NCBI GenBank assembly: GCA_945869965.1
Contig: CAMBRC010000012.1
Span: 1-64,000 of the forward strand
Reading direction: 5' to 3'
DNA from: Asaia bogorensis
GTDB lineage: Bacteria > Pseudomonadota > Alphaproteobacteria > Acetobacterales > Acetobacteraceae
Length of the DNA: 64,000 nt
Shown: positions 1-64,000 of the stretch, one piece after another
Numbering within the stretch: the stretch's first letter is position 1
How the letters are laid out: every line of letters starts with the position of its first letter
Position numbers and translations under genes: made by a program
Notes under the pieces: model-generated
What the model saw: only the letters and a program-made list of their open reading frames with translations
Database searches by the model: none
Told to the model about the DNA's origin: nothing

Positions 1-595
1 GCCGCAGCGCCTTGGCGACGAACTCGGGTCCGTTGTCGGAACGGATGTAGCCAGGCGTGCCGCGGCTGATCATCGCGTCGGCCAGTGTCTCCATCACGTC
101 CTGCGCGTTCAGTCGCCGCTTCAACCGGATCGCCAGGGCTTCGCGTGTGTATTCATCGATCAGGCACAACATCCGAAACTTCCTCCCCTCATGCGTGCGT
201 CCCTCGACAAAGTCGTAGGACCACACGTGATTGACCCAACGCGCCCGCAGCCGGACGCAGGAGCCGTCATTGAGCCAAAGACGGCCCCGCTTTGGCTGTC
301 GCTGTGGTACTTTCAGCCCCTCTCGTCGCCAGATCCGCTGCACCCGCTTGGCGTTCACGGCCCAACCCGCGTCGTGCAGCAGCGCCGTGATCCGCCGATA
401 GCCGTAGCGGCCATAGGTCGTGGCCAATGCGATGATATCGGCGGTCAGCCCCGCCTCGTCATCGGCGGTGTGCGGCGCCTTGCGTTGGGTGGAACGGTGC
501 TGGCCCAGCACCTCGCAGGCGCGACGCTCAGACACGCCGAGCCGGCTCTGCACCGTCTCCACACAGGCGCGGCGGCGAGCGGGGCTTAGAAGTTT
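1..595 (-). CDS. IS3-family transposase OrfB (partial)
   Basis: DDE transposase of the IS3 family, the catalytic half of the OrfAB fusion that cuts and joins the element ends. The frame is open from about 595 to the window edge. It shows an HTH_21-like N-terminal region (Arg-rich, with GYRRI), the first catalytic Asp in WSYDFVEG and the second Asp in YIRSDNGPEF. The catalytic Glu lies beyond the window. It lies in the -1 frame relative to orfA and overlaps its end, so it is probably made as a fusion by frameshifting. No disruption is seen in the visible part, so the element may be active. Confidence 0.9.
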
Positions 596-864
596 CCCCG
601 TGCAGCTTCCTTCAGGATCAGCTTGTCCAGCGTCAGATCCGACACCGCGCGCCGCAGCCGCATGTTCTCCAGTTCCAGCTCCTTCAGGCGCTTAAGCTGG
701 TCCGTCTTCATGCCGCCATATTCCGCGCGCCAGCGAAAATACGTCTGCTCGCTGACCTCAATCGATCGCGCCGCTTCCGCGATCGATCGACCCTGCCCAG
801 TCAGAACTTCAACCTGACGGAGCTTGGCCACGATCTCCTCAGGCTTGTGATGCTTGCGTCCCAT
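586..864 (-). CDS. IS3-family transposase OrfA
   Basis: Helix-turn-helix DNA-binding subunit of an IS3-family transposase, about 92 aa. It begins MGRKHHKPEEIVAKLRQ and contains the HTH region IAEAARSIEVSEQTYFRWRAEYGG. A leucine-zipper-like segment rich in LKELELENMRLRRAVSDL follows, used in this family for multimerisation. ATG at 864 is preferred because it follows a GGAGGA ribosome site; a start at 882 is possible. The stop at 586-588 lies directly after a G-GGA-AAC heptamer that could shift ribosomes into orfB. Confidence 0.9.
   Translation of the reverse strand: MGRKHHKPEEIVAKLRQVEVLTGQGRSIAEAARSIEVSEQTYFRWRAEYGGMKTDQLKRLKELELENMRLRRAVSDLTLDKLILKEAARGNF
592..598 (-). promoter_or_regulatory. 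Putative -1 programmed frameshift heptamer
   Basis: Read on the minus strand in the orfA frame, the bases are G GGA AAC, matching the X-XXY-YYZ slippery pattern. One sense codon (TTC) and the orfA stop follow. A -1 slip here leads straight into the open orfB frame. IS3 elements are known to use such shifts, usually at A-rich sites; its use here is inferred. Confidence 0.55.
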
Positions 865-903
865 GCGATCCTCCTCCGGCAATCTTGCCCCATTGTGGGT
901 GGA

Positions 904-3450
904 TCACTTCAAGGGGGGCAGACCAGTATCTTCCGCCGAGTCGATCGCGCCCAGGCTGAATTCCAGGTTGGTCACCTCGGTCAGCGAATGCTGCGCCAGT
1001 GGATCAGTGCCCGCGGCATCCAGCGCGATGACCGGCGCATCGGAAAGCTGGATCGTGTCGGCATCGACCGGCAGTACGTAATAGGTAGCGCCATCCTCCA
1101 GCCCGCCGATCGCCGCGTTACCGGCGCCGGCGATGTAGCGGATCGCCTCGCCCGGCTGCAGCCCATGGCCCGGCAGCGTCACCCGGTTGCTGGCGATATC
1201 AACTGCCGGTCCGCCGCCGTTGAAGCTGCCGCGCGCGGTCAGCGTGCCCCCAGCCGTCGCGCTGCCGTCCATGCTGGCCAACACGGTCGCATCGTCGAAC
1301 GCCAAGCCCACCGAGATCCCGGCCAGCCCGCTGTCGCGCGCCTGGGTCTCGGCATTGGTGCTGGTCTCCTCCCGCCCGGTGGCCAGAATGTTGACGCTGC
1401 CCGCTGCGGTGATGTTCACCCCGGTGCCGACGCTGGTGGTCGCGGTCAGGTCGTTGCGCGCGATCGCCACCGCGATCGAGGTCGCCTTGCCGTCCACCTT
1501 GCTGGCCAGGGCGGTCACCGAATCGGCCGACGCCACTGCCGATGCGATCGCGCTGCTGTCGCCCATCGAGGTCACCGCCACGTCGCCCGCCGCGGTGATC
1601 GTCGTCGCCCCGGTCAGTGTCGTCGTCGCGATGGTCTTGGCCTGGGCATAGCCGGCGGCGGCATGGAACCGCGCCACCCCGCTGGCCGCTCCCACCATCC
1701 CGATCGCATCCACCTCGGTGCGCACCGTGCTCTCGCCCGCGATCGACACCGATCCGGAGCTGGCAAGCGTCGCGCCGTCCAGCGTGATCCGCGCCGCCGC
1801 CCCGCGCATCGCCACGGACACTTCGATCCCGGCAAACGCCAGCGCCTCGGCCGGGTCGTAGCCCGGGATGGTGCCCAAAAGCCCGGGCAGGTCACCGATG
1901 AAGCCGGTGGCGAACGGCGCCGCATCGTCCCCGCCCGACAGGTCCTCGGCCACCGCCGAGATCGTGATATCCCCGCCGGTCAGCGTCGCACCGGTCAGCT
2001 TGATCGTCACATCGCGGCTGGTAAAGTCGCTCGGCAGCATCGCCGCGCGCAGCCCGGTCGCCGACGCGGTCAGGCTGATGGATCCGTCCACCGCGGTCGC
2101 GGAATCGGCGATCAGCTGCGATCCCGCAACCAGTTCGATCGACGGCGCGTTGAGCGCGATGTTGCCGGCATTGCCGCCGGCCAGCGTCGTGTTGAGCACC
2201 CTGTTGGCCAGGAGCTGGATGGCATCGGCGGAAATGGCCACCGCCCCGCCGAACGTGTTCAGGCTGGAATTGATGACAACCGTGTCCTGCCCGCCGCCAT
2301 CGATCACGGTCAGGCCCGACTTGAACAGGCTGGTCAACCCGGCGGTAATGGTCAGCGAATTGACGCCGCCGCCCAGGTCGATGGTCAGCATCCCCGTCGG
2401 CGCGGTGAAGATCTGCGTCTCAGCCGTGCCGACCGCGCGCAGCTGCAACTGCCCCGCCGCCGGCCCCGCCTCTAGCCGCGCGACGTCGTTTGCCCCGCTC
2501 AGCGTCAGCGTTATGTCCACGGCATTGCCGGGCAGCGTCACCGGCTCCAGCCCGGTATAGGCGATCAGCGCCCCGTCGAGCCGCACCGTGCCGCTGGTGG
2601 CGTCGAACGCGGTCATCAGGACCGTGTTGTGCCCGCCCTCCAACACCAGCGAGTCGAATCCGCCCGCCCCGCCATCCACGCCGTCAGCCATGGCGCCGCC
2701 GACCGCCAGACTGAAGGTATCCTCATTGTTCGCCGCCCCGGCCAGATGCGCAAAGCCGGCGAACGCCGTCCCCGCCACCTCGCCCGCGCCGGCCCCGGTG
2801 ATGCGCCACAGCGTATCGGCCTGCGGTCCGGCCAAGGTGTCCCGCCCGGTGCCGTCCAGCGACGTCACCCCGGTGAAATCCGCCACGACTGCCCCGCCGC
2901 GCGCCACGCTGCCGCCGCCGGCGCCGTCGATCTGCCAGCGATGCGCATCGCTGTCGTCGATCACCAGGCTATTCAGCCCGCCGCCGCCGGCGAACTCGAT
3001 TCGCGGCAGCGCCAGCGCGCCAAAGCTCTCGGCATCGATGCGCAGCCGATCGTTCCCGTCGCTGCCGGCGATGCCGATGGCGCGGATATCCGCCATGTCG
3101 CCGAAGGCCAGCAGCCGATTGCCGTCGGCGGCATCGACTACCTGCACCCGCTGCACCAACTGTGCCGCGGTGCCGGTGCCCACGGCCTCCTCGGCCATCC
3201 GGATGACGATGTCCTGCCCCTGGGCCTGGTCCGGCAGCTGCACCAGCTGCACCACCAGCGTGTCCGCATTCAACAGGACGCGCGGCTCCAACGCCTCCAG
3301 CAGCAGCTTCTGCGGCTGCCCGCCAGCGGGCATAGCGCCGTTGGTTGAATGGCGTACGAAGCGGGCGCCAAATCGCGCCGCGTGCAAATTGTCGTCCATC
3401 GAGCGATCGCCCCCGGCCCCCGCTTCCCGCCCACGTACACAACGTGTCAT
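904..3450 (-). pseudogene. LEPR-XLL-type large secreted protein, 3' end lost to IS insertion
   Basis: N-terminal 848 aa of what was probably a much larger extracellular adhesin or RTX-like protein. Near residues 50-62 is LLLEALEPRVLLNAD, the LEPR-XLL signature found at the N-terminus of very large secreted repeat proteins. The rest is low-complexity Gly/Ala/Asp/Thr-rich sequence consistent with beta-helix repeats. The last residues (GLPPLK) and the stop at 904-906 come from the insertion-sequence terminus, so the native protein is cut off. Start choice is uncertain: 3450 or the internal Met at 3399. A HlyD-type adaptor is divergently transcribed, which fits a secretion-linked locus. Any residual function of the fragment is unknown. 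Confidence 0.75.
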
Positions 3451-3574
3451 GATGGCGGTGGCGACGTCATTTTAAATTGTCGATTGATCAGAGCACATGA
3501 AGCGTCGGCAAACCATGCCAATCTGACGGCTTGATATATATTCTTCACGTCTACCGGGGGAGCGTCTCATTTTT
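3451..3574. promoter_or_regulatory. Divergent promoter region
   Basis: A 124-base A/T-rich gap between the truncated secreted protein (minus) and the HlyD-like gene (plus). It contains TTTTAAATTG near 3470 and TTGATATATATTCTTC near 3531-3546, either of which could supply a -10 element. No operator was recognised. Confidence 0.4.
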
Positions 3575-4393
3575 TTGCGCAATGGTTGCATCCTGGCCAT
3601 GGTCATCGCCACGCTCGCCGACGGCGAAGCCCGTGCCCAGGTGGCGTTCGATTGCGTCACCCGCCCGTCGATGACGCTCAAGATCGGCACCCCGGTTGCC
3701 ACCACGCTGCACGCCGTCGAGGTCGATCGCGGCGACCGGGTCGTCCGCGGCCAAGTGCTTGCTCGCCTTGATTCGGCGGTGGAGGCTGCCGACCTCGAAC
3801 TCCATACCGCCCGTGCCGCCAGCACGGCCGAGGTCTCGGCCCGCAGCGTGCGCGCCGAGCTGGCCCGCACCGAATTGCTGCGCGCCGAACGACTGGTCGA
3901 AACCAGCACCATCTCCCGACAGCGGGTCGACGAGCTGCGCGCCGCGATGCGCGTGGCCCAGGAGGAGTTGGCGCTCGCCACGCTGAACCATCGCCTCGCC
4001 CAACTGGAGCTGACCCGCGCCCAGGCGGCGCTGGCGCAGCGCACCATCCGCAGCCCAATCGATGCGGTGGTGGTCGCCCGCGTGCTCGGCCCCGGCGAGT
4101 TCGCCCATCAGGACACCCATATCGTCGAGCTGGCCGCGGTCACCCCGCTGCATGTCGAGGCCTATCCGCCGGTGCGCTTCTTCGGCGCCATCCGCCCGGG
4201 CGCGCAGGGGCGCGTGACGCTGCCGCATCAGGAAACGCCAGAGGTCATCGCCGAGGTCCAGGTTGCGGACCCTGTCTTCGATCCCGCCAGCGGCACATTC
4301 GGCCTTCGCCTGATTTTACGCAATCAGGATGGCGTCACGCCGGCAGGGTTACGTTGCAAAGTGAGCTTCGACATCTCTGATCCCGGTCGCTGA
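3575..4393 (+). CDS. HlyD-like periplasmic adaptor (membrane fusion protein)
   Basis: Periplasmic adaptor subunit of a tripartite efflux or secretion system, about 272 aa. The first 22 residues look like a short signal peptide ending ARAQ. A biotinyl-lipoyl half (VEVDRGDRVVRGQVLARLDS) follows, then a long alpha-hairpin rich in Ala, Arg and Leu (about residues 70-150). The second lipoyl half carries TIRSPIDAVVVARVLGPGEF and a beta-barrel follows. It is shorter than T1SS HlyD, so an RND-type adaptor is equally possible. No inner-membrane pump is next to it. The start is a TTG at 3575 after a GGGGGAG site; an ATG at 3599 would shorten the signal peptide. Confidence 0.8.
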   Translation: MRNGCILAMVIATLADGEARAQVAFDCVTRPSMTLKIGTPVATTLHAVEVDRGDRVVRGQVLARLDSAVEAADLELHTARAASTAEVSARSVRAELARTELLRAERLVETSTISRQRVDELRAAMRVAQEELALATLNHRLAQLELTRAQAALAQRTIRSPIDAVVVARVLGPGEFAHQDTHIVELAAVTPLHVEAYPPVRFFGAIRPGAQGRVTLPHQETPEVIAEVQVADPVFDPASGTFGLRLILRNQDGVTPAGLRCKVSFDISDPGR

Positions 4394-4437
4394 CCTTCAG
4401 CGCCACGCCTCCTCCACGCCCCCGCCTTGCTTCCTCC

Positions 4438-5241
4438 CTAGCTGTTCCTCCGCGGCGCGATCACAGCGCCGCCGGTGGCGGAGCGGCCGCTGTCGATCAC
4501 GAGCTGGGTGCCAGTGATATTCGAGGACAGGTCCGAGCAGAGGTACATCACGGCGTTGGCGACCTCTTCGGGATAGCCATAGCGCCCGGTTGGCATCCCG
4601 GCGGCATTGGCAGCATGGACGGCTTCGGGGTCGGTGGGGTTCCGCTGCGATTCCAGCGAACGCATCATCCGCGTCTCCACCGGGCCCGGGCAGATCGCAT
4701 TGATCCGCACGCCATAGCGCGCCACTTCGGACGACGACACCTTGGTGATCCCCGCCACGCCATGCTTGGACGCGACATAGGCCGCCATCCCTGGCCCGCC
4801 GAACAGTGCCGCGGTCGAGGCGGTGTTCACCACCGTGCCGCTTTCCTGCTTCAGCATCACCGGCAGTACGTATTTCAGCCCCAGGAACACCCCGGTCAGG
4901 TTGACCCCGATCACCTGATGCCAGACCGCTTCGTCCATCTCGGTGATCTGGGTGATCTTGCCTTCGATCCCTGCGTTGTTGAAGAAACAGTCGATCCGCC
5001 CATAGGCATCCATTGCCGCCTTCACATAGGCCTGCACATCGGCCGACTTGGACACATCGGCGCGCACGAAGATCGCCTCTCCCCCGGCCACCTTCACCGC
5101 ATCGGCCGCCGCCTGGCCCAGCGCCGCGTCATGGTCCACGACCACAATCCTGGCGCCACGCTTGGCAAAGCCGAGGCAGGTGGCAATCCCGATGCCGCCG
5201 CCGCCGCCAGTGACCAGCGCCACCTTGCCCGAGAAATCCAT
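4438..5241 (-). CDS. SDR family NAD(P)-dependent oxidoreductase
   Basis: Classical short-chain dehydrogenase/reductase, 267 aa. The nucleotide-binding motif TGGGGGIG is at residues 11-18, NNAG at 88-91, and the catalytic Ser142, Tyr155 and Lys159 (YVASK) are all present. Asp at the end of beta-2 (VVVDHD) suggests NAD(H) rather than NADP(H) preference. ATG at 5241 is chosen because GGAGG lies 7 bases upstream and the Rossmann fold starts at once (MDFSGKVALVTGG). Its substrate cannot be read from the sequence. It converges on the HlyD-like gene and is divergent from the next gene. Confidence 0.9.
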   Translation of the reverse strand: MDFSGKVALVTGGGGGIGIATCLGFAKRGARIVVVDHDAALGQAAADAVKVAGGEAIFVRADVSKSADVQAYVKAAMDAYGRIDCFFNNAGIEGKITQITEMDEAVWHQVIGVNLTGVFLGLKYVLPVMLKQESGTVVNTASTAALFGGPGMAAYVASKHGVAGITKVSSSEVARYGVRINAICPGPVETRMMRSLESQRNPTDPEAVHAANAAGMPTGRYGYPEEVANAVMYLCSDLSSNITGTQLVIDSGRSATGGAVIAPRRNS

Positions 5242-5350
5242 GCTGTATCCTCCGTTCGATCTTTGCCCGATTGCCGCATGCCTGGCCCGACTTGGCAACC
5301 GCCCGCGTGACCGGCAGGCTCGGCGATGGGAGTCAAGGAACACCGCCGTC

Positions 5351-5974
5351 ATGCCATTGCAGAACCGCGTCCTGCCCACCGGTGAGATCGTCGCCCACCC
5401 TGCGCGCGGCACCATCATGGGCAATCGCGGCCGCATCCACCGCGACGACCGCACGCTCGGCGGACGGCGCTGGACCACCCATGGCTGGGTCACGTGCCAG
5501 CTATCGTTCCGCGGCCGCCATCGCGAAGTCATGGGCCGCGGCTGGACCGAGCTGTTCTTCCTGGACGAAGCCGTCGCCCTGGCCGCCGGCCACCGCCCCT
5601 GCGCCGAATGCCGCCGCGCCGACTACCGCCGTTTCCAATCGGCGTGGCGAACCGCCTTTAACGAGCCCCCAACGGCACCCGCGATGAACGCCCGCCTGCA
5701 CGCCGACCGGGTGGAGCCAGGCCAGCGCAAGACGCGCCGCCACGCTGCTGCTCTCGGCAGCCTGCCAGATGGCTGCTACGTCCTTGCCGAATATGGCGCC
5801 GCACTGCTCGATGCCGGAAGGCTGTTCCCCTACACCCCAGCGGGCTATGGCCGAGCGGTCGCCGCCGCTGCGGATGCGGTGCTGCCGGTGCTCACCCCGC
5901 GCTGCACCGTCGAAGTGTTGCGCGCCGGCTACCGGCCCGAACTGCACCCCTCGGCTGTCGACCAGATATCCTGA
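5351..5974 (+). CDS. Conserved hypothetical protein with HRPCAECRR motif
   Basis: A 207-aa protein I cannot assign to a characterised family. It is Arg-, Ala- and His-rich with no signal peptide or membrane segment. The most striking feature is RPCAECRRADYRRF near residue 80, a C-x-x-C pair in a basic context reminiscent of the zinc-binding Cys cluster of Ada-type DNA repair proteins; that link is only a resemblance. N-terminal strands (GTIMGNRGRIHR, TTHGWVTCQL) look well ordered. ATG 5351 is preceded by GGAG/AAGGA. It is divergent from the SDR and stands alone. Confidence 0.7.
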   Translation: MPLQNRVLPTGEIVAHPARGTIMGNRGRIHRDDRTLGGRRWTTHGWVTCQLSFRGRHREVMGRGWTELFFLDEAVALAAGHRPCAECRRADYRRFQSAWRTAFNEPPTAPAMNARLHADRVEPGQRKTRRHAAALGSLPDGCYVLAEYGAALLDAGRLFPYTPAGYGRAVAAAADAVLPVLTPRCTVEVLRAGYRPELHPSAVDQIS

Positions 5975-6010
5975 ACGCCAGCCGACAGCGGCATCACACC
6001 AACGGCTTCG

Positions 6011-6041
6011 GTCTTTGCATTGGCAAAGACTGCGCTAGACT
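6011..6041 (+). promoter_or_regulatory. Putative promoter with overlapping palindrome
   Basis: GTCTTTGC (6011-6018) and GCAAAGAC (6023-6030) form a perfect 8-bp inverted repeat with a 4-base spacer. It overlaps a possible -35 TTGCAT (6015-6020), with a possible -10 TAGACT at 6036-6041 (15-base spacer, slightly short). The arrangement suggests an operator over the promoter of the aminotransferase gene. No regulator is encoded nearby. Confidence 0.35.
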
Positions 6042-6055
6042 GCTTCGAGCCATGT

Positions 6056-6088
6056 CCGCCCGCGCGCATCGCGCCAGCCCGCGGGCGG
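6056..6088 (+). promoter_or_regulatory. GC-rich hairpin in the aminotransferase leader
   Basis: CCGCCCGCG (6056-6064) pairs with CGCGGGCGG (6080-6088) across a 15-base loop, between the putative promoter and the start codon at 6117. It could shape the mRNA leader. Nothing links it to a known riboswitch. Confidence 0.3.
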
Positions 6089-6116
6089 CTGTTCGAGCGA
6101 TTACAGGGAGTCCGCC

Positions 6117-7445
6117 ATGTCCGCCACCACCGCCGCCCCGCGCAACAGCGACCTCGATACCGCCATCGCCGAGGCCCATGAGCGCTACGCCGCCGCCCGC
6201 CCCAAGAGCGCCGCCCTGCACCAAAAGGCCAAGATGGTGATGCCCGGCGGCAACACCCGCTCCAACCTGTATTACGCCCCGTTCCCCTCCGCCATGGCCG
6301 GCGGTCAGGGCTGTTACGCCACCGACATCGACGGCAATGCCTATCTCGACCTCTGCGGCGAATATACCGCCGGCCTGTTCGGCCACTCCGAGACCCGCAT
6401 CCTCGAAAAGGTCCAGGCCGCCATCGGCCGCGGCATCGGCATGGGCGCGGTCGGCGACAACGAACCGAAATTTGCCGAACTCGTCTGCGCCCGCTTCCCC
6501 TCGATCGAGAAGGTCCGCTTCACCAACTCGGGCACCGAGGCGAACATGATGTGCCTCACCCTGGCCCGGAACCACACCAAGCGCGCCGGCATCCTGGTGT
6601 TCCGCGGCGGCTACCACGGCAGCGTGCTGACCTTCACCGGCGGCGGCCCCGGCGCCATGACCGCGCCGATGGACTTCATCATGTCCGACTACAACGACCT
6701 CGACGGCACCGTCGCCCTGCTGCGCGAGCACAAGGACCGCATCGGCGCCGTCATCCTGGAGCCTATGCAGGGCTCCGGCGGCTGCATCCCCGCCACAATC
6801 CCCTTCCTCCAGGGCCTGCGCGCCGCCTGCACTGAACTGAGCATGGTGCTGGTGTTCGACGAGGTGATGACCTCCCGCCACTCCTCCGGCGGCCTGCAGA
6901 AGCTGACCGGCGTGCACCCCGACCTGACGGCGCTCGGCAAGTATCTCGCCGGCGGCATGAACATCGGCGCCTTCGGTGGCCGTGCCGCCATCATGGACGC
7001 CTTCGACTCCACCCAGCCCGGCGCCCTGGTCCACTCCGGCACCTTCAACAACAACGTCCTCAGCATGGCCGGCGGCGTCGCCGCCCTGGGCGAGATCTTC
7101 GACAGCGCGGCGGCCGAAGCCCATTACGCCAAGGGCGAACGCCTCCGCACCCGCCTGAACGAGATCGCCCAGAAGCACCGCATCACCCTGCAGTTCACCG
7201 GCATCGGCAGCATGATCCAGCCGCATTTCCGCACCGGCCAGCTGCTCCGCCGCTACGACGCCAGCGCCGCCGAGGAAGCCCTGCTCGAACTCTTCTTCTT
7301 CGACATGCTCCAGGTCGGCATCTACCTCGCCCGCCGCGGCATGGTGGCGATGAGCCTGCCGGTCGGCCAGGCCGAATGCGACCGCTTCGCCGACGCGGTA
7401 GACGCCTTCTGCACCACCCGCGGCCCGCTGATGCGCGCCGCCTGA
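6117..7445 (+). CDS. Class III PLP-dependent aminotransferase (HemL-like)
   Basis: Fold-type I aminotransferase or aminomutase related to glutamate-1-semialdehyde aminomutase, 442 aa. Visible PLP-site features are NSGTEA (137-142), the cofactor Asp248 in VFDEV and the Schiff-base Lys275 in ALGKYLAGG. Its similarity to HemL is in the fold. It carries an N-terminal MVMPGGNTRSN segment common in catabolic members that act on omega-amino or beta-amino acids, so heme synthesis is not implied. A GGGAG ribosome site precedes ATG 6117. A GC-rich terminator follows. A lipocalin-like gene and an amidohydrolase downstream hint at a catabolic cluster, but the substrate is unknown. Confidence 0.88.
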   Translation: MSATTAAPRNSDLDTAIAEAHERYAAARPKSAALHQKAKMVMPGGNTRSNLYYAPFPSAMAGGQGCYATDIDGNAYLDLCGEYTAGLFGHSETRILEKVQAAIGRGIGMGAVGDNEPKFAELVCARFPSIEKVRFTNSGTEANMMCLTLARNHTKRAGILVFRGGYHGSVLTFTGGGPGAMTAPMDFIMSDYNDLDGTVALLREHKDRIGAVILEPMQGSGGCIPATIPFLQGLRAACTELSMVLVFDEVMTSRHSSGGLQKLTGVHPDLTALGKYLAGGMNIGAFGGRAAIMDAFDSTQPGALVHSGTFNNNVLSMAGGVAALGEIFDSAAAEAHYAKGERLRTRLNEIAQKHRITLQFTGIGSMIQPHFRTGQLLRRYDASAAEEALLELFFFDMLQVGIYLARRGMVAMSLPVGQAECDRFADAVDAFCTTRGPLMRAA

Positions 7446-7453
7446 CGCACCAC

Positions 7454-7478
7454 GGGCCCCGCACCCACCGCGGGGCCC
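7454..7478 (+). terminator. GC-rich hairpin after the aminotransferase gene
   Basis: GGGCCCCGC (7454-7462) and GCGGGGCCC (7470-7478) form a perfect 9-bp stem with a 7-base loop, eight bases past the stop codon. There is no U-tract, so termination may be weak or Rho-assisted. Confidence 0.55.
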
Positions 7479-7496
7479 ACCTCAGGACACCAAGCC

Positions 7497-7562
7497 GTGC
7501 ACCCGCGCCTCAAGCGCCTCGACGACCGCATCATCGCCGACGGCACTTGGAAGCCGAAATGA
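7497..7562 (+). CDS. Possible 21-aa peptide or gene remnant
   Basis: A GTG-initiated frame reading HPRLKRLDDRIIADGTWKPK after the first residue, ending at a TGA that overlaps the left edge of the adjacent palindromic repeat. Codon use is like real genes nearby, but the ribosome site is weak. It may be the N-terminal remnant of a gene whose remainder was lost when the repeat arrived. I do not recognise a family. Confidence 0.25.
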   Translation: MHPRLKRLDDRIIADGTWKPK

Positions 7563-7672
7563 AGCAAGACTCTTCTTTTTGTGAACAAAAAGAAGCAAAA
7601 AAACTTCATCCATTATGGCCGAGCCCAAATGAATAAAAGTTTTTTGGTTTTTTTTCAAAAAAGAACACCTTC
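7562..7672. repeat. Palindromic intergenic repeat, paired copy (locus 1 of 9)
   Basis: A forward unit (left edge GAAGCAAG, hairpin arms CTTCTTTTT 7572-7580 and AAAAAGAAG 7587-7595, then a tail CAAAAAAACTTCATCCATT) is followed by an inverted unit (AATGAATAAAAGTTTTTTGG, then a degenerate hairpin 7647-7666). The two tails are complementary, so the whole block can fold into one large structure. The spacer contains GGCCGAGCCCAAA, shared with the copy at 45654. The block lies immediately upstream of the lipocalin-like gene. Confidence 0.9.
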
Positions 7673-7688
7673 TTTTGGAGCTCCACTC

Positions 7689-8087
7689 ATGACCAACATC
7701 GTCGGCCACTGGCGCCTCGTCTCCACCCGCGCCTGGACCACAGACGGCACCCCCGCCCCCGAAACCTACGGCCCCACCCCGCTCGGCATCGTCACCCTCA
7801 CCGCCGAAGGCCGCATGCTCGCCGTCCTCTCCGACGGCCGTCCGACCCTCACGCCGGGCACCAAACGCGCCTACCGCTCCTACATCGGCGCCTATACCTT
7901 CGACGGCACCACCCTGCACACCGTCGTCGACGGCGCCGACACGCCGGACTGGCTCGGCTCCGACCAGATCCGCGCCGCCCGCTTCGAAGGCCGCCTGATG
8001 ATCCTCCGTCCCCCCGCCCGCATCATCGACGGCCGCGAAATCCACCGCGAGCTTGCATGGGAGCGCCTCGTCCCCGAAACTCCGTGA
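7689..8087 (+). CDS. Lipocalin-like domain protein
   Basis: A 132-aa single-domain protein of the lipocalin-like family, predicted to be a small beta-barrel. It opens with NIVGHWRLVSTRAW and contains GIVTLTAEGRMLAVL and YRSYIGAYTFDGTTLHTVVD, the alternating strands typical of the family. There is no signal peptide. ATG 7689 is chosen because the frame upstream runs into repeat sequence and because TTTTGGAG precedes it. The stop lies 17 bases before the amidohydrolase start, so the two are probably co-transcribed. Ligand unknown. Confidence 0.78.
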   Translation: MTNIVGHWRLVSTRAWTTDGTPAPETYGPTPLGIVTLTAEGRMLAVLSDGRPTLTPGTKRAYRSYIGAYTFDGTTLHTVVDGADTPDWLGSDQIRAARFEGRLMILRPPARIIDGREIHRELAWERLVPETP

Positions 8088-8104
8088 AAACCCGGGAGAG
8101 AACC

Positions 8105-9166
8105 ATGTCCGCCACCCCGCCCCCCACCGCCGCCCAGAACAGCGTCTACCTGATGCCGCGCGCAGACTGGCTCTCCCGCCGCAACGAGCTGATCCTCGAA
8201 CCCGACCTGCCGATCATCGACCCGCACCACCACCTCTGGGACCGGCCAGGCTGGCAATACATGGTCCACGACCTGCTCGCCGACACCACCAGCGGCCACA
8301 ACATCAAGGCCACCGTCTTCATCCAATGCCGCGCCTTCCACCGCGCCACCGGTCCCGAAGGGATGAAACCCATCGGCGAAACCGAGTTCGCCAACGGCGT
8401 CGCCGCCATGTCCGCCAGCGGCGTCTACGGCACCGCCACCGAGGTCAACGCCGGCATCGTTAGCCACGCCAGCCTCACCCTCGGTGCCGCCGTCGAGGAC
8501 GTCCTGCAAACCCACATCCGGGCCGGCAACGGCCGCTTCCGCGGCATCCGCCACATCGTCGCCTTCGATGACGACGCAGCACTCAACAACCCCGGCAACC
8601 CCGCCCCCCCGAACCTCCTGATGGACGCGAAGTTCCGCGAAGGCTTCGCCAAACTCGCCCCCAACGGCCTGTCCTTCGAGGGCTGGCTCTACCACCCGCA
8701 GATCGACCAACTGACCGACCTCGCCCGCGCCTTCCCCGGCACCGCCATCGTGCTGAACCACGTCGGCGGCCCCCTCGGCATCGGCCGTTACGCCGGCAAG
8801 CGCGCCGAGATCTTCCCGGTCTGGGCCGCCTCGATCAAGAAACTCGCCCAATGCCCGAACGTCATGGTCAAGCTCGGCGGCATCGGCATGCGTATCAACG
8901 GCTACGACTTCCACGAACAAGCGGAACCCCCGTCCAGCGAAACCCTCGCCGCCGCCTGGAAGCCCTACATCGACACCTGCATCGAAGCCTTCGGCGCCAG
9001 CCGCTGCATGTTCGAAAGCAACTTCCCAGTCGACAAGGGCAGCTACTCGTACCAGGTCTTCTGGAATGCCTGCAAACTCCTGGCCAAGGGTGCGAGCGCC
9101 AGCGAGAAGAACGACCTGTTCTTCGGCGCTGCCAACCGCTTCTACCGCCTCGGCCTGTCCGCTTGA
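8105..9166 (+). CDS. Amidohydrolase-family protein (amidohydrolase 2 type)
   Basis: TIM-barrel metal-dependent hydrolase of the amidohydrolase-2 family (353 aa), a group that includes lactonases and decarboxylases acting on cyclic or aromatic acids. The metal-binding motif IIDPHHHLWD is near residue 40. Later family features are GFRGIRHIV-like strands, the His in IVLNHVGGP, and the Asp-containing end FESNFPVDK. The start at 8105 follows GGGAGAGAACC; an in-frame start upstream would overlap the lipocalin gene. It is co-oriented with the lipocalin-like gene and overlaps the next gene by 4 bases. The substrate is not evident. Confidence 0.88.
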   Translation: MSATPPPTAAQNSVYLMPRADWLSRRNELILEPDLPIIDPHHHLWDRPGWQYMVHDLLADTTSGHNIKATVFIQCRAFHRATGPEGMKPIGETEFANGVAAMSASGVYGTATEVNAGIVSHASLTLGAAVEDVLQTHIRAGNGRFRGIRHIVAFDDDAALNNPGNPAPPNLLMDAKFREGFAKLAPNGLSFEGWLYHPQIDQLTDLARAFPGTAIVLNHVGGPLGIGRYAGKRAEIFPVWAASIKKLAQCPNVMVKLGGIGMRINGYDFHEQAEPPSSETLAAAWKPYIDTCIEAFGASRCMFESNFPVDKGSYSYQVFWNACKLLAKGASASEKNDLFFGAANRFYRLGLSA

Positions 9167-10107
9167 GCCTGCGGCGGTGCGTGCAGGGCATTGCGGTGGC
9201 CGTCCTCCTGGCCATCGCACCCTGCGCCGCCGCCCTCGCCCAGCCCGTCATCACCCCTTCGGGCAGCGCCTTCGGCCTCGCCCCGCCCCCCGGCTACGCC
9301 GCCGCCGCCGACCTCACCGGCTTCGTCCACCCCGCTGAACCCGGCACCAGCATCGTCCTCAGCGAGATGCCAGGCGGCGCCTACGCGCAGATCGAACGCG
9401 GCATGACCGCCGAGGCCCTGGCCCGCAGCGGCATCGACCTGATCGCCCGCGAGCCCTTCGCCACCCCGGTCGGCACCGGCCTGCTCATCACAGGCACCCA
9501 GCGCACCGGCGAGCGCACCCTGGCCAAGTGGATGCTGGTCGTCCCCGCCCAATCCGGTCAGGCCACCGCCACCGGCCTCGTCGTTGCCACCATCCCCGCA
9601 CCGGCCGATCCCGCCACTGACGCCGCGATGCGTGCAGCCTTCGCTACCCTCGCCTTCGCCCCACTCGCCCTGGAACAGAAGCTCGCCGCCCTGCCATTCC
9701 GCCTCACCGAAGGGACCACCCTGAAGGTCGGCCAGACCCTCGCGGGCAACAGCGCCGTGCTCACCCCGGACGGGCGCCAGGGCAAGCCAGGCAACCCCCT
9801 GATCGCCATCGCCTTCGCGTCCGGCGCCGCCATCGGGCCGGCCGACCGCATCGAAGCCGCCCTGTTCCTCTCCCGCCAACTCGGCGGCCTCTCCGAAGTC
9901 CGCCGCGCCCTGCCGACCGAAGCCGGCGACACCATCCGCCTTGCCGGCCAAGGCCGCACCCGTGAAGGCACCGCCATGCGCTTCGTCCAGTGGGTCACCT
10001 TCCTGCCCGACGGCCACCTGCGCATCCTCGCTATGGCCGCCGAGGATGCCTTCGCCGAGATCGCCGCCGAGTTTGACACGATTGCCGCCAGCGTGGTTCG
10101 CAAATAG
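9163..10107 (+). CDS. Secreted protein of unknown function
   Basis: About 314 aa with a clear Sec signal peptide (RR...IAVAVLLAIAPCAAALAQ, cleavage expected after ALA). No family recognised. The mature part is mixed alpha/beta, with internally similar segments, and may be a periplasmic protein. No ATG lies near the signal peptide; the likeliest starts are TTG 9163, which overlaps the preceding stop, or GTG 9181. The overlap implies translational coupling to the amidohydrolase. Confidence 0.7.
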   Translation: MSLRRCVQGIAVAVLLAIAPCAAALAQPVITPSGSAFGLAPPPGYAAAADLTGFVHPAEPGTSIVLSEMPGGAYAQIERGMTAEALARSGIDLIAREPFATPVGTGLLITGTQRTGERTLAKWMLVVPAQSGQATATGLVVATIPAPADPATDAAMRAAFATLAFAPLALEQKLAALPFRLTEGTTLKVGQTLAGNSAVLTPDGRQGKPGNPLIAIAFASGAAIGPADRIEAALFLSRQLGGLSEVRRALPTEAGDTIRLAGQGRTREGTAMRFVQWVTFLPDGHLRILAMAAEDAFAEIAAEFDTIAASVVRK

Positions 10108-10109
10108 GG

Positions 10110-11021
10110 CTAAGCCGCCACCGCCAACCCCGCCGTCACCGCCGTCGTCCGCAAACTCTCGAACCCCATCCGTGCATACGTCAACGGATGGGCAATGCGC
10201 GGATCCTGCTCCGCTTCCACCACCAGCCACCCGCCATATCCCGCCGCAGCAAGCTGCCCCAGCAGCCCGCCAAAATCGATGCACCCATCCACCGGCACGG
10301 TGAACACCCCCTTCAACACCGCCCCCATAAAACTCCAATCCCCCGCCAGCGCCTCGTCCAGCACCGCCGCCCGCACATCCTTGCAATGCACATGCACCAC
10401 CCGCCCGATATGCCGCGCCAAAAGCGCCGCCGGATCCCCCCCGGCAAACAGGCAATGCCCGCTATCGAACAGCAACCCCGCCGCCGCCCCGGAATGCGCC
10501 ATCAGCGCATCCACCTCGGCATCCGTCTGAACGATCGTCCCCATGTGGTGATGAAACGCCATCCCTACCCCAAACCCCGCCATCCGCTCCGCAAGCGCCG
10601 TCACCTTCCGCCCGTACCCCGCCCACTCCCCCACGGCCAAAACCGGCCGCGCCGACAACGCCCGATGCACATCCCCATGCTTCCCCCCCGACAGATCAGC
10701 ATAAACCACATGCCGGCACCCCATCTCCCGCAACAGCGTCAGATGCGGCAGCACCGCCTCCCACTCGGCCTCCACCCCGCGCTCATGCAGCCGCCCATCG
10801 AACCACCCGGACACCAGCGCCAGCCCATGCCCCGCCAGCAAAGGCCCAAGCTCGCCTGCCTCGCGCGGAAACTTCCCCCCCATCTCCGTCCCGGCATACC
10901 CCGCCAGTTTCGTCTCGGCCAAACACGTCGCCAGCGGAATATCCCCGCCCAGCTCCGGCATGTCGTCATTGGTCCAGGTGATCGGATTTATCCCAATCCG
11001 CACCACCCCCGGCGTGCTCAT
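10110..11021 (-). CDS. iolE: Myo-inosose-2 dehydratase-like sugar isomerase/epimerase
   Basis: TIM-barrel enzyme of the AP-endonuclease-2/xylose-isomerase-like fold, 303 aa. The N-terminus GINPITWTNDDMPELGGD closely matches IolE, which dehydrates scyllo-inosose in inositol breakdown. Metal-site residues expected of the fold are visible in FDSGHCLFAG, HVHCKDV and VVEAEQD. The gene overlaps the upstream MocA-type dehydrogenase by 4 bases (ATGA), a pairing also seen in inositol operons. Other iol genes are not in the window, so a related hexose or inositol derivative could be the real substrate. Confidence 0.8.
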   Translation of the reverse strand: MSTPGVVRIGINPITWTNDDMPELGGDIPLATCLAETKLAGYAGTEMGGKFPREAGELGPLLAGHGLALVSGWFDGRLHERGVEAEWEAVLPHLTLLREMGCRHVVYADLSGGKHGDVHRALSARPVLAVGEWAGYGRKVTALAERMAGFGVGMAFHHHMGTIVQTDAEVDALMAHSGAAAGLLFDSGHCLFAGGDPAALLARHIGRVVHVHCKDVRAAVLDEALAGDWSFMGAVLKGVFTVPVDGCIDFGGLLGQLAAAGYGGWLVVEAEQDPRIAHPLTYARMGFESLRTTAVTAGLAVAA

Positions 11022-11932
11022 GCCCCCAGCGCCGGCGTCGCCAACTCAGCCGCCGCCAGCGCCGCCACCGCATCGGCCGCTGTCGCCCCGCCCGTCCCCT
11101 CGGCCCCGCCGACCCGTGCGGCAAACCCCGCCGCCTGCCGCCGCAACGCCTCGGCAATCACATCGATCCCCTCGGACGGCCGATGCACCAGCACATCCGC
11201 CGCCCCCCGCGTGCCATAGACCATCACCCGGATCGAATCCCCATCGGGATACCGCCGCCCCGCCGTCGCCGTCGCCGTCGACCCGCCAGACAACCGAAAC
11301 ATCGCCGTCGCACACTCGGCATCCCCAGCCACGTGCTCGTCCTCTACAAGCGACGGCATCGCCCGCACATCGTCGAAATCCTGCCCCGACAGCCAGCGCA
11401 ACTGGTCCAGCTCATGCACCATCATGTCGACATAGATGCCCCCGGACGTCGCCCGGAACCGCGCCGCCGGCGGCGCCCCATCCCATTGCTGTGCATCCAG
11501 GTGATACAGCCCGCCCAACGCCCCAGCCTCAATCCGCGCCCGCAACGCCTGCAACGCCGGCACAAACCGCCGCCAATACGCCACCTGCAAGACGATCCCC
11601 GCGGAAACGGCAATCCCGTTCGCCTCCGCCGCCATGCTGGCGCGAACCCCGCACGGCTTCTCGCACAGGATCGGCAACCCCCTCGCCGCAATCTCTCGGA
11701 CGACATCAACATGCACCGGCGACGGCACCGCAATCAGCACCCCGTCCAACCCACCCGCATCCAGCATCCCGCCCAGCGTGGCATGCGCCGCCAGGCCTGG
11801 CCCCTCAATCATCGTCCGAGTGGCGGCATCCGGCTCCGCCACCGCCACCACCCGAATATCCCCGCCCGCGGCCAGGGCGGACATGTGCGTCCGCCCCATC
11901 CGCCCGCCGCCAACCAGCCCCAACCGAAACAT
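11018..11932 (-). CDS. Gfo/Idh/MocA family dehydrogenase
   Basis: NAD(P)-dependent sugar or inositol dehydrogenase, 304 aa. It begins with the Rossmann signature LGLVGGGRMGRTH, and the family motif CEKPCG is near residue 90. The substrate-domain signature GGIYVDMMVHELDQLRW supplies the conserved Asp and His of the active site. Together with the adjacent IolE-like gene it fits conversion of a cyclitol or sugar to a keto form followed by dehydration. It lies 3 bases after the solute-binding protein gene and overlaps iolE by 4 bases, so the three form one operon. Confidence 0.88.
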   Translation of the reverse strand: MFRLGLVGGGRMGRTHMSALAAGGDIRVVAVAEPDAATRTMIEGPGLAAHATLGGMLDAGGLDGVLIAVPSPVHVDVVREIAARGLPILCEKPCGVRASMAAEANGIAVSAGIVLQVAYWRRFVPALQALRARIEAGALGGLYHLDAQQWDGAPPAARFRATSGGIYVDMMVHELDQLRWLSGQDFDDVRAMPSLVEDEHVAGDAECATAMFRLSGGSTATATAGRRYPDGDSIRVMVYGTRGAADVLVHRPSEGIDVIAEALRRQAAGFAARVGGAEGTGGATAADAVAALAAAELATPALGA

Positions 11933-11935
11933 CGC

Positions 11936-13465
11936 TCAGTCCAGCTTCATGCCCTGGAACCGGATCAACCCATCCGGCACCGGCACAAACCCGCTCACCC
12001 GCGCCGAATGCGCAAACAGCCAAGTCAAATTGTAGAGGTTCAGCATCGGCCGATCCTCCAGATAGATTTTCGTAACATCGGCATAGGCCGCCGCCCGCTT
12101 CACCGGATCGGTTTCCGCCCGGGCCTTGCCCATCGCCGCCTCGAACACCGGGCTGTTGTACTTCCCCCAGTTCTGGAAACTATCTGCCCCGATAAAGATC
12201 GAAATATTCAAATCGGGATCAGCCCGTCCGGACCAGTTGTTGATGTGCCCCTGATATTCCCCGCGCCCCATCGCCGCGATATTCGAATTCACCTCACCCG
12301 CCCGCACCCGCACATCGAACCCGGCCTCATTGGCCATCGACTGGATGATCTCTGCCACCTGCACATCGCGCGGCGTCTTCACCACCATCAGCTCGAACAC
12401 CGGCTTCTCAACGCCCGCCTCCTTCAACAACGCCCGCGCCTTCGCCAGGTCACGCCCCGGCACCGGCAAAGACTTGTTGAAATACGGACTGCTAGGCAAT
12501 TCTGTCTGATTGTTCGGCACGAACAACCCCTCCAGCGCCACCTGGTTGATCACGTTCCGATCAATCGCCGCCTCGAACGCCGCCCGCACCTTGGCATTGC
12601 GCCCCATCGGATTGTCGCTCGCCGCCCCGTTGGCCAAGTTGAATGCAATCGTCGCATACCCCAGCCCCGGCGTCGTCACCAACCGCAGCTTGGCGTCGGC
12701 CTTCACCTTGCCCGCATCCGCCGGCGCCAAATCCTGCAACATATCCAACTGCCCGGCCTGCAAGTTCACCAGCCGCACCGTGGTATCCGGCAACATCCGG
12801 AACACGATCCGATCGATCTTGATCGCCCCGGCATCCCAATAGCCCGGGAATTTCTCCACCACGATCCGGTCCTGCGCCACCCGCTCCACATACTTGAACG
12901 GCCCCGAGCACACCGGCTCCTTGAAGAAATCCGCCCCCAGCCGCTGGAACACCGCCGGCGACGCAATCATCCCCGCCCGATCTGACAACGCCGCCAGCAA
13001 CGGCGCAAACGGCTGGCTCATCACCAGCCGCACCGTCTTGGCATCCACCACCTCGATCGCGGTGACCGACCGCAACTCGCCCTTGCGATTGCTCTCCGCC
13101 GCCGTGCGATACCGCTCCAAATTCGCCTTCACCACCTCGGCGGTCATCGGCGTGCCGTCATGCAGCGTCACGCCCTCGCGCAACGTGATCGTCAGCGCCC
13201 GGCTGTCCTCGGACCACTTCCACGAAGTCGCCAGCTGCGGCTTGAAGCTCAAATCCGGCTGCAAATCCCACAGCTTGTCGCACAACGCCATGAAGGTGAT
13301 GCGCCCGGCAAACGTCCCGCTGCGCGCCGGATCCAGCGCATCCGGCTCGTCCTGCTGCCCCACCCGCAACACGGTGGAAGACTGCGCCGCAACATCCTGC
13401 GGGACCGCGGCAAACGCGCCGGCAACGGCGAACCCGAGACACGTATAGAGCAGCTTCGATCGCAT
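11936..13465 (-). CDS. ABC transporter substrate-binding protein, family 5
   Basis: Periplasmic solute-binding protein of the dipeptide/oligopeptide class (SBP_bac_5), 509 aa. It has a Sec signal peptide (MRSKLLYTCLGFAVAGAFA...VAAQ). Family features are DEPDALDPARSGT, LREGVTLHDGTPMTAE and VCSGPFKYVE. ATG 13465 follows GGGAGGA. It is first in an operon with the MocA-type dehydrogenase and IolE, which suggests a sugar-, cyclitol- or glycoside-like ligand rather than a peptide. No permease or ATPase gene is next to it, so it would have to borrow a membrane complex from elsewhere. Confidence 0.88.
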   Translation of the reverse strand: MRSKLLYTCLGFAVAGAFAAVPQDVAAQSSTVLRVGQQDEPDALDPARSGTFAGRITFMALCDKLWDLQPDLSFKPQLATSWKWSEDSRALTITLREGVTLHDGTPMTAEVVKANLERYRTAAESNRKGELRSVTAIEVVDAKTVRLVMSQPFAPLLAALSDRAGMIASPAVFQRLGADFFKEPVCSGPFKYVERVAQDRIVVEKFPGYWDAGAIKIDRIVFRMLPDTTVRLVNLQAGQLDMLQDLAPADAGKVKADAKLRLVTTPGLGYATIAFNLANGAASDNPMGRNAKVRAAFEAAIDRNVINQVALEGLFVPNNQTELPSSPYFNKSLPVPGRDLAKARALLKEAGVEKPVFELMVVKTPRDVQVAEIIQSMANEAGFDVRVRAGEVNSNIAAMGRGEYQGHINNWSGRADPDLNISIFIGADSFQNWGKYNSPVFEAAMGKARAETDPVKRAAAYADVTKIYLEDRPMLNLYNLTWLFAHSARVSGFVPVPDGLIRFQGMKLD

Positions 13466-13611
13466 GGCCTGTCCTCCCGCCGGTTTCCGCCCAAAGCCTA
13501 GCCGTGGCCGCCCGCCGATGCCAGTCGCCAAGGCGGCAAGGCGAATGATTTACGCCGCGAAACCTGCTTTACTGCACCGCAACACGGCACCGATGCGAGG
13601 GAAGCCCGGCG

Positions 13612-14139
13612 ATGAAGAGCTATTTCGAACAGCGCGCCGCCTACAACCGCTGGGCCAATGCCCGCCTCTACCAGGCCGCCTTCGCCCTGCCCGAAGCCGA
13701 ATACCGCCGCGACGTCGGCGCCTTCTTCGGCAGCATGAACGGCACCCTAAACCACCTGCTGGTCACCGACCGCCTCTGGATGAAACGCCTGACCGGCGAG
13801 GGCGACCACCCCGATCGCCTGAATGCCATCATCCACGACGACCGCAAGACCCTCGCCTTGGCCCGCGCCGACGAGGACGAGCGCATCATCCGCTTCGTCG
13901 CCGCACTCGCCGAACCGCTCATCGCCGGCACGCTGCAATACCGCACCACCTCGGGCCAGCCACACGAACAGCCGCGGACTGACATCCTGGCCCATCTCTT
14001 CAACCACCAGACCCATCACCGCGGCCAGGCCCACACCATCCTGTCGATCCTGACCGGCCGCGAGCCCCCCTCACTTGACCTGCTCGGCATGCAGCGCGGC
14101 GCCGCCGCCCCCGACCTGCGGGCGCTCGCCGCCGCCTGA
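13612..14139 (+). CDS. DinB family protein
   Basis: A 175-aa four-helix DinB/YfiT-like protein. The putative metal-binding His triad is visible: one His in GTLNHLLVTD and two in NHQTHHRGQ, with the usual spacing. The N-terminal FEQRAAYNRWANARLY and the closing helical region are typical. Some relatives are thiol-dependent transferases; others are stress-induced proteins of unknown role. It stands alone between two minus-strand genes. GAGGGAAGCCCGGCG precedes the start. Confidence 0.88.
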   Translation: MKSYFEQRAAYNRWANARLYQAAFALPEAEYRRDVGAFFGSMNGTLNHLLVTDRLWMKRLTGEGDHPDRLNAIIHDDRKTLALARADEDERIIRFVAALAEPLIAGTLQYRTTSGQPHEQPRTDILAHLFNHQTHHRGQAHTILSILTGREPPSLDLLGMQRGAAAPDLRALAAA

Positions 14140-14144
14140 CCGGC

Positions 14145-14999
14145 TCAGCCCTTCTTGCGCCCCTTCGGCGCCGGGGCAGGGGCCTTGCCCTCAAGCGCCC
14201 GCCCCTCTAGCGCCCGCAACGTCTGCGCCCGCGCCGTCCCCGCCGTCATGATCATCCCGTGGTCGGACCCCGCCAGCACCATCAGCGCCCCGCGCTGCAT
14301 ATAATGCCCCATCCAGCCATCATCCCCCACGCCCCCCGTCCCCAGCACCTTGCCATTCTTCTTGCACGCAGCACCAACCTTCTCATACGCCGCCTGCACC
14401 TTCGCATGCCCCCACTGCCCCGGCAGCCCCATCGTGCTGGTCAAATCCGACGTCCCGATCATCAGCACATCGATCCCCTTCACCTTGGCGATCTCATCCA
14501 CATTCGCCACCGCCTCCTCGGTCTCAATCATCGCGCAGATCAAATTCTCCCTGTTCAGGATCGCCTGCGCCTCCCCCATATCCGGCCCGCCATAGTAAAA
14601 CGCCGCCGGCGGCGCCCCCCATGACCGCATCCCCATCGGCGGAAACCGAAACGCCTCCGCCACCCGCTTGGCCTGCGCCACCGTATCCACATGCGGGATC
14701 ACCAGCCCCATCGCCCCATTGTCCAGCGCCCGCGTCCCCTCATCCAAGGCATCCGCGCAAACCCGCACAATCGGCGTGATCCCCAACGGCAACGCCGCCA
14801 GGCAGATCTGCGACGTCTCCTGCGTCGTAAACGCCCCATGCTCCGCATCGATGAACAGCCAGTCATACCCCATCGCATGCCCCAACATCGCCGCGGCAAC
14901 ACTGCGCAGATGGAACGGACAGAACCCCAGCGCCAGCTTGCCCTGCGTCAAACGCTTCAGTGTCGGATTGGGAATCATCGCATTGCGAATGGCGGCCAT
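14145..14999 (-). CDS. HpcH/HpaI aldolase family protein
   Basis: Class II pyruvate-dependent aldolase of the HpcH/HpaI family, 284 aa, expected to cleave 4-hydroxy-2-oxo acids by a retro-aldol reaction. Family features include FIDAEHGAFTTQET near residue 50, the Arg in PIVRVCA, the Glu/Asp metal ligands (MIETEEAV and IGTSDLTSTMG) and GMRSWGAPP. GGGAGA precedes ATG 14999. The C-terminus carries a basic Pro/Lys tail (about 15 aa). An aromatic hydroxylase and an acyl-CoA ligase nearby make a ring-cleavage pathway plausible, but co-transcription with the upstream hydroxylase is doubtful because a palindromic repeat lies between them. Confidence 0.85.
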   Translation of the reverse strand: MAAIRNAMIPNPTLKRLTQGKLALGFCPFHLRSVAAAMLGHAMGYDWLFIDAEHGAFTTQETSQICLAALPLGITPIVRVCADALDEGTRALDNGAMGLVIPHVDTVAQAKRVAEAFRFPPMGMRSWGAPPAAFYYGGPDMGEAQAILNRENLICAMIETEEAVANVDEIAKVKGIDVLMIGTSDLTSTMGLPGQWGHAKVQAAYEKVGAACKKNGKVLGTGGVGDDGWMGHYMQRGALMVLAGSDHGMIMTAGTARAQTLRALEGRALEGKAPAPAPKGRKKG

Positions 15000-15050
15000 G
15001 GTTCGAGTCTCCCTGCTTTACCGCGCCACGCCAGCATTCACCTCAGGAGA

Positions 15051-15097
15051 AAGCAAGCGCTTCTTTTTGAAAAAAGAAGCAAAAACTTTCATCCACT
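15051..15097. repeat. Palindromic intergenic repeat, single unit (locus 2 of 9)
   Basis: Forward unit with left edge AAGCAAG, arms CTTCTTTTT (15060-15068) and AAAAAGAAG (15071-15079) with the central bases shortened, then AAAAACTTTCATCCA. The tail lies inside the next coding region: the TGA that ends the FAD hydroxylase (15089-15091) is the complement of TCA within this tail. Confidence 0.85.
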
Positions 15098-16510
15098 GTC
15101 GCCGATACTCAACAGCCGCAGCACACCGCCAACATCATCGGCCACCCCCAGCACATACCGGTCCGGCCGAACCACCACCGCCCGCGCCCCCACCTCCGCC
15201 AGCCACCCGTCCAACGCCGCGTCCCGCACCATCACCGCGCCCTCAACCTCACCCACGAAATCTGCAGTCGCCAGCACGCCAAATCCAAAACCCAATACGT
15301 CATCCAACAACCGCCCATCCGCCAACACCGGCTGCGGCGCAACCCGCCCCGCCGGCTCGGCCCGCCCCGCATGCCCCCCAAGCCTCGGCGTCGGCGACCG
15401 CATCAACTCCGGCTGCGCCAGCATCCGCTCGTCCCGCGCCTGCGCCTTCACCGGATCCGTCTCCTGGATCACCCGCCCCAGCCGCACTGCAATCTCGATG
15501 TAGTCCCGCACATGCTCCCGCCGCTCCTCGGCATAGCCATCCAGCAACCCATCCCCCGCTCCCCCCAACACCGCTCGCAACTTCCACGCCAGGTTGGCCA
15601 CATCGCGCATCCCCGCGCACATCCCCTGGCCCAGAAACGGCGGCGTCAAATGCGCCGCATCCCCCGCCAGCAACAGCCGCCCCCGCCGCCACTCCCGCGC
15701 AATCGCCGCATGAAACGTATAGACCGCCGCCCGCTCAATCTCCGCCTCCTCCCGCCGCAACCACGGCGCCAACCACCCCCAAACCGTCTCGTGCGTCGGC
15801 GCCGGATCATCCCCCGGCATCAACATGATCTCCCACCGCCGCCGCATCCCCGTCCCGCGCACATACGTCGCCGGTCGCGCCGGGTTGCAATGCTGCACCG
15901 AGAAATCCCCCAACCCCGGCTTCGGTGCCCGCAAGATCACATCCGTCACCAACCACTGCTGCCGCGCATGCAAATCCTCCATCTCCCCGCCAATCAACCG
16001 CCGCACCAGCGACCGCGCCCCATCGCACCCCACCACGAACCGCGCCGCCACCCGCTCCCGCCCCCCCGTCGCATGATCCACCACCGCCAGCCGCGCCCCA
16101 TCCTCCCCCTCCTCGATATCCAACACCTCGCACCGCGTCCGCACCGTCACACACCCAAACCGCCGAACCCCCTCGCGCAACACAAGCTCCAGATCCGGCT
16201 GATGAAACCGATAGCTCCGGTGCCAATACTGCGGCCCCCGCCCAGGCGCCCGCGGCCAGTCGATCAGCAAGCGCCCCTCCGCATTCACAAACCGCATCCC
16301 CGGCGAGGCATGCGTAATCTCCTCCATCGCCCCCGCCAGCCCCACCGCCTGGAAAATCCGCATCACCTCGTCATCGAAATGCACCGCCCGCGGCAGGTGA
16401 TACGTCCCCGCCTCCCGCTCCAGCACCACCGTATCCACCCCCATCCGCCCCAGCAGATTCGCCAGCAACGCCCCCACCGGCCCAAACCCCACCACCGCCA
16501 CATCGTGCAT
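15089..16510 (-). CDS. FAD-dependent aromatic hydroxylase (MhpA/PheA-like)
   Basis: Class A flavoprotein monooxygenase, 473 aa, related to 3-(3-hydroxyphenyl)propionate hydroxylases. It has the N-terminal FAD motif [16 protein letters not shown], the DG motif [14 protein letters not shown] and the second FAD motif [20 protein letters not shown]. It would use NAD(P)H and oxygen to hydroxylate a phenolic ring. ATG 16510 is preferred; starts at 16516 or 16528 (GTG) are possible. The C-terminal region, after residue about 370, is shorter than in many relatives, and the stop codon falls in a palindromic repeat, so the end may have been altered. It is divergent from the acyl-CoA ligase. Confidence 0.86.
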
Positions 16511-16582
16511 AACCATCCCCCCAAACACCCCGCTTGTATCCCCGCCCGCCCTTGCGCAGAATCCCCCCAGGGAGACACGCCA

Positions 16583-18262
16583 ATGGACCAGACCGCCCTC
16601 ACCACCAGCTACGTCAGCGGCACCTCATCCGTGCCCCTCATCGGCGACACCATCGGCCAGCACTTCGACAAAACCGTCGCCAAATATCCCAACCGCGACG
16701 CCCTCATCGTCCGCCAACAGAACATCCGCTACACATGGCGCCAACTGGCCGCCGAGGTCGACACCTTCGCCGCCGGCCTCCTCGCCCTCGGCCTTCAGCC
16801 AGGCGACCGCATCGGCATCTGGTCCCCCAACAACGCCGAATGGACCATCACCCAATTCGCCACCGCCAAGGCCGGCCTCATCCTCGTCAACCTCAACCCG
16901 GCCTACCGCCTCTCCGAACTCGAATACGCCCTGAACAAAGTCGCCTGCCGCGCCCTCGTCACCGCCACGTCCTTCAAAACCTCAGACTACGCCGGCATGC
17001 TCCAAACCCTCCTCCCCGAACTCGCCACCGCCCAACCCGGCCAGCTCAAAGCCGCCAAAGCCCCAGCCCTCACCACCATCATCCAGATCGGCCCGCAAAC
17101 AATTCCGGGCGCCCACCCCTTCGCCGCCATCCCCGCCATGGCCACCCAAGCCCACCGCCAAACCCTCGCCGACCTCGCCCCCCGCCTGCAATTCGACGAC
17201 CCCATCAACATCCAGTTCACCTCCGGCACCACCGGCGCCCCCAAAGGCGCCACCCTCACCCACCACAACATCCTCAACAACGGCTTCTTCACCGCCGAAA
17301 CCATGAACCTCACCCACGAGGACCGCCTCTGCATCCCCGTCCCGCTCTACCACTGCTTCGGCATGGTCATGGGCAACCTCGGCTGCCTCACCCACGGTGC
17401 CGCCATGATCTACCCCGGCGAAGGCTTCGACCCCCTCGCCACCCTGGAAACCATCCAAGCCGAAAAATGCACCGCCCTCTACGGCGTCCCCACCATGTTC
17501 ATCGCCCAGATGGACCACCCCCGCTTCGCCGAATTCGACCTCTCCTCCATCAGAACCGGCATCATGGCCGGCTCCCCATGCCCCATCGAAGTCATGCGCC
17601 GCGCCATGGCCCTCATGCACCTCAACGACATCACCATCGCCTACGGCATGACCGAAACCTCCCCAGTCTCCTTCCAAACCGGCCTCACCGACCCCGTCGA
17701 ACGCCGCGTCGCCACCGTCGGCCGCATCCACCCCCACCTCGAATGCAAAATCGTCGACACTGAAGGCCGCACCGTCCCCCCCAACACCCCCGGCGAACTC
17801 TGCACCCGCGGATACTCCGTCATGCGCGGCTACTGGGACGACGCCCCCCGCACCCAGGAAGCCATCGACCCCGCCCGCTGGATGCACACCGGCGACCTCG
17901 CCACCATCGACGCCCAGGGCTACTGCGCCATCGTCGGCCGCATCAAGGACATGGTCATCCGCGGCGGCGAAAACGTCTACCCGCGCGAAGTCGAAGAATT
18001 CCTCTACCGCCACCCCGCCATCGCCGACGTCCAGGTCTTCGGCGTCCCCGACCAGAAATTCGGCGAAGAACTCTGCGCCTGGGTTAAACTCCGCGACAAC
18101 GAAACCCTCACCGAAGACCAGGTCCGCGACTTCTGCCGCGGCCAAATCGCCCACTACAAAATCCCCCGCTACGTCCGCTTCGTCCCCGACTTCCCCATGA
18201 CCGTCACCGGCAAAATGCAGAAATTCATCATGCGCGAAACCATGATCAAGGAGCTCACCTGA
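16583..18262 (+). CDS. AMP-binding acyl-CoA synthetase
   Basis: ANL-superfamily ligase, 559 aa, that activates a carboxylic acid to acyl-AMP and then acyl-CoA. The P-loop [16 protein letters not shown], the A5 motif AYGMTETSP, the A7 motif HTGDLA, the A8 hinge [20 protein letters not shown] and the catalytic Lys in TVTGKMQK are all present. It groups by eye with medium/long-chain fatty-acyl-CoA synthetases rather than benzoate ligases. AGGGAGACACG precedes ATG 16583. Codon use on this strand is extremely C-rich. It is divergent from the hydroxylase, and a G-rich repeat and palindromic repeat follow. Confidence 0.9.
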
Positions 18263-18268
18263 CCTCAC

Positions 18269-18310
18269 TTCTCTCCCCTCGCGCTCGGGCGGGGGGAGCC
18301 GGAGGGGGGC
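18269..18310. repeat. C/G-rich intergenic repeat, copy 1
   Basis: CTCTCCCCTCGCGCTCGGGC followed by GGGGGGAGCCGGAGGGGGGC. The C-rich and G-rich halves can form a hairpin directly after the acyl-CoA ligase stop. Similar sequence occurs at 52577-52618 and, in part, at 55207-55240. It may act as a terminator for the ligase gene. Confidence 0.7.
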
Positions 18311-18331
18311 TCTTTCACGTCATCCATGTAA

Positions 18332-18384
18332 CAAGCAAGTCCTTCTTTTTGTGAACAAAAAGAAGCAAAAAAACTTCATCCATT
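18332..18384. repeat. Palindromic intergenic repeat, single unit (locus 3 of 9)
   Basis: Forward unit with left edge CAAGCAAG, arms CTTCTTTTT (18342-18350) and AAAAAGAAG (18357-18365) around GTGAAC, and tail CAAAAAAACTTCATCCATT. It lies in the 493-base gap between the acyl-CoA ligase and HNH genes, which otherwise holds only repeats. Confidence 0.88.
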
Positions 18385-18399
18385 CCCCCCCCTCAACGC

Positions 18400-18430
18400 G
18401 GTCATCTCGAACGAAGAGATGGATCCACGC
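18400..18430. repeat. Short interspersed repeat, GTCATC...GGATCCACGC type
   Basis: GTCATCTCGAACGAAGAGAT followed by GGATCCACGC, a diverged relative of the 32-base repeats at 20593 and 55258. The CTCGA/GAAGAGAT part can form a small hairpin. Confidence 0.5.
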
Positions 18431-18446
18431 TTCCCTCGCGCCAACC

Positions 18447-18558
18447 GCTAGTGGTGCGATCCAAACGCTTGCTACCCAAGCGTTTGGTGAATCGCTCCAC
18501 CAAATCAGGCTAGTGGATCGCATCTGACGGCTCTTTCCGTCAGATGCGATCCACTAGC
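18447..18558. repeat. Twin hairpin element upstream of the HNH gene
   Basis: Two adjacent hairpins. In the first, CCAAACGCTTG (18461-18471) pairs perfectly with CAAGCGTTTGG (18477-18487); with mismatches the pairing extends outward to GTGG/CCAC at 18450-18500. In the second, the 22 bases at 18509-18530 (GCTAGTGGATCGC...) pair perfectly with 18537-18558 across a 6-base loop. GCTAGTGG marks both outer ends of the block, like a terminal inverted repeat. The remainder of the gap to 18755 shows no gene. Confidence 0.8.
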
Positions 18559-18755
18559 GCCACCATTCGCGCCAGTCTTGCAAAGTCCGCCTGCCGCACA
18601 TCGGCATCATTGCCGTGCGCCGCCTGCGCCGTCTCCACAACATCGTCCGGGCTCCGCGCGGCAACCTGCGGCAAGCCTCGCATCAATTCCAAGCTATGGC
18701 AGAACGTGGTTCATTGGCTTATCCTCTTGTATCCGTAGCGTAGGGCAATGTCAGC

Positions 18756-19565
18756 ATGGCAAAGCGTAGAGACGATTGGCTTGTGAAAGCCGGTCAAGCA
18801 TGGGAAGTTTTGGTAAAAGCTGCAGCACGCAGGGAATTGGTCACGTACAAACAGGTTGGGGACGCGATTGACCTGCATCACCGGGTAATGTCTATCCCAC
18901 TCGGCATCATTCGGGATTATTGTCTTGAGGAGAGGCTTCCTGTTCTTGCATCTCTTGTGGTAAGCAAATCAAAAAATGTGCCGGGAAAAGGATATTTCAC
19001 CCCGGGTGTCGGTAGCGTCGATGAAGCCCAATTGGAGGTCTTTGACCATCACTGGGGAATAAACGAAAATCCGTTTGTTCAATTCAACAGTGGAGAGAAT
19101 TTTGATCGGCTTATAAATGACATAATTAATGATCCAAACAAGGCTGGTGACATCTACGTTCGCGTCCGAAGACGAGGAATAGCACAGCAGATTTTCCGAC
19201 GGGTCGTGACCCGTGTGTACAATTTCAAGTGCGCCATGTGTGGGCTTTCCTTTTTGGAGGCTCTTGATGCCGCCCATATCGTCCCTTGGTCCCACGCGAC
19301 GCCACAGCAGCGGATGGACCCTCGAAACGGGCTGCTGCTATGTGCAACGCATCATAAGCTTTTTGATGCGGATTGGATCACAGTCACAGAGAGCTATCGC
19401 ATCAGCTATGTTGACCCGCAAAAAAAAGATGGCCCCTACAGCGAGGCCGATGCTCAAGTCTCTGCGGACCTACACGGCAGAGAGTTGAAGCTGCCGTTGG
19501 ATAAGACACTTTGGCCGATCGTCGAATGGATTAGACAACGGAATGGTCCTGAGGAGTTGGAGTAG
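18756..19565 (+). CDS. HNH endonuclease, low GC
   Basis: A 269-aa HNH nuclease. The C-terminal half has a zinc/metal finger: CAMC near residue 155, AAHIVPWS, then NGLLLCATHHKLFDADW, giving the His-Asn-His catalytic set of the HNH_2 type found in restriction-like proteins. The N-terminal third (LVTYKQVGDAIDLHHRVMSI...LPVLASLVVSKSKNVPGKGY) looks like a winged-helix DNA-binding region of the kind seen in alkyltransferase-like proteins. Base composition and codon use are far more AT-rich than every neighbour, indicating horizontal transfer. It follows a hairpin-rich gap and ends 2 bases before the MORN gene. A methylation-dependent or other defence nuclease is plausible; no methyltransferase is nearby. 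Confidence 0.85.
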   Translation: MAKRRDDWLVKAGQAWEVLVKAAARRELVTYKQVGDAIDLHHRVMSIPLGIIRDYCLEERLPVLASLVVSKSKNVPGKGYFTPGVGSVDEAQLEVFDHHWGINENPFVQFNSGENFDRLINDIINDPNKAGDIYVRVRRRGIAQQIFRRVVTRVYNFKCAMCGLSFLEALDAAHIVPWSHATPQQRMDPRNGLLLCATHHKLFDADWITVTESYRISYVDPQKKDGPYSEADAQVSADLHGRELKLPLDKTLWPIVEWIRQRNGPEELE

Positions 19566-19567
19566 CG

Positions 19568-20296
19568 ATGTTTGATCTGGGCCGGTCATCGCGCGCCCTC
19601 CTCCTCGCCCTCCTCCTCGCTCCCGCCCCCGAAGCCGCCGCCCAATCCCCCACCTGGGCAAAAACCACCACCGGCTGCCAGATCTGGGACCCCTGGGGCG
19701 CCAGCGAAACCCTCTCCTGGTCCGGCCCCTGCACCGCCGGCAAAGCCACCGGCAAGGGCACGTTGCAACGCGGACGCGGCGCCGCCGCCCTGGCCTACGA
19801 CGGCACCCTGCGCGACGGCCGCGCCCACGGCCCCGGCCGCATCACCTGGGCCGATGGCGCGCAGTACAACGGCAACTGGCAGGACAGCCAGCGCGCCGGC
19901 CGTGGCACCCAAATCTTCGCCAGCGGCAACCGCTACGAAGGCGATTGGCGCGTCGACGTCCCGCACGGCCGCGGCACCCTGACCACCACCACCGGCCTGC
20001 GCTACGAAGGCGACTGGAAAGATGGCCAACGCACCGGCCAAGGCGACTTCACCATGCGCGACGGCACCCGCTACACCGGCGGGTGGCTGAACGGCAAACA
20101 GGAAGGGCAGGGCACCCAGGTCTTCGCCAACGGCAGCCGCTACGAGGGCCAGTGGCGCGGCGGCCTGCCAAACGGCCCCGGCACCGGCTATGGCGCGGTC
20201 ACCGGCCGGATCTTCCGCGGCACTTTCCGCAACGGCTGCCTGCGCACCGACCAATACACCGCCGCCTTCGGCGTCCCCGACGCCGCTTGCCAATAG
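19568..20296 (+). CDS. Secreted MORN-repeat protein
   Basis: A 242-aa protein with an N-terminal signal peptide (RALLLALLLAPAPEAAAQ). About six MORN repeats follow from residue 70 to 210, each in the form YEGDW-x-DG-x-x-HGRGT. MORN repeats form an extended beta-sheet and usually mediate membrane or protein contacts; the precise role here is unknown. A Cys pair (GCQIW and GPCTAG) precedes the repeats. It starts 2 bases after the low-GC HNH gene but has high-GC codon use, so its original promoter may have been displaced. Confidence 0.85.
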   Translation: MFDLGRSSRALLLALLLAPAPEAAAQSPTWAKTTTGCQIWDPWGASETLSWSGPCTAGKATGKGTLQRGRGAAALAYDGTLRDGRAHGPGRITWADGAQYNGNWQDSQRAGRGTQIFASGNRYEGDWRVDVPHGRGTLTTTTGLRYEGDWKDGQRTGQGDFTMRDGTRYTGGWLNGKQEGQGTQVFANGSRYEGQWRGGLPNGPGTGYGAVTGRIFRGTFRNGCLRTDQYTAAFGVPDAACQ

Positions 20297-20336
20297 GCTT
20301 GGCACGGAAAAAAATGCCACACCGCTAAAAAATTCC

Positions 20337-20364
20337 TTGCCATCCCTCATCGGTTATGTATAAT
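20337..20364 (+). promoter_or_regulatory. Promoter of the small Pro-rich protein gene
   Basis: TTGCCA (20337-20342) and TATAAT (20359-20364) with a 16-base spacer. The -10 box ends 7 bases before ATG 20372, so the transcript would start at or next to the start codon (leaderless). The same TTCCTTGC-anchored layout precedes the paralogue at 55357. Confidence 0.65.
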
Positions 20365-20371
20365 CCCAAAC

Positions 20372-20977
20372 ATGAAAGCAGAACGCACCCCCTTCGCGGC
20401 CCATCCGCTTGCCGGCCTCCTCGCCGACATGCGCCTGGAATCCGCCCGGCGCGCCGCCCAGCGCGGCGTGCTGGTGGCCCTGCACGCCCTGATTCTGTCC
20501 GCCCTGACGCGCCTGCTCGGCCGCCTCGATGCCCTGCTCACCCTCTGGCAATCCGGCCAGCTCCCCACCCCGACCCCCGTCCGCACCCGCATCGTCATCC
20601 CGGCCGCCGCGAAGGACCCGCGCTCCCCTCACGTCACCACCCGGTCGCTCCACCGCGCACGCCCGCTCGCGTCACCGCCGCCCGGCGCCGCGCAGCCGCA
20701 ACCCCAGCGCCCGCAGCCGCCCTCGCACCCAACCGCCCCCGCCGCGACCCCGCCGCCAATCCCCCTCCCGCACCCCCGTTTCCACAAGCCACCATGGCCC
20801 TCGCGCGCAAAACACCCCGAACCCCCCGCGCTCAGCTGCATCTTAAATGTTTCGATATCGAAATTAAAAACATCCTTGCACCCCCAGCCCAACCCCGCTA
20901 GCGTCCCGTCCATGCGCAACCCCGCCACATCGCCCGTCTCGCGATTTTGGTACCGCTGGTACATCCCGGTGGTCTAG
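20372..20977 (+). CDS. Pro-rich small protein, paralogue of 55357, probably frame-disrupted
   Basis: The open frame is 201 aa, but only the first 75 residues look authentic: a hydrophobic helix (LVALHALILSALTRLLGRLDALLTLW) then SGQLPTPTPVRTR, matching the layout of the protein at 55357 (NRLGRMVLRLDRL, AGTLPKPCPARP). After that the frame crosses a 32-base interspersed repeat (20593-20624) and becomes a Pro/His/Arg string. A neighbouring frame then looks more protein-like (RRDPAANPPP). The last 22 codons coincide with the aromatic leader peptide, in frame by chance. I read this as a member of a lineage-specific family whose 3' part was shifted by repeat insertion. Function unknown. Confidence 0.45.
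   Translation: MKAERTPFAAHPLAGLLADMRLESARRAAQRGVLVALHALILSALTRLLGRLDALLTLWQSGQLPTPTPVRTRIVIPAAAKDPRSPHVTTRSLHRARPLASPPPGAAQPQPQRPQPPSHPTAPAATPPPIPLPHPRFHKPPWPSRAKHPEPPALSCILNVSISKLKTSLHPQPNPASVPSMRNPATSPVSRFWYRWYIPVV
20593..20624. repeat. 32-base interspersed repeat inside a coding frame
   Basis: CGTCATCCCGGC, then six variable bases, then GAAGGACCCGCGCT. It matches the copy at 55258-55289 at 29 of 32 positions. Here it lies inside the small Pro-rich protein gene, where the paralogue has no such sequence. Confidence 0.75.
20876..20904 (+). promoter_or_regulatory. Promoter of the DAHP synthase leader
   Basis: TTGCAC (20876-20881), a 17-base spacer and TAGCGT (20899-20904). Transcription would begin 7-8 bases later, at or just before the ATG of the leader peptide (20912), making it leaderless. 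The region just upstream is A/T-rich, unlike coding sequence. Confidence 0.55.
20912..20977 (+). CDS. Aromatic amino acid leader peptide (attenuator)
   Basis: A 21-aa peptide, MRNPATSPVSRFWYRWYIPVV. Five of six consecutive codons specify aromatic residues (Phe-Trp-Tyr-Arg-Trp-Tyr), too dense for chance. It ends 25 bases before a 9-bp hairpin and about 190 bases before a type II DAHP synthase, the first enzyme of aromatic biosynthesis. Ribosome stalling at these codons when charged Trp, Tyr or Phe tRNA is scarce would be expected to prevent hairpin formation and let transcription continue. Known family logic: Trp/Phe leader attenuators; the assignment here is inference from sequence. Confidence 0.75.
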   Translation: MRNPATSPVSRFWYRWYIPVV

Positions 20978-21002
20978 GTCTGCGCGCATAACGCACTCAC
21001 CG

Positions 21003-21036
21003 AAGCCGCCACCCCCTGGCGGCTTTCGCGTTTCTT
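21003..21036 (+). terminator. Attenuator hairpin before DAHP synthase
   Basis: AAGCCGCCA (21003-21011) pairs perfectly with TGGCGGCTT (21017-21025) across CCCCC, followed by TCGCGTTTCTTG, a modest U-rich run. GGTGG at 20968-20972, within the last leader codons, can pair with CCACC at 21009-21013 and so compete with the terminator stem, giving a possible antiterminator. Confidence 0.65.
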
Positions 21037-21100
21037 GATCCCCTCGACCAGCACGAAATCCCCGCCAGGGCTGAAGCGGCTCCCACCAAGGAGCAAGCTC

Positions 21101-21181
21101 ATGTCCGACGACTTCGACGTTCTCACCGGCCCCGCCACCCCGCCGCAGCCGAAGCGACAGGTGCAAAATGTCCATTCGTAA
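21101..21181 (+). CDS. 26-aa ORF overlapping the DAHP synthase start
   Basis: [20 protein letters not shown]... then VQNVHS, initiated by ATG after a strong AAGGAGC ribosome site. It ends 14 bases inside the DAHP synthase gene, whose own ribosome site is weak. It could be a translational-coupling peptide. No family recognised. Confidence 0.45.
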
Positions 21182-22559
21182 TCAGGCGGGGCGTAACCTC
21201 ACCGCCCCGACCCCCGCCGCCGACTGGTTCCCCGCCTCCTGGCGCGCCCGCAAAGCGCACCAGATGCCAACCTACCCGGACGCCCAGGCCCTCGCCGCCG
21301 CCGAAGCAAAACTCCGCACCTCCCCCCCGCTGGTCTTCGCCGGCGAGGCCCGCTCGCTGACCACCGCCCTCGGCCGCGTCGCCCAAGGCAAAGCCTTCCT
21401 CCTCCAAGGCGGCGACTGCGCCGAATCCTTCAGCGAATTCAACGCCAACCTGATCCGCGACACCTTCCGCACCATCCTGCAAATGGCTGTCGTCCTCACC
21501 TACGGTGCCGCCACCCCCGTGGTAAAACTCGGCCGCATGGCCGGCCAGTTCGCCAAGCCACGATCCTCGGACACCGAAACCATCAACGGCCTCGAACTCC
21601 CCAGCTATCGCGGCGACATCATCAACGGCCCCGACTTCACCGTCGCCGACCGCACCCCCGACCCCGCCCGCATGCGCGAGGCCTACTACCAGTCCGCCGT
21701 CACCCTTAACCTCCTGCGTGCCTTCGCCCAAGGCGGTTTCGCCGACCTCCGCCGCGTCCACCAATGGAACCGTGATTTCGTCGCGAACTCCCCCCTCGGC
21801 CCGCGCTACGAGGACATCGCCCGGCGCATCGACGAAAGCCTCGCCTTCATGGCCGCCTGCGGCCTGTCCGACCAGCCGCAACTCGCCGAAACCGATTTCT
21901 GGACCAGCCACGAAGCCCTCCTCCTCCCCTACGAAGAGGCGCTGACCCGTACCGACAGCCTCACCGGCACCGCCTATGCCTGCTCCGCCCACATGCTCTG
22001 GATCGGCGAACGCACCCGCCAGCCAGACGGCGCCCATGTCGAATTCCTCCGCGGCGTCGGCAACCCGATCGGCATGAAGGTCGGCCCAACGATGACGCCC
22101 GACGAACTGCTCAGCCTCTGCCGAACCCTCAACCCCAGCAACACGCCGGGACGCCTGACCCTGATCACCCGCATGGGCGCCGAGAAACTCGGGGCCACAC
22201 TTCCCGGCCTCCTCCGCGCCGCCAAAGCCGACGGTCAAAACATCGTCTGGTGCTGCGACCCCATGCACGGCAACACCGTGAAGGCCAGCAGCGGCTACAA
22301 GACCCGTGCCTTCGATGCCATCCTGGCGGAGATCAGCGCCTTCTTCGCCGCCCACCGCGCCGAAGCCACCCACCCCGGCGGCATCCACATCGAGATGACC
22401 GGCAAGGACGTCACCGAATGCACCGGCGGCGCCCAGGAAATCGGCGACGCCGACCTCGCCGCCCGCTACGACACCCTCTGCGACCCCCGCCTCAACGGCG
22501 CCCAGGCCCTCGAACTCGCCTTCCTGGTCGCCGAAGAACTCAAGTCCGCCCGCACTTGA
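21168..22559 (+). CDS. aroG: Type II 3-deoxy-D-arabino-heptulosonate 7-phosphate synthase
   Basis: DAHP synthase of the plant-like class II, 463 aa, condensing phosphoenolpyruvate and erythrose 4-phosphate at the head of the shikimate pathway. Signatures are [11 protein letters not shown] near residue 80, [44 protein letters not shown], and the metal-site His and Glu in [10 protein letters not shown] and [12 protein letters not shown]. The N-terminus ([17 protein letters not shown]) is also typical. It is preceded by an aromatic leader peptide and hairpin, so attenuation rather than only allosteric feedback may control it. The symbol is for the type II isozyme; the numbering of isozymes in this species is unknown. 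Confidence 0.95.
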
Positions 22560-22583
22560 AGCGATCCCCCGCTTGAAGCGGTA

Positions 22584-22609
22584 CCCTGCCGGTGTCACAA
22601 CCGGCAGGG
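22584..22609 (+). terminator. Hairpin between DAHP synthase and HAD genes
   Basis: CCCTGCCGGT (22584-22593) pairs perfectly with ACCGGCAGGG (22600-22609) across GTCACA. There is no U-tract after it. It lies 25 bases after the DAHP synthase stop and 25 before the HAD start, so it is either a weak terminator or an mRNA-processing hairpin. Confidence 0.5.
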
Positions 22610-22634
22610 CGAACTAACGCGACTGGGGTACACG

Positions 22635-23306
22635 ATGATCCGCCCACCCTTTCCCCGTGCCATCGCCGCCGTGATCTTCGACATGGACGGCACCCTGCTG
22701 GATACCGAGAGCGTCTATGTCCGCACCTTCATCGAAGCCGCCGGCGAGATGGGCCACCCGATCAGCCATGACTTCCTGCACACCCTGATCGGTCTGCCTG
22801 GCGGTGAGTTCCAGAAGAACCTGCGCGCCAAACTCGGCGAGGACTTCCCCTACGCCGAGCACCGCACCCGCTACCTGGTCCGTCGCAATGAGATCCTCGC
22901 CGACGGCGTGCCGATCAAGCCCGGCGCGCTCGAACTGCTCGACCACCTCGAAGCCACCAACACCCCCATGGCCATCGCCACCGCCGCCACCCGCGAAAAC
23001 GCCGAGGAACACCTGCGCCGCTCCGGTCTGCGCGCCCGCTTCGGCGTCGTCCTGACCCGCGATGACGTCAAGAACTCCAAGCCGATGCCCGACCTCTTCC
23101 TCGCCGCCGCCGCCGGCATCGGCATCGCCCCCGACGCCTGCATCGCCATCGAAGACTCACACAACGGCGTCCGCGCCGCCCACGCCGCCGGCATGATGAC
23201 GGTCATGGTCCCCGACATCCTCGCCGCCACCGACGAAATCCGCGCGATGTGCGTCACCGTCCTGGACACGCTGCACGACCTGCGCGGCCTGCTCAAACCC
23301 GGCTGA
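22635..23306 (+). CDS. HAD-superfamily hydrolase, beta-phosphoglucomutase-like
   Basis: Subfamily IA HAD phosphatase or phosphomutase, 223 aa. Motif I is FDMDGTLLDTE (nucleophile Asp16, acid/base Asp18), motif II is ATAATRE, the motif III Lys is in VKNSKPMPDLF and motif IV is AIEDSHNGVRAAHAAGM. The helical cap lies between residues 20 and 95. Substrates of this class are sugar phosphates, phosphoglycolate or nucleotides and cannot be narrowed by sequence alone. It overlaps the convergent MFS gene by 14 bases. Confidence 0.9.
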   Translation: MIRPPFPRAIAAVIFDMDGTLLDTESVYVRTFIEAAGEMGHPISHDFLHTLIGLPGGEFQKNLRAKLGEDFPYAEHRTRYLVRRNEILADGVPIKPGALELLDHLEATNTPMAIATAATRENAEEHLRRSGLRARFGVVLTRDDVKNSKPMPDLFLAAAAGIGIAPDACIAIEDSHNGVRAAHAAGMMTVMVPDILAATDEIRAMCVTVLDTLHDLRGLLKPG

Positions 23307-24576
23307 GCCGCACCGTCATCGGCTGCACCCGCCAGACCAGCAGCCACAGCAACGCCGCCCCCTGGGCCACGACGCATAGCCCGAACGCCCAGGTGTACCC
23401 GGCGGGATCGTAGCCCCCCGCCGCGGTCCGCGGCCACAGGTCGATCATCTGCCCGATCCCCCATTGGGCCAGGAACACCGCGGAGAACATCAGGAAGTTC
23501 ATGCTGGTGGTGACCCGCCCCGACAAGTCGAGCGGAAACGCCTGGGTCAGGGGAGGGAAGTAGACGATCATGTAGGTGCCAAGAAACCCGAACAGCACCC
23601 ACCACAGCACCGGTGCCGCGAACGGAAAGGGCAGGGTGCCCAGATCGACCCAGGCCAGCACCGCGCTGACCCCCGCGAACAGCGACAGCATCACCGTGGC
23701 CGTCGCGAAATGCGACACCCCGCGCCGCGCCATTGCCGCCGCGACGAAGCCCGACGACAGGAACCCCAGCGTCATCGCCACCGCCGCCCAGAACATCGTA
23801 ACACTGCGCGTGGCCGCATCCTGCCCCGCGACATCGCGCAGCCAGGGTCCGATCCACAGCGTCTGCACCCCGATGAACGTGCCCTGCTGGGCCGCGAAGA
23901 TCGGCACCAGCCGCCAGAAGAACCCGTCACGCATGATCCGCCCGACCGCCGAGACCTGTTCGCCGAAGCTGCCTCCGGCCTGTGAGCCCGGCCGCTCCGG
24001 CACCACCAGCCACATCATCGCCGCCACCACCAGCGTCGCCCCGCTCAACACGAAGAACAGCCCGTGCCAGCTCATCACCCCCAACGCCGCCTGCGCCGGG
24101 GCGGTGGCCACCAGCGAGCCCAACCCGCCGGCCGCCATCAGCGCGCCGTTCATCACCGGCCAGTGCTCGGCGCGGAACCACAGGCTGATCGCCTTCAGCG
24201 CCCCCATCAGCCCGGCCGCGACCCCGAGCCCGATCAACACCCGCCCAGCCACCAGCTGGGTCATGCCGCCGCCGAGCCCGAACACCACCGCGCCGGCCGC
24301 CGCGGCCAGCAGCAGGCAGGCCTGGGTCCGCCGCGGCCCGTAGCGGTCCAGCGCCAGGCCGAGCGGGAGTTGCACCGCGGCGAACATGATGAAATAGGCG
24401 CTGGTCAACAGCCCGAGATCGCCCGCCGACAATCCGAGGTCATCGGCGATGAGCGGCCCGACCACGGCGTTGACCGTGCGGTACAGGTAGGACAGGAAAT
24501 ACGCTGCCGCGAACGGCAGGTAGACGCGCGCCAGCAAGGCGGCGATGCCGTATGGCACCGCTTCGGTCTTGTTCAA
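23293..24576 (-). CDS. MFS transporter
   Basis: Twelve-helix major facilitator, 427 aa. The loop 2-3 motif is GLALDRYGPRRTQ, and TM1 carries AAYFLSYLYRTVNAVVGPLI. Later hydrophobic segments run evenly to the C-terminus. By eye it resembles nitrate/anion-cation symporter-like and sugar-acid porters, but no substrate can be given. The start is TTG 24576, behind a strong AAGGGGGGGAA site; no better-placed ATG exists. The gene runs 31 bases after the class II aldolase gene and may be cotranscribed with it. It converges on the HAD gene with a short overlap. Confidence 0.88.
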   Translation of the reverse strand: MNKTEAVPYGIAALLARVYLPFAAAYFLSYLYRTVNAVVGPLIADDLGLSAGDLGLLTSAYFIMFAAVQLPLGLALDRYGPRRTQACLLLAAAAGAVVFGLGGGMTQLVAGRVLIGLGVAAGLMGALKAISLWFRAEHWPVMNGALMAAGGLGSLVATAPAQAALGVMSWHGLFFVLSGATLVVAAMMWLVVPERPGSQAGGSFGEQVSAVGRIMRDGFFWRLVPIFAAQQGTFIGVQTLWIGPWLRDVAGQDAATRSVTMFWAAVAMTLGFLSSGFVAAAMARRGVSHFATATVMLSLFAGVSAVLAWVDLGTLPFPFAAPVLWWVLFGFLGTYMIVYFPPLTQAFPLDLSGRVTTSMNFLMFSAVFLAQWGIGQMIDLWPRTAAGGYDPAGYTWAFGLCVVAQGAALLWLLVWRVQPMTVRLSRV

Positions 24577-24607
24577 TTCGTTCCCCCCCTTGGCGCGTAA
24601 GTCTGGC

Positions 24608-25381
24608 TCAGTTCCGGTAGGACGGATCGACGGAATCCAGAACGTCCAGCAGACCGGGCCATGACAGCTCGCCGCGGTCGAGCGAGAAATCCTGTTCGCT
24701 GAGCAGCGAGCCGAACCATTTCGACGTCTTCTCGGTCACCGGATACAACGGCGTCCCACCGGCCAGTGCCGCGATCTGTGCCTGGCAGCCGCGTTCCAGC
24801 GTGTGCATCAGCCAGAACGCCTCGCCCACCGTGCGGCCGCAGGTCAGCAGGCCGTGGTTGCGCATGATTAGCGCCTTGTACTGCCCCATGTCGCGTGCCA
24901 GGGCGGCCCGGCCGCCGATCTCCTCGGCCATGGCGTCGATGTCGTGGTAGCCGATATTGCCGGTGAAAAAACACGCATGTTGGCTGGCCGGCAGCAGGCC
25001 GTGCGCCTGCATCGAGACGCCCATGCCGGCGGTGGTGTGGGTGTGCATGACGCACAGCGCATCCGGGCGGGCCATGTGGATGGCGGAGTGAATGATGAAG
25101 CCGGCGGGGTTCACGCGGTACGGGGACTCCACCACCTTGTTGCCTTCGCTGTCGATCTTGACCAGCGAGGAGGCGGTCACCCGCTCGAACAGCACGCCGT
25201 GCGGGTTGATCAGGAAGTGCTTGTTGTCGCTGCCGGGCACGCTCAGCGACGTATGAGTGCCGGTGAGGTCGGCCATGTTGTAGCGCGCCAGCAGGCGATA
25301 GCAGGCGGCGAGGTCAACGCGGGCCTGCCACTCCTCGGGCGAGACCTTGGCGCGGACGCTGGGGGCGACGTCGTTGGGCAT
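24608..25381 (-). CDS. Class II aldolase/adducin family protein
   Basis: Zinc-dependent class II aldolase-type enzyme, 257 aa, related to L-fuculose- and ribulose-phosphate aldolases. Zinc His residues are in AIHMARPDALCVMHTHT, with a third in MRNHGLLTCGRTVGEAFWLMHTLERGC-like sequence (about residues 175-200). Members of this group in proteobacteria often act in uncharacterised sugar-acid pathways. Start 25381 follows AGGAG. The longer open frame upstream runs into a palindromic repeat and is not coding. The MFS gene is 31 bases downstream, so transport plus aldol cleavage is a reasonable guess. Confidence 0.88.
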   Translation of the reverse strand: MPNDVAPSVRAKVSPEEWQARVDLAACYRLLARYNMADLTGTHTSLSVPGSDNKHFLINPHGVLFERVTASSLVKIDSEGNKVVESPYRVNPAGFIIHSAIHMARPDALCVMHTHTTAGMGVSMQAHGLLPASQHACFFTGNIGYHDIDAMAEEIGGRAALARDMGQYKALIMRNHGLLTCGRTVGEAFWLMHTLERGCQAQIAALAGGTPLYPVTEKTSKWFGSLLSEQDFSLDRGELSWPGLLDVLDSVDPSYRN

Positions 25382-25407
25382 GGGGTGGCTCCTGGGTGAA
25401 AGGGAGG

Positions 25408-25512
25408 AAGCAAGTTCTTTTTTGAAAAAAAGAACCAAAAAACTTTTATCCGTTAAGATCGGCGCAAATGAATGAAGTTTTTTTGCTTCTTTTTGTTCAC
25501 AAAAAGAAGACT
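25408..25512. repeat. Palindromic intergenic repeat, paired copy (locus 4 of 9)
   Basis: A forward unit of the GTTCTTTTTT type (arms 25414-25423 and 25425-25435, tail CAAAAAACTTTTATCCGTT) faces an inverted unit of the CTTCTTTTT type (arms 25486-25494 and 25501-25509 around GTTCAC). Complementary tails allow a large fold. It sits between two minus-strand genes; its right edge touches the stop codon of the flavin monooxygenase. Confidence 0.9.
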
Positions 25513-27287
25513 TATCCTTGATGCTTCACCTCCGGCAAAGCATAGACCGGCGTGGGAACTCTCTCCAGCCGCGCCTTCAATTGCAGGGCGAGGTAGCGCG
25601 AGTAGTGCCGCGCCTGGGCCAGGTTGCCGCCGTGGAACCACAGGCCGGGCTGTTGGGTGGGTTTCCACATGTTGCGCAGTTCGCCTTCCCAGGGGCCGGG
25701 GTCGTAGGTGGTGTTGGAGCCGACGCCCCAGCATTTGCCGACGCGGTCGGCGACGTCCTGGCTGATCAGTTGGGCGGCCCAGCCATTCATCGAGCCGTAG
25801 CCGGTGGCGAAGACCACGAGGTCGGCGGGCAGGGTTTCGCCGTTGGACAGGGTTACCGAGGTTTGGCCGAAGGAGGCGACCTCGACGCCGGCGCGCAGGC
25901 CGATGCGGCCGTCGGCGACCAGTTCGGAGCCGCCGACGTCGATGTAGTAGCCGGAGCCGCGGCGGATGTATTTCTGGCCGAGGCCCGAGCCGTCCTCCCC
26001 GAAGTCGAGCAGGAAGCCGGCCTTTCGCAGGCGGTCGTAGTAGGCGCGATCGGTTTCCTGCAGCTTGTCGGTGATGGGTTTCTGCATCTTGGGCTGCAGG
26101 GCGTATGGCACCGAGGCGACCATCAGGTCGGCCTGGTCGGTGGACAGGCCGCGCTGGGCGGCGGCTTCGGAATAGGGGCCGCGATTGCCGTTCGCGCGCA
26201 ACGATTCGGCACGGGCGACCGTGGAGGAGGAGCGCTGGATCATGGTGACGCTGGCGGCGTCGTGCTCCCAGAGATCGACGGCGATGTCGTGCGCCGAGTT
26301 ATTGGCGCCGACCACCACGGCACGCTTGCCGGACCAGCCGGGGCCGCCGGGGTGGTTGGAGGAGTGGTAGATGTTGCCTTTGAAGTTCGCCATGCCGGGG
26401 AGCTTGGGCATGTTCGGCACGCCCGACATGCCGGTGGCCAGGACGAGGTGCTTGGGGCGCAGGGTGTGCGGCTTGCCGTCACGCATGACCTGGACGGTCC
26501 ATTCGCCTTTCGCGTCATCGTAGCTGGAGCCGACGCATTCGGTGCTGCCCCAGAAGTTCAGCTCCATGATTTTGGTGTACATTTCCAGCCAGTCGCCGAT
26601 CTGGTCCTTGGGCGTGTAGACCGGCCAGTGGGCGGGGAAGGGCAGGTAGGGCAGGTGATCGTACCAGACCGCGTCATGCAGGCAGAGGGATTTGTAGCGG
26701 CTGCGCCAGGCGTCGCCGGGGCGGGGCAGCTTGTCGATGACGATGGTGGGGACTTCGAGGCGGCGCAGGCGGGCGGCGAGCGCGATGCCGCCTTGGCCGC
26801 CGCCGACGATGAGGACGTAAGGCTGGACGGTGTGGCCGAGTTCGGCGATTTCCTTGGCGCGGCGGTCACTCCAGGTGATGCGGCCTTTTCGCGCGCCCCA
26901 CTCGACGCCTTCGGGACGGGTGGCGCCTTGCTTCTCCTCGAAGCCGTTCAGCGACTGCAGGGTGGTCAACATTGTGCAGGCCCGGCCGTCCACCAGCTTG
27001 ACGTGGCCGCGGCCGCGGCCGGTGGCGGTTTCGAAATTGAACCACCCTTCCTGGCCGTCATCGGCATTGTCCGGCGTGAAGCCGCGGGGCTGGGCGTTGG
27101 CCAACGTGGCCGACAGCATCGCCGCGATCGCCGGTTGGCCTTCGGCGGTGTGGATGTTCCAGGTCAGGGCGGCGAGGTCGCGCCAGTAGCATTCGGGGCC
27201 GAAGAGCTTGGCGGCGCCGGCGGCGTCGGCCAAGGCCAGTGCCCGCTCCAGCGCCGCGAGGAATTCGGCCACAGGGTGCGTCGCCAT
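25512..27287 (-). CDS. Flavin-containing monooxygenase-like oxidoreductase
   Basis: A 591-aa flavoprotein. Residues 1-150 form a SnoaL/NTF2-like region (FLAALERALALADAAGAAKLF, ECYWRDLAALTW). The C-terminal two thirds are an FMO/Baeyer-Villiger-type domain: FAD motif IVGGGQGGIALAARLR, NADPH motif VVGANNSAHDIAVDLWEH and ATGYGSMNGW. The family oxygenates heteroatoms or ketones with NADPH. Start 27287 lies after a moderate GGGACGAG site. The stop at 25512-25514 abuts a palindromic repeat. It is divergent from the BT1-type transporter across 99 bases. Confidence 0.88.
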   Translation of the reverse strand: MATHPVAEFLAALERALALADAAGAAKLFGPECYWRDLAALTWNIHTAEGQPAIAAMLSATLANAQPRGFTPDNADDGQEGWFNFETATGRGRGHVKLVDGRACTMLTTLQSLNGFEEKQGATRPEGVEWGARKGRITWSDRRAKEIAELGHTVQPYVLIVGGGQGGIALAARLRRLEVPTIVIDKLPRPGDAWRSRYKSLCLHDAVWYDHLPYLPFPAHWPVYTPKDQIGDWLEMYTKIMELNFWGSTECVGSSYDDAKGEWTVQVMRDGKPHTLRPKHLVLATGMSGVPNMPKLPGMANFKGNIYHSSNHPGGPGWSGKRAVVVGANNSAHDIAVDLWEHDAASVTMIQRSSSTVARAESLRANGNRGPYSEAAAQRGLSTDQADLMVASVPYALQPKMQKPITDKLQETDRAYYDRLRKAGFLLDFGEDGSGLGQKYIRRGSGYYIDVGGSELVADGRIGLRAGVEVASFGQTSVTLSNGETLPADLVVFATGYGSMNGWAAQLISQDVADRVGKCWGVGSNTTYDPGPWEGELRNMWKPTQQPGLWFHGGNLAQARHYSRYLALQLKARLERVPTPVYALPEVKHQG

Positions 27288-27386
27288 TTCGTCTCGTCCC
27301 ATCTACCCCGTCCCATCTACATCGTGTTGTCGGGATCATAACGGCCGGCTTGCCACTATGCCTATCCCCGGACTACCGCTGTGTGC

Positions 27387-28868
27387 ATGGCCGACCACAC
27401 CGACGCCGCCGTTCCGCTCCATCACCGCCTGCGTGCCGCGTTCGACGTGGTGCGGACGATCCGCCGTGCCTGGGTGCCGTTGCTGATCGTGTATTTCGCC
27501 TATGGCGCGCTCGGGCTAATTGATATCAGCCGCGATTTCTGGGTGAAGGAGAGTTTGCGCCTGTCGCCGGCGGATCTGGCCAGCCTGGGGGTTTGGCTGG
27601 GGCTGCCGTGGACGATCAAGATGGTGTTCGGGCAGTTGGTTGACAGCCTGCCGTTCATGGGATCGCAGCGCCGGTCCTATCTGGTGCTTGGTGCGGTGCT
27701 GATGGCCGCGGGGCTGCTGACCTTGGCCGGGGCGGCGGGCGGCTGGCTGGTGTTCCTGGCGCCGGGCGGGCTCTACATGCTTGGCAACCTGCTGCTGGTG
27801 TTGGGGACCGTGCTGCAGGATGTGGTGGCGGACGCGATGACCACCGAGGTGGTGGCCCGCACCGAGGCCGATGGCTCGCCGCGCGACGAGGCGGTGGTCA
27901 AGGCCGAGCTTGGCATGGTGCAGCTGATGGGGCGCATGGCGCTGTCGCTGGGCGTGCTGTCGGTGGCCGGGCTGTCGGGCTGGATCGCCGGGTTCATGTC
28001 GCGCGAGGTGGTTTTTCTGATGGGGCTGGTCATCCCCGCGCTGACGCTTTTTGCCGCGATGGCGGTGACCGATGAGGTGCACGAGACGCATCCGCCGGAT
28101 TGGCGCATCCTCGGCGGCGGGCTGGGGTTTGGTGCGGTGGTGATCGCGCTGGCGCTCGGCGAGGTGCCGTATGCGCAGGAAATCGTCTTCGTGTTGTCGA
28201 TGGCGGTGATCATCCGCATGCTGGCGCTGGTCACCACCGGGCTGGCGCGTGAGACGCGGCGGGCGATCCTGGCGACCTCGATCATCATCTTTGCTTTTCG
28301 CGCCACGCCGGGGGCAGGGGACGGGGCGTTCTGGTTCACGCTGGATGAGTTGGGGTTCGACGAGGCGTTCCTTGGGCATCTGCGGCAGACCTCGGCGATC
28401 ATCGCGCTCGTCGGGCTGTGGCTGTTGCGGCATCAGTTGACGAAGCACTCGGTGGCGCGCGTGCTGTTCTGGCTGACGATCGCTGGCTTGGTGCTGTCGC
28501 TGCCGACGATCAGCTTGTTCTACGGGCTGCATCATTGGACTGAGGCGCAGTTCGGCTTTGGCGCGCGGACGATCGCGCTGGTTGATTCCGCCGCGGCCGG
28601 GCCGTTTGCCCAACTGGGTATCGTCCCGCTGTTGACGCTGGTCGCGTTCTACGCGCCACCGGGGCAGCATGCGACGTGGTTCGCGCTGATGGCATCGCTG
28701 ATGAATTTGGCCCTGGTGGCGGGGAGCTTGCAGACCAAGTATCTGAATATGGTGTTCACGGTGGGGCGCGGCGAGTATGGCCAGCTTGGCGCGCTGATGA
28801 TCACCGCGACGGTCATCGGGGTGGCGCTGCCGCTTCTCGCCTTGGCGATCTTTCGCCCGAAAGCCTGA
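27387..28868 (+). CDS. BT1/folate-biopterin-type MFS transporter
   Basis: A 493-aa polytopic membrane protein with about 12 helices. The segment WLGLPWTIKMVFGQLVDSLPFMGSQRRSYLVLGA (about residues 70-103) is the hallmark of the BT1 (folate-biopterin transporter) branch. Start 27387 (ATG) or 27381 (GTG). In bacteria the substrate of this branch is largely uncharacterised. The SelO gene begins 17 bases after its stop, suggesting an operon. Codon use switches here to G-ending codons compared with genes before 24 kb. Confidence 0.85.
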   Translation: MADHTDAAVPLHHRLRAAFDVVRTIRRAWVPLLIVYFAYGALGLIDISRDFWVKESLRLSPADLASLGVWLGLPWTIKMVFGQLVDSLPFMGSQRRSYLVLGAVLMAAGLLTLAGAAGGWLVFLAPGGLYMLGNLLLVLGTVLQDVVADAMTTEVVARTEADGSPRDEAVVKAELGMVQLMGRMALSLGVLSVAGLSGWIAGFMSREVVFLMGLVIPALTLFAAMAVTDEVHETHPPDWRILGGGLGFGAVVIALALGEVPYAQEIVFVLSMAVIIRMLALVTTGLARETRRAILATSIIIFAFRATPGAGDGAFWFTLDELGFDEAFLGHLRQTSAIIALVGLWLLRHQLTKHSVARVLFWLTIAGLVLSLPTISLFYGLHHWTEAQFGFGARTIALVDSAAAGPFAQLGIVPLLTLVAFYAPPGQHATWFALMASLMNLALVAGSLQTKYLNMVFTVGRGEYGQLGALMITATVIGVALPLLALAIFRPKA

Positions 28869-28885
28869 TTTTCCAGGAACCACGC

Positions 28886-30307
28886 ATGACTCACCGCCCG
28901 TCGATCGCCCATGCCGCCCTTGGCCCGGAATTCTTCGACGTGGTGGCGGCGGCGGAGTTCCCGGCGGCGACTTTGCGTCATCGCAACCAGGCCTGGGCAG
29001 CTCGTGTCGGACTGGACGGCCTCAGCGAGGGCGAATGGATCGCGCATCTCGGCCGGTTTGTGCCGCTGCCTGGTTCGTTCGAGCAGCCGCTGGCGCTGCG
29101 CTATCACGGGCATCAGTTCCGGTCGTACAACCCTGATCTTGGTGATGGGCGCGGGTTTCTGTTCGCGCAGTTGCATGACCTGCGGGACGGGCGGCTGTTG
29201 GACCTTGCCACCAAGGGCAGCGGCCAGACGCGGTGGTCGCGCGGGGCGGATGGGCGGTTGACGCTGAAGGGCGGCGTGCGCGAGGTGCTGGCGACGGCCA
29301 TGCTGGAGGCGCAGGGGGTCAATACGTCCAAGAGCTTTTCGCTGATCGAGACTGGGGAGGAACTGCAACGCCACGATGAGCCGTCGCCGACGCGCGGGGC
29401 GGTGCTGGTGCGGCTGTCGCATTCGCATATCCGCATTGGGACGTTTCAGCGCCGGGCGTATCTCAAGGACGCCGAGGGGTTGCAGCGCCTGGTGGATCAT
29501 TCGATCCGGCACTACATGCCGGCGCTTTGGCATGAGGATGCCGCCGAGCGCACGCGGGGTTTCTATGCCGAGGTCGCGGCGAATGTCGCGCGGATGGGGG
29601 CGCAGTGGATGGCCGCCGGGTTCGTGCATGGGGTGCTGAACACCGACAACATCAACATCACCGGCGAGAGCTTCGACTACGGGCCGTGGCGCTGGCTGCC
29701 GACGCTGCAACCGGATTTTACCGCGGCGTATTTCGACTATCACGGGCTTTATGCCTATGGCCGGCAGCCGGAAACGCTGTTGTGGAACCTGGCGCAGTTG
29801 GGGTCGTGTCTGCTGGCGTTGATCGAGAAAGAGAAGCTGTTGCCGGTGCTGGATGCCTATGAGGGGGCGTTCCACGCGGCCTATGCGACGGCCGTGCTGC
29901 GCCGGCTTGGGCTGGCTTCGCGCAATCTTGCGGCCGACGCCGCCCTGGCCCGCGCTTTCGCCAGCTTCCTTGAGGCCAGCCAAGTGCCGTTCGAGCAGGG
30001 GTTCTTTGATTGGCATGGCGGGCTGGCGGGCGAGGCGCGCGCGGGTCGGAGTCCGGCGGCGGTGCACTATGCCCACGCGGCTTTCGTCCCGGTGCGCGAA
30101 GCCCTTGCCGGCTATGAGCCCGCGGCGGAGGCCAAGCTCGGCCATCCATATTTCAGCCGGCCGACGCCCTGCACGATGCTGATCGACGAGGTTGAGGCGA
30201 TCTGGGCGCCGATTGCCGAACATGACGACTGGTCGCGGTTTGAGGCCAAGCTGGCGGAGATCGGCGAGATGGCGGCGGCGTATGGCACGACACCCTTGCC
30301 GCCGTAA
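28886..30307 (+). CDS. selO: SelO protein AMPylase
   Basis: Pseudokinase-fold protein adenylyltransferase of the SelO/YdiU family, 473 aa, known to transfer AMP from ATP to Ser/Thr/Tyr of target proteins and to be tied to redox stress. Diagnostic segments are ALRYHGHQFRSYNPDLGDGRGFLF, DLATKGSGQTRWSRGADGRL and HGVLNTDNINITGESFDYGPW, the last carrying the Asn and Asp metal ligands. Length is normal. The C-terminus ends TTPLPP, so neither a selenocysteine nor the C-terminal Cys of some SelO proteins is present. ATG 28886 follows CAGGAACC. Confidence 0.93.
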   Translation: MTHRPSIAHAALGPEFFDVVAAAEFPAATLRHRNQAWAARVGLDGLSEGEWIAHLGRFVPLPGSFEQPLALRYHGHQFRSYNPDLGDGRGFLFAQLHDLRDGRLLDLATKGSGQTRWSRGADGRLTLKGGVREVLATAMLEAQGVNTSKSFSLIETGEELQRHDEPSPTRGAVLVRLSHSHIRIGTFQRRAYLKDAEGLQRLVDHSIRHYMPALWHEDAAERTRGFYAEVAANVARMGAQWMAAGFVHGVLNTDNINITGESFDYGPWRWLPTLQPDFTAAYFDYHGLYAYGRQPETLLWNLAQLGSCLLALIEKEKLLPVLDAYEGAFHAAYATAVLRRLGLASRNLAADAALARAFASFLEASQVPFEQGFFDWHGGLAGEARAGRSPAAVHYAHAAFVPVREALAGYEPAAEAKLGHPYFSRPTPCTMLIDEVEAIWAPIAEHDDWSRFEAKLAEIGEMAAAYGTTPLPP

Positions 30308-30313
30308 CGCCGC

Positions 30314-31411
30314 TTACCCCACGCGAAACGCCTTCACGGCGGCCTCGTCGAACTTCAGACCCAACCCTGGCCGGTCCCAGAGCTGCATCTCGCCGGCGAC
30401 CACCGGCGGCGTGTCTTCGAACAGCGCGAGTGTCCAGGGCATGTATTCGACGGTCAGGCCATTGGGTGCGGCGGCCACGAGGTGGCAGTGCAGCTCCGGC
30501 GCCAGGTGGCTGACCACCGGCAGGTTGAACGCCTCGGCCAGGGCGGCGACTTTCATCCAGGCGGTGATGCCGCCGACGCGGACCAGGTCGACCATCGGGA
30601 TGTCGACGCTGCGGGCTTCGATCATGTGGCGGAAGGGGACGATGCCCCAGACGTATTCGCCGCCGGCGATCGGGGTGGAGAGTGCGGCGTTGACGCGGGC
30701 CATGCCCTGGTAGTCGTCATGGGCGACGACGTCCTCCAGCCAGAACAGGCCGAACTCTTCGCAGCGTTTGGCGATATCGATCGCCTGCTCTGGGCGCCAG
30801 CGCTGGTTGATGTCGCACATCAGCTTGATGTCCGGGCCGATGGCTTCGCGCACCACTTTCATGCGGCGCACCTCGTCGGACGGGGCAGGGTTTCCGGGCA
30901 GGGCCATCTGGGTCTTCATTTCGCGGAAGCCCTTGGCGACCAGGCGGTGGGCGGCGGTCTGTGCCTGGTCGTCGGTCAGGCCGCGGCGCAGCGAGCCGCT
31001 GGCGTAGCAGGGCACCCGGTTGCGAAAACCGCCGAGTAGTTTCCATAGTGGCAGGCCGAGCACCTTGCCCTTGATGTCCCACAACGCGATGTCGATCGCC
31101 GAGGCGGCGAGTGTAAAAATGCCGCCGGGGCCGCAATGGGCACCAACGGCGTTCATCAGCTTGCGGCCGATGCGTTCGATGTTCAGCGGGTCCTCGCCGA
31201 TGCACAGCGCGCCCAATTCATCCACCGCCGTGCGCAGCGAGCCGGTCATCGCGTCGCCATAGAGGGTGAAGGCGATGCCCTCGATCCCCTGGTCGGTCTG
31301 CAACCGGAGCGTGACGAAGGGGCGTTTGCGGTTGCCGTCCTCTGGCATGTCGGCCAGCGGGTCGCCTTCGGGTACCGCCAGGATATCGGTCCGCAAGCCG
31401 GTGATCTTCAT
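30314..31411 (-). CDS. Enolase-superfamily dehydratase (mandelate racemase/MLE type)
   Basis: Acid-sugar dehydratase-like member of the enolase superfamily, 365 aa. N-terminal capping domain (about 1-125) and a TIM barrel with metal ligands in CDINQRW, WLEDVV and GGEYVWG. The Lys in FREMKTQMA and the His in VVSHLAPELH are candidate bases. The substrate is probably a sugar acid; the subgroup cannot be set by eye. The start 31411 is preceded by GGAGGAAG and overlaps the stop of the SRAP gene (ATGA), so the two are translationally coupled. Confidence 0.9.
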   Translation of the reverse strand: MKITGLRTDILAVPEGDPLADMPEDGNRKRPFVTLRLQTDQGIEGIAFTLYGDAMTGSLRTAVDELGALCIGEDPLNIERIGRKLMNAVGAHCGPGGIFTLAASAIDIALWDIKGKVLGLPLWKLLGGFRNRVPCYASGSLRRGLTDDQAQTAAHRLVAKGFREMKTQMALPGNPAPSDEVRRMKVVREAIGPDIKLMCDINQRWRPEQAIDIAKRCEEFGLFWLEDVVAHDDYQGMARVNAALSTPIAGGEYVWGIVPFRHMIEARSVDIPMVDLVRVGGITAWMKVAALAEAFNLPVVSHLAPELHCHLVAAAPNGLTVEYMPWTLALFEDTPPVVAGEMQLWDRPGLGLKFDEAAVKAFRVG

Positions 31412-32070
31412 GCCACTTCCTCCAGCAAATCCGCCCCGTCGTTGCGGACGTTTCCGACTTTGGCCGAAACCCGCCAGGTGCGGAAGCCCGCTGCGGACGG
31501 GCGCATCAGGTCGCGATACCGTCCATCCGTCTCGCCCAGCCACACCGGCCAGTCGGCTTGCTCCAGCACCACCGGCATCCGTTCATGCAGATGTTCCAGC
31601 GCTTTGCATGCCGTGGTTGTCAGGATGGTGAAGCTTCGCAGCACCGTCCCGTCCGAACCGCGCCAACCTTCCCATAGCCCGGCCAGGGCCAGCGGCATGC
31701 CGTCTTCGCGCGCGATCGCCGTGGGGATCTTGCCGCCCTCGGTCACCTGCCACTCATAGAACGCATCGGCCGGCACGATGCAGCGCCGCCGCGCCAGGGC
31801 GTCGCGGAACAACGGCAGGGCCGCCGCCGTCTCGCTGCGGGCGTTGATCGGCTTGCGCTCGGCCTTCACATCCTTCGACCAGTGCGGCACCAGGCCCCAG
31901 GCCAGCAGGTCGAGATGGCGCGTGCCGTCGCCGGGATGCAGCCGCACCACCGGCGCCAGCCGCGTCGGCGCCATGTTCCAGGTCGGGGCGAAATTCGGCG
32001 GCGGGTTCACGGTGGCGAACAGCCGCCGGACCTCGTCCACCGATCGGTGAGCCACATAGCGCCCGCACAT
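31408..32070 (-). CDS. SRAP-domain protein (YedK/HMCES family)
   Basis: SOS-response-associated peptidase-like protein, 220 aa. HMCES/YedK proteins form a thiazolidine crosslink with abasic sites in single-stranded DNA through Cys2. Here MCGRY gives Cys2; the conserved Asn (INARSET), Glu (FYEWQV) and His (LHERMPVV) are all visible. ATG 32070 is required so that Cys2 becomes N-terminal after Met removal; longer frames upstream are not plausible. No alphaproteobacterial SOS box (GTTC-N7-GTTC) was seen in the 133-base gap upstream. Confidence 0.93.
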   Translation of the reverse strand: MCGRYVAHRSVDEVRRLFATVNPPPNFAPTWNMAPTRLAPVVRLHPGDGTRHLDLLAWGLVPHWSKDVKAERKPINARSETAAALPLFRDALARRRCIVPADAFYEWQVTEGGKIPTAIAREDGMPLALAGLWEGWRGSDGTVLRSFTILTTTACKALEHLHERMPVVLEQADWPVWLGETDGRYRDLMRPSAAGFRTWRVSAKVGNVRNDGADLLEEVA

Positions 32071-32144
32071 GGCGCGATCCTCGGGCGTTAAGGCGTGACT
32101 GACAAGCCGGGCGGGCTGGTCTCTCGCTCCTTGCTGCGCTATCG

Positions 32145-32174
32145 CAGGCGGTGCTGGCGCAGGCTGTGCTGGCG
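32145..32174 (+). repeat. Two-copy 15-base direct repeat
   Basis: CAGGCGGTGCTGGCG followed at once by CAGGCTGTGCTGGCG, one mismatch, in the divergent gap between the SRAP and OYE genes. It could be a tandem regulator site or simple slippage. Confidence 0.6.
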
Positions 32175-32203
32175 AAGACCCATCGACAAGTATCGGACCT
32201 GCC

Positions 32204-33357
<1,154 letters not shown>

Positions 33358-33361
<4 letters not shown>

Positions 33362-33927
33362 CCGACTTGGCAAAATCCGGCCCGATCCGCTTTTCCGACC
33401 TGACCAAGTCGCCCTGGCCGAACGGTGCCGGCCGCAAGGCCGATGTCGCCGCCGGGCCGATGGGCGATGACGGCAAGCCCGACTGGCTGCTGGCCTATGC
33501 CTGGCTGGATGCCGACGCGCCGTTTTCCGACTACACCGGCCATGACCGCACCATCACCCTGGTCAGCGGCGTCGGCTTCATCCTGGACTTTGCCGAGGGT
33601 GCGGCAAAAGTCATCGATGCCCCGTTCCGCCCGGCCGGTTTCGACGGCGGTATTCCGGCCCAGTGCCGCTTGCCGGCCGGCACCTGCCTGGTGCTGAACG
33701 CGATGTCGCGGCGCGGGCGCTGGCGCCATCGGGTGACCACAGCCAGCAGCCGCGCGCCGCTGCCCGCCGTGGCCGGGGTGCGGTTCATCGTGGTGCTGCG
33801 CGGACGCTGTTCGCTGGGCGGGACGCTGATGAACCCGCGCGACGCAGTGCTGGTCACCGGCGCGATCGAGCTTGCCGCGGCGTCCGATTGCCTGTTGGCG
33901 GTGGCGCAGTTCGAGCCCGCTGCGTGA
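33358..33927 (+). CDS. HutD family protein
   Basis: Small cupin-like protein of the HutD family, 189 aa. The opening FSDLTKSPWPNGAGRKADVA matches the HutD start (T-x-x-PWxNGgGxT), and TGHDRTITLVSGVGFILDF is the usual second block. HutD is associated with histidine utilisation and may buffer urocanate or formiminoglutamate flux. No hut enzyme or regulator is present here; the gene overlaps the OYE and is followed at once by BenE. Confidence 0.88.
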
Positions 33928-33928
33928 C

Positions 33929-35086
33929 ATGATGCGATCGCTGCTGCCGCCGCTGGCCGCCGGGCTGTTGGCTTCCTTTGTCGGCTTCTCAAGCTCATTC
34001 GCTGTGGTGCTGCAGGGGTTCTATGCCGTGGGGGCAACACCGGCCCAGGCGGCATCGGGGTTGATGGTGCTGGCCATCGCCATGGGGCTCGGCGGCATCT
34101 GGCTCAGCCTGCGCACGCGCATGCCGGTGAGCGTGGCCTGGTCCACGCCAGGGGCGGCCTTGCTGTCCAGCACCGGCATGGTCGAGGGCGGGTTTCCCGC
34201 GGCGGTGGGGGCGTTCCTGGCCACCGGGGTGTTGATTGTGGCCGCCGGGATGTTCCGGCCTCTGGGGCGCGCGGTGGCCGCGATCCCGGCGCCCTTGGCC
34301 AGTGCGATGCTGGCTGGCGTGTTGCTCGATCTGTGCCTGGCGCCGGTGCGGGCGGTGGCGGTGGCCCCGGCGATGGGGTTGGCGATCGTGGTGACATGGG
34401 CCGTGGTGGCGCGGTTCAACCGGGTGATGGCGGTGCCGGCGGCGGTTGTGGTGACGGCGGTGCTGGTGCTGCTGACGACCACCTTGCCGGACGGGAGTGC
34501 GGCGGCGATGTGGCCCGCGCCGGTGCTGGTCATGCCGGCATTCGTGCCGACGACATTGATCGGGCTGGTGGTGCCATTGTTCCTGGTCACCATGGCCTCG
34601 CAGAATATCCCCGGTATGGCGGTACTGAATGCCTATGGCTACCGCCCGGATCCCGGACCGCTGTTCACCCGCACCGGGATCCTGACCGTGCTGGGTGCGC
34701 CCTTTGGTGGCCAGGCGCTGAACCTGGCGGCCATCACGGCGGCGATCTGTGCCGGCCCGGAGGCGCACCCGGACCCGGCCAAGCGCTGGATCGCGGCGCT
34801 GGTGGCTGGCATAGGCTATATCGTCTTTGGCCTGTTGGCGGGGGTTGCCACGGTGCTGATCGGCGCAGCACCGCCGGTGTTGATCGCGGCGGTGGCCGGC
34901 CTCGCTTTGCTCGGTGCTTTTGGCAATGCCCTGTTGGGCGCTGTGTCGGACCCCGCCCAGCGCGAGGCGGCGGTGGTGACGTTTCTTGTCTCGGCATCGG
35001 GCCTGGCGATCTGGGGGATCGGCGGTGCCTTTTGGGGGCTGCTGGCCGGCGGGGCGATGCTGTTGCTTGGGCGCGTCCGGGCCTAA
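33929..35086 (+). CDS. BenE-family inner-membrane transporter
   Basis: A 385-aa membrane protein with 11-12 predicted helices, of the benzoate:H+ symporter (BenE) family. Evidence is the N-terminal GFSSSFAVVLQGFYAVGATPAQAASGL, the motif PVSVAWSTPGAALL, and the central ASQNIPGMAVLNAYGY. The known member imports benzoate, but many homologues act on other small acids. Translation starts at the ATGATG pair 33929, 2 bases after HutD. Its last 4 bases overlap the convergent ABC operon. Confidence 0.9.
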   Translation: MMRSLLPPLAAGLLASFVGFSSSFAVVLQGFYAVGATPAQAASGLMVLAIAMGLGGIWLSLRTRMPVSVAWSTPGAALLSSTGMVEGGFPAAVGAFLATGVLIVAAGMFRPLGRAVAAIPAPLASAMLAGVLLDLCLAPVRAVAVAPAMGLAIVVTWAVVARFNRVMAVPAAVVVTAVLVLLTTTLPDGSAAAMWPAPVLVMPAFVPTTLIGLVVPLFLVTMASQNIPGMAVLNAYGYRPDPGPLFTRTGILTVLGAPFGGQALNLAAITAAICAGPEAHPDPAKRWIAALVAGIGYIVFGLLAGVATVLIGAAPPVLIAAVAGLALLGAFGNALLGAVSDPAQREAAVVTFLVSASGLAIWGIGGAFWGLLAGGAMLLLGRVRA

Positions 35087-36069
35087 CCCGCCACTCTCAG
35101 GCAGCGCGCCATGCGACCTGGGGCGGGATGGCGTGGTTCCGGGACCGTGGTCCGGCACGCTTCCATCGCCTGGCTGCAGCGCGGACCGAAGGCACAGCCG
35201 CTGGGCAGGCGCCGCAGGTCGGGCGGGCTGCCGGGAATCGCCTGGATGTCCTGGTCGCGGTGTTCGCCGTGCACGGTCGAGGCCAACAGGCCCTGGGTAT
35301 AGGGATGCTGCGGGTTGGCCAGCACATCGGCCACCGGCCCTTCCTCGACGATCCGCCCGGCATACATCACCGCGATCCGGTCGGCGATTTCGGCGGCCAC
35401 GCCGAGGTCGTGGGTGACGAAGATGGTCGCCATGCCCATCTCCTGTTGCAACCGCCGCAACAGGATCAGCACCTGGATCTGCACCGTGGCGTCCAGCGCC
35501 GTGGTCGGCTCATCCGCCAGCAACAGGCGCGGCCCGCAGGACAGCGCCATTGCGATCATCGCGCGCTGGCGCAGCCCGCCGGAGAGCTCGTGCGGATAGG
35601 CATCCAGCCGGCGCTCCGGCGAGGGGATCTTCACCAGTTCGAACAGCTCCAGGGCGCGGGCGCGTGCCTGTGCCTTGGTGCCGCCCTTGTGGCGGATGAT
35701 GGTCTCGCTGATCTGCTGGTTGATCGTGTAGACCGGGTCCAGTGCCGTCATCGGCTCCTGGAAGATCATCGCGGCCAGGCCGCCGCGATAGTCGCCCAGC
35801 GTTTTGCGACCCATCGCCAGCACGTCGTGTCCGTCCACCGTCAGCCGGCCGCTGATCTGCGCCCGTCCGGCGGGCAACAGCCGCAACAGCGCGCGCAGGG
35901 TGACGCTCTTGCCCGAGCCGGATTCACCCAGGATGCACAGCGTCTCGCCCGGCCGCACGCTGAAGCTGACGCCGTTCACCGCGTGGACCGTGGCTTCGCG
36001 GGTGACGAATTTCACCGTCAGGTCATCGACCGAGACCAGCGGTGCCTGTCCGACCATCGACCCGTCCAT
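35083..36069 (-). CDS. ABC transporter ATPase, DppD/OppD type
   Basis: First-type ATPase of a dipeptide/oligopeptide-class importer, 328 aa. Walker [10 protein letters not shown]-loop [12 protein letters not shown], signature LSGGLRQR, Walker [13 protein letters not shown] and switch His FVTHDL are intact. The C-terminal Cys-containing segment [16 protein letters not shown] is the iron-sulfur/zinc-like motif typical of the subfamily. ATG 36069 is preferred because a GGGGAGGG site precedes it. It is last in the operon that begins at 42235. Confidence 0.92.
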
Positions 36070-37157
36070 CACGCCCTCCCCGCCACGCCGGCGCGCGTGT
36101 GGCCGGAGTCTGGATTGTGGATATGGCAGGCGGCAACATGGGAATCGCGATCCAGCCAGGTGCCGAGCGCTGGCACCTGGGCCGCGCAGACCGCCTCGGC
36201 CATTGGGCAGCGGGTGCGGAAGCGGCAGCCCGAAGGCGGGTCGATCGGACTTGGCGGATCGCCCACCAAGGGTGGCTCCTCGATCCGGTTTGCCGGGTCC
36301 ATGGACGGGCGCGAGCCCAGCAGCGCCGAGGTATAGGGGTGCAGCGGCCGGCTGAAGATCTCCTCCACCGGGCCGAGTTCCACGACATGGCCGAGATACA
36401 TCACCAGCACCCGATCGCTGATGTACTGCACAACATTGAGATCGTGGCTGATGAACACATAGGTCAGGTTGAAGCTGCGCTTGAGCTGGCGCAGCAGGTT
36501 CAGCACCTGGGCCTCGATCGATTTGTCCAGCGCCGAGACCGCCTCGTCCAGGATCACCATGCGCGGATTGATCGCCAGCGCGCGGGCGATGTTCACCCGC
36601 TGCTTCTGGCCGCCGGATAATTCATGCGGATAGCGCGGCCCGAACAGCGAGGGGTTGAGCCCCACCTTGACCAGGATGTCGCGCGCGATCTCCCGGGCGT
36701 CGGTCTGGTTCTTGCCCTGTACGAATGGCCCGAAGGCGACCGAATCCTGGATCGGCATGCGCGGGTTCAGCGACGAATAGCTGTCCTGAAACACCATCTG
36801 CACCTGGCGCCGCAGCGCCTGGACAGTGATGCCGTCCGGCGCGCCGACCGTGTCGCCATCGAAGATCAGCTCGCCGGCGTCGGGCGCGATCAGATGCAAC
36901 AGCAGCCGCGCCAGGGTCGATTTGCCGCAGCCGGACTCGCCCACCACACCCAGGGTCTCGCCCTTGAACAGGGTGAAGGACACGCCATCCACCGCGCGCA
37001 CCGCGGCGCGGCGATTGCCCAGCAGGCCGGCATTGGCCGCCTTCACCTGGAAGTGCTTGCGCAGGTCACGCGCGATCAACAATGGCTGGGCGGCACCACC
37101 GCGGTCGCGGGTGTCCAGCGCATCGGGTTGGGCCTGGGTCAATTCGGCGCGCTCCAT
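36069..37157 (-). CDS. ABC transporter ATPase, DppF/OppF type
   Basis: Second ATPase of the same importer, 362 aa. Walker [11 protein letters not shown]-loop [14 protein letters not shown], signature LSGGQKQR, Walker [15 protein letters not shown] and FISHDLNVV are present. The C-terminal [16 protein letters not shown] mirrors its partner. The N-terminus has about 25 extra residues before [11 protein letters not shown]. The start codon shares one base with the permease stop (TGATG). Confidence 0.92.
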
Positions 37158-38065
37158 CACATCCTCACATCCATGGCCGCCCGGATCCCGTCGCTGACCA
37201 GGTTGAAGCAGATCGACGTGATGAAGATCGCAATCCCGGGCACGGCGCAGATGAGCGGGTTCACGTAAATCGACTGGCGCAGCGTGCTCAGCATCAAGCC
37301 CCAATCCGGCTCCGGCGGCTTCACGCCCAACCCCAGGAAGGACAGGCCGGAGGCCAGCAGGATCGACACGCTGACCAGGCTGGACGCATAGATGAAGACC
37401 GGGCCAAGCACATTGCCCAATACATGGTGGCGGATGATGGTGAACATCCCGGCACCTGAGGCCCGCGCCGCCTCGATGAAATCGAGATTGCGCACCTGCG
37501 CCGTTGCCGTTTCCGCCACCCGGCAGATCGCCGGGGTGAACACCAGCGACAGGGCGATCATGCCGTTCAGGACGCCGCCGCCCATCGCCCCGCTGATCGC
37601 CACCGCCAGCAGCACGGACGGAAACGCATAGAACACGTCCATGGTGCGCATGATCGCGGTGTTCACCGCCTTGCCGCCGAAGCCCGCTATAACGCCGAGC
37701 GAGCCGCCGACCAGGGTGGCAATCATCACCGGCACCAGGCCCATGAAAAGCGAGATGCGCCCGCCATAGATTAGGCGCGACAGCATGTCGCGGCCCAGTT
37801 CGTCAGTGCCCAGGATGTGTCCGCGCCAGCCAAACGGCTTGAGCCGGCCGATCACGCTATCCTTGTACGGGTTCATTGGCGCGACCCAGGGCGCGAAGAT
37901 CGCCGTGAGGATGATCGCCAGCACGATGGCACCGAACACCAGCGTGACCGGGTCGTGGCGCAGCCGGTAGCCAACCGACTGCCAGTAGCTGCGCACCTGG
38001 GTGGCCGGCAGCGCCTCGGCCTCCCAGTTGGAAACGTTCGGGGCGGGGATGATGGCCTGTGACAT
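37157..38065 (-). CDS. ABC transporter permease, DppC type
   Basis: Inner-membrane permease of the dipeptide class, 302 aa, about six helices. The EAA loop [21 protein letters not shown] contacts the ATPase. The N-terminal segment [21 protein letters not shown] is the DppC-type signature (LGTDxxGRD). It overlaps the ATPase by one base and follows DppB by 12 bases. Confidence 0.93.
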
Positions 38066-38077
38066 GCTGGTATTCCC

Positions 38078-39034
38078 TCAGGCGCGGCGGATGCGTGGGT
38101 CGATGATCGACTGCAACAGGTCGACCAGCAGGTTGGTGGCCACGAACACCATCGCCAGCAACAGGATCGAACCTTGCAGCACCGGGATGTCGCGGTTGAT
38201 GATCGACTTGCTCAACAGGAAGCCGCTGCCCGGCCAGGTGAACACGGTCTCGATCAGGATCGAGCCGCCCATCAGGTAGCCGAACTGCAACCCCATCACG
38301 GCAAGCACGCCGGGCATCGAGTTCTTCAACACGTGGCGGATGACTGCGAACTCCGACAATCCCTTGGCCCGCAGCGTGATGATGAAGTCCTGGCCACGGA
38401 TCTCGGCCACCGCCGCGCGCGTGGTGCGGGCCAGAATGCCAACCGGCACCATGGCCAAGGTGAATACCGGCAGCACCAGATACCGCAGATCATCCAGGTT
38501 GAAGATGCTGAAACTCGCCGAGCCCGATGGCCCCATGCCGGTGGCCGGCAGCACCATCAGCTCCACGGCGAAGACGATCACCAGCACGATGCCCAGCCAG
38601 TAATTCGGCAGGCTGACGCCCATCACCGCGGTCCCGGTCACCACGCGGTCGATCACCCGGCCGGGGAAGCATCCGGCGACGGCCCCCATGGTGTAGCCGA
38701 TCATGAATGCCAGCGGGATGGCGAAGCTGGTCAGCACCAGCGTGTTCGACAGCGAGCCCAGCACCTCGTCAATCACCGGCCGGCGCGACGAGATCGACAC
38801 GCCGAAATCACCCTGCAGCACGCGCACTACCCACAGGCCGAACTGCACCGGGATGGGCTTGTCGAAGCCGTACTCTTTCTTGACCAACTCGATCGTCTCG
38901 GCCGAGGCGTCCGCTGGCAGGATCGTCTGCAGCGGATCGCCTGGGGCGAGATAGACCAGCGAGAAGCAGACCACGCTCACCCCGAAGGCGATCGGGATGG
39001 CGTAAAGGATGCGCCTGACGATGTAGGCGAGCAT
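38078..39034 (-). CDS. ABC transporter permease, DppB type
   Basis: First permease of the importer, 318 aa, six predicted helices. N-terminal IVRRILYAIPIAFGVSVVCF and the DppB hallmark LAPGDPLQTILP are present. The EAA-like loop is TLRAKGLSEFAVIRHVLKNSM. It begins 16 bases after the second solute-binding protein gene. Confidence 0.93.
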   Translation of the reverse strand: MLAYIVRRILYAIPIAFGVSVVCFSLVYLAPGDPLQTILPADASAETIELVKKEYGFDKPIPVQFGLWVVRVLQGDFGVSISSRRPVIDEVLGSLSNTLVLTSFAIPLAFMIGYTMGAVAGCFPGRVIDRVVTGTAVMGVSLPNYWLGIVLVIVFAVELMVLPATGMGPSGSASFSIFNLDDLRYLVLPVFTLAMVPVGILARTTRAAVAEIRGQDFIITLRAKGLSEFAVIRHVLKNSMPGVLAVMGLQFGYLMGGSILIETVFTWPGSGFLLSKSIINRDIPVLQGSILLLAMVFVATNLLVDLLQSIIDPRIRRA

Positions 39035-39050
39035 GATCTGTCTTCCTCGC

Positions 39051-40640
39051 TCAGGGGGCCACGGTGATCGGGGTCAGGTCCTGGAACCAGCTCTGCGCCT
39101 GCACGAAGCCCTTCAGCTTCGGCGACAGCGCGCGCGGGTTCACGTCATGGGCCACCCAGATCATGATCGCCTGGTCGTTCATCCGCTCGTTGAGCTGCTT
39201 CAGCAGGCCGAGCCGCTTGCCGCCATCGAACTCCGCACCGATCTTCATGATGAGATCCTCGGTGGCGGCATCTTCGTACTTGCCCCAGTTGGCACCGGCG
39301 GGGGCCCATTGTGCCTTCTGCACGTGGCGGATCAGGCCGTACCACGGATCCTGCGCCGCCCGGCTGATGTTGATGCCGTGGATCTTCGGGAACTTGTCCG
39401 GCCCGCCGCGGCCCACATCGAGCAGGGCGTTCCAGTCCATCACCTCGAAGTTCACCTTGAAGCCGACGGCCTCCAGGTTGGACTTCACCAGCTCGTTCAT
39501 CGGCAGTGGCTGCATCTGGCCGGAGCCCGAGGTGGAGATGGCCAGCGTGACGTTGCAGGGGAAGCAATTGGCTTCCCTCAGCAGTGCCGTCGCCTTCTTC
39601 GGGTCGAACTTGTACTCGACCGGGTTGCCGTAGTACGGCGTCGAACGCGGGATGGTGGAATAGCCTTCCTCCATGATGCCGCCGAGCAACTCCTTCACAT
39701 CGGGCCGGTTGATCGCGAAATTCGCGGCGCGGCGGACCCGCACATCGGTGAACGGACCCGACACGTAGTTCAGCTGATAGGCCCAATTATGCGGATAGGT
39801 GTTGGTGATCACGTTCATCCCGGCGGATTTCAGCCGCGGAATGGTGTCCGGCGCCGGTGCCTCGACGAAATTGACCTGGCCCGACAACAAGGCCGCGGTG
39901 CGCGTCGCCGCCTCGGGCATCGGCACCAGCACCAGCCGGTCGAACTTTGCAACGCGTGCCTTGTCCCAGTAATCCTTGTTCGGGACCATCTCCATGCGCT
40001 CACGCGGCACCGAGCGGACGAACCTGAACGGGCCGGTGCCAGAAGGCTGGGTGATGTATTCCTTCCAGTCGTATTTCAGCGCCTCGGCCCGGCACCGGCT
40101 GATCAGGACCACCAGGCTGAGATTGTAGAAGAACTGGCTGTCCACCGTCTTGGTGTTGATCGCCACCGTGTGGCTGTCGATCTTCTCGATGGACTCGAAG
40201 TTGGTGATGTAGCCGCGGGTCAGCGCGAACTGGTACGTGTCGAACGCCGGCGACTTGTTGTCGGTGTAGCGCACGAAGTTCCACACCACGTCATCGGCGG
40301 TGAAGTCACAGCCATCGTGCCACTTCACCCCCTGGCGCAGCTTGAGGATCCAGCGCTTGTGGTTGGCCGGATCGATCTCCCACGAGGTCGCCAGGCCGGG
40401 CTTCACGTCGGCCGCCTTGTCGAACTTCGACAGGTCCCAGCCCACCAGCGCGTCATAAAGATTGAAGGCGACGAAACGAAAGCCTTCAAACCCCTGGTCG
40501 GCCGAACCGGTGGTGATCGGCAGGTCGCCGGCGGTCATGGCAACGGTCACGGTGCCCTGTGCCTGGCCCGCGGAGGGGGCCAGGACAGGCACGGCAAGCG
40601 CTGCTGCGGCAAGCAAAGCAGTGCGGAGACGAAACATCAT
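39051..40640 (-). CDS. Solute-binding protein 2 of the dpp-type operon
   Basis: Family 5 periplasmic binding protein, 529 aa, with a Sec signal peptide (LLAAAALAVPVLAPSAGQAQ). It carries LRQGVKWHDGCDFTADDVVWN, GTGPFRF and an end AHDVNPRALSPKLKGFVQAQ. It is closely similar to the adjacent binding protein (both have MTAGD...TTG.ADQGFEG.RF, and end SWFQDLTPI/NWFQDMTPI), so they are tandem duplicates. Its start overlaps the other's stop (ATGATG). The ligand is not necessarily a peptide; this family also binds opines, nickel and polyamines. Confidence 0.92.
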   Translation of the reverse strand: MMFRLRTALLAAAALAVPVLAPSAGQAQGTVTVAMTAGDLPITTGSADQGFEGFRFVAFNLYDALVGWDLSKFDKAADVKPGLATSWEIDPANHKRWILKLRQGVKWHDGCDFTADDVVWNFVRYTDNKSPAFDTYQFALTRGYITNFESIEKIDSHTVAINTKTVDSQFFYNLSLVVLISRCRAEALKYDWKEYITQPSGTGPFRFVRSVPRERMEMVPNKDYWDKARVAKFDRLVLVPMPEAATRTAALLSGQVNFVEAPAPDTIPRLKSAGMNVITNTYPHNWAYQLNYVSGPFTDVRVRRAANFAINRPDVKELLGGIMEEGYSTIPRSTPYYGNPVEYKFDPKKATALLREANCFPCNVTLAISTSGSGQMQPLPMNELVKSNLEAVGFKVNFEVMDWNALLDVGRGGPDKFPKIHGINISRAAQDPWYGLIRHVQKAQWAPAGANWGKYEDAATEDLIMKIGAEFDGGKRLGLLKQLNERMNDQAIMIWVAHDVNPRALSPKLKGFVQAQSWFQDLTPITVAP

Positions 40641-42235
40641 GGCAGCACCTTGATCGGGGTCATGTCCTGGAACCAGTTCTGCGCCTGCACAAAGCCCTGG
40701 ACCTTGGGCGACAGCGCGCGCGGATTGACGTCGTGGACCACGTAGATCATCAGCGCCTGCTCGTTCTGCACCTCATGCAGCTTGGTCAGCATGCCCAGCC
40801 GCTTGGTCGCGTCGAACTCGTTGAAGATCTGGCCAACCAGCGCCTCGGTCTCCTCGCTGAAGAAATGCCCCCAGTTCGCGCCGGCCGGCGACCAGTAAGC
40901 GCGGCCCACCGGCTTCATGATGGCTATCACCGGGTCCATGATGGCCCGTGAGCCATTCACCCCGTGAACCTCGGGGAACTTCTCCACCCCGCCACGGAAG
41001 ATCACCAGCATGGCGTTCCAGTCCATGACCTGGAAAGTCACCTTGAAGCCGGCCGCCTCAAGCTGGGTCTTGAGCAACTCGTTCATCGGCAAGGGCTGCA
41101 TCTGGCCGGAACCGGAGGTCGAAATCGCCAAGGTGATGTTGCACGGCAGGCAGCCTGCTTCCTTCAGCAGAGCATTTGCCTTTTTGGTATTGAATTCGTA
41201 CCGGTACGGCTTGCCATAGTAAGGGGAGCTCGGCGGCATCTGGGCATATTGCTCGGTCGCCATCCCGCCAAGCAGTTCCACAAAATCTGCCCGGTTGAGC
41301 GCATAGTTGGCGGCCTTGCGAACGCGCACATCGGTGAACGGTCCCGTCTTGAAGTTCAACGTGAACGGCCAGTTATGCGGATAGGTGTTGGTGACGATCT
41401 TCATGCCGGCCGATTTGAGCCGCGGAATGCTGTCCGGCGGCGGCGCCTCGACGAAATTCACCTGCCCGGACAACAACGCCGCCACCCGGGTCGACGCCTC
41501 GGGCATCGGGATCAGGATCATGCGGTCATGCTTGGGAACGCGCTTGGTGTCCCAATGCGCCTTGTTCGGCACCAGTTCCAACCGCTCGCGTGGGATCATC
41601 CTGTCATACAGGTACGGCCCAGTGCCCGAAGGCTGCGTCGCATAGGCCGCCCAGTCATACTTGAGCGCCTCGGCCCGGCACCGGCTGACCATCGGCACAT
41701 AAGCCATGGTGTAGGGGAACAATGACTCCACGAAATGCGTCGAAATCGCCACCGTGGAATCGTCGATCTTCTCCACGCCGGCCACATTGGTCATGAAGCC
41801 GCGCGCCAGGGCGAATTGCTGGGCAAAGAACTGCGGTGAGGTGTTGTCGGTCAGCCGGCGGATGTTCCACACCACGTCCTCGGCGCTGAACGAACACCCG
41901 TCATGCCACTTGACCCCTGCCCGAAGCTTGAAGATCCAGCGCTTGTGGTTGGCCGGATCAACCGCCCACTCGGTGGCCAGGCCGGGCACGATGTCCGAAG
42001 CCTTGTCGCCCTGCTGCAGGTCCCAGCCCACCAGCCCGTCGTACAGGCTCCAGGCCACGAAGCGGTATCCCTCGAACCCCTGGTCGGCATTGCCGGTGGT
42101 TACCGCGATATCGCCGGCGGTCATCGCCACCCGCAATGTGCCTTGGGCCTGTGCCGCTGACGGCGGCAATGAAGTGGCCGCCAATGCGGCACACGCCGCG
42201 AAAGCCCCCGAGATACGCCATTGCCGAAAGCTCAT
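40637..42235 (-). CDS. Solute-binding protein 1 of the dpp-type operon
   Basis: Family 5 binding protein, 532 aa, first gene of the six-gene importer operon. Signal peptide: ISGAFAACAALAATSLPPSAAQAQ. The mature protein begins GTLRVAMTAGDIAVTTGNADQ, parallel to its tandem paralogue. Both copies keep two Cys in a CxPCN segment (EAGCLPCNITLA here), possibly forming a disulfide. ATG 42235 follows GGAGCGGGG; longer starts at 42277/42286 would disturb the signal peptide. The A/T-rich gap upstream (42240-42420) holds its promoter. Confidence 0.92.
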   Translation of the reverse strand: MSFRQWRISGAFAACAALAATSLPPSAAQAQGTLRVAMTAGDIAVTTGNADQGFEGYRFVAWSLYDGLVGWDLQQGDKASDIVPGLATEWAVDPANHKRWIFKLRAGVKWHDGCSFSAEDVVWNIRRLTDNTSPQFFAQQFALARGFMTNVAGVEKIDDSTVAISTHFVESLFPYTMAYVPMVSRCRAEALKYDWAAYATQPSGTGPYLYDRMIPRERLELVPNKAHWDTKRVPKHDRMILIPMPEASTRVAALLSGQVNFVEAPPPDSIPRLKSAGMKIVTNTYPHNWPFTLNFKTGPFTDVRVRKAANYALNRADFVELLGGMATEQYAQMPPSSPYYGKPYRYEFNTKKANALLKEAGCLPCNITLAISTSGSGQMQPLPMNELLKTQLEAAGFKVTFQVMDWNAMLVIFRGGVEKFPEVHGVNGSRAIMDPVIAIMKPVGRAYWSPAGANWGHFFSEETEALVGQIFNEFDATKRLGMLTKLHEVQNEQALMIYVVHDVNPRALSPKVQGFVQAQNWFQDMTPIKVLP

Positions 42236-42423
42236 TGCCCCGCTCCATGCTGCCTGAGCTGTGCTGCATTGCAACATGTGTGCCATTTATAAAGGCATAT
42301 ACTAAACGATCGACATACGAACATGGGCGAAGATTGTGCATAATCCGCACTAAAATTAGGCGATATGGATTCGTTACGTCCAAAATGAACGAAAAAAAGT
42401 CACGTCGCCAAGCTCTGTGCGCG

Positions 42424-42439
42424 TGGCACGCATCGTGCT
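42424..42439 (+). promoter_or_regulatory. Sigma-54-like promoter before the AtzG/AtzE-like genes
   Basis: TGGCACGCATCGTGCT contains the GG-N10-GC core (GG 42425-42426, GC 42437-42438) and an exact TGGCACG -24 block. The -12 block (GTGCT) departs by one base from TTGCW. A start near 42450 would give a short leader to ATG 42473. Nitrogen-linked amidases are common sigma-54 targets, which fits, but no activator gene is nearby. Confidence 0.45.
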
Positions 42440-42472
42440 CATACTCTGACCACCTCATCTGAAAGGCCGCCA

Positions 42473-42682
42473 ATGTCCTCCCCTGACGACCCCGCCATCC
42501 TGGCCGCCGAATTCGACACCTTCATGGCCCGCGCCGGCGTCACCGTGCCGGCCGAATACCGAGACAGCATCCTGGCCGGCTATGCCGATTTCCGCGCCCA
42601 GCTCCCGCTGCTGCACGGCGCACGCACCCACCTCTCCGAGCCCTCGAACATCTTCTCCCTCGCGGCGAAGGCGGACGCCTGA
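42473..42682 (+). CDS. AtzG-like small subunit (DUF4089)
   Basis: A 69-aa helical protein. The layout (EFDTFMARAGVTVPAEYRDSILAGYADFRAQLPLL) matches AtzG, the small partner known to bind and stabilise the amidase AtzE in cyanuric acid degradation; both descend from GatC/GatA-type pairs. Its stop shares one base with the amidase start (TGATG), so expression is coupled. The true substrate here is unknown. Confidence 0.8.
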   Translation: MSSPDDPAILAAEFDTFMARAGVTVPAEYRDSILAGYADFRAQLPLLHGARTHLSEPSNIFSLAAKADA

Positions 42683-44067
42683 TGGAACCCCTCTCGATCG
42701 CCGAAGCCGGCCGCGCCCTGCGCAGCGGCGCCACCACCGCCAAGAAGCTCGCCGAACAGGCCCTCGCCCGCATCGAAGCGGTGGACGCCAAGGTCAACGC
42801 CTTCGTCCTCGTCACCCCCGAACGCGCCATGATCGACGCCGCCCGCGCCGATGCCGAACTCGCCGCGGGGCATGATCGCGGCCCAATGCACGGCATCCCG
42901 CACGCGCTCAAGGACATCTACGACACCGGCGGCATCCGCTCGACCTGCCACTCCAAGCTGCGCTTGAACCACGTGCCGGACGAGGACGGCGTCGTCGCCG
43001 CCAAACTCGCCGCCGGCGGCGCGGTCCTGCTCGGCAAGCTCGGCACCCACGAATTCGCCCTCGGCGGCCCCAGCTTCGACCTCCCCTTCCCCCCGGCCCG
43101 CAACCCCTGGAACCGCGCCCATATCCCCGGCGGCTCCTCCTCCGGCTCCGGCGCGGCGGTGGCCGCCGGCATCATGCGCATGGCAATGGGCTCGGACACC
43201 GGCGGCTCCATCCGCGGCCCCGCCGCCTATTGCGGCACCGTCGGCCTCAAGCCTACCTACGGCCGCACCAGCCGCCGCGGCGTCTTCCCGCTCTCCACCA
43301 CGCTCGACCATTGCGGCCCGCTCTCCCGCTCGGTCGAGGACTCCGCCCTCACCCTCCAGGTCATCGCCGGCTACGACCCGTTCGACCCAGCCAGCGCCGA
43401 CATGCCGGTCGGCGACTATCTCAAGGACCTGAACAAGGGCGTCGCCGGCCTGCGCATCGGCATCCCGCGCGCCTTCTTCGCCAACGCCCCGATCAAGAAC
43501 GACGAGGTGATCGACGCCATCGATCGCACCGCCGCCGCCCTGCGCCAGGCCGGCGCCATCGTCGAAGACATCATCCTGCCGGATTACGCCCTGTTCTCCA
43601 CCTGCGGCCGCGTCATCATGCTGACCGAGGCCTTCGCCATCCACGAACAAGACATGCAGACCCGCCCGCGCGATTTCGGCCGCCTCACCTTCGAGCGCTT
43701 CGTCCTCGGCGCCACCGTCACCGCCGCCGACCTCACCCAAGCCTTCCGCCTGCGCCGCGAACTCACCACCTCGGTCAACACCGCGCTCGCTGCCTACGAC
43801 GCCCTGATCACCGCCTCCTCGCTGATCCCCGCCCCCACCTTCGAGGGCGCATCCAGCACCATGTCCGCCGCCGCCCCCATGCAGACCATGCCCTTCAACG
43901 TCACCGGCCACCCGGCCCTCAGCGTGCCAACCGGCCTGTCCAGCGAAGGCCTGCCCATGGGTCTCCAAATCGTCGGCCGCGCCTTCGACGAAGCCACCGT
44001 CCTGCGCATCGGCCGTGCGGTCGAGCAACTCTCGGGCTGGGAGAAAGTGGGGCTGCCCGAGCTCTGA
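42682..44067 (+). CDS. AtzE-like amidase (amidase signature family)
   Basis: Amidase-signature hydrolase, 461 aa. The Ser-cisSer-Lys triad is complete: Lys77 in HALKDIYD, a cis-Ser in GGSSSGSG (151-157) and nucleophile Ser176 in DTGGSIRGP. The pairing with an AtzG-like subunit marks it as AtzE-like (1-carboxybiuret hydrolase in the known pathway), though close relatives act on other amides. AtzD, AtzH and AtzF are not in the window. The divergent ABC importer could supply an amide substrate. Confidence 0.88.
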   Translation: MEPLSIAEAGRALRSGATTAKKLAEQALARIEAVDAKVNAFVLVTPERAMIDAARADAELAAGHDRGPMHGIPHALKDIYDTGGIRSTCHSKLRLNHVPDEDGVVAAKLAAGGAVLLGKLGTHEFALGGPSFDLPFPPARNPWNRAHIPGGSSSGSGAAVAAGIMRMAMGSDTGGSIRGPAAYCGTVGLKPTYGRTSRRGVFPLSTTLDHCGPLSRSVEDSALTLQVIAGYDPFDPASADMPVGDYLKDLNKGVAGLRIGIPRAFFANAPIKNDEVIDAIDRTAAALRQAGAIVEDIILPDYALFSTCGRVIMLTEAFAIHEQDMQTRPRDFGRLTFERFVLGATVTAADLTQAFRLRRELTTSVNTALAAYDALITASSLIPAPTFEGASSTMSAAAPMQTMPFNVTGHPALSVPTGLSSEGLPMGLQIVGRAFDEATVLRIGRAVEQLSGWEKVGLPEL

Positions 44068-44080
44068 GTAGGCAGAAAGG

Positions 44081-44218
44081 CCAGGGCTCTGCCCTGGACC
44101 CGCTGGGGCCGGCGGCCCCAGACCCCATTTTCCCCCAGCATGGCCGGTGGAAGCCAATGAATTCACTTAAGGCCAAGGTCCAGGGGCTTGGCCCCTGGCG
44201 GGTCTGGGCGGAGCCCAG
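44081..44218. repeat. Cluster of four GC-rich hairpins
   Basis: CCAGGGCTCTGCCCTGG (44081-44097), CTGGGGCCGGCGGCCCCAG (44103-44121), CCAGGGGCTTGGCCCCTGG (44180-44198) and CTGGGCGGAGCCCAG (44204-44218). They come as two pairs with the same order (CCAGGG type, then CTGGG type) separated by 58 bases of lower GC. This is the only content of the 238-base gap. The pairs look like interspersed repeats and may also end transcription of the amidase gene. Confidence 0.8.
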
Positions 44219-44305
44219 CCTTGCTTCACCGTCCAGCCGCCCCCGCAATTGCATCCCAAGCCCCGCTGCGGCAGGCTGCCGGAAGGCATATCGGGAGGAC
44301 GCGCG

Positions 44306-45229
44306 ATGAAGCTGGTCTATTTCAATGACTACCGTATGGGTGTGCTCAAGGGCACCTCCGTGGTGGATGTCTCCGCCGCCGTCGCCGACATCCCCCATGT
44401 CGGCCCCGGCGATCACATGAGCGGCCTGATCGCCCGCTTCGACGCCTACCGGCCCAAGCTCCAGGCCGCCGTCGACGCCGCCGCCGGCGTCCCGCTCGCC
44501 TCCGTCACCCTGCGCCCGCCGCTGCCCAAGCCCGGCAACATCGTCTGCATGGCGGTGAACTACATGGAGAACGGCACGCTGAAGGAAGCCGCCCCGATCA
44601 ACGCCTTCCACAAGGCACCCACCGCCATCATGGGCCCGGGCGACACCATGGTCCTGCCCGACGTGCCCGCCAGCATCTTCGAGGGCGAGGCCGAGATGGC
44701 CCTGGTGATCGGCAAGCGCGCCAAGAACGTCGCCGCCGCCGACGCCTTCAAGCACATCTTCGGCTACATCAACTTCATCGACGGCTCCGCCCGCGGCCTG
44801 GCCCCGCAGAGCTTCTTCCACATGAAGTCGCGCGACACCTTCGCCCCGATCGGCCCTTGGCTGGTCACCGCCGACGAAATCGCCGACCCGCAGAAGCTCG
44901 ACATCAACCTGTGGGTCAACGGCACCCTGAAGCAGAGCTTCAACACCGACGACATGGCGCACAAGATCGCCCGCTGCATCGAATGGGTCAGCCACTGTCA
45001 CACGCTCGAGCCCGGCGACATCCTGGCCACCGGCACCAACCACCGCGGCCTGTCCAGCTTCCAGGACGGCGACACGGTGGAACTGGAAACCCAGGGCCTC
45101 GGCCGCCTCAGCTTCAAGATCCGCGACGACCTCAAGCGCAGCTGGGCGCGCGACACCCGCCTGGAACGCGCGGAAAAGAGCCTCTCGGCCACCGCCCCGC
45201 AGCTCACCGGCAAATACGCCCAGGCCTGA
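44306..45229 (+). CDS. Fumarylacetoacetate hydrolase family protein
   Basis: FAH-family hydrolase or isomerase, 307 aa. The metal ligands are in IFEGEAEMALVIGKR (two Glu) and an Asp in the following FIDGSARG segment. The closing GDILATGTNHRGLSSFQDGDTVELE is diagnostic. Family members cleave 1,3-diketones, decarboxylate oxaloacetate or hydrate 2-oxo acids. ATG 44306 follows GGGAGGACG. A terminator-like hairpin lies 21 bases after it. Confidence 0.9.
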   Translation: MKLVYFNDYRMGVLKGTSVVDVSAAVADIPHVGPGDHMSGLIARFDAYRPKLQAAVDAAAGVPLASVTLRPPLPKPGNIVCMAVNYMENGTLKEAAPINAFHKAPTAIMGPGDTMVLPDVPASIFEGEAEMALVIGKRAKNVAAADAFKHIFGYINFIDGSARGLAPQSFFHMKSRDTFAPIGPWLVTADEIADPQKLDINLWVNGTLKQSFNTDDMAHKIARCIEWVSHCHTLEPGDILATGTNHRGLSSFQDGDTVELETQGLGRLSFKIRDDLKRSWARDTRLERAEKSLSATAPQLTGKYAQA

Positions 45230-45250
45230 ACCTGCTGAAGAACTGAGGAA

Positions 45251-45283
45251 GGGGCCGCCGAGGGTTGTTCCCCCGGCGGCCCC
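45251..45283 (+). terminator. Hairpin after the FAH-family gene
   Basis: GGGGCCGCC (45251-45259) and GGCGGCCCC (45275-45283) form a perfect 9-bp stem with a 15-base loop (CGAGGG and CCCC extend it), followed by TAATTTC. It lies 21 bases before the cupin start, so it may only partly uncouple the two genes. Confidence 0.65.
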
Positions 45284-45304
45284 TAATTTCAAGGAGAGAC
45301 CACC

Positions 45305-45655
45305 ATGCGCATCCATAACCTCTACGTCGACGACCAGGGCGAGACCCATTTCCGCGACATCGAAGTCGAATGGACCAGCGAAGGCCCCGGCGGCAAACTC
45401 TCCGCCACCCAGCCGGCCAAGGGCATCGTCTTCCGCGAAACCCCCGGCAGCTACGACTATGACTGGCACCCCGCCCCCCGCCGCCAGTACATCATCAACC
45501 TCGATGCCGGCGTCCGCATTACCGTCAGCGACGGCGAAGTCCGCGAAATCGGCGCCGGCGAAATCCTCCTGGTGGAAGACACCCACGGCAAGGGCCACAT
45601 CTCCCAGGCCATCGCCGGCCAGATGCGCCACTCGGTGTTCATCACCCTGGAATAA
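45305..45655 (+). CDS. Cupin-domain protein
   Basis: Small single-domain cupin, 116 aa. DWHPAPRRQYIINLDAGVRITVSDGEVREIGAGEILLVEDTHGKGH covers both cupin motifs (residues 55-100), with His, Arg/Gln and His as candidate metal contacts. No partner domain. AAGGAGAG precedes the start. The TAA stop (45653-45655) overlaps the left edge of the palindromic repeat. Function unknown; it may handle a product of the FAH hydrolase. Confidence 0.82.
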   Translation: MRIHNLYVDDQGETHFRDIEVEWTSEGPGGKLSATQPAKGIVFRETPGSYDYDWHPAPRRQYIINLDAGVRITVSDGEVREIGAGEILLVEDTHGKGHISQAIAGQMRHSVFITLE

Positions 45656-45777
45656 GCAAGAATCTTCTTTTTCTGAAGAAAAAGAAGCAAAAAGACTTTC
45701 ATCCGTTCGCCAGTCGGAAAGGCCGAGCCCAAACGGATAAAAGTTTTTTGGTTCTTTTTTTCAAAAAAGAACACCTT
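45654..45777. repeat. Palindromic intergenic repeat, paired copy (locus 5 of 9)
   Basis: A forward unit (AAGCAAG, arms of CTTCTTTTTC type 45664-45687, tail ACTTTCATCCGTT) faces an inverted unit (AACGGATAAAAGTTTTTTGG, then GTTCTTTTTT/AAAAAAGAAC arms within 45751-45772). The inner spacer contains GGCCGAGCCCAAA as at 7620. It separates the cupin gene from the helicase gene. Confidence 0.9.
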
Positions 45778-45900
45778 CCCTGCCTTCGCGCGCCCCAGCC
45801 CCGCGCCGATTGCTGTGGTGCAGCATCGGCGCCATGCGCTACCTCACGCCCCTCCGTCCGGGCGCCCCGCCTGCGGCGCGATGCCCGGATTTCCTGCCCC

Positions 45901-47802
45901 ATGCTGTTTCCCCGTCTCAATGCGGCGCTCGAACGCGCGCTCCAGGCCCGCGGTTATGTCGAGCCGACCGAGGTCCAGGCCGCGGTTCTCGCCACCGAAG
46001 CCGATGGCCGCGACCTGCTCGTGTCCGCCCGCACCGGCTCCGGCAAGACGGTGGCATATGGCGTTGCCTTCGCGCCCGACCTGCTGGGCGAGGCCGAGCG
46101 GGCAGGGGACCCCGGCGCCCCGCTGGCCCTGGTGATTGCCCCCACGCGCGAATTGGCCATGCAGGTCCAGGGCGAACTGGAATGGCTTTACGCCCAGGCC
46201 GGCGCCCGCGTCGTCGCCTGCGTCGGCGGCATGGATGCCCGGGCCGAAGCCCGCAAGCTGCAGAATGGCTGCCACATTGTCGTCGGCACCCCCGGCCGAC
46301 TCAAGGACCACATCCAGCGCCAGCAGCTTGACCTGTCGTCGCTGAAGGTCGCGGTGCTCGACGAGGCCGACGAGATGCTCGACCTCGGCTTCTCCGAGGA
46401 TCTCGGTTTCATCCTCGAAGCCGCCCCGGCCACCCGCCGCACCCTGCTGTTCAGCGCCACCATCGCCCACGCCATCGCCTCGCTGGCCCGCAAATACCAG
46501 AACAACGCCCTGCGCATCGACACCGTCGACAAGTCCCGCCCGCACGAGGACATCGAGTACCGCGCCATCCGCGCCGCGCCAGGCGAGGAATTCGGCGCCC
46601 TGGTCAACGTCCTGCGCGCCTCGGACAGCCGCGCCGCCCTGGTCTTCTGCGCCACCCGCGACGGCGTGCGCGCGCTCCACGCCCGCCTCGACGGCCATGG
46701 TTTCGCCGCCGTGGCGCTGTCCGGTGAACTCAGCCAGACCGACCGCACCCACGCACTGGCCGCCCTGCGCGATGGCCGCGCCTCGGTCTGCGTCGCCACC
46801 GACGTCGCCGCCCGCGGCCTTGACCTGCCGGAACTCGACCTGGTGGTGCATTTCGACCTGCCGAATGGCGCCGAGGCCCTACTGCACCGCAGCGGCCGCA
46901 CCGGTCGCGCCGGCCGCAAGGGCGTCTGCGCCCTGATGGTCCTGCCGCGCGTCCGCCGCCGCGCCGAACAGCTGCTGATGATCGCCAAGGTCTCCGCCCG
47001 CTGGATGTCCCCGCCAGACGCCGCCGCCATCCGCGCCGCCGACCGCGCACGCCTGGAACAGGACGCCGTCCTGACCGCGCCAGCACTGGCCGACGAAGCC
47101 GAACAAGCCACCGCCCTGCTCGCCGCCCACGGCCCGGATGCCGTCGCGCTGGCCCTGCTGCGCCTGCACCGCGCCCGTATGCCCGCCCCCGCTGAAATCA
47201 CCAGCCAGGCCGAACCCGCCCCGCGCGCCGATATCGGCCCCACCCAATGGTTCCGCCTGAACATCGGCCGCACCAAGCACGCCGACCCCAAATGGCTTCT
47301 GCCGCTGATCTGCCGCCTCGGCGACGTCACCCGCAAGGATATCGGCGCCATCCGCATCTTCGACCGCGAGACCAAGTTCGAACTGGTCGCCGGCGCCGTC
47401 GAAGGCTTCCTGTCCGCCATCGCCAAAGCCGATCTCGACGACTTGACCATCGCCCCGACGGCCCCGGATCGCCCCGCCGGCAGCCCTCCTGGCCGCCCCG
47501 CCGGCCCGCGCTTCGAGCGTCCGCACACCAAGCGCGCCGAGCCGGTCCCCGTCGAAGCGCCAGTCCCCGCCGAAGCACCGGTCGCCCCGCCGCCGCTCGT
47601 TGAACCGCCGCCCACCGCCGAGGTGGCCCCGCCGCCGGCCAAGCGCGGCTTCAAGCCGAATGGAGGCAAGCCCTTCCCCAAGCCGTTCGGCAAGAAGCCC
47701 GGCTTCGGCAAACCCGCCAACGGCAAACCAACCTTCGGCAAACCGGGCGGCAAGCCGACCGCAAAACCCTTCCGCAAGCCGGCGAGCGCCGCCGCTGGCT
47801 AG
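45901..47802 (+). CDS. DEAD-box RNA helicase with DbpA RNA-binding domain
   Basis: ATP-dependent RNA helicase, 633 aa. Motif Q region, motif I ARTGSGKT (43-50), Ia PTRELAMQVQ, DEAD (154-157), SAT (185-187), then helicase domain 2 with ATDVAARGLDLPELD and HRSGRTGRAG. A DbpA/CsdA-type RNA-binding domain follows near residues 445-510 (WFRLNIGRTKHADPKWLLPLI). The C-terminal 120 residues are a basic, Pro/Gly/Lys-rich tail with repeats such as KPFGKKPGFGKP, typical of cold-adaptation helicases. ATG 45901 is chosen since the frame upstream enters a repeat. It likely acts in ribosome assembly or mRNA turnover. Confidence 0.93.
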   Translation: MLFPRLNAALERALQARGYVEPTEVQAAVLATEADGRDLLVSARTGSGKTVAYGVAFAPDLLGEAERAGDPGAPLALVIAPTRELAMQVQGELEWLYAQAGARVVACVGGMDARAEARKLQNGCHIVVGTPGRLKDHIQRQQLDLSSLKVAVLDEADEMLDLGFSEDLGFILEAAPATRRTLLFSATIAHAIASLARKYQNNALRIDTVDKSRPHEDIEYRAIRAAPGEEFGALVNVLRASDSRAALVFCATRDGVRALHARLDGHGFAAVALSGELSQTDRTHALAALRDGRASVCVATDVAARGLDLPELDLVVHFDLPNGAEALLHRSGRTGRAGRKGVCALMVLPRVRRRAEQLLMIAKVSARWMSPPDAAAIRAADRARLEQDAVLTAPALADEAEQATALLAAHGPDAVALALLRLHRARMPAPAEITSQAEPAPRADIGPTQWFRLNIGRTKHADPKWLLPLICRLGDVTRKDIGAIRIFDRETKFELVAGAVEGFLSAIAKADLDDLTIAPTAPDRPAGSPPGRPAGPRFERPHTKRAEPVPVEAPVPAEAPVAPPPLVEPPPTAEVAPPPAKRGFKPNGGKPFPKPFGKKPGFGKPANGKPTFGKPGGKPTAKPFRKPASAAAG

Positions 47803-48344
47803 TCCTGTGGCTCAGCCGTGCGGGCGGCCGGCTCCGTCTGCTGCACCGCCGCCCGCGACGGCACGGCCGCCGGCGCCTCGTGGGTCACGGTATAATCCGC
47901 CACGATCCGCGCCTGGCTGCCCGCGATCACCAGCACCTTGGTGCCCAGCGCCAGCGCGACCTCATCATGCTGGGTGACCGAAACCAGCGTACCGTCCGCC
48001 CTGCGCACAATATACTCGAACGCCGCCGTCTCCCCGGTCGCCTTCTCCACCCCACTGCCGACGATCCCGCCCAATAGCGAACCCCCAATCGCCCCCAGCG
48101 TCGCCGCCACTCCGCCACTGGCCGGCAACTGCGAGCCGACCGCGCCCCCGGCCGCCGCCCCGGCCACTGCCCCGGTCGCCCCCTGTGCCGCAATCGCCAC
48201 CCGCCGCACCCCAACCACCACCCCCTGTTCCACCTTCGCCGCCTGCTGCACGGCCGTGGTGGCATAGGTGTTGGGTGAGTAGTTCGGCCCGCACGCCGAC
48301 AGGCCAAGCAACACAAAAAGCAGGGGGCGCATCATCCATCGCAT
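47799..48344 (-). CDS. Glycine-zipper outer-membrane lipoprotein (SlyB-like)
   Basis: A 181-aa lipoprotein: lipobox LLGLSAC at the end of the signal peptide (Cys about residue 18), then a glycine-zipper segment GATGAVAGAAAGGAVGSQLP and GAIGGSLLGGIVGSGVE typical of SlyB/Pcp proteins that span or coat the outer membrane. The C-terminal part resembles a small beta domain (YIVRRADGTLVSVTQ). It overlaps the convergent helicase gene by 4 bases. Starts at 48335 or 48332 are also possible. Confidence 0.85.
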   Translation of the reverse strand: MRWMMRPLLFVLLGLSACGPNYSPNTYATTAVQQAAKVEQGVVVGVRRVAIAAQGATGAVAGAAAGGAVGSQLPASGGVAATLGAIGGSLLGGIVGSGVEKATGETAAFEYIVRRADGTLVSVTQHDEVALALGTKVLVIAGSQARIVADYTVTHEAPAAVPSRAAVQQTEPAARTAEPQD

Positions 48345-48436
48345 CCCGTCATGGCCAAGCCCCTCCCTGCGAAATGCAGCACCACCGCGAAACAGGTCTT
48401 CACCGCCGCACCATCCCGGCGCAAGCTGGCAACATC

Positions 48437-49378
48437 ATGGCACGAAAAATCATCCCCCCCCTGCCTGTCGCAATCGACTGCGACCCCGGCACCGACGACG
48501 CCATTGCCCTCTTCCTCGCCCTCGGCAACCCGGCGCTGGACGTCCGCCTCGTCACCGTCGCCGGCGGCAATGTCGGCCTGCACCACACACTGCGCAACGC
48601 CCGCGCCCTGGTCGCCCTCACTGGCCAGCAAATCCCCGTCATCGCCGGCGCCGACCGCCCGCTCCTCGGCAGCTTCGAGGACGCCGCCTACGTCCACGGC
48701 GAAAACGGCCTCGGCGGCGTCCAACTCCCCGATGGCCCCCCCGCCACCGAAGGCCTCGCCGCCGACGCCATTCGCACCGCCCTGCGCCGGGCCGGCCCAG
48801 AAGGCCTCACCTTGGTCGGCCTAGGCCCCGCTACCAACCTCGCCCTCGCGCTGGCCACCGAACCCGCGCTCGCCGCCAACGTCGCCGAGATCGTCCTGAT
48901 GACCGGCGCCTGGGCCGAAGGCAACATCACCCCCGCCGCCGAGTTCAACGCCTGGTCCGACCCCGAGGCCCTGGCCATCGTCATGGCCTGCGCCCGCCCG
49001 ATCACCCTGGCCACGCTGGACCTCACCTCCCAGGCCCTCTGCACCCCAGCCCACCTCGCCGCCCTGGCCGAGGGCCACGGCACCTGCCGCGCTGCCGCCG
49101 CCGCCATCCTGGCCACCGTCCCACCAACCCGCCGCCTCGCCACCGCCGGCAGCCCGCAGCACGATTCCTGCGCCATCGCCTGGCTCCTCGCCCCCGAAAC
49201 CTTCACCCACCGCGAAGCCTACGTCACCGTCGACTGCACCACCGGCCCCGGCCGCGGCCAGACCATCATCGACCGCTGGGACCGCCTCGGCCGCCCCCCC
49301 AACGCCCGCCTGCTCGACACCCTGGACCCCGACCGCTTCTTCGCGCTGCTCGGCGAATCCCTCCGCCGCCTGCCGTGA
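48437..49378 (+). CDS. Nucleoside hydrolase
   Basis: Inosine-uridine-type nucleoside N-ribohydrolase, 313 aa. The calcium-binding N-terminal motif is AIDCDPGTDDAIAL, with VTVAGGNV and the later Asn/Glu site EFNAWSDPEAL, and the final His in SPQHDSCAIAW. It would release a base and ribose from nucleosides for salvage. ATG 48437 is selected; the frame upstream crosses the promoter of the opposite gene. A strong bidirectional hairpin follows. Confidence 0.92.
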   Translation: MARKIIPPLPVAIDCDPGTDDAIALFLALGNPALDVRLVTVAGGNVGLHHTLRNARALVALTGQQIPVIAGADRPLLGSFEDAAYVHGENGLGGVQLPDGPPATEGLAADAIRTALRRAGPEGLTLVGLGPATNLALALATEPALAANVAEIVLMTGAWAEGNITPAAEFNAWSDPEALAIVMACARPITLATLDLTSQALCTPAHLAALAEGHGTCRAAAAAILATVPPTRRLATAGSPQHDSCAIAWLLAPETFTHREAYVTVDCTTGPGRGQTIIDRWDRLGRPPNARLLDTLDPDRFFALLGESLRRLP

Positions 49379-49383
49379 ACAAA

Positions 49384-49409
49384 AAAGGGGGGCCACCCGG
49401 CCCCCCTTT
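49384..49409. terminator. Bidirectional intrinsic terminator
   Basis: AAAGGGGGGCC (49384-49394) pairs perfectly with GGCCCCCCTTT (49399-49409) over a 4-base loop, with an A-run before and a T-run after. It can stop both the nucleoside hydrolase (plus) and the convergent binding protein (minus) transcripts. Confidence 0.9.
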
Positions 49410-49427
49410 CCCAACCCAACCGGACGC

Positions 49428-51008
49428 TCAGACCCGCTTGATCCCGTACATCTGCGGGAACCCGTCGCGCATATCCTTCAGGTAGTTGTGATACCCGGTA
49501 AACCCGACATAGCTGCCCAAATTCGCATACGGCACTTCCTTCCAGATCTCCCGCTGCATCTGCCGCACCAGATCCTTCTGCACCTCAAAGCTCGGCGCAT
49601 CGAACCACGCCGTGCGCAGCTCCTCCACCTTCGGCATCGTCGGCCAGCCAAACCACGCCTGCTTGCCATGCCCGCGCTGCGCTGACATCCCCGCCGGCGA
49701 CAAATTCCCCGACCCGCCGAGATACGTGTAGAAAATGTTCCATCCGCCCTTGTCGATCGTCTCCGTGCTCGCCCGGCGCTGCACCACCGTGCCCCACTCC
49801 ACCGCCACCAGGTCGATGTTCAGCCCGATCCGCTTCAGCGTATCATTGGCCACCTGCGCCATCTGCCAGATCGACGGGATCGACGTCGCCGACAGCACCA
49901 CGATGCGTTCGCCCTTGTAGCCGGATTCAACAACCGCCTTCTTCGCGGCTTCGATGTTCCCCCATTTGGAAACCATGTCGAAGCCCTCGTCGCTGGCCAG
50001 CGGCGAGCCCGGGATGAACATCCCCGACGGCACCCGGATCATCGACGGCACCGCGCCGGCCACCGCGTCCATCACGTCTTTCTGGCTCATCGCCATCTGC
50101 ACCGCCTGGCGCAGCTTCACATTGTCGAACGGCGGCATCAGGTGGTTGAACCGCAAACACCCGATCGAGCCCGCCGGGTCCTTGTTCTCCAGCACCAGCC
50201 GATTGTTGCGCTGCAATGTTGGGATCAAATCAACCGTCGGGTTCTCCCACCAGTCGATCTCGTTATTCACCAGCGCCGCCATTGCCGTGGCGGGATCAGG
50301 CATGATCGTCCACACCACTCGGTCGAAATGCGGCACCTTCGGCCCCGCGGTGAAACTATCCGCCCCCCCCGCCGGCCGCGGCACATAAGCCGCATTGCGT
50401 TCCATCACAATCCGCGCCCCAGGAATCCGCTCATCGGTCTTGAACTTGAACGGCCCGCTGCCGATCACTTCCGGAATCTGACTATTCGCATCCGTCTTGG
50501 CGATCCGCTCCGGCATCACCGCCGTCGTGTATTGCGCCAGCGCGTTGGGCAACAGGCCGAACGGCTTCTTCAGCTGGATCTTGATCACCTTGTCGCTCGG
50601 CGCACTCATCTCGTCCGTCGCCAGCGCCAACGCCTGCCCCAATGGATTGCGCTTGTTCGACCGCGCGACCGAAGCCACCGCATCGCGCGCCAACACCGGC
50701 GTGCCGTCATGGAACGTCAGCCCGTCGCGCAGCGTGATCTCCCACGTCTTGCCATCGGCCGAGGTGGTCGCCCCTGCCGCCATTTGCGCATGCGGCGTAC
50801 CGCCCTTGTCCTCGCCAAACAGCGTGTCATACACCGCCAGCGAAACATTGCGCGTCACATCCGCCGTCGTCCAAACCGGGTCCAGCGACGCGGGATCGGC
50901 ATGCGGCACAAACCGCAGCGTGCGCGCGTTCTGCGCCCGAACCACCGAAGGAGCGGCCAGCATGGCCGACCCAGCCACGGCGGATTTGAGGATGTCGCGG
51001 CGACGCAT
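49428..51008 (-). CDS. ABC transporter substrate-binding protein, family 5, Tat-like signal
   Basis: Family 5 periplasmic binding protein, 526 aa. The N-terminus MRRRDILKSAVAGSAMLAAPSVVRAQ has an RRRDILK twin-arginine motif, so it may be exported folded. LRDGLTFHDGTPVLARD, GSGPFKFKTDERIPG and IDWWENPTVDLIPTL are typical. No permease or ATPase genes accompany it. GGGAGAA precedes ATG 51008. The following 319-base gap (51009-51327) holds only the paired palindromic repeat. Confidence 0.9.
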   Translation of the reverse strand: MRRRDILKSAVAGSAMLAAPSVVRAQNARTLRFVPHADPASLDPVWTTADVTRNVSLAVYDTLFGEDKGGTPHAQMAAGATTSADGKTWEITLRDGLTFHDGTPVLARDAVASVARSNKRNPLGQALALATDEMSAPSDKVIKIQLKKPFGLLPNALAQYTTAVMPERIAKTDANSQIPEVIGSGPFKFKTDERIPGARIVMERNAAYVPRPAGGADSFTAGPKVPHFDRVVWTIMPDPATAMAALVNNEIDWWENPTVDLIPTLQRNNRLVLENKDPAGSIGCLRFNHLMPPFDNVKLRQAVQMAMSQKDVMDAVAGAVPSMIRVPSGMFIPGSPLASDEGFDMVSKWGNIEAAKKAVVESGYKGERIVVLSATSIPSIWQMAQVANDTLKRIGLNIDLVAVEWGTVVQRRASTETIDKGGWNIFYTYLGGSGNLSPAGMSAQRGHGKQAWFGWPTMPKVEELRTAWFDAPSFEVQKDLVRQMQREIWKEVPYANLGSYVGFTGYHNYLKDMRDGFPQMYGIKRV

Positions 51009-51112
51009 GGTTATTCTCCCTGGATCGAACCGGCCGACGCGCCTGCGTCGGCTATCGTTTCACCCGCCATCCTGACCGCCGCCGCCGTAACGGACAACTG
51101 CCGTGAAAAGGC

Positions 51113-51262
51113 AAGGAGGCGAGATTCTTCTTTTTGTGAACAAAAAGAAGCAAAAAAACTTCATCCACTTGACCCGCCTCATCCCCCGAGCGTTCACAGC
51201 CTTGACCCCGCGCCTACGGACAACGTTTTTTTGCTTCTTTTTGTTCACAAAAAGAAGGTCCT
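51113..51262. repeat. Palindromic intergenic repeat, paired copy (locus 6 of 9)
   Basis: Forward unit (arms 51127-51135 and 51142-51150 around GTGAAC, tail CAAAAAAACTTCATCCA) and inverted unit (arms 51234-51242 and 51249-51257 around GTTCAC) with an 80-base interior. Both units are of the same CTTCTTTTT type, giving a near-perfect inverted pair. It is the only structure in the gap between the binding-protein and LLM genes and reaches to 66 bases before the LLM start. Confidence 0.9.
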
Positions 51263-51327
51263 TCCTTGCCGCTTGGCGCCACCCCCACAAGCTTATATCG
51301 TCCCCCAAACACCGAGGGGAGACCAAG

Positions 51328-52569
51328 ATGAAGTTCGGAATTTTCTACGAATTGCAAAACCCGCGGCCTGCCGGCGCCATGCAATGGGACAAGACCAGCG
51401 ACATGGACCTGCTGCACAACGCGCTGGCCCAGGTCGAGCTCGCCGATAAGCTCGGCTACGACTACGCCTGGGAAGTCGAGCACCACTTCCTCGAAGAATA
51501 CTCGCACTCCCCCCAGCCCGAGATGTTTTTGTCCGCTGCCGCGATGCGGACGAAGAACATTCGCCTCGGCCACGGCATCATCCAGCTCACCACCAACCAC
51601 CCCGCCCGCGTCGCCGAAAAAGTCGCCACGCTCGATCTCCTCTCCCGCGGCCGTGTCGAATTCGGCATGGGCGAAGGGGCCTCCATCACCGAACTCGGCC
51701 CGTTCGACCGCGATATGGAAACCAAGCGCGCGGTATGGGAAGACGGCGTGCGCGCGGTGATGCCGATGTTCGGCCCAGGCGGCACCGAGTACAACGGCCC
51801 TTACTTCCAGATGCCGCTGCGCAACGTCCTGCCCAAGCCGATCCAAACCCCGCACCCCCCGCTCTGGGTCGCCTGCTCCCAACTCGAAACCATCGAAATG
51901 GCCGGCCAGCGCGGCATCGGCGCCCTGGGCTTCCAGTTCGTCAGCGCCGACGCCGCCCATGCCTGGGTCCACGCCTACTACAACGCCATCACCAAGCGCC
52001 TGAACAAACTCACGGATTACCAGACCAACCCCAACATGGCCCTGGTCTCCTACTTCATGTGCGCCAAAACCGACGAGGAAGCCTACGCCCGGGCCGAAGG
52101 CGCCCCCTTCTTCCAGTTCGCCTTGCGCTTTTACGGCTCTTCCTCCGGCCGCCAGCGCCCGCCGCCGGGCACCGTCAACCTCTGGGACGAATACCTGAAG
52201 TGGAAGGCCGAAAACCCCGAAGCCTTCCAGCGCGCCGTCCGCGGCGGCCTCATCGGCTCGCCCGAAACCATCCGCCGCAAACTCCGCCGCTTCGCCGCCT
52301 CCAACGTCGACCAGATCATCCTGCTCAACCAGGCCGGCAAAAACACCCACGAACACATCTGCGAAAGCCTCGAACTCTTCGCCGCCGAAGTCATGCCGGA
52401 ATTCCACGCCCAGGAACCCGCCCACCGAACCTGGAAACAAAAAGTCCTCGCCGGCGAAATCCAACTCGAAGAAATCGACACCCAACCCTTCCGCGACCGC
52501 TTCGGCCCCAACGCCCTCCAAGTCACCCGCGGCCCCGAACAAGCCGCCGCCGCCGCCGCCGGAAACTGA
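51328..52569 (+). CDS. LLM-class flavin-dependent oxidoreductase
   Basis: Bacterial luciferase-like monooxygenase, 413 aa, with a TIM barrel using reduced FMN or F420. It starts KFGIFYELQNPRP and contains the family segments WEVEHHFLEEYSHSP, IRLGHGIIQLTTNHPARVAEKVATLDLLS and RGRVEFGMGEG. An insertion-rich C-terminus ends with Ala repeats. GGGGAGACC precedes ATG 51328. Substrate unknown; group members desulfonate or oxidise alkanes, nitriloacetate and others. Confidence 0.9.
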   Translation: MKFGIFYELQNPRPAGAMQWDKTSDMDLLHNALAQVELADKLGYDYAWEVEHHFLEEYSHSPQPEMFLSAAAMRTKNIRLGHGIIQLTTNHPARVAEKVATLDLLSRGRVEFGMGEGASITELGPFDRDMETKRAVWEDGVRAVMPMFGPGGTEYNGPYFQMPLRNVLPKPIQTPHPPLWVACSQLETIEMAGQRGIGALGFQFVSADAAHAWVHAYYNAITKRLNKLTDYQTNPNMALVSYFMCAKTDEEAYARAEGAPFFQFALRFYGSSSGRQRPPPGTVNLWDEYLKWKAENPEAFQRAVRGGLIGSPETIRRKLRRFAASNVDQIILLNQAGKNTHEHICESLELFAAEVMPEFHAQEPAHRTWKQKVLAGEIQLEEIDTQPFRDRFGPNALQVTRGPEQAAAAAAGN

Positions 52570-52576
52570 CCCACTA

Positions 52577-52618
52577 TTCTTCCCTCCCCCTGCTTGCGGG
52601 GGGAGCCGGAGGGGGGGC
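52577..52618. repeat. C/G-rich intergenic repeat, copy 2
   Basis: TTCTTCCCTCCCCCTGCTTG followed by CGGGGGGAGCCGGAGGGGGG. It begins 8 bases after the LLM stop and pairs CTCCCCC with GGGGGGAG. It closely matches copy 1 at 18269, which also follows a gene end and precedes a palindromic repeat. Confidence 0.75.
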
Positions 52619-52640
52619 GACGCCGCACCAGAATAAATGG

Positions 52641-52694
52641 GAAAGCAAGGCCTTCTTTTTGTGAACAAAAAGAAGCAAAAAAACTTTGTCCATT
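52641..52694. repeat. Palindromic intergenic repeat, single unit (locus 7 of 9)
   Basis: Left edge AAAGCAAG, arms CTTCTTTTT (52652-52660) and AAAAAGAAG (52667-52675) around GTGAAC, tail CAAAAAAACTTTGTCCATT. It belongs to the 448-base gap before the histidine kinase. Confidence 0.88.
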
Positions 52695-52777
52695 TACGTA
52701 ATCGATCGTCCGTCACTGGGGATTGAGCCGCGAAGCGGATCAATGAAGCGGCACTGCCAACCTCCCGCTTGATACAA

Positions 52778-52815
52778 GCCCTAACTTCGTAGGGCGCAGT
52801 TTCGCTTGGAACTGC
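52778..52815. promoter_or_regulatory. Two tandem short hairpins upstream of the histidine kinase
   Basis: GCCCTA/TAGGGC (52778-52795) is followed directly by GCAGTT/AACTGC (52796-52815). The rest of the 52695-53017 stretch shows no gene; an A/T-rich patch (CCATTGTTAACCCCTCAAAG, near 52950) may contain the kinase promoter. Confidence 0.35.
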
Positions 52816-53017
52816 ACCATCCCCCCGCCAACAAAGACCCGATAGCGGATTGCCCCCCATCGCCGCTTCCAACATCCTTCTGCGCCTCGTCCGCCGCGCA
52901 TCCCGCGAGAGTCGGCAAGTATCGCCTGGCCGGCGTCTCAAATTTACCCATTGTTAACCCCTCAAAGCTTAACACTGTCTGACCGCGCCTCCTCCTGAAA
53001 GCCGAGGAACACCAACA

Positions 53018-55171
53018 ATGCCCGCCGCACCGCCTCCCGACGACGCCGCTCGCGTGTCCAGGCTCCGCGAAATCGGCATCCTCGATACCCCGCCCAGTGC
53101 GGAATTCGACGAATTCGTGCGCGCCGCCTCGCTGGTCTGCGGCGTGCCGATATCGCTGATCAGCCTGATCGACGAGCGCCGGCAATGGTTCAAGGCCAGT
53201 ATCGGGCTGCCCGGCACGACCGAAACGCCGCGCGATGTCTCGTTCTGCGCCCATGCCATCCTCGGAACCGAGGTGATGGAGGTCGCCGACGCCGCGTCCG
53301 ACCCCAGGTTTTGCGACAATCCACTCGTGACCGGTGAGCCTGCGATCCGCTTCTATGCCGGCGCGCCCCTGCGCATCTCCGACGGCACCGTCCTGGGCAC
53401 GCTCTGCGTCATCGACCGCCAGCCGATGGAGCTCAGCGATGACCAGCGGGAAGTCCTGCGCTGCCTTGCCAACGCCGCGGCACGCGCCATCGAGGGCTGG
53501 TCCGTCCGGCAGCGCGAGCAAGTCCACGCCGCCGAACTGCTCCGCCTCTCCGCGGTCGCGGCTGAAATCGCCGAACGCAAGGCGGCGATCTTCGACAACA
53601 GCGCCGACCTGCTCATCGACGTCGACGTCACCCGGCATGACGATCAGCTGGACTTCATCCACAGATCGTTCAATCCGTCCCTCACGCGCCTCACCGGCTG
53701 GCGCGCGAGCGATCTCATCGACCTTCGGCCCGAGCAATGCCTTCCCGTCGATGTCGCGCAGCAATGCCTGGCGGCGTACCGCCAATGCATCGCCCAGCAG
53801 ACGCCGGTCACACTGCAAATGACCCTCGCCACCCCGCTCGGCGCGCGCGACTTCGAAGGTGTGTTCACCGCGATCCACAGCCAGACCACGGGTGAGATCG
53901 TCCAGATAGTCGCCCAGCTGCGCGACCTGACCGAACGCAACACCATGATCGAGGCGCTGCACCAGCGCCAGAAGATGGAGGCGATCGGCAGCCTCGCCGC
54001 CGGCGTCGCGCATGATTTCAACAACATCCTCCAGAGCATCATCAGCAGTTGCGAATTCCTGCAAGACGAGATCGCCGCGGACGCCCCGGCCCACGAGTTC
54101 ATCCAGATAACCGCGCGCGCCGCGCGCCGTGGCGCCCAGCTGACCCATCACCTCCTGTCATACGCCCGCAAGCAGATGCTGCTGCCGCGGGTCGTATCCG
54201 CCGTCGACCTGCTCGACCAGATCGCGCCGTTGCTGCGGCGCACGCTGAACCCCAGCATCGCCGTCACGATCCGCGGCGCCGCCGGATTGCCCCCGCTCTG
54301 CGTCGATCCGCACCAGTTCGAGACGGCCATCCTGAACCTCGCGATCAACGCCTCGCACGCCATGCCCGATGGCGGCACCCTCACCATCGACGCACAGGTA
54401 ACGCGCGACCGCCACCAGCCTGTCGTCCTGGTCAGCGTGACCGACACCGGCACCGGCATGGACAAGGCGGTCCTCGCGCGCGCGGCCGACCCGTTCTTCA
54501 GCACCAAGGGCCTGCAAGGCACCGGGCTCGGGCTGTCGATGGTGCACGGCTTTGCCGGCCAGTCCGGCGGGCGCATGAACATCCGCAGCGCGCCCGGCAT
54601 CGGCACCACGGTGGAACTGCACCTGCCCGCGGCGAACACGCCGGCCGCCAGCCTGTCAACCGAACCGCCTGCGGTCACCGACGAACGGCCGGTAATCCTC
54701 CTCGTTGATGACGACCCCGACGTCCTCGTCACCACCGGCGCATTCCTGAAGCAGGCTGGTTTCGCGGTGCTGCGCGCCGAAAACGGCAGCGCCGCCCTCG
54801 CCAGCCTGTCCAATGGGGCGCGCATCGCCGCCATCGTCAGCGACTACGCCATGCCCGGGCTCAACGGCATCGACCTCGTGGCCGAGGTCCAGGCCGCGCA
54901 ACCGGATGCCGCCGCGGTCATCATCACCGGCTATGCCGAACTCCGCGGCGAAACCAAGGCAGGACCGGGCATCGTCACCCTGTACAAGCCATTCCAGCGT
55001 CAGCAGCTTCTGGATGCGCTGCATCACCTGTTGGGTCCGGTGGGAACGATGGCCGCCCTCGGCGCGGGTCCAGCGGCGTTGCACCGCACGAGCCCCCCCG
55101 AACCACCGCCGCCTGACCGAGCGCGCGGCAACCCGAAAAACCAGGCGGCAGGAGAAGTCTTCTTTTTGTGA
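53018..55171 (+). CDS. Soluble hybrid histidine kinase (GAF-PAS-HisKA-HATPase-REC)
   Basis: Hybrid sensor kinase, 717 aa, with no membrane segment, so it senses cytoplasmic signals. Order: GAF domain about 25-165 (SRLREIGILDTPPSAEFDEF start), PAS-like about 185-305, HisKA with phospho-acceptor His332 in GVAHDFNNILQ, ATPase with N box NLAINASHAMPDGG, G boxes DTGTGMD and GTGLGLSMV. A C-terminal receiver follows with DDD and phospho-acceptor Asp609 (VSDYAMPG). The last 40 residues are disordered. The final codons and TGA (55169-55171) lie inside a palindromic repeat hairpin, so the end of the protein was set by the repeat. No separate regulator is adjacent. Confidence 0.92.
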   Translation: MPAAPPPDDAARVSRLREIGILDTPPSAEFDEFVRAASLVCGVPISLISLIDERRQWFKASIGLPGTTETPRDVSFCAHAILGTEVMEVADAASDPRFCDNPLVTGEPAIRFYAGAPLRISDGTVLGTLCVIDRQPMELSDDQREVLRCLANAAARAIEGWSVRQREQVHAAELLRLSAVAAEIAERKAAIFDNSADLLIDVDVTRHDDQLDFIHRSFNPSLTRLTGWRASDLIDLRPEQCLPVDVAQQCLAAYRQCIAQQTPVTLQMTLATPLGARDFEGVFTAIHSQTTGEIVQIVAQLRDLTERNTMIEALHQRQKMEAIGSLAAGVAHDFNNILQSIISSCEFLQDEIAADAPAHEFIQITARAARRGAQLTHHLLSYARKQMLLPRVVSAVDLLDQIAPLLRRTLNPSIAVTIRGAAGLPPLCVDPHQFETAILNLAINASHAMPDGGTLTIDAQVTRDRHQPVVLVSVTDTGTGMDKAVLARAADPFFSTKGLQGTGLGLSMVHGFAGQSGGRMNIRSAPGIGTTVELHLPAANTPAASLSTEPPAVTDERPVILLVDDDPDVLVTTGAFLKQAGFAVLRAENGSAALASLSNGARIAAIVSDYAMPGLNGIDLVAEVQAAQPDAAAVIITGYAELRGETKAGPGIVTLYKPFQRQQLLDALHHLLGPVGTMAALGAGPAALHRTSPPEPPPPDRARGNPKNQAAGEVFFL

Positions 55172-55202
55172 ACAAAAAGAAGCAAAAAAACGTCATCCAT
55201 TG
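55151..55202. repeat. Palindromic intergenic repeat, single unit (locus 8 of 9)
   Basis: Arms CTTCTTTTT (55159-55167) and AAAAAGAAG (55174-55182) around GTGAAC, tail CAAAAAAACGTCATCCATT. The kinase reading frame enters it as Glu-Val-Phe-Phe-Leu and stops at the TGA within the GTGAAC loop. Confidence 0.9.
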
Positions 55203-55206
55203 AGCA

Positions 55207-55289
55207 CGTTATTCCCTCCCGGCTTGCGGGGGGGGGGGTCAGCCGCGCCCCCAATACCGTCATCCCGGCGGCAGTGAAGGACCCGCGCT
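55207..55289. repeat. Two adjoining interspersed repeats
   Basis: First a partial C/G-rich repeat (TATTCCCTCCCGGCTTGCGG then a G-run, 55207-55240). Then the 32-base CGTCATCCCGGC...GAAGGACCCGCGCT repeat at 55258-55289, which matches 20593-20624 at 29 of 32 positions. No gene lies in the 185-base gap before 55357. Confidence 0.7.
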
Positions 55290-55321
55290 AACCTCCCCGC
55301 GCGCAGGGTTCTTTTTTTTCC

Positions 55322-55350
55322 TTGCATTCCTTGCCAAACTAACCTATATA
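55322..55350 (+). promoter_or_regulatory. Promoter of the second small Pro-rich protein gene
   Basis: TTGCAT (55322-55327), a 17-base spacer and TATATA (55345-55350). The -10 box ends 6 bases before ATG 55357, again predicting a leaderless transcript. It starts with TTCCTTGC exactly 39 bases before the ATG, as in the paralogue at 20372. Confidence 0.65.
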
Positions 55351-55356
55351 ACTAAC

Positions 55357-55950
55357 ATGATCGCAACATCAACCGCCCTTGGTCAGGCATTCACAAACAT
55401 CGCTACGGCGCTGAGACTCGGACTCCGCATCGCCGCCGCCCGCATCCCGGCCCTCGCCCCGCTCCTCCTCCTCACCATCCACAACCGCCTCGGCCGCATG
55501 GTCCTGCGCCTGGATCGCCTCGCCCTGCAATTCCAGGCAGGCACCCTCCCCAAGCCCTGTCCCGCCCGCCCCCAGGCAGCCGAGCCGCGCCCGCAATCCC
55601 CGCAGCGCCCCTATATCCCCGCCGGCCAGGCCTGGCTGATCCGCCTCGCCCAACCCACCGTCCACGCCATCAGCCAGGTCGAGCTCTTCCTCGCCCGCCC
55701 GGACACCCACGCGCTGATCGAGGCCGCTCCGCAAGCCGGCCGCCTCCTGCGCCCGCTCTGCCGCATGCTCGGCATCACCCCGCCCGCCATATTGAAACTG
55801 CCGCGAAAACCCCCGGCATCCCCGCGCCCCGTCCGCCCTCGCACGCCGCGCCGCGAACCGCGCACCTATCGGGCCTTCCTGGCCACCCTCGCCCCCCCGC
55901 CCGCGCCCACCGGGCCCGACTTCTACGCCTCACACATTTTTCGCACCTGA
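55357..55950 (+). CDS. Small Pro-rich protein, intact paralogue of 20372
   Basis: A 197-aa protein I cannot assign. A hydrophobic segment spans about residues 25-45 (IAAARIPALAPLLLLTIHNRL), then RLDRLALQFQAGTLPKPCPARP. Next comes a helical middle part (AWLIRLAQPTVHAISQVELFL) and an Arg/Pro-rich tail ending FYASHIFRT. It shares its promoter layout, hydrophobic helix and following linker with the damaged copy at 20372. The family seems lineage-specific. A membrane or DNA-binding role is only a guess from the basic tail. Confidence 0.65.
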   Translation: MIATSTALGQAFTNIATALRLGLRIAAARIPALAPLLLLTIHNRLGRMVLRLDRLALQFQAGTLPKPCPARPQAAEPRPQSPQRPYIPAGQAWLIRLAQPTVHAISQVELFLARPDTHALIEAAPQAGRLLRPLCRMLGITPPAILKLPRKPPASPRPVRPRTPRREPRTYRAFLATLAPPPAPTGPDFYASHIFRT

Positions 55951-56022
55951 CCGCCGCTCTGCCGATGCATGTGTTAAATGTTCCGTATTCAAAACAAAAT
56001 TATATGATTCGGGCCAAAGCCT

Positions 56023-56138
56023 AAGAAAGCATCTTCTTTTTCTGTAGAAAAAGAAGCAAAAAGACTTTCATTCATTTAAGCTGAGTCTAAATGAATGAAA
56101 GTTTTTTGGTTCTTTTTTACAAAAAAGAACAGCTTCCT
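56023..56138. repeat. Palindromic intergenic repeat, paired copy (locus 9 of 9)
   Basis: Forward unit (AAGAAAGC edge, CTTCTTTTTC/GAAAAAGAAG arms 56033-56056, tail ACTTTCATTCATTT) faces an inverted unit (AAATGAATGAAAGTTTTTTGG, arms 56109-56118 and 56121-56130). Tails are complementary. It ends right at the stop codon of the aminotransferase gene, and lies between convergent genes. Confidence 0.9.
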
Positions 56139-57374
56139 TTACCCTGCCGCGTTGCTAACATTCCGGCTCTGCGGCGGAATCCCTGTCTGCTCGAAGCAAA
56201 CCCGAGCAAACTTCGCCACCCCCTCCCGAATATTCTCCTTGGAGTTCAGCGCAAAGCACAGCCGCAGATGCGACTTCGCGCCATCCCCCAGCAACGACCA
56301 TTCCGGCCCAGGATTGAACACGATGCCTTCCTTGCCCGCGGGCTGGATCAGCGTGCGCACATCGACCGTATCGGGCAGCTTCATCCACAGGAAGATCCCG
56401 CCCTTCGGCTTGAACAGCGTCATATGCGACCCGAACTCGGCCTCAATTGCCTCGATCATGCAGTCCAGCTTGTCGCCCAGAACCTTGGTCAGGCTCTCGA
56501 CATGCTGGTCAAAATACGTGGTGAAGTATTCCGACGCGATCATCTGATCCAGCGCCCCGGTCCCCCCATCGCTCTTCAGCGCCGTCATCCGCCCCAGGAT
56601 TTCCCAATCCCCGGTCGCGTACCCCAGCCGCAATGCCGGCGCCAAGGTCTTGGAGAAGCTACCGATATGGACAGTACGTTCCGGCGCCATCGAGTACAGC
56701 GCCGGCGGCGCCCCCCCGGCCCAGATCAGGTCGGCGTAGCATTCGTCCTCGAAGATGATGGTGTCGAACTGCCGCACCAGTTCCACCATCCGCACCCGCC
56801 GGTCCATCGGCATGATCGAGCCGGTCGGGTTTTGGATTGTTGGAATGGTGTAGATCATCTTCACCGGCTGGCCCTTGGCTTTCTGCTCCGCCAGGATCCG
56901 CGCCAGATCGTCCATGACGATCCCGTCATCGTCCAGCTTCACCGGGATGATCACCGCCCCGGACTTCTTGAACCGGGTGATCGACGAGGCATAGCAATGC
57001 TCCTCGATCACCACCACGTCGCCCGGATTGATCATCGCCGCCACCACCAGGTCGATGCCCTGGTTCGAGCCGGTGGTGATCAGGATGTCGTCCACGCCCG
57101 CTGTGATCCCGCGATGCCGCTTCATCTTGTCGGCGACAAACGCCCGCAGCGGCGGATAGCCCTGCGGCCCCACCCCCATGTTGTAGATCGCGATCATATG
57201 GCCGTCGCGCTTGATCACCGTCTCGGCGGCCTTGGCCAGCATGTCCTTGGGGATCTGCGTCGGATCATTGTTGCCGCCGATAAAATAGTATTCGGCAAAC
57301 CCGCCGAATCGCGCGCCTGGCCCGGGTGCGCCCTTGGCCACCTGGGCGGCAAAAGCTGAAGGCTGACTGTCCAT
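56139..57374 (-). CDS. Class I/II PLP-dependent aminotransferase
   Basis: Fold-type I aminotransferase, 411 aa, similar to 2-aminoadipate/MocR-type enzymes but without the GntR domain. NMGVGPQGYPPLRAFVADKM, TTGSNQGIDLVVAAMINPGD, the Asn in PTIQNPTGS, the Asp and Tyr in FEDECYADL, and the Schiff-base Lys in SFSKTLAPALRLGY are all present, with the substrate Arg in SHLRLCFA. Start 57374 follows AGGAG. Likely acts on an amino acid with an aromatic or dicarboxylic side chain. Its stop abuts the repeat. Confidence 0.92.
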   Translation of the reverse strand: MDSQPSAFAAQVAKGAPGPGARFGGFAEYYFIGGNNDPTQIPKDMLAKAAETVIKRDGHMIAIYNMGVGPQGYPPLRAFVADKMKRHRGITAGVDDILITTGSNQGIDLVVAAMINPGDVVVIEEHCYASSITRFKKSGAVIIPVKLDDDGIVMDDLARILAEQKAKGQPVKMIYTIPTIQNPTGSIMPMDRRVRMVELVRQFDTIIFEDECYADLIWAGGAPPALYSMAPERTVHIGSFSKTLAPALRLGYATGDWEILGRMTALKSDGGTGALDQMIASEYFTTYFDQHVESLTKVLGDKLDCMIEAIEAEFGSHMTLFKPKGGIFLWMKLPDTVDVRTLIQPAGKEGIVFNPGPEWSLLGDGAKSHLRLCFALNSKENIREGVAKFARVCFEQTGIPPQSRNVSNAAG

Positions 57375-57488
57375 CGGGCGCTCTCCTGGTCGGCTTGTTT
57401 GCGGCACCCCAATTCTAGCCCTCCGCCCGCGCGTTGTTCCAGCCCCCCGCCCGGGCTAGTTTGCCAGCCTTATGGCCCGGAGCATGGC

Positions 57489-59432
57489 ATGCGACTGAGG
57501 ATGATCCTGTTCGCCGCGTTCGGCGTGCTGTTGCTGACGGCGATCGGCATCGTGATTGCCCTGGCCACGGTCGATTTTGGCCGCTTCAAGGGCCCGCTCG
57601 CCGCCCAGGTCGCCCAGGCCACCGGCCGTGCCCTGTCTTTCGAGGGCGAGGTCTCCCTGCGCCTGTTTCCGCGCCCGTCGCTGACGGTCAAGGACGCCAC
57701 CCTGGCCAATGCGGAATGGGGCAGCCGCCCGCACATGCTGCGCGTCGGCCTGCTGACCGCCGAAGTCGAACTGCGCCCGCTGCTGTTCGAGCGTGCCTTG
57801 CATGTCACCCGCCTAGTGCTGCGCGACGCCGACCTGCTGCTGGAAACCGATGCCGAGGGCCGGCGCAACTGGGACTTCGCTCGCCCCGCGGTCGCTCCGG
57901 CCGACACCGGCGCCGGCGTGCGCACCGATGCCGGTGGCTTGCCGCTGATCGACGAGATGGTGCTCGCCAACATCGCCATCTCCTGGCGTGATGGCCGGGC
58001 GCGCGACGCCCGCTCCGTGCTGCTGAAGGACCTGCAACTGACCTCGCGCCCCGATGGCCGCCTGGCGCTGGCGGCGGCGGCGATCTATCGCGAGCAACCC
58101 ATCGCCATTGCCGGCGACCTCGACCTGCCGACCGGATTTTTCGCGCCGGGCGGGCCGTTCGTCGCCAATCTGAGCGTCACCCTGCCCGGCACAGTGCTCA
58201 AGCTGGCCGGCGGTCTCGCTGATGCGCGCGCCGGAAAAGGCCTCGACCTCAGCGTGTCGGCCGAGGCCGAGCCGCTGAAGTCGCTCGACGAGCTGCTCGG
58301 CGCCATCCTGCCGGCCACCAAGGCGCATTTGTCCGTCCGCATCCAGGGCGATCCCGGCGCCACCCTGCGCGCCGCCGAGTTGGTGCTGCGGGTTGGCCGC
58401 TCGGACCTGGCCGGCACCGCTTCGCTCGATCTTTCCGGCCCGCGGCCGAAGCTGACCGCCGATCTCGACTCCACAAAGCTGGACATGCTGGAGGCGTGGC
58501 TGCCCCAGGGCACCGGCGAGGCGCCGCGCGCCGAGGCGTCCGACGGCCGATTGTTCAGTGCCGAACCGTTCGATTTCGCCACCCTGCAGGGCTTCGACGC
58601 CGACGTGACGCTGCGCGTGACGCTGCTGGAAACCGCGCAGGCGCGGGTCGAACAGGCGATGCTGCGCCTGGTGCTGGTCGATGGCGACCTGGCGCTGCGG
58701 CCGTATGCCTTCACCCTGGCCGGCAATCACGTCGCCGGCGATGGCCGGCTGAACACCCGCGCCACCCCGCCGGCGCTGGTGCTGGATGTCGCAGCGCAAC
58801 AGGTCGATATCGCCCGGCTGCTGGCGCTGGCCGGGGCGCCGGCGCTGCTGGACGCCAAGGGCGATGTGGTGCTGGCACTGCGCGGCCAGGGCGACAGCCT
58901 GCGCGCCATCGCCGCGTCGCTGGACGGCACCGCCAGCCTGGTGGTGGGGCAGGGCACCCTGCACAGCGGTTACATCGACGCGCTCGGGCTGGGCGCGCTG
59001 CGCAATGCGGTGCCGCAGGTGCAGAAGCTGGCGGAGTCCAAGCTCAACTGCGCCATCGCCCGCTTCGGCATCGCGCGCGGTTTGGCCACCGCCAGGCTGT
59101 TGGCCGCCGATGCCGGCGATATCTCGCTGGTCGGTACCGGCACGGTCAACTTGGGTACCGAGGTGGTGGCGTTGGATCTCGCGCCGCGGCTGAAGCTGGC
59201 CGGAGTCGGCGGGATCGTGGTGCCGGTGCAGGTGCGCGGCACGTTGCTGGAACCGACCATCGCCGTGTTCGGGCGCAGCGGGCTGCGCGGCAATCCGCTG
59301 GCCGCCCTCGGCGCGATCGTGCTGGACCCCGGGGCGTCACGCACCAATCCATGCGGCGGGCTGGCTGAGGTGCCGGCGCGCGGACCAGCGCTGCCGGGGC
59401 TTCCCGATGTGTTGCGGCTGTTGCCGCGCTGA
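57489..59432 (+). CDS. AsmA family protein
   Basis: A 647-aa envelope protein anchored by one N-terminal helix (MILFAAFGVLLLTAIGIVIALATVDF). The rest is periplasmic, opening with the AsmA pattern GRALSFEGEVSLRLFPRPSLTVKDATLAN. It belongs to the AsmA/TamB-like group that forms a bridging beta-groove and affects lipid or outer-membrane homeostasis. The C-terminal repeat block (VALDLAPRLKLAGVGGIVVPVQVRGTLLEPTI) is also characteristic. ATG 57489 follows a CGGAGC site. Codon use is rich in G-ending codons, unlike the genes before it. Confidence 0.9.
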   Translation: MRLRMILFAAFGVLLLTAIGIVIALATVDFGRFKGPLAAQVAQATGRALSFEGEVSLRLFPRPSLTVKDATLANAEWGSRPHMLRVGLLTAEVELRPLLFERALHVTRLVLRDADLLLETDAEGRRNWDFARPAVAPADTGAGVRTDAGGLPLIDEMVLANIAISWRDGRARDARSVLLKDLQLTSRPDGRLALAAAAIYREQPIAIAGDLDLPTGFFAPGGPFVANLSVTLPGTVLKLAGGLADARAGKGLDLSVSAEAEPLKSLDELLGAILPATKAHLSVRIQGDPGATLRAAELVLRVGRSDLAGTASLDLSGPRPKLTADLDSTKLDMLEAWLPQGTGEAPRAEASDGRLFSAEPFDFATLQGFDADVTLRVTLLETAQARVEQAMLRLVLVDGDLALRPYAFTLAGNHVAGDGRLNTRATPPALVLDVAAQQVDIARLLALAGAPALLDAKGDVVLALRGQGDSLRAIAASLDGTASLVVGQGTLHSGYIDALGLGALRNAVPQVQKLAESKLNCAIARFGIARGLATARLLAADAGDISLVGTGTVNLGTEVVALDLAPRLKLAGVGGIVVPVQVRGTLLEPTIAVFGRSGLRGNPLAALGAIVLDPGASRTNPCGGLAEVPARGPALPGLPDVLRLLPR

Positions 59433-59484
59433 TCCCGGTGCTATAGGCGCGGGCCTTTGGCTGCCCCCACAACTGGCCGAGCCC

Positions 59485-60633
59485 ATGACCGACGATCCGC
59501 CCCCCCATCCCGCGCTGTTGCCTGCCGGCCTGCGCGACCTGTTGCCGCCCGATGCCGAGACCGAGGCGGCGGCGGTGCAAGGGCTGATGGACGCCTTCGC
59601 AGCCCATGGCTATCAGCGAGTCAAGCCGCCGCTGCTGGAGTTCGAAGATTCGCTGCTTGCCGGCACCGGTGCTGCCGTGGCCGACCAGACATTTCGCCTG
59701 ATGGACCCCGAGACGCGGCGGATGATGGGGCTGCGGGCCGATATCACGCCGCAGGTGGCCCGTATCGCCACCACAAGGCTGGCGCAGCGCGCGCGGCCGT
59801 TGCGGCTGTCCTATGCCGGGCAATGCCTGCGCGTCCAGGGCAGTCAAATCGCGCCAGACCGCCAGGTGGCGCAGGCCGGGATCGAGCTGATCGGTCATGA
59901 CAGCCCCGATGCCGATGCCGAGATCGTGCTGGTGGCGGCCGAGGCGCTGGCCAGCCTGGGGCTGAGCCGGCTGAGCTACGACCTGACCATGCCGCCGCTG
60001 ATCCCGACCTTGCTGGACGAGGCCGGGATCGAGCCGGTGCAGCGCGCCTCGCTGGCGCGTGCGCTGGATCGCAAAGATGCCGCCGCGGTGCAGGCGCGCG
60101 GCGGGGCGCTGGCCGGCACCTTGACCGACCTGCTACTGGCGGCCGGGCCGGCGCGGCGGGCGCTGGACGCGCTGGCGGCGGCGGCGTTGACACCAGCGGC
60201 GCGGCGCCATGCCGAGCGTCTGGCCGCGACCGTGGACGCGATCCGGGCGCGGGCGCCGGCATTGACGTTGACGGTTGATCCCGTCGAGTTTCGCGGGTTT
60301 CGCTATCACACCGGGGTCAGCCTGTCGGTCTATGCGCCAGGGCGGCACGAGGAGTTGGGCCGCGGCGGGCGCTATGTCTGCGGCGAGGCCGAGCCGGCCA
60401 CCGGGGTGACGCTGTACCCCGATGCGGTACTGCGGGCGATGCCGCCCCGGCCCGCCCGGCACCGGCTGTACCTGCCGCCCGGCGTTGATCCGGTGCTGGC
60501 CGGCGCGCTGCGGGCCGAGGGCTTCGCGACTGTCGCCGGCTTTGATCCCACCAATCCAGCTGATGCCGCGCGGGCACTCGGCTGCACTCATTTCCTGCGG
60601 AATGGCCTGGCCGTTCCGGTCGTGGAGGCCTGA
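59485..60633 (+). CDS. hisZ: ATP phosphoribosyltransferase regulatory subunit
   Basis: HisZ, a catalytically inactive histidyl-tRNA-synthetase paralogue that forms the histidine-sensing subunit of the short-form HisG complex, 382 aa. It keeps the class II aaRS layout: [17 protein letters not shown], then motif 2-like [17 protein letters not shown] and [12 protein letters not shown]. The C-terminal part is GGRYV near the end of the catalytic fold. hisG is not in the window. It ends one base before the purA start, implying co-transcription. Confidence 0.92.
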
Positions 60634-60634
60634 C

Positions 60635-61924
60635 ATGACCAATGTGACCGTCATCGGCGCGCAATGGGGCGACGAGGGCAAGGGCAAGGTGGTGGACTGG
60701 CTGTCCAGCCGGGCGGATGTGGTGGTGCGATTCCAGGGCGGGCATAATGCCGGGCATACGCTGGTGGTCGGCAATCAGACGTACAAGCTGAGTTTGTTGC
60801 CGTCAGGTCTGGTGCGCGGCAAGCTCGGCGTGATCGGCAATGGCGTGGTGATCGATCCCGAAGCGCTGTTGAGTGAGATCGCCCGGGTGCGCGCGCAGGG
60901 CCTGGTGGTGACGCCGGAGACGTTGCGCATCGCTGAGAACGCGGTGCTGATCCTGCCGATGCATGGCGCGATCGACCGGGCGCGCGAGGCGGCGCGTGGG
61001 GATCGCAAGATCGGCACCACCGGGCGCGGCATCGGCCCGGCCTATGAGGACAAGGTGGCGCGGCGGGCCATTCGCGTTTGCGACCTGGCCGAGCCGGAGA
61101 CGCTGTCGCACAAGCTCGACGAGTTGCTGCTGCACCACAACACGCTGCTGCGCGGCCTGGGGGCCGAGACCTTCGACAAGCAGGTGGTGCTGGACCGGCT
61201 GTTGGAATTGGCGCCGGAGATCCTGCCCTATGCCGAGGCGGTATGGGAGCGGCTGGACGATCTGCGCCGCGCCGGCAAGCGTATCCTGTTCGAGGGCGCG
61301 CAGGCGGTGATGCTGGATGTCGATCACGGCACCTATCCCTATGTTACCAGCAGCAACACGGTTGCGGCGACGGCGGCGAGCGGGGCGGGGATCGGGCCTG
61401 CGGCGATCGGCTTCGTGCTGGGGATTGCCAAGGCGTACACCACGCGGGTGGGCTCGGGGCCGTTTCCGACCGAGTTGACCGACGATATCGGCAAGCTGCT
61501 GGGCGAGCGCGGGCATGAGTTCGGCACGGTGACCGGGCGGCCGCGGCGCTGCGGCTGGTTCGACGCGGTGCTGGTGCGCCAGGCCTGCAAGGTTGGCGGC
61601 GTGCAGGGCATCGTCCTGACCAAGCTCGACGTGCTGGACGGGCTCAAGGAGCTGAAGATCTGCGTCGGCTATCGCATCGATGGCGAATTGGTGAAGCGGC
61701 TGCCGGCGGCGATGGGCGCGCAGGCGCGTGCCGAGGCGGTGTACGAGACGATGCCGGGCTGGGCCGGTTCGACGCGGGGGGCGCGCAGCTGGGTCGATCT
61801 GCCGGCCGAAGCGGTGAAGTATGTGCGCCGCATCGAGGAACTGGTCGAGGCGCCGGTGACGCTGGTGTCGACCAGTCCCGAGCGCGACGATACGATCCTG
61901 GTGCGCGATCCGTTTGAGGGGTAG
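60635..61924 (+). CDS. purA: Adenylosuccinate synthetase
   Basis: PurA, joining IMP and aspartate with GTP in AMP biosynthesis, 429 aa (family length). The P-loop [11 protein letters not shown] holds Asp13, and GGHNAGHT holds His41, the two catalytic residues. Later signatures are [39 protein letters not shown] and GPFPTEL. ATG 60635 lies one base after the hisZ stop. Confidence 0.97.
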
Positions 61925-61993
61925 CGCGGTCTTCGGGCGGGGTTAACCTTTGCCGCCTAGGGTCCGGACGATTTTGACACCGACCGGACCAAA

Positions 61994-63964
61994 ATGGCCC
62001 TTGCCCCACACGATGCCGGACGACTGATTGCTGGCCAGTTCGCCGTTGACCTCACTCGGCCGATGCCCGGCTGGGGCGCGGGGCTGTTGTGTTTTGTCGC
62101 CACCGACGTGAAGTCTGGCCGTGCGGACCATATGGCGCTGCTGGTGCGGCGGGATTCGCCGTTGCGGGCGCAGGCGATCAATTCCCTCATTGCCATGCCG
62201 ATCGACGGCATCCTGACGCCGGTCGCGCATGGGCCAGGCATTGGACCGGGCGGCGTGGCGGCGTGGTTCGTCATTGCGCCGGCGCCGCCGGGGCCGTCAC
62301 TGGGCGGTACGACCTGGCACGAACAGGACTTGCTGCAATATGTGCTGCGGCCGGTCGCCCATGCGCTGGAGCGGCTGCAGGCGCGGCATGTGACGCATCG
62401 CGGCATCCGGCCGGAAAACCTGTTTTGTGCCCGCGCCGGCGAGGCGGTGACGCTGGGTTGTGCCTGGGCGGCGCCAGCGGCCAGCCTGCAACCGGCGATT
62501 TTCGAGCCGCCCTATGCCGCGATGTGCTTGGCCGGCGGGCGCGGCGAGGGCGGTATCGGCGACGACGTCTATGCCCTGGGCGTCACCCTGCTGGTGCTGG
62601 CCACCGGGCGGATGCCGCTGGCCGGGCTGGATGATGCCGCGATCATCCGCCGCAAGCTCGAGGTTGGCAGTTTCGCCGCCCTGGCTGGCGAGGAGCGGTT
62701 GAGCCCGGCGATCGGCGACTTGATCCGCGGCATGTTGGCCGAGGACCTCGATCACCGGCCGCCGCCGGTGCTGCTGGCCGATCCCGCCGCGGCGCGGGCG
62801 CGCAGGGTGGCGGCACGGCCGCCGCCGCGGGCGCAGCGGCCGTTGCAGGTGGGGAGCTTGGCCGCCACCAACATGCGGGCGTTGTCGCTGGCGATCGCCA
62901 GCGAGCCGCTGGAGGGCGTGCGGCTGTTGCGGACGGGCGCAGTCGACCAGTGGCTGCGGCGCGCGCTGGGCGATTCGACCACGGCGGTTCATCTCGAGGA
63001 GCTGGTCCGCAAGCGGGTCCAGGATATGGGCAGCGACGCCCCCGAGGCGGATGCGGTGCTGGCGGTCCAGACGATCGCGCTGTTGGACCCGTTGGCGCCG
63101 GTGTGCTGGGGCGGCATGGCGCTGTTCCCGGACGGGCTGGGGGGCGCACTGGCCGAACTTGCCGGCACCGAGGGCGAGCGGCGGCTGGGTGAGATGGTCG
63201 GCGCCGAGGGGATCTCGGCCTGGGCGCGGATGCGGCCCGAGCGCTGCGATCCCGTGCTGTTGCGCGTCGAGTCCCACCAGCATCGTCAGTTGATGCGCGC
63301 GCGCGGCAGCGGCGGTACGGCGCGGCTGCGCTATGGGCTGAACCCGGTGCTGGCGTGCCGCAGCCCGTTGTTGCGCGATGCACTGGTGGTGCGGCTTGGC
63401 GAGCTTTTGCCGGCGCTGGAGGATGCGGCGGCGGTGGAGGCGCTGCGGGTGGGCTTGCCGATCGATGCCGAGGTCGCGGCGTTCATGGCGGCGCGCAGCG
63501 ACACGCCGCTGGCCGCCGAACTGGCGCGGATCAATGAGGCACCGGACGCCGCCGCGGCGGCGCTGATCGTGCTGCGGCTGTTGGTTTGGCTGCAGGAACG
63601 CCAGCGAATCCCGGCGCTGCGCAACCTGGCGGCCTGGCTTGGCGGTCCGTTGATGCCGATGATGGCGCAGTGGCACAACCGCAAGCTGCGCGACCGGTTG
63701 ACGGCCCAGATGGAGGCCGAGATCAAGGCGGGGGCGATGCCGCGCATGCTCGACCTGCTGGACGATCAAACGGCGCGCGATCGCGATGCCGGCGAGGCGC
63801 AGGATGCGGTTCGGCTGGTTGCGCGCATCGATACCGAGTTGGCCGAGCTGGATCGCGCGGCGGCCGGGCGGGCGGCGGTTTCGGATACCGTGGGGCATGA
63901 GCTGGTGCTGGGTGCCGGCATGACGGCGCTGACGCTGAGCCTCATTGCCACGCTTGTGATGTGA
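61994..63964 (+). CDS. Membrane-anchored protein kinase-like protein, probable pseudokinase
   Basis: A 656-aa protein whose first 260 residues follow the Ser/Thr kinase fold: YVLRPVAHALERLQARHVTHRGIRPENL, then DDVYALGVTLLVLATGRMPL and a distant AEDLDHRPPP. The catalytic HRD Asp is Gly137 (HRG), the DFG motif is replaced by LGC (154-156), and no VAIK-type Lys is evident. It is therefore probably a pseudokinase. The C-terminus has one hydrophobic helix (about 634-655), so the kinase-like part faces the cytoplasm. The middle 370 residues are unassigned. It follows purA by 69 bases. Confidence 0.8.
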   Translation: MALAPHDAGRLIAGQFAVDLTRPMPGWGAGLLCFVATDVKSGRADHMALLVRRDSPLRAQAINSLIAMPIDGILTPVAHGPGIGPGGVAAWFVIAPAPPGPSLGGTTWHEQDLLQYVLRPVAHALERLQARHVTHRGIRPENLFCARAGEAVTLGCAWAAPAASLQPAIFEPPYAAMCLAGGRGEGGIGDDVYALGVTLLVLATGRMPLAGLDDAAIIRRKLEVGSFAALAGEERLSPAIGDLIRGMLAEDLDHRPPPVLLADPAAARARRVAARPPPRAQRPLQVGSLAATNMRALSLAIASEPLEGVRLLRTGAVDQWLRRALGDSTTAVHLEELVRKRVQDMGSDAPEADAVLAVQTIALLDPLAPVCWGGMALFPDGLGGALAELAGTEGERRLGEMVGAEGISAWARMRPERCDPVLLRVESHQHRQLMRARGSGGTARLRYGLNPVLACRSPLLRDALVVRLGELLPALEDAAAVEALRVGLPIDAEVAAFMAARSDTPLAAELARINEAPDAAAAALIVLRLLVWLQERQRIPALRNLAAWLGGPLMPMMAQWHNRKLRDRLTAQMEAEIKAGAMPRMLDLLDDQTARDRDAGEAQDAVRLVARIDTELAELDRAAAGRAAVSDTVGHELVLGAGMTALTLSLIATLVM

Positions 63965-64000
63965 TGGCGGCTCCGGCACAGGGCAAGCGGTCATGGTTCT
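63964..64000 (+). CDS. Start of a downstream gene (partial)
   Basis: ATG sharing one base with the preceding stop (TGATG), then AAPAQGKRSWF before the window ends. It is likely the next gene of the same operon, but twelve codons give no family. Confidence 0.4.
   Translation, partial: MAAPAQGKRSWF

Follow-up and report, generated by a model that had tools for sequence, protein, structure and literature searches.

A probable transcription attenuator with Phe, Trp and Tyr codons precedes a microprotein ORF and a class II DAHP synthase gene in Asaia bogorensis

In Escherichia coli, the trpL and pheL leaders encode peptides rich in the regulated amino acid, and their RNAs contain four segments that form the mutually exclusive pairings 1:2, 2:3 and 3:4. 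Regulation of the E. coli trp and phe operons by attenuation is also noted in the available part of one report (PMC11802643). The accessible text of the same report and of a second one describes AroR, a leader with Phe-Tyr-Phe ahead of aroF in Corynebacterium glutamicum that responds to limitation of Phe, not of Tyr (PMC4046766, PMC11802643). For the trpL/rnTrpL/peTrpL system of Sinorhizobium meliloti, the accessible text reports an RNA 5' end at the leader ATG and an attenuator before trpE(G) (PMC7298713).

The element described here lies in a window of 64,000 nucleotides, the whole stretch of A. bogorensis DNA that was analysed. It resembles the E. coli trp and phe attenuators in its amino-acid-rich leader and in its mutually exclusive 1:2, 2:3 and 3:4 pairings. 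It differs from them in that three aromatic amino acids are combined in one leader, that its start is probably leaderless, that a microprotein ORF follows the terminator, and that it precedes class II aroG (aroG II), trpG or other genes. With AroR it shares the position of an aromatic-codon leader ahead of a DAHP synthase gene; however, C. glutamicum is an Actinobacterium, and the available text mentions neither Trp codons nor a microprotein (PMC4046766, PMC11802643). Given this precedent, attenuation of a DAHP synthase gene is not unprecedented, and the statement of an earlier sequence-only reading of the locus, that such a target is unusual, has to be softened. Like S. meliloti trpL, the element is alphaproteobacterial, and from its promoter position its transcript is predicted to start at or next to the leader ATG, whereas S. 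meliloti-type leaders carry consecutive Trp residues, and neither Phe/Tyr codons nor a DFDV ORF are described in the accessible text (PMC7298713). Features that appear to be new are a leader for three amino acids, its occurrence in several families of Alphaproteobacteria and, most of all, the microprotein that accompanies it. Rfam yielded no match in the window; the best permissive matches were unrelated (E 0.83 or worse), and a known Rfam leader was rejected because no family reached its gathering score. The matches listed in a literature search (titles and beginnings of abstracts) included no paper on this leader, and none was found for the string RFWYRW; subscription journals, which were thinly covered, could hold one. 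A survey of proteobacterial attenuators by Vitreschak and others from 2004 could contain a related case. The parts of the locus are the following:

20876..20881, + strand: predicted -35 hexamer TTGCAC; position relative to the leader ATG kept in relatives
20899..20904, + strand: predicted -10 hexamer TAGCGT after a 17-nt spacer; position kept in relatives
20912..20977, + strand: leader peptide ORF, MRNPATSPVSRFWYRWYIPVV*, 21 codons, probably leaderless, from its translation and from relatives
20945..20962, + strand: putative sensing codons Phe-Trp-Tyr-Arg-Trp-Tyr (TTT TGG TAC CGC TGG TAC), from computed stalls
20952..20959, + strand: segment 1 (ACCGCTGG), within the sensing codons; its CCGCTGG pairs with segment 2
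20966..20973, + strand: segment 2 (CCGGTGGT), in the final leader codons, from folding and pairing counts
21002..21011, + strand: segment 3 (GAAGCCGCCA), 5' arm of the putative terminator and antiterminator partner, from 2:3 pairing counts
21017..21026, + strand: segment 4 (TGGCGGCTTT), 3' arm of the putative terminator, from hairpin scan and pairing; followed by a T-rich tail to about 21037
21088..21093, + strand: Shine-Dalgarno motif AAGGAG of the microprotein ORF; an SD-like motif precedes all such ORFs
21101..21181, + strand: DFDV microprotein ORF, 26 codons, overlapping the start of the DAHP synthase gene by 14 nt
21168..22559, + strand: class II DAHP synthase gene (aroG II), TIGR01358, 707 bits

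The leader and the hairpin ahead of the DAHP synthase gene are real features of the sequence. Translation bore out the leader ORF with its six successive codons for Phe-Trp-Tyr-Arg-Trp-Tyr, and the reported 9-bp stem (21003-21011 with 21017-21025) is perfect and was lengthened to 10 pairs by a hairpin scan (21002-21026). The tail that follows had been called U-rich; it is T-rich, but in the window (CGCGTTTCTT) it is broken by CG, so that the GC-rich stem is followed by an interrupted rather than a clean U-tract. The DAHP synthase gene, expected about 140 bases further on, starts 142 nt past the hairpin at 21168, and its assignment to type II is confirmed by the equivalog model TIGR01358 (707.1 bits, cut-off 614.7). 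The competing fold proposed between GGTGG in the leader and CCACC in the hairpin does exist, but the register that is kept in relatives pairs GGYGGY (20968-20973) with GCCGCC (21005-21010). The leader RNA of the window was more stable than shuffled sequences (z of -3.08, two calculations). A single element was found in the source genome, two further model matches at E about 3 being noise, and this genome encodes a second class II DAHP synthase on contig C51 that belongs to a clade mostly lacking the element. Upstream of the leader, a frame with a Leu-rich stretch (LHALILSALTRLLGRLDALLTLWQ) spans 20372-20900; it matched nothing in a Pfam search and has apparent counterparts upstream of the leader at two other loci (L004, L012). 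Neighbouring genes encode a MORN-repeat protein and a HAD-like hydrolase (19568-20296 and 22635-23306).

Conservation of the W/Y/F codons and of the hairpin in close relatives, which had been suggested as a check, was borne out by 127 non-identical copies of the element, which come from Acetobacteraceae, Azospirillum, Dongia and other Alphaproteobacteria. These copies were collected in several ways. Of the DAHP synthase loci compared first, all six whose protein has the motif LLQGGDCAE carry the leader (the window, which is L003, and L004, L005, L006, L007 and L012). A scan with a degenerate 18-base pattern hit 77 places in 73 of 397 genomes of the family, whereas the reversed pattern, by a hand count, matched in about 42 genomes, so that the pattern count is weak by itself. 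Of the 77 places, 69 were accepted as the same element on the grounds of what they have in common: leader, terminator and, in nearly all of those that are not truncated, the small ORF. The other eight were set aside as chance matches (L034, L035, L036, L037, L044, L052, L104, L110), and L109 was a stray. With a threshold of E 1e-4, a covariance model built from 65 elements detected matches in 81 of the 395 genomes scanned from the order, two of which (G048, G025) were judged not to contain the element; only the divergent matches from these 81 genomes were added to the set, and loci L245-L271 were left out. Across the class, the model matched in 38 of 385 genomes at E 0.01, including ten clear matches in other families (L112 to L121). 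Named genomes were scanned with a pattern in which CGATTTTGGTACCG was fixed; this returned 102 stretches, 80 of which were kept as loci, from Roseomonas, Neoroseomonas, Belnapia, Azospirillum, Dongia and others; lineages were looked up for three of the 80. Three weak matches unlike the element (L290, L291, L294) were left out of the 127. A plasmid-borne element was tried as a further candidate and rejected, as the window element and one Azospirillum copy had no match in a plasmid collection.

Because 107 of the 127 elements match the search pattern and hence contain F, W and Y codons by construction, unbiased counts were taken from the 20 elements outside it and, for the third bases of CGA and TTT, also from the 65 aligned elements. 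F, W and Y codons all occur in 18 of these 20 elements, and in 124 of the 126 elements with a start codon, a number that includes the selected ones. The core of most leaders reads R-F-W-Y-R-W-Y-x-P-A-A, and in other families the order of the aromatic residues is changed (RFYDRWY, RYFTRWY, RYFGRWF, RFYGRWF). The two exceptions are L285, which has no Trp codon, and L274 (G199), in which a TAA stop directly follows R-F-W; promoter boxes, pairings and DFDV ORF are retained in the latter. Three diverged leaders without a DFDV match were left out of the set: L284, whose core lacks Phe and Tyr (RLWRRWRHKSAA), L287 (LFWCCWYLPEA), and L288 (RFWRRWL), which lacks Tyr. If they are counted, the microprotein accompanies 114 of 130 elements, and 19 of 23 non-pattern leaders have F, W and Y. 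L284 is a diverged second copy in one genome (G143), and the regular expression used for the microprotein detects no DFDV ORF there. Since there are two Arg codons in the core, arginine could also contribute to sensing.

The spacing of promoter and leader is constrained as well. In 110 of 126 elements, TTGC or TTGA starts 35 to 37 bases ahead of the leader ATG; in 105, TA lies 12 to 13 bases ahead of it. For the 44 elements with several leader ATGs, the ATG had been picked by promoter score, which favours this result; therefore, the test was redone with the 82 elements that have a single ATG. In these, TTG[CAT] is present at the position of the -35 box in 77, and both boxes are present in 64, compared with none of the 82 at each of seven shifted anchors. 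An SD-like motif precedes the leader in only four of the 82. Judged from the promoter sequence, transcription of the window element should start at the leader AUG (20912) or no more than one or two bases from it, and the leader is therefore probably leaderless. A general promoter scan of the window called no promoter, because the two boxes remain below its sigma-70 threshold.

Three alternative pairings are retained together with the leader. In 41 divergent elements (less than 86% alike by simple ratio), pairing is possible in 98.6% of the cells for 1:2, in 98.4% for the antiterminator 2:3, and in 98.8% for the terminator 3:4. In this alignment (A3), the ends of L292 and L298 were trimmed by hand, and the structure leaves out two pairs that can form less often, the outer A pair of segment 1 (15 of 65 elements) and the terminator's apex pair (43 of 65). 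The first alignment, of 65 elements, was counted with such pairs and gave 88.8% for 1:2, 95.9% for the terminator and 98.2% for 2:3. The three mutually exclusive pairings that characterise a trp-type attenuator are thus present, with little covariation. Compensatory changes in the hairpin had been suggested as a check; the leader is kept, but the terminator contributes only five A-U to G-C double changes, which are limited to one pair in A3, and covariation in the 2:3 helix is no higher than in shuffled alignments. Covariation is limited because the letters are nearly invariant.

The effect of a stalled ribosome on these pairings was computed. When the complete window RNA was folded at equilibrium with a ribosome mask, 6 to 8 of 8 terminator pairs were retained at every ribosome position, so that a switch must be kinetic. 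Therefore, a co-transcriptional fold was adopted, in which only the RNA made before segment 4 exists and everything up to the front edge of the ribosome is blocked. Whichever of four footprints was assumed, this calculation predicted the antiterminator in all 120 elements when the A-site was on F, on W, on Y or on the Arg codon that follows, compared with 16 of 120 without a ribosome and a single one with the ribosome at the stop codon. Computed stalls one to three codons ahead of the R-F-W-Y core also gave the antiterminator in 66 to 103 of the 120 elements. For a stall at the second W the result depended on the footprint, with the antiterminator in all 120 elements for the two shorter footprints and in 10 for the two longer ones. 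Thus, the model singles out the first F-W-Y triplet as the most reliable sensor.

Taken together, the conserved leader, the promoter spacing, the alternative pairings and the co-occurrence of the microprotein ORF with the leader make attenuation very likely, on the basis of comparison and computation, and the mixed Phe/Trp/Tyr attenuator postulated from the sequence is well supported by the kept leader, the three pairings and the placement of the promoter. We conclude with high confidence that the element controls transcription by ribosome-mediated attenuation in response to the charging of aromatic tRNAs, ahead of a microprotein ORF and a class II DAHP synthase gene. In the mechanism that we infer, the 21-codon leader would be leaderless, with its AUG at the transcript start or directly beside it, and would be translated. 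With ample Phe, Trp and Tyr, the ribosome would reach the end of the leader and cover segment 2, and the 3:4 hairpin would terminate transcription. If any of the three aminoacyl-tRNAs were short, the ribosome would halt on the F-W-Y codons and cover segment 1, 2:3 would form, and the polymerase would continue into the DFDV ORF and from there, in the lineage of the window, into the class II DAHP synthase gene that overlaps it. Without translation, 1:2 would form and the terminator would prevail. The element would thereby be a candidate control of the entry into aromatic synthesis in Acetobacteraceae, Azospirillum and relatives, pooling the supplies of all three products, and it offers a compact example from nature in which conservation is plain to see in the sensing codons, the promoter and the RNA pairings alike.

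The target of the element varies. For 115 elements with at least 900 nt of downstream sequence, class II aroG follows in 29 and trpG in 23, that is, aromatic genes follow in 52, and neither of the two is found within 900 nt in 63. The DAHP synthase gene had been taken as the target, which is true for the window but for only 29 of the 115 elements; a regulator of DAHP synthase only was rejected because 63 elements lack both genes within 900 nt, and DAHP synthase is one of several outputs. Both trpG products tested scored above the cut-off of TIGR00566, and at one locus (L090) reading of the frames indicated trpD-like and trpC-like frames after trpG. Other downstream genes identified with Pfam include those for a luciferase-like oxidoreductase, an M24 peptidase and a solute-binding protein. 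A DAHP synthase tree of 38 element-linked and 25 unlinked rows, in which the unlinked rows are those most like the window protein rather than a census and several rows represent one gene twice, needed two label changes. It contains one large group that is always linked, and four linked proteins (L095, L103, L194, L202) inside an otherwise unlinked group. One element-linked class II DAHP synthase frame (G051:C116:62158-63504) has one internal TGA, which would represent a pseudogene or a sequencing error.

The usual neighbour of the element, which the sequence-only reading had not mentioned, is a small ORF encoding a microprotein with the motif [FY]DFDV, which was found downstream of 114 of 127 elements. 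It was searched for with the regular expression D-[FY]-D-[VILA] near the ORF start, so that both D residues are fixed by construction. At the positions left free by the search, the fourth residue of the expression is Val in all 114 (GTC in 68, GTG in 33, GTT in 13) and the second is Phe in 113; a Phe or Tyr stands directly ahead of the expression in 86, and behind it come Gly in 92 and Pro in 99. This conservation indicates that the microprotein is under selection. All 114 ORFs are preceded by an SD-like motif. Trp is absent from all 109 ORFs shorter than 90 codons; the remaining five (L067, L068, L069, L071, L292) continue in frame into a longer protein, which in the one tested (L071) is a solute-binding protein (SBP_bac_11), and an internal Met may be the true start in these run-on frames. 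A profile built from the element-linked ORFs gave 22 matches with E below 0.01 in 100 genomes of the family, all just downstream of an element, and the strongest match elsewhere (G078, E 0.03) lies inside a frame of 447 aa. Five of the 13 elements without the microprotein are near a contig edge (L058, L077, L098, L165, L220); six precede aroG (L095, L117, L118, L120, L200, L296), and the others are L046 and L070. Searches of Pfam and NCBIfam with the leader and four microproteins identified no model, the best sub-threshold match being DUF1639 (E 0.11).

In 17 of the 23 trpG loci, the microprotein stop codon overlaps the trpG start by 4 nt, which suggests translational coupling. A heuristic strand call places what seems to be a convergent gene immediately downstream at several loci of Azospirillum, Dongia and Neoroseomonas, where the microprotein may therefore be the sole product. 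A tentative extension, to which we give somewhat less than an even chance, is that the switch exists mainly to make an aromatic-starvation microprotein, the Trp-free [FY]DFDV protein being a trans-acting effector and aroG II and trpG passengers. If so, the microprotein would relay the presence of uncharged Phe, Tyr or Trp tRNA to a partner (an enzyme, a regulator or a ribosome factor), and aroG II and trpG would be passengers that were coupled to it in some lineages. Anti-TRAP of Bacillus subtilis, too, is a small protein, and its synthesis responds to uncharged tRNA-Trp (PMC11255114). The parallel is an analogy only, as anti-TRAP is a zinc protein under T-box control. Since the conserved microprotein family is linked to a probable starvation switch, its function can be put to a direct test, and the question of most promise is the role of the microprotein when aromatic tRNAs are short.

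An alternative is that the terminated leader transcript acts in trans as an sRNA like rnTrpL, and that this may be its main role where no aromatic gene follows. It would fit the 63 of 115 elements without aroG and trpG within 900 nt, and the available text of PMC7298713 describes rnTrpL, too, as beginning with the ATG of trpL and as having trpDC as its target in trans. In addition, the codons CGA TTT (window 20942-20947) are invariant in 65 of 65 aligned elements, although the search pattern by which all of them had been found was open to any CGN and either TTY codon. Among the 20 non-pattern elements, CGA encodes Arg in 20 of 20 and TTT encodes the Phe present there in 16 of 16, a fixation that could result from a constraint on the nucleotides, that is, an RNA-level role. 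However, slow codons would explain it equally well: the window DAHP synthase gene uses TTT for none of its 18 Phe codons and CGA for two of its 35 CGN Arg codons, whereas the leader uses both, and it is plausible that the slow CGA TTT sharpens stalling at the sensor. A pure sRNA would also have no need of an attached microprotein ORF with an SD motif and conservation at the amino acid level, and on this analysis a main role as an sRNA is unlikely.

Still less likely, with a small residual probability, is that the nascent leader peptide arrests the ribosome upon binding a small molecule, as TnaC does, instead of responding to uncharged tRNA. The high conservation of the peptide core, including the final P-A-A, would be expected in this case, but the order and identity of the aromatic residues vary in divergent copies, which a specific arrest peptide would hardly tolerate, and base pairing explains the P-A-A since segment 2 encodes it. 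That the locus is an ordinary intrinsic terminator beside a chance ORF that is not translated, or beside the final part of a longer protein, is hardly credible and was rejected: the window frame is open from 20372, and in 85 of 126 elements the 15 codons ahead of the leader ATG contain no in-frame stop, but such a stop is present in the other 41, the leader is kept across families, and the predicted promoter abuts the ATG.

Apart from the aromatic attenuator described above, the covariance model also matched, at E 3e-4 to 3e-6, a different short leader with W-Y-F-T (e.g. MLKTLSHNAWYFTPLT) and a hairpin at four loci of families f93 and f66 (L122-L124, L127). These WYFTPL-type matches were left uncounted and possibly represent another family of aromatic leaders; the one in L123 is followed by a gene for a GNAT acetyltransferase.
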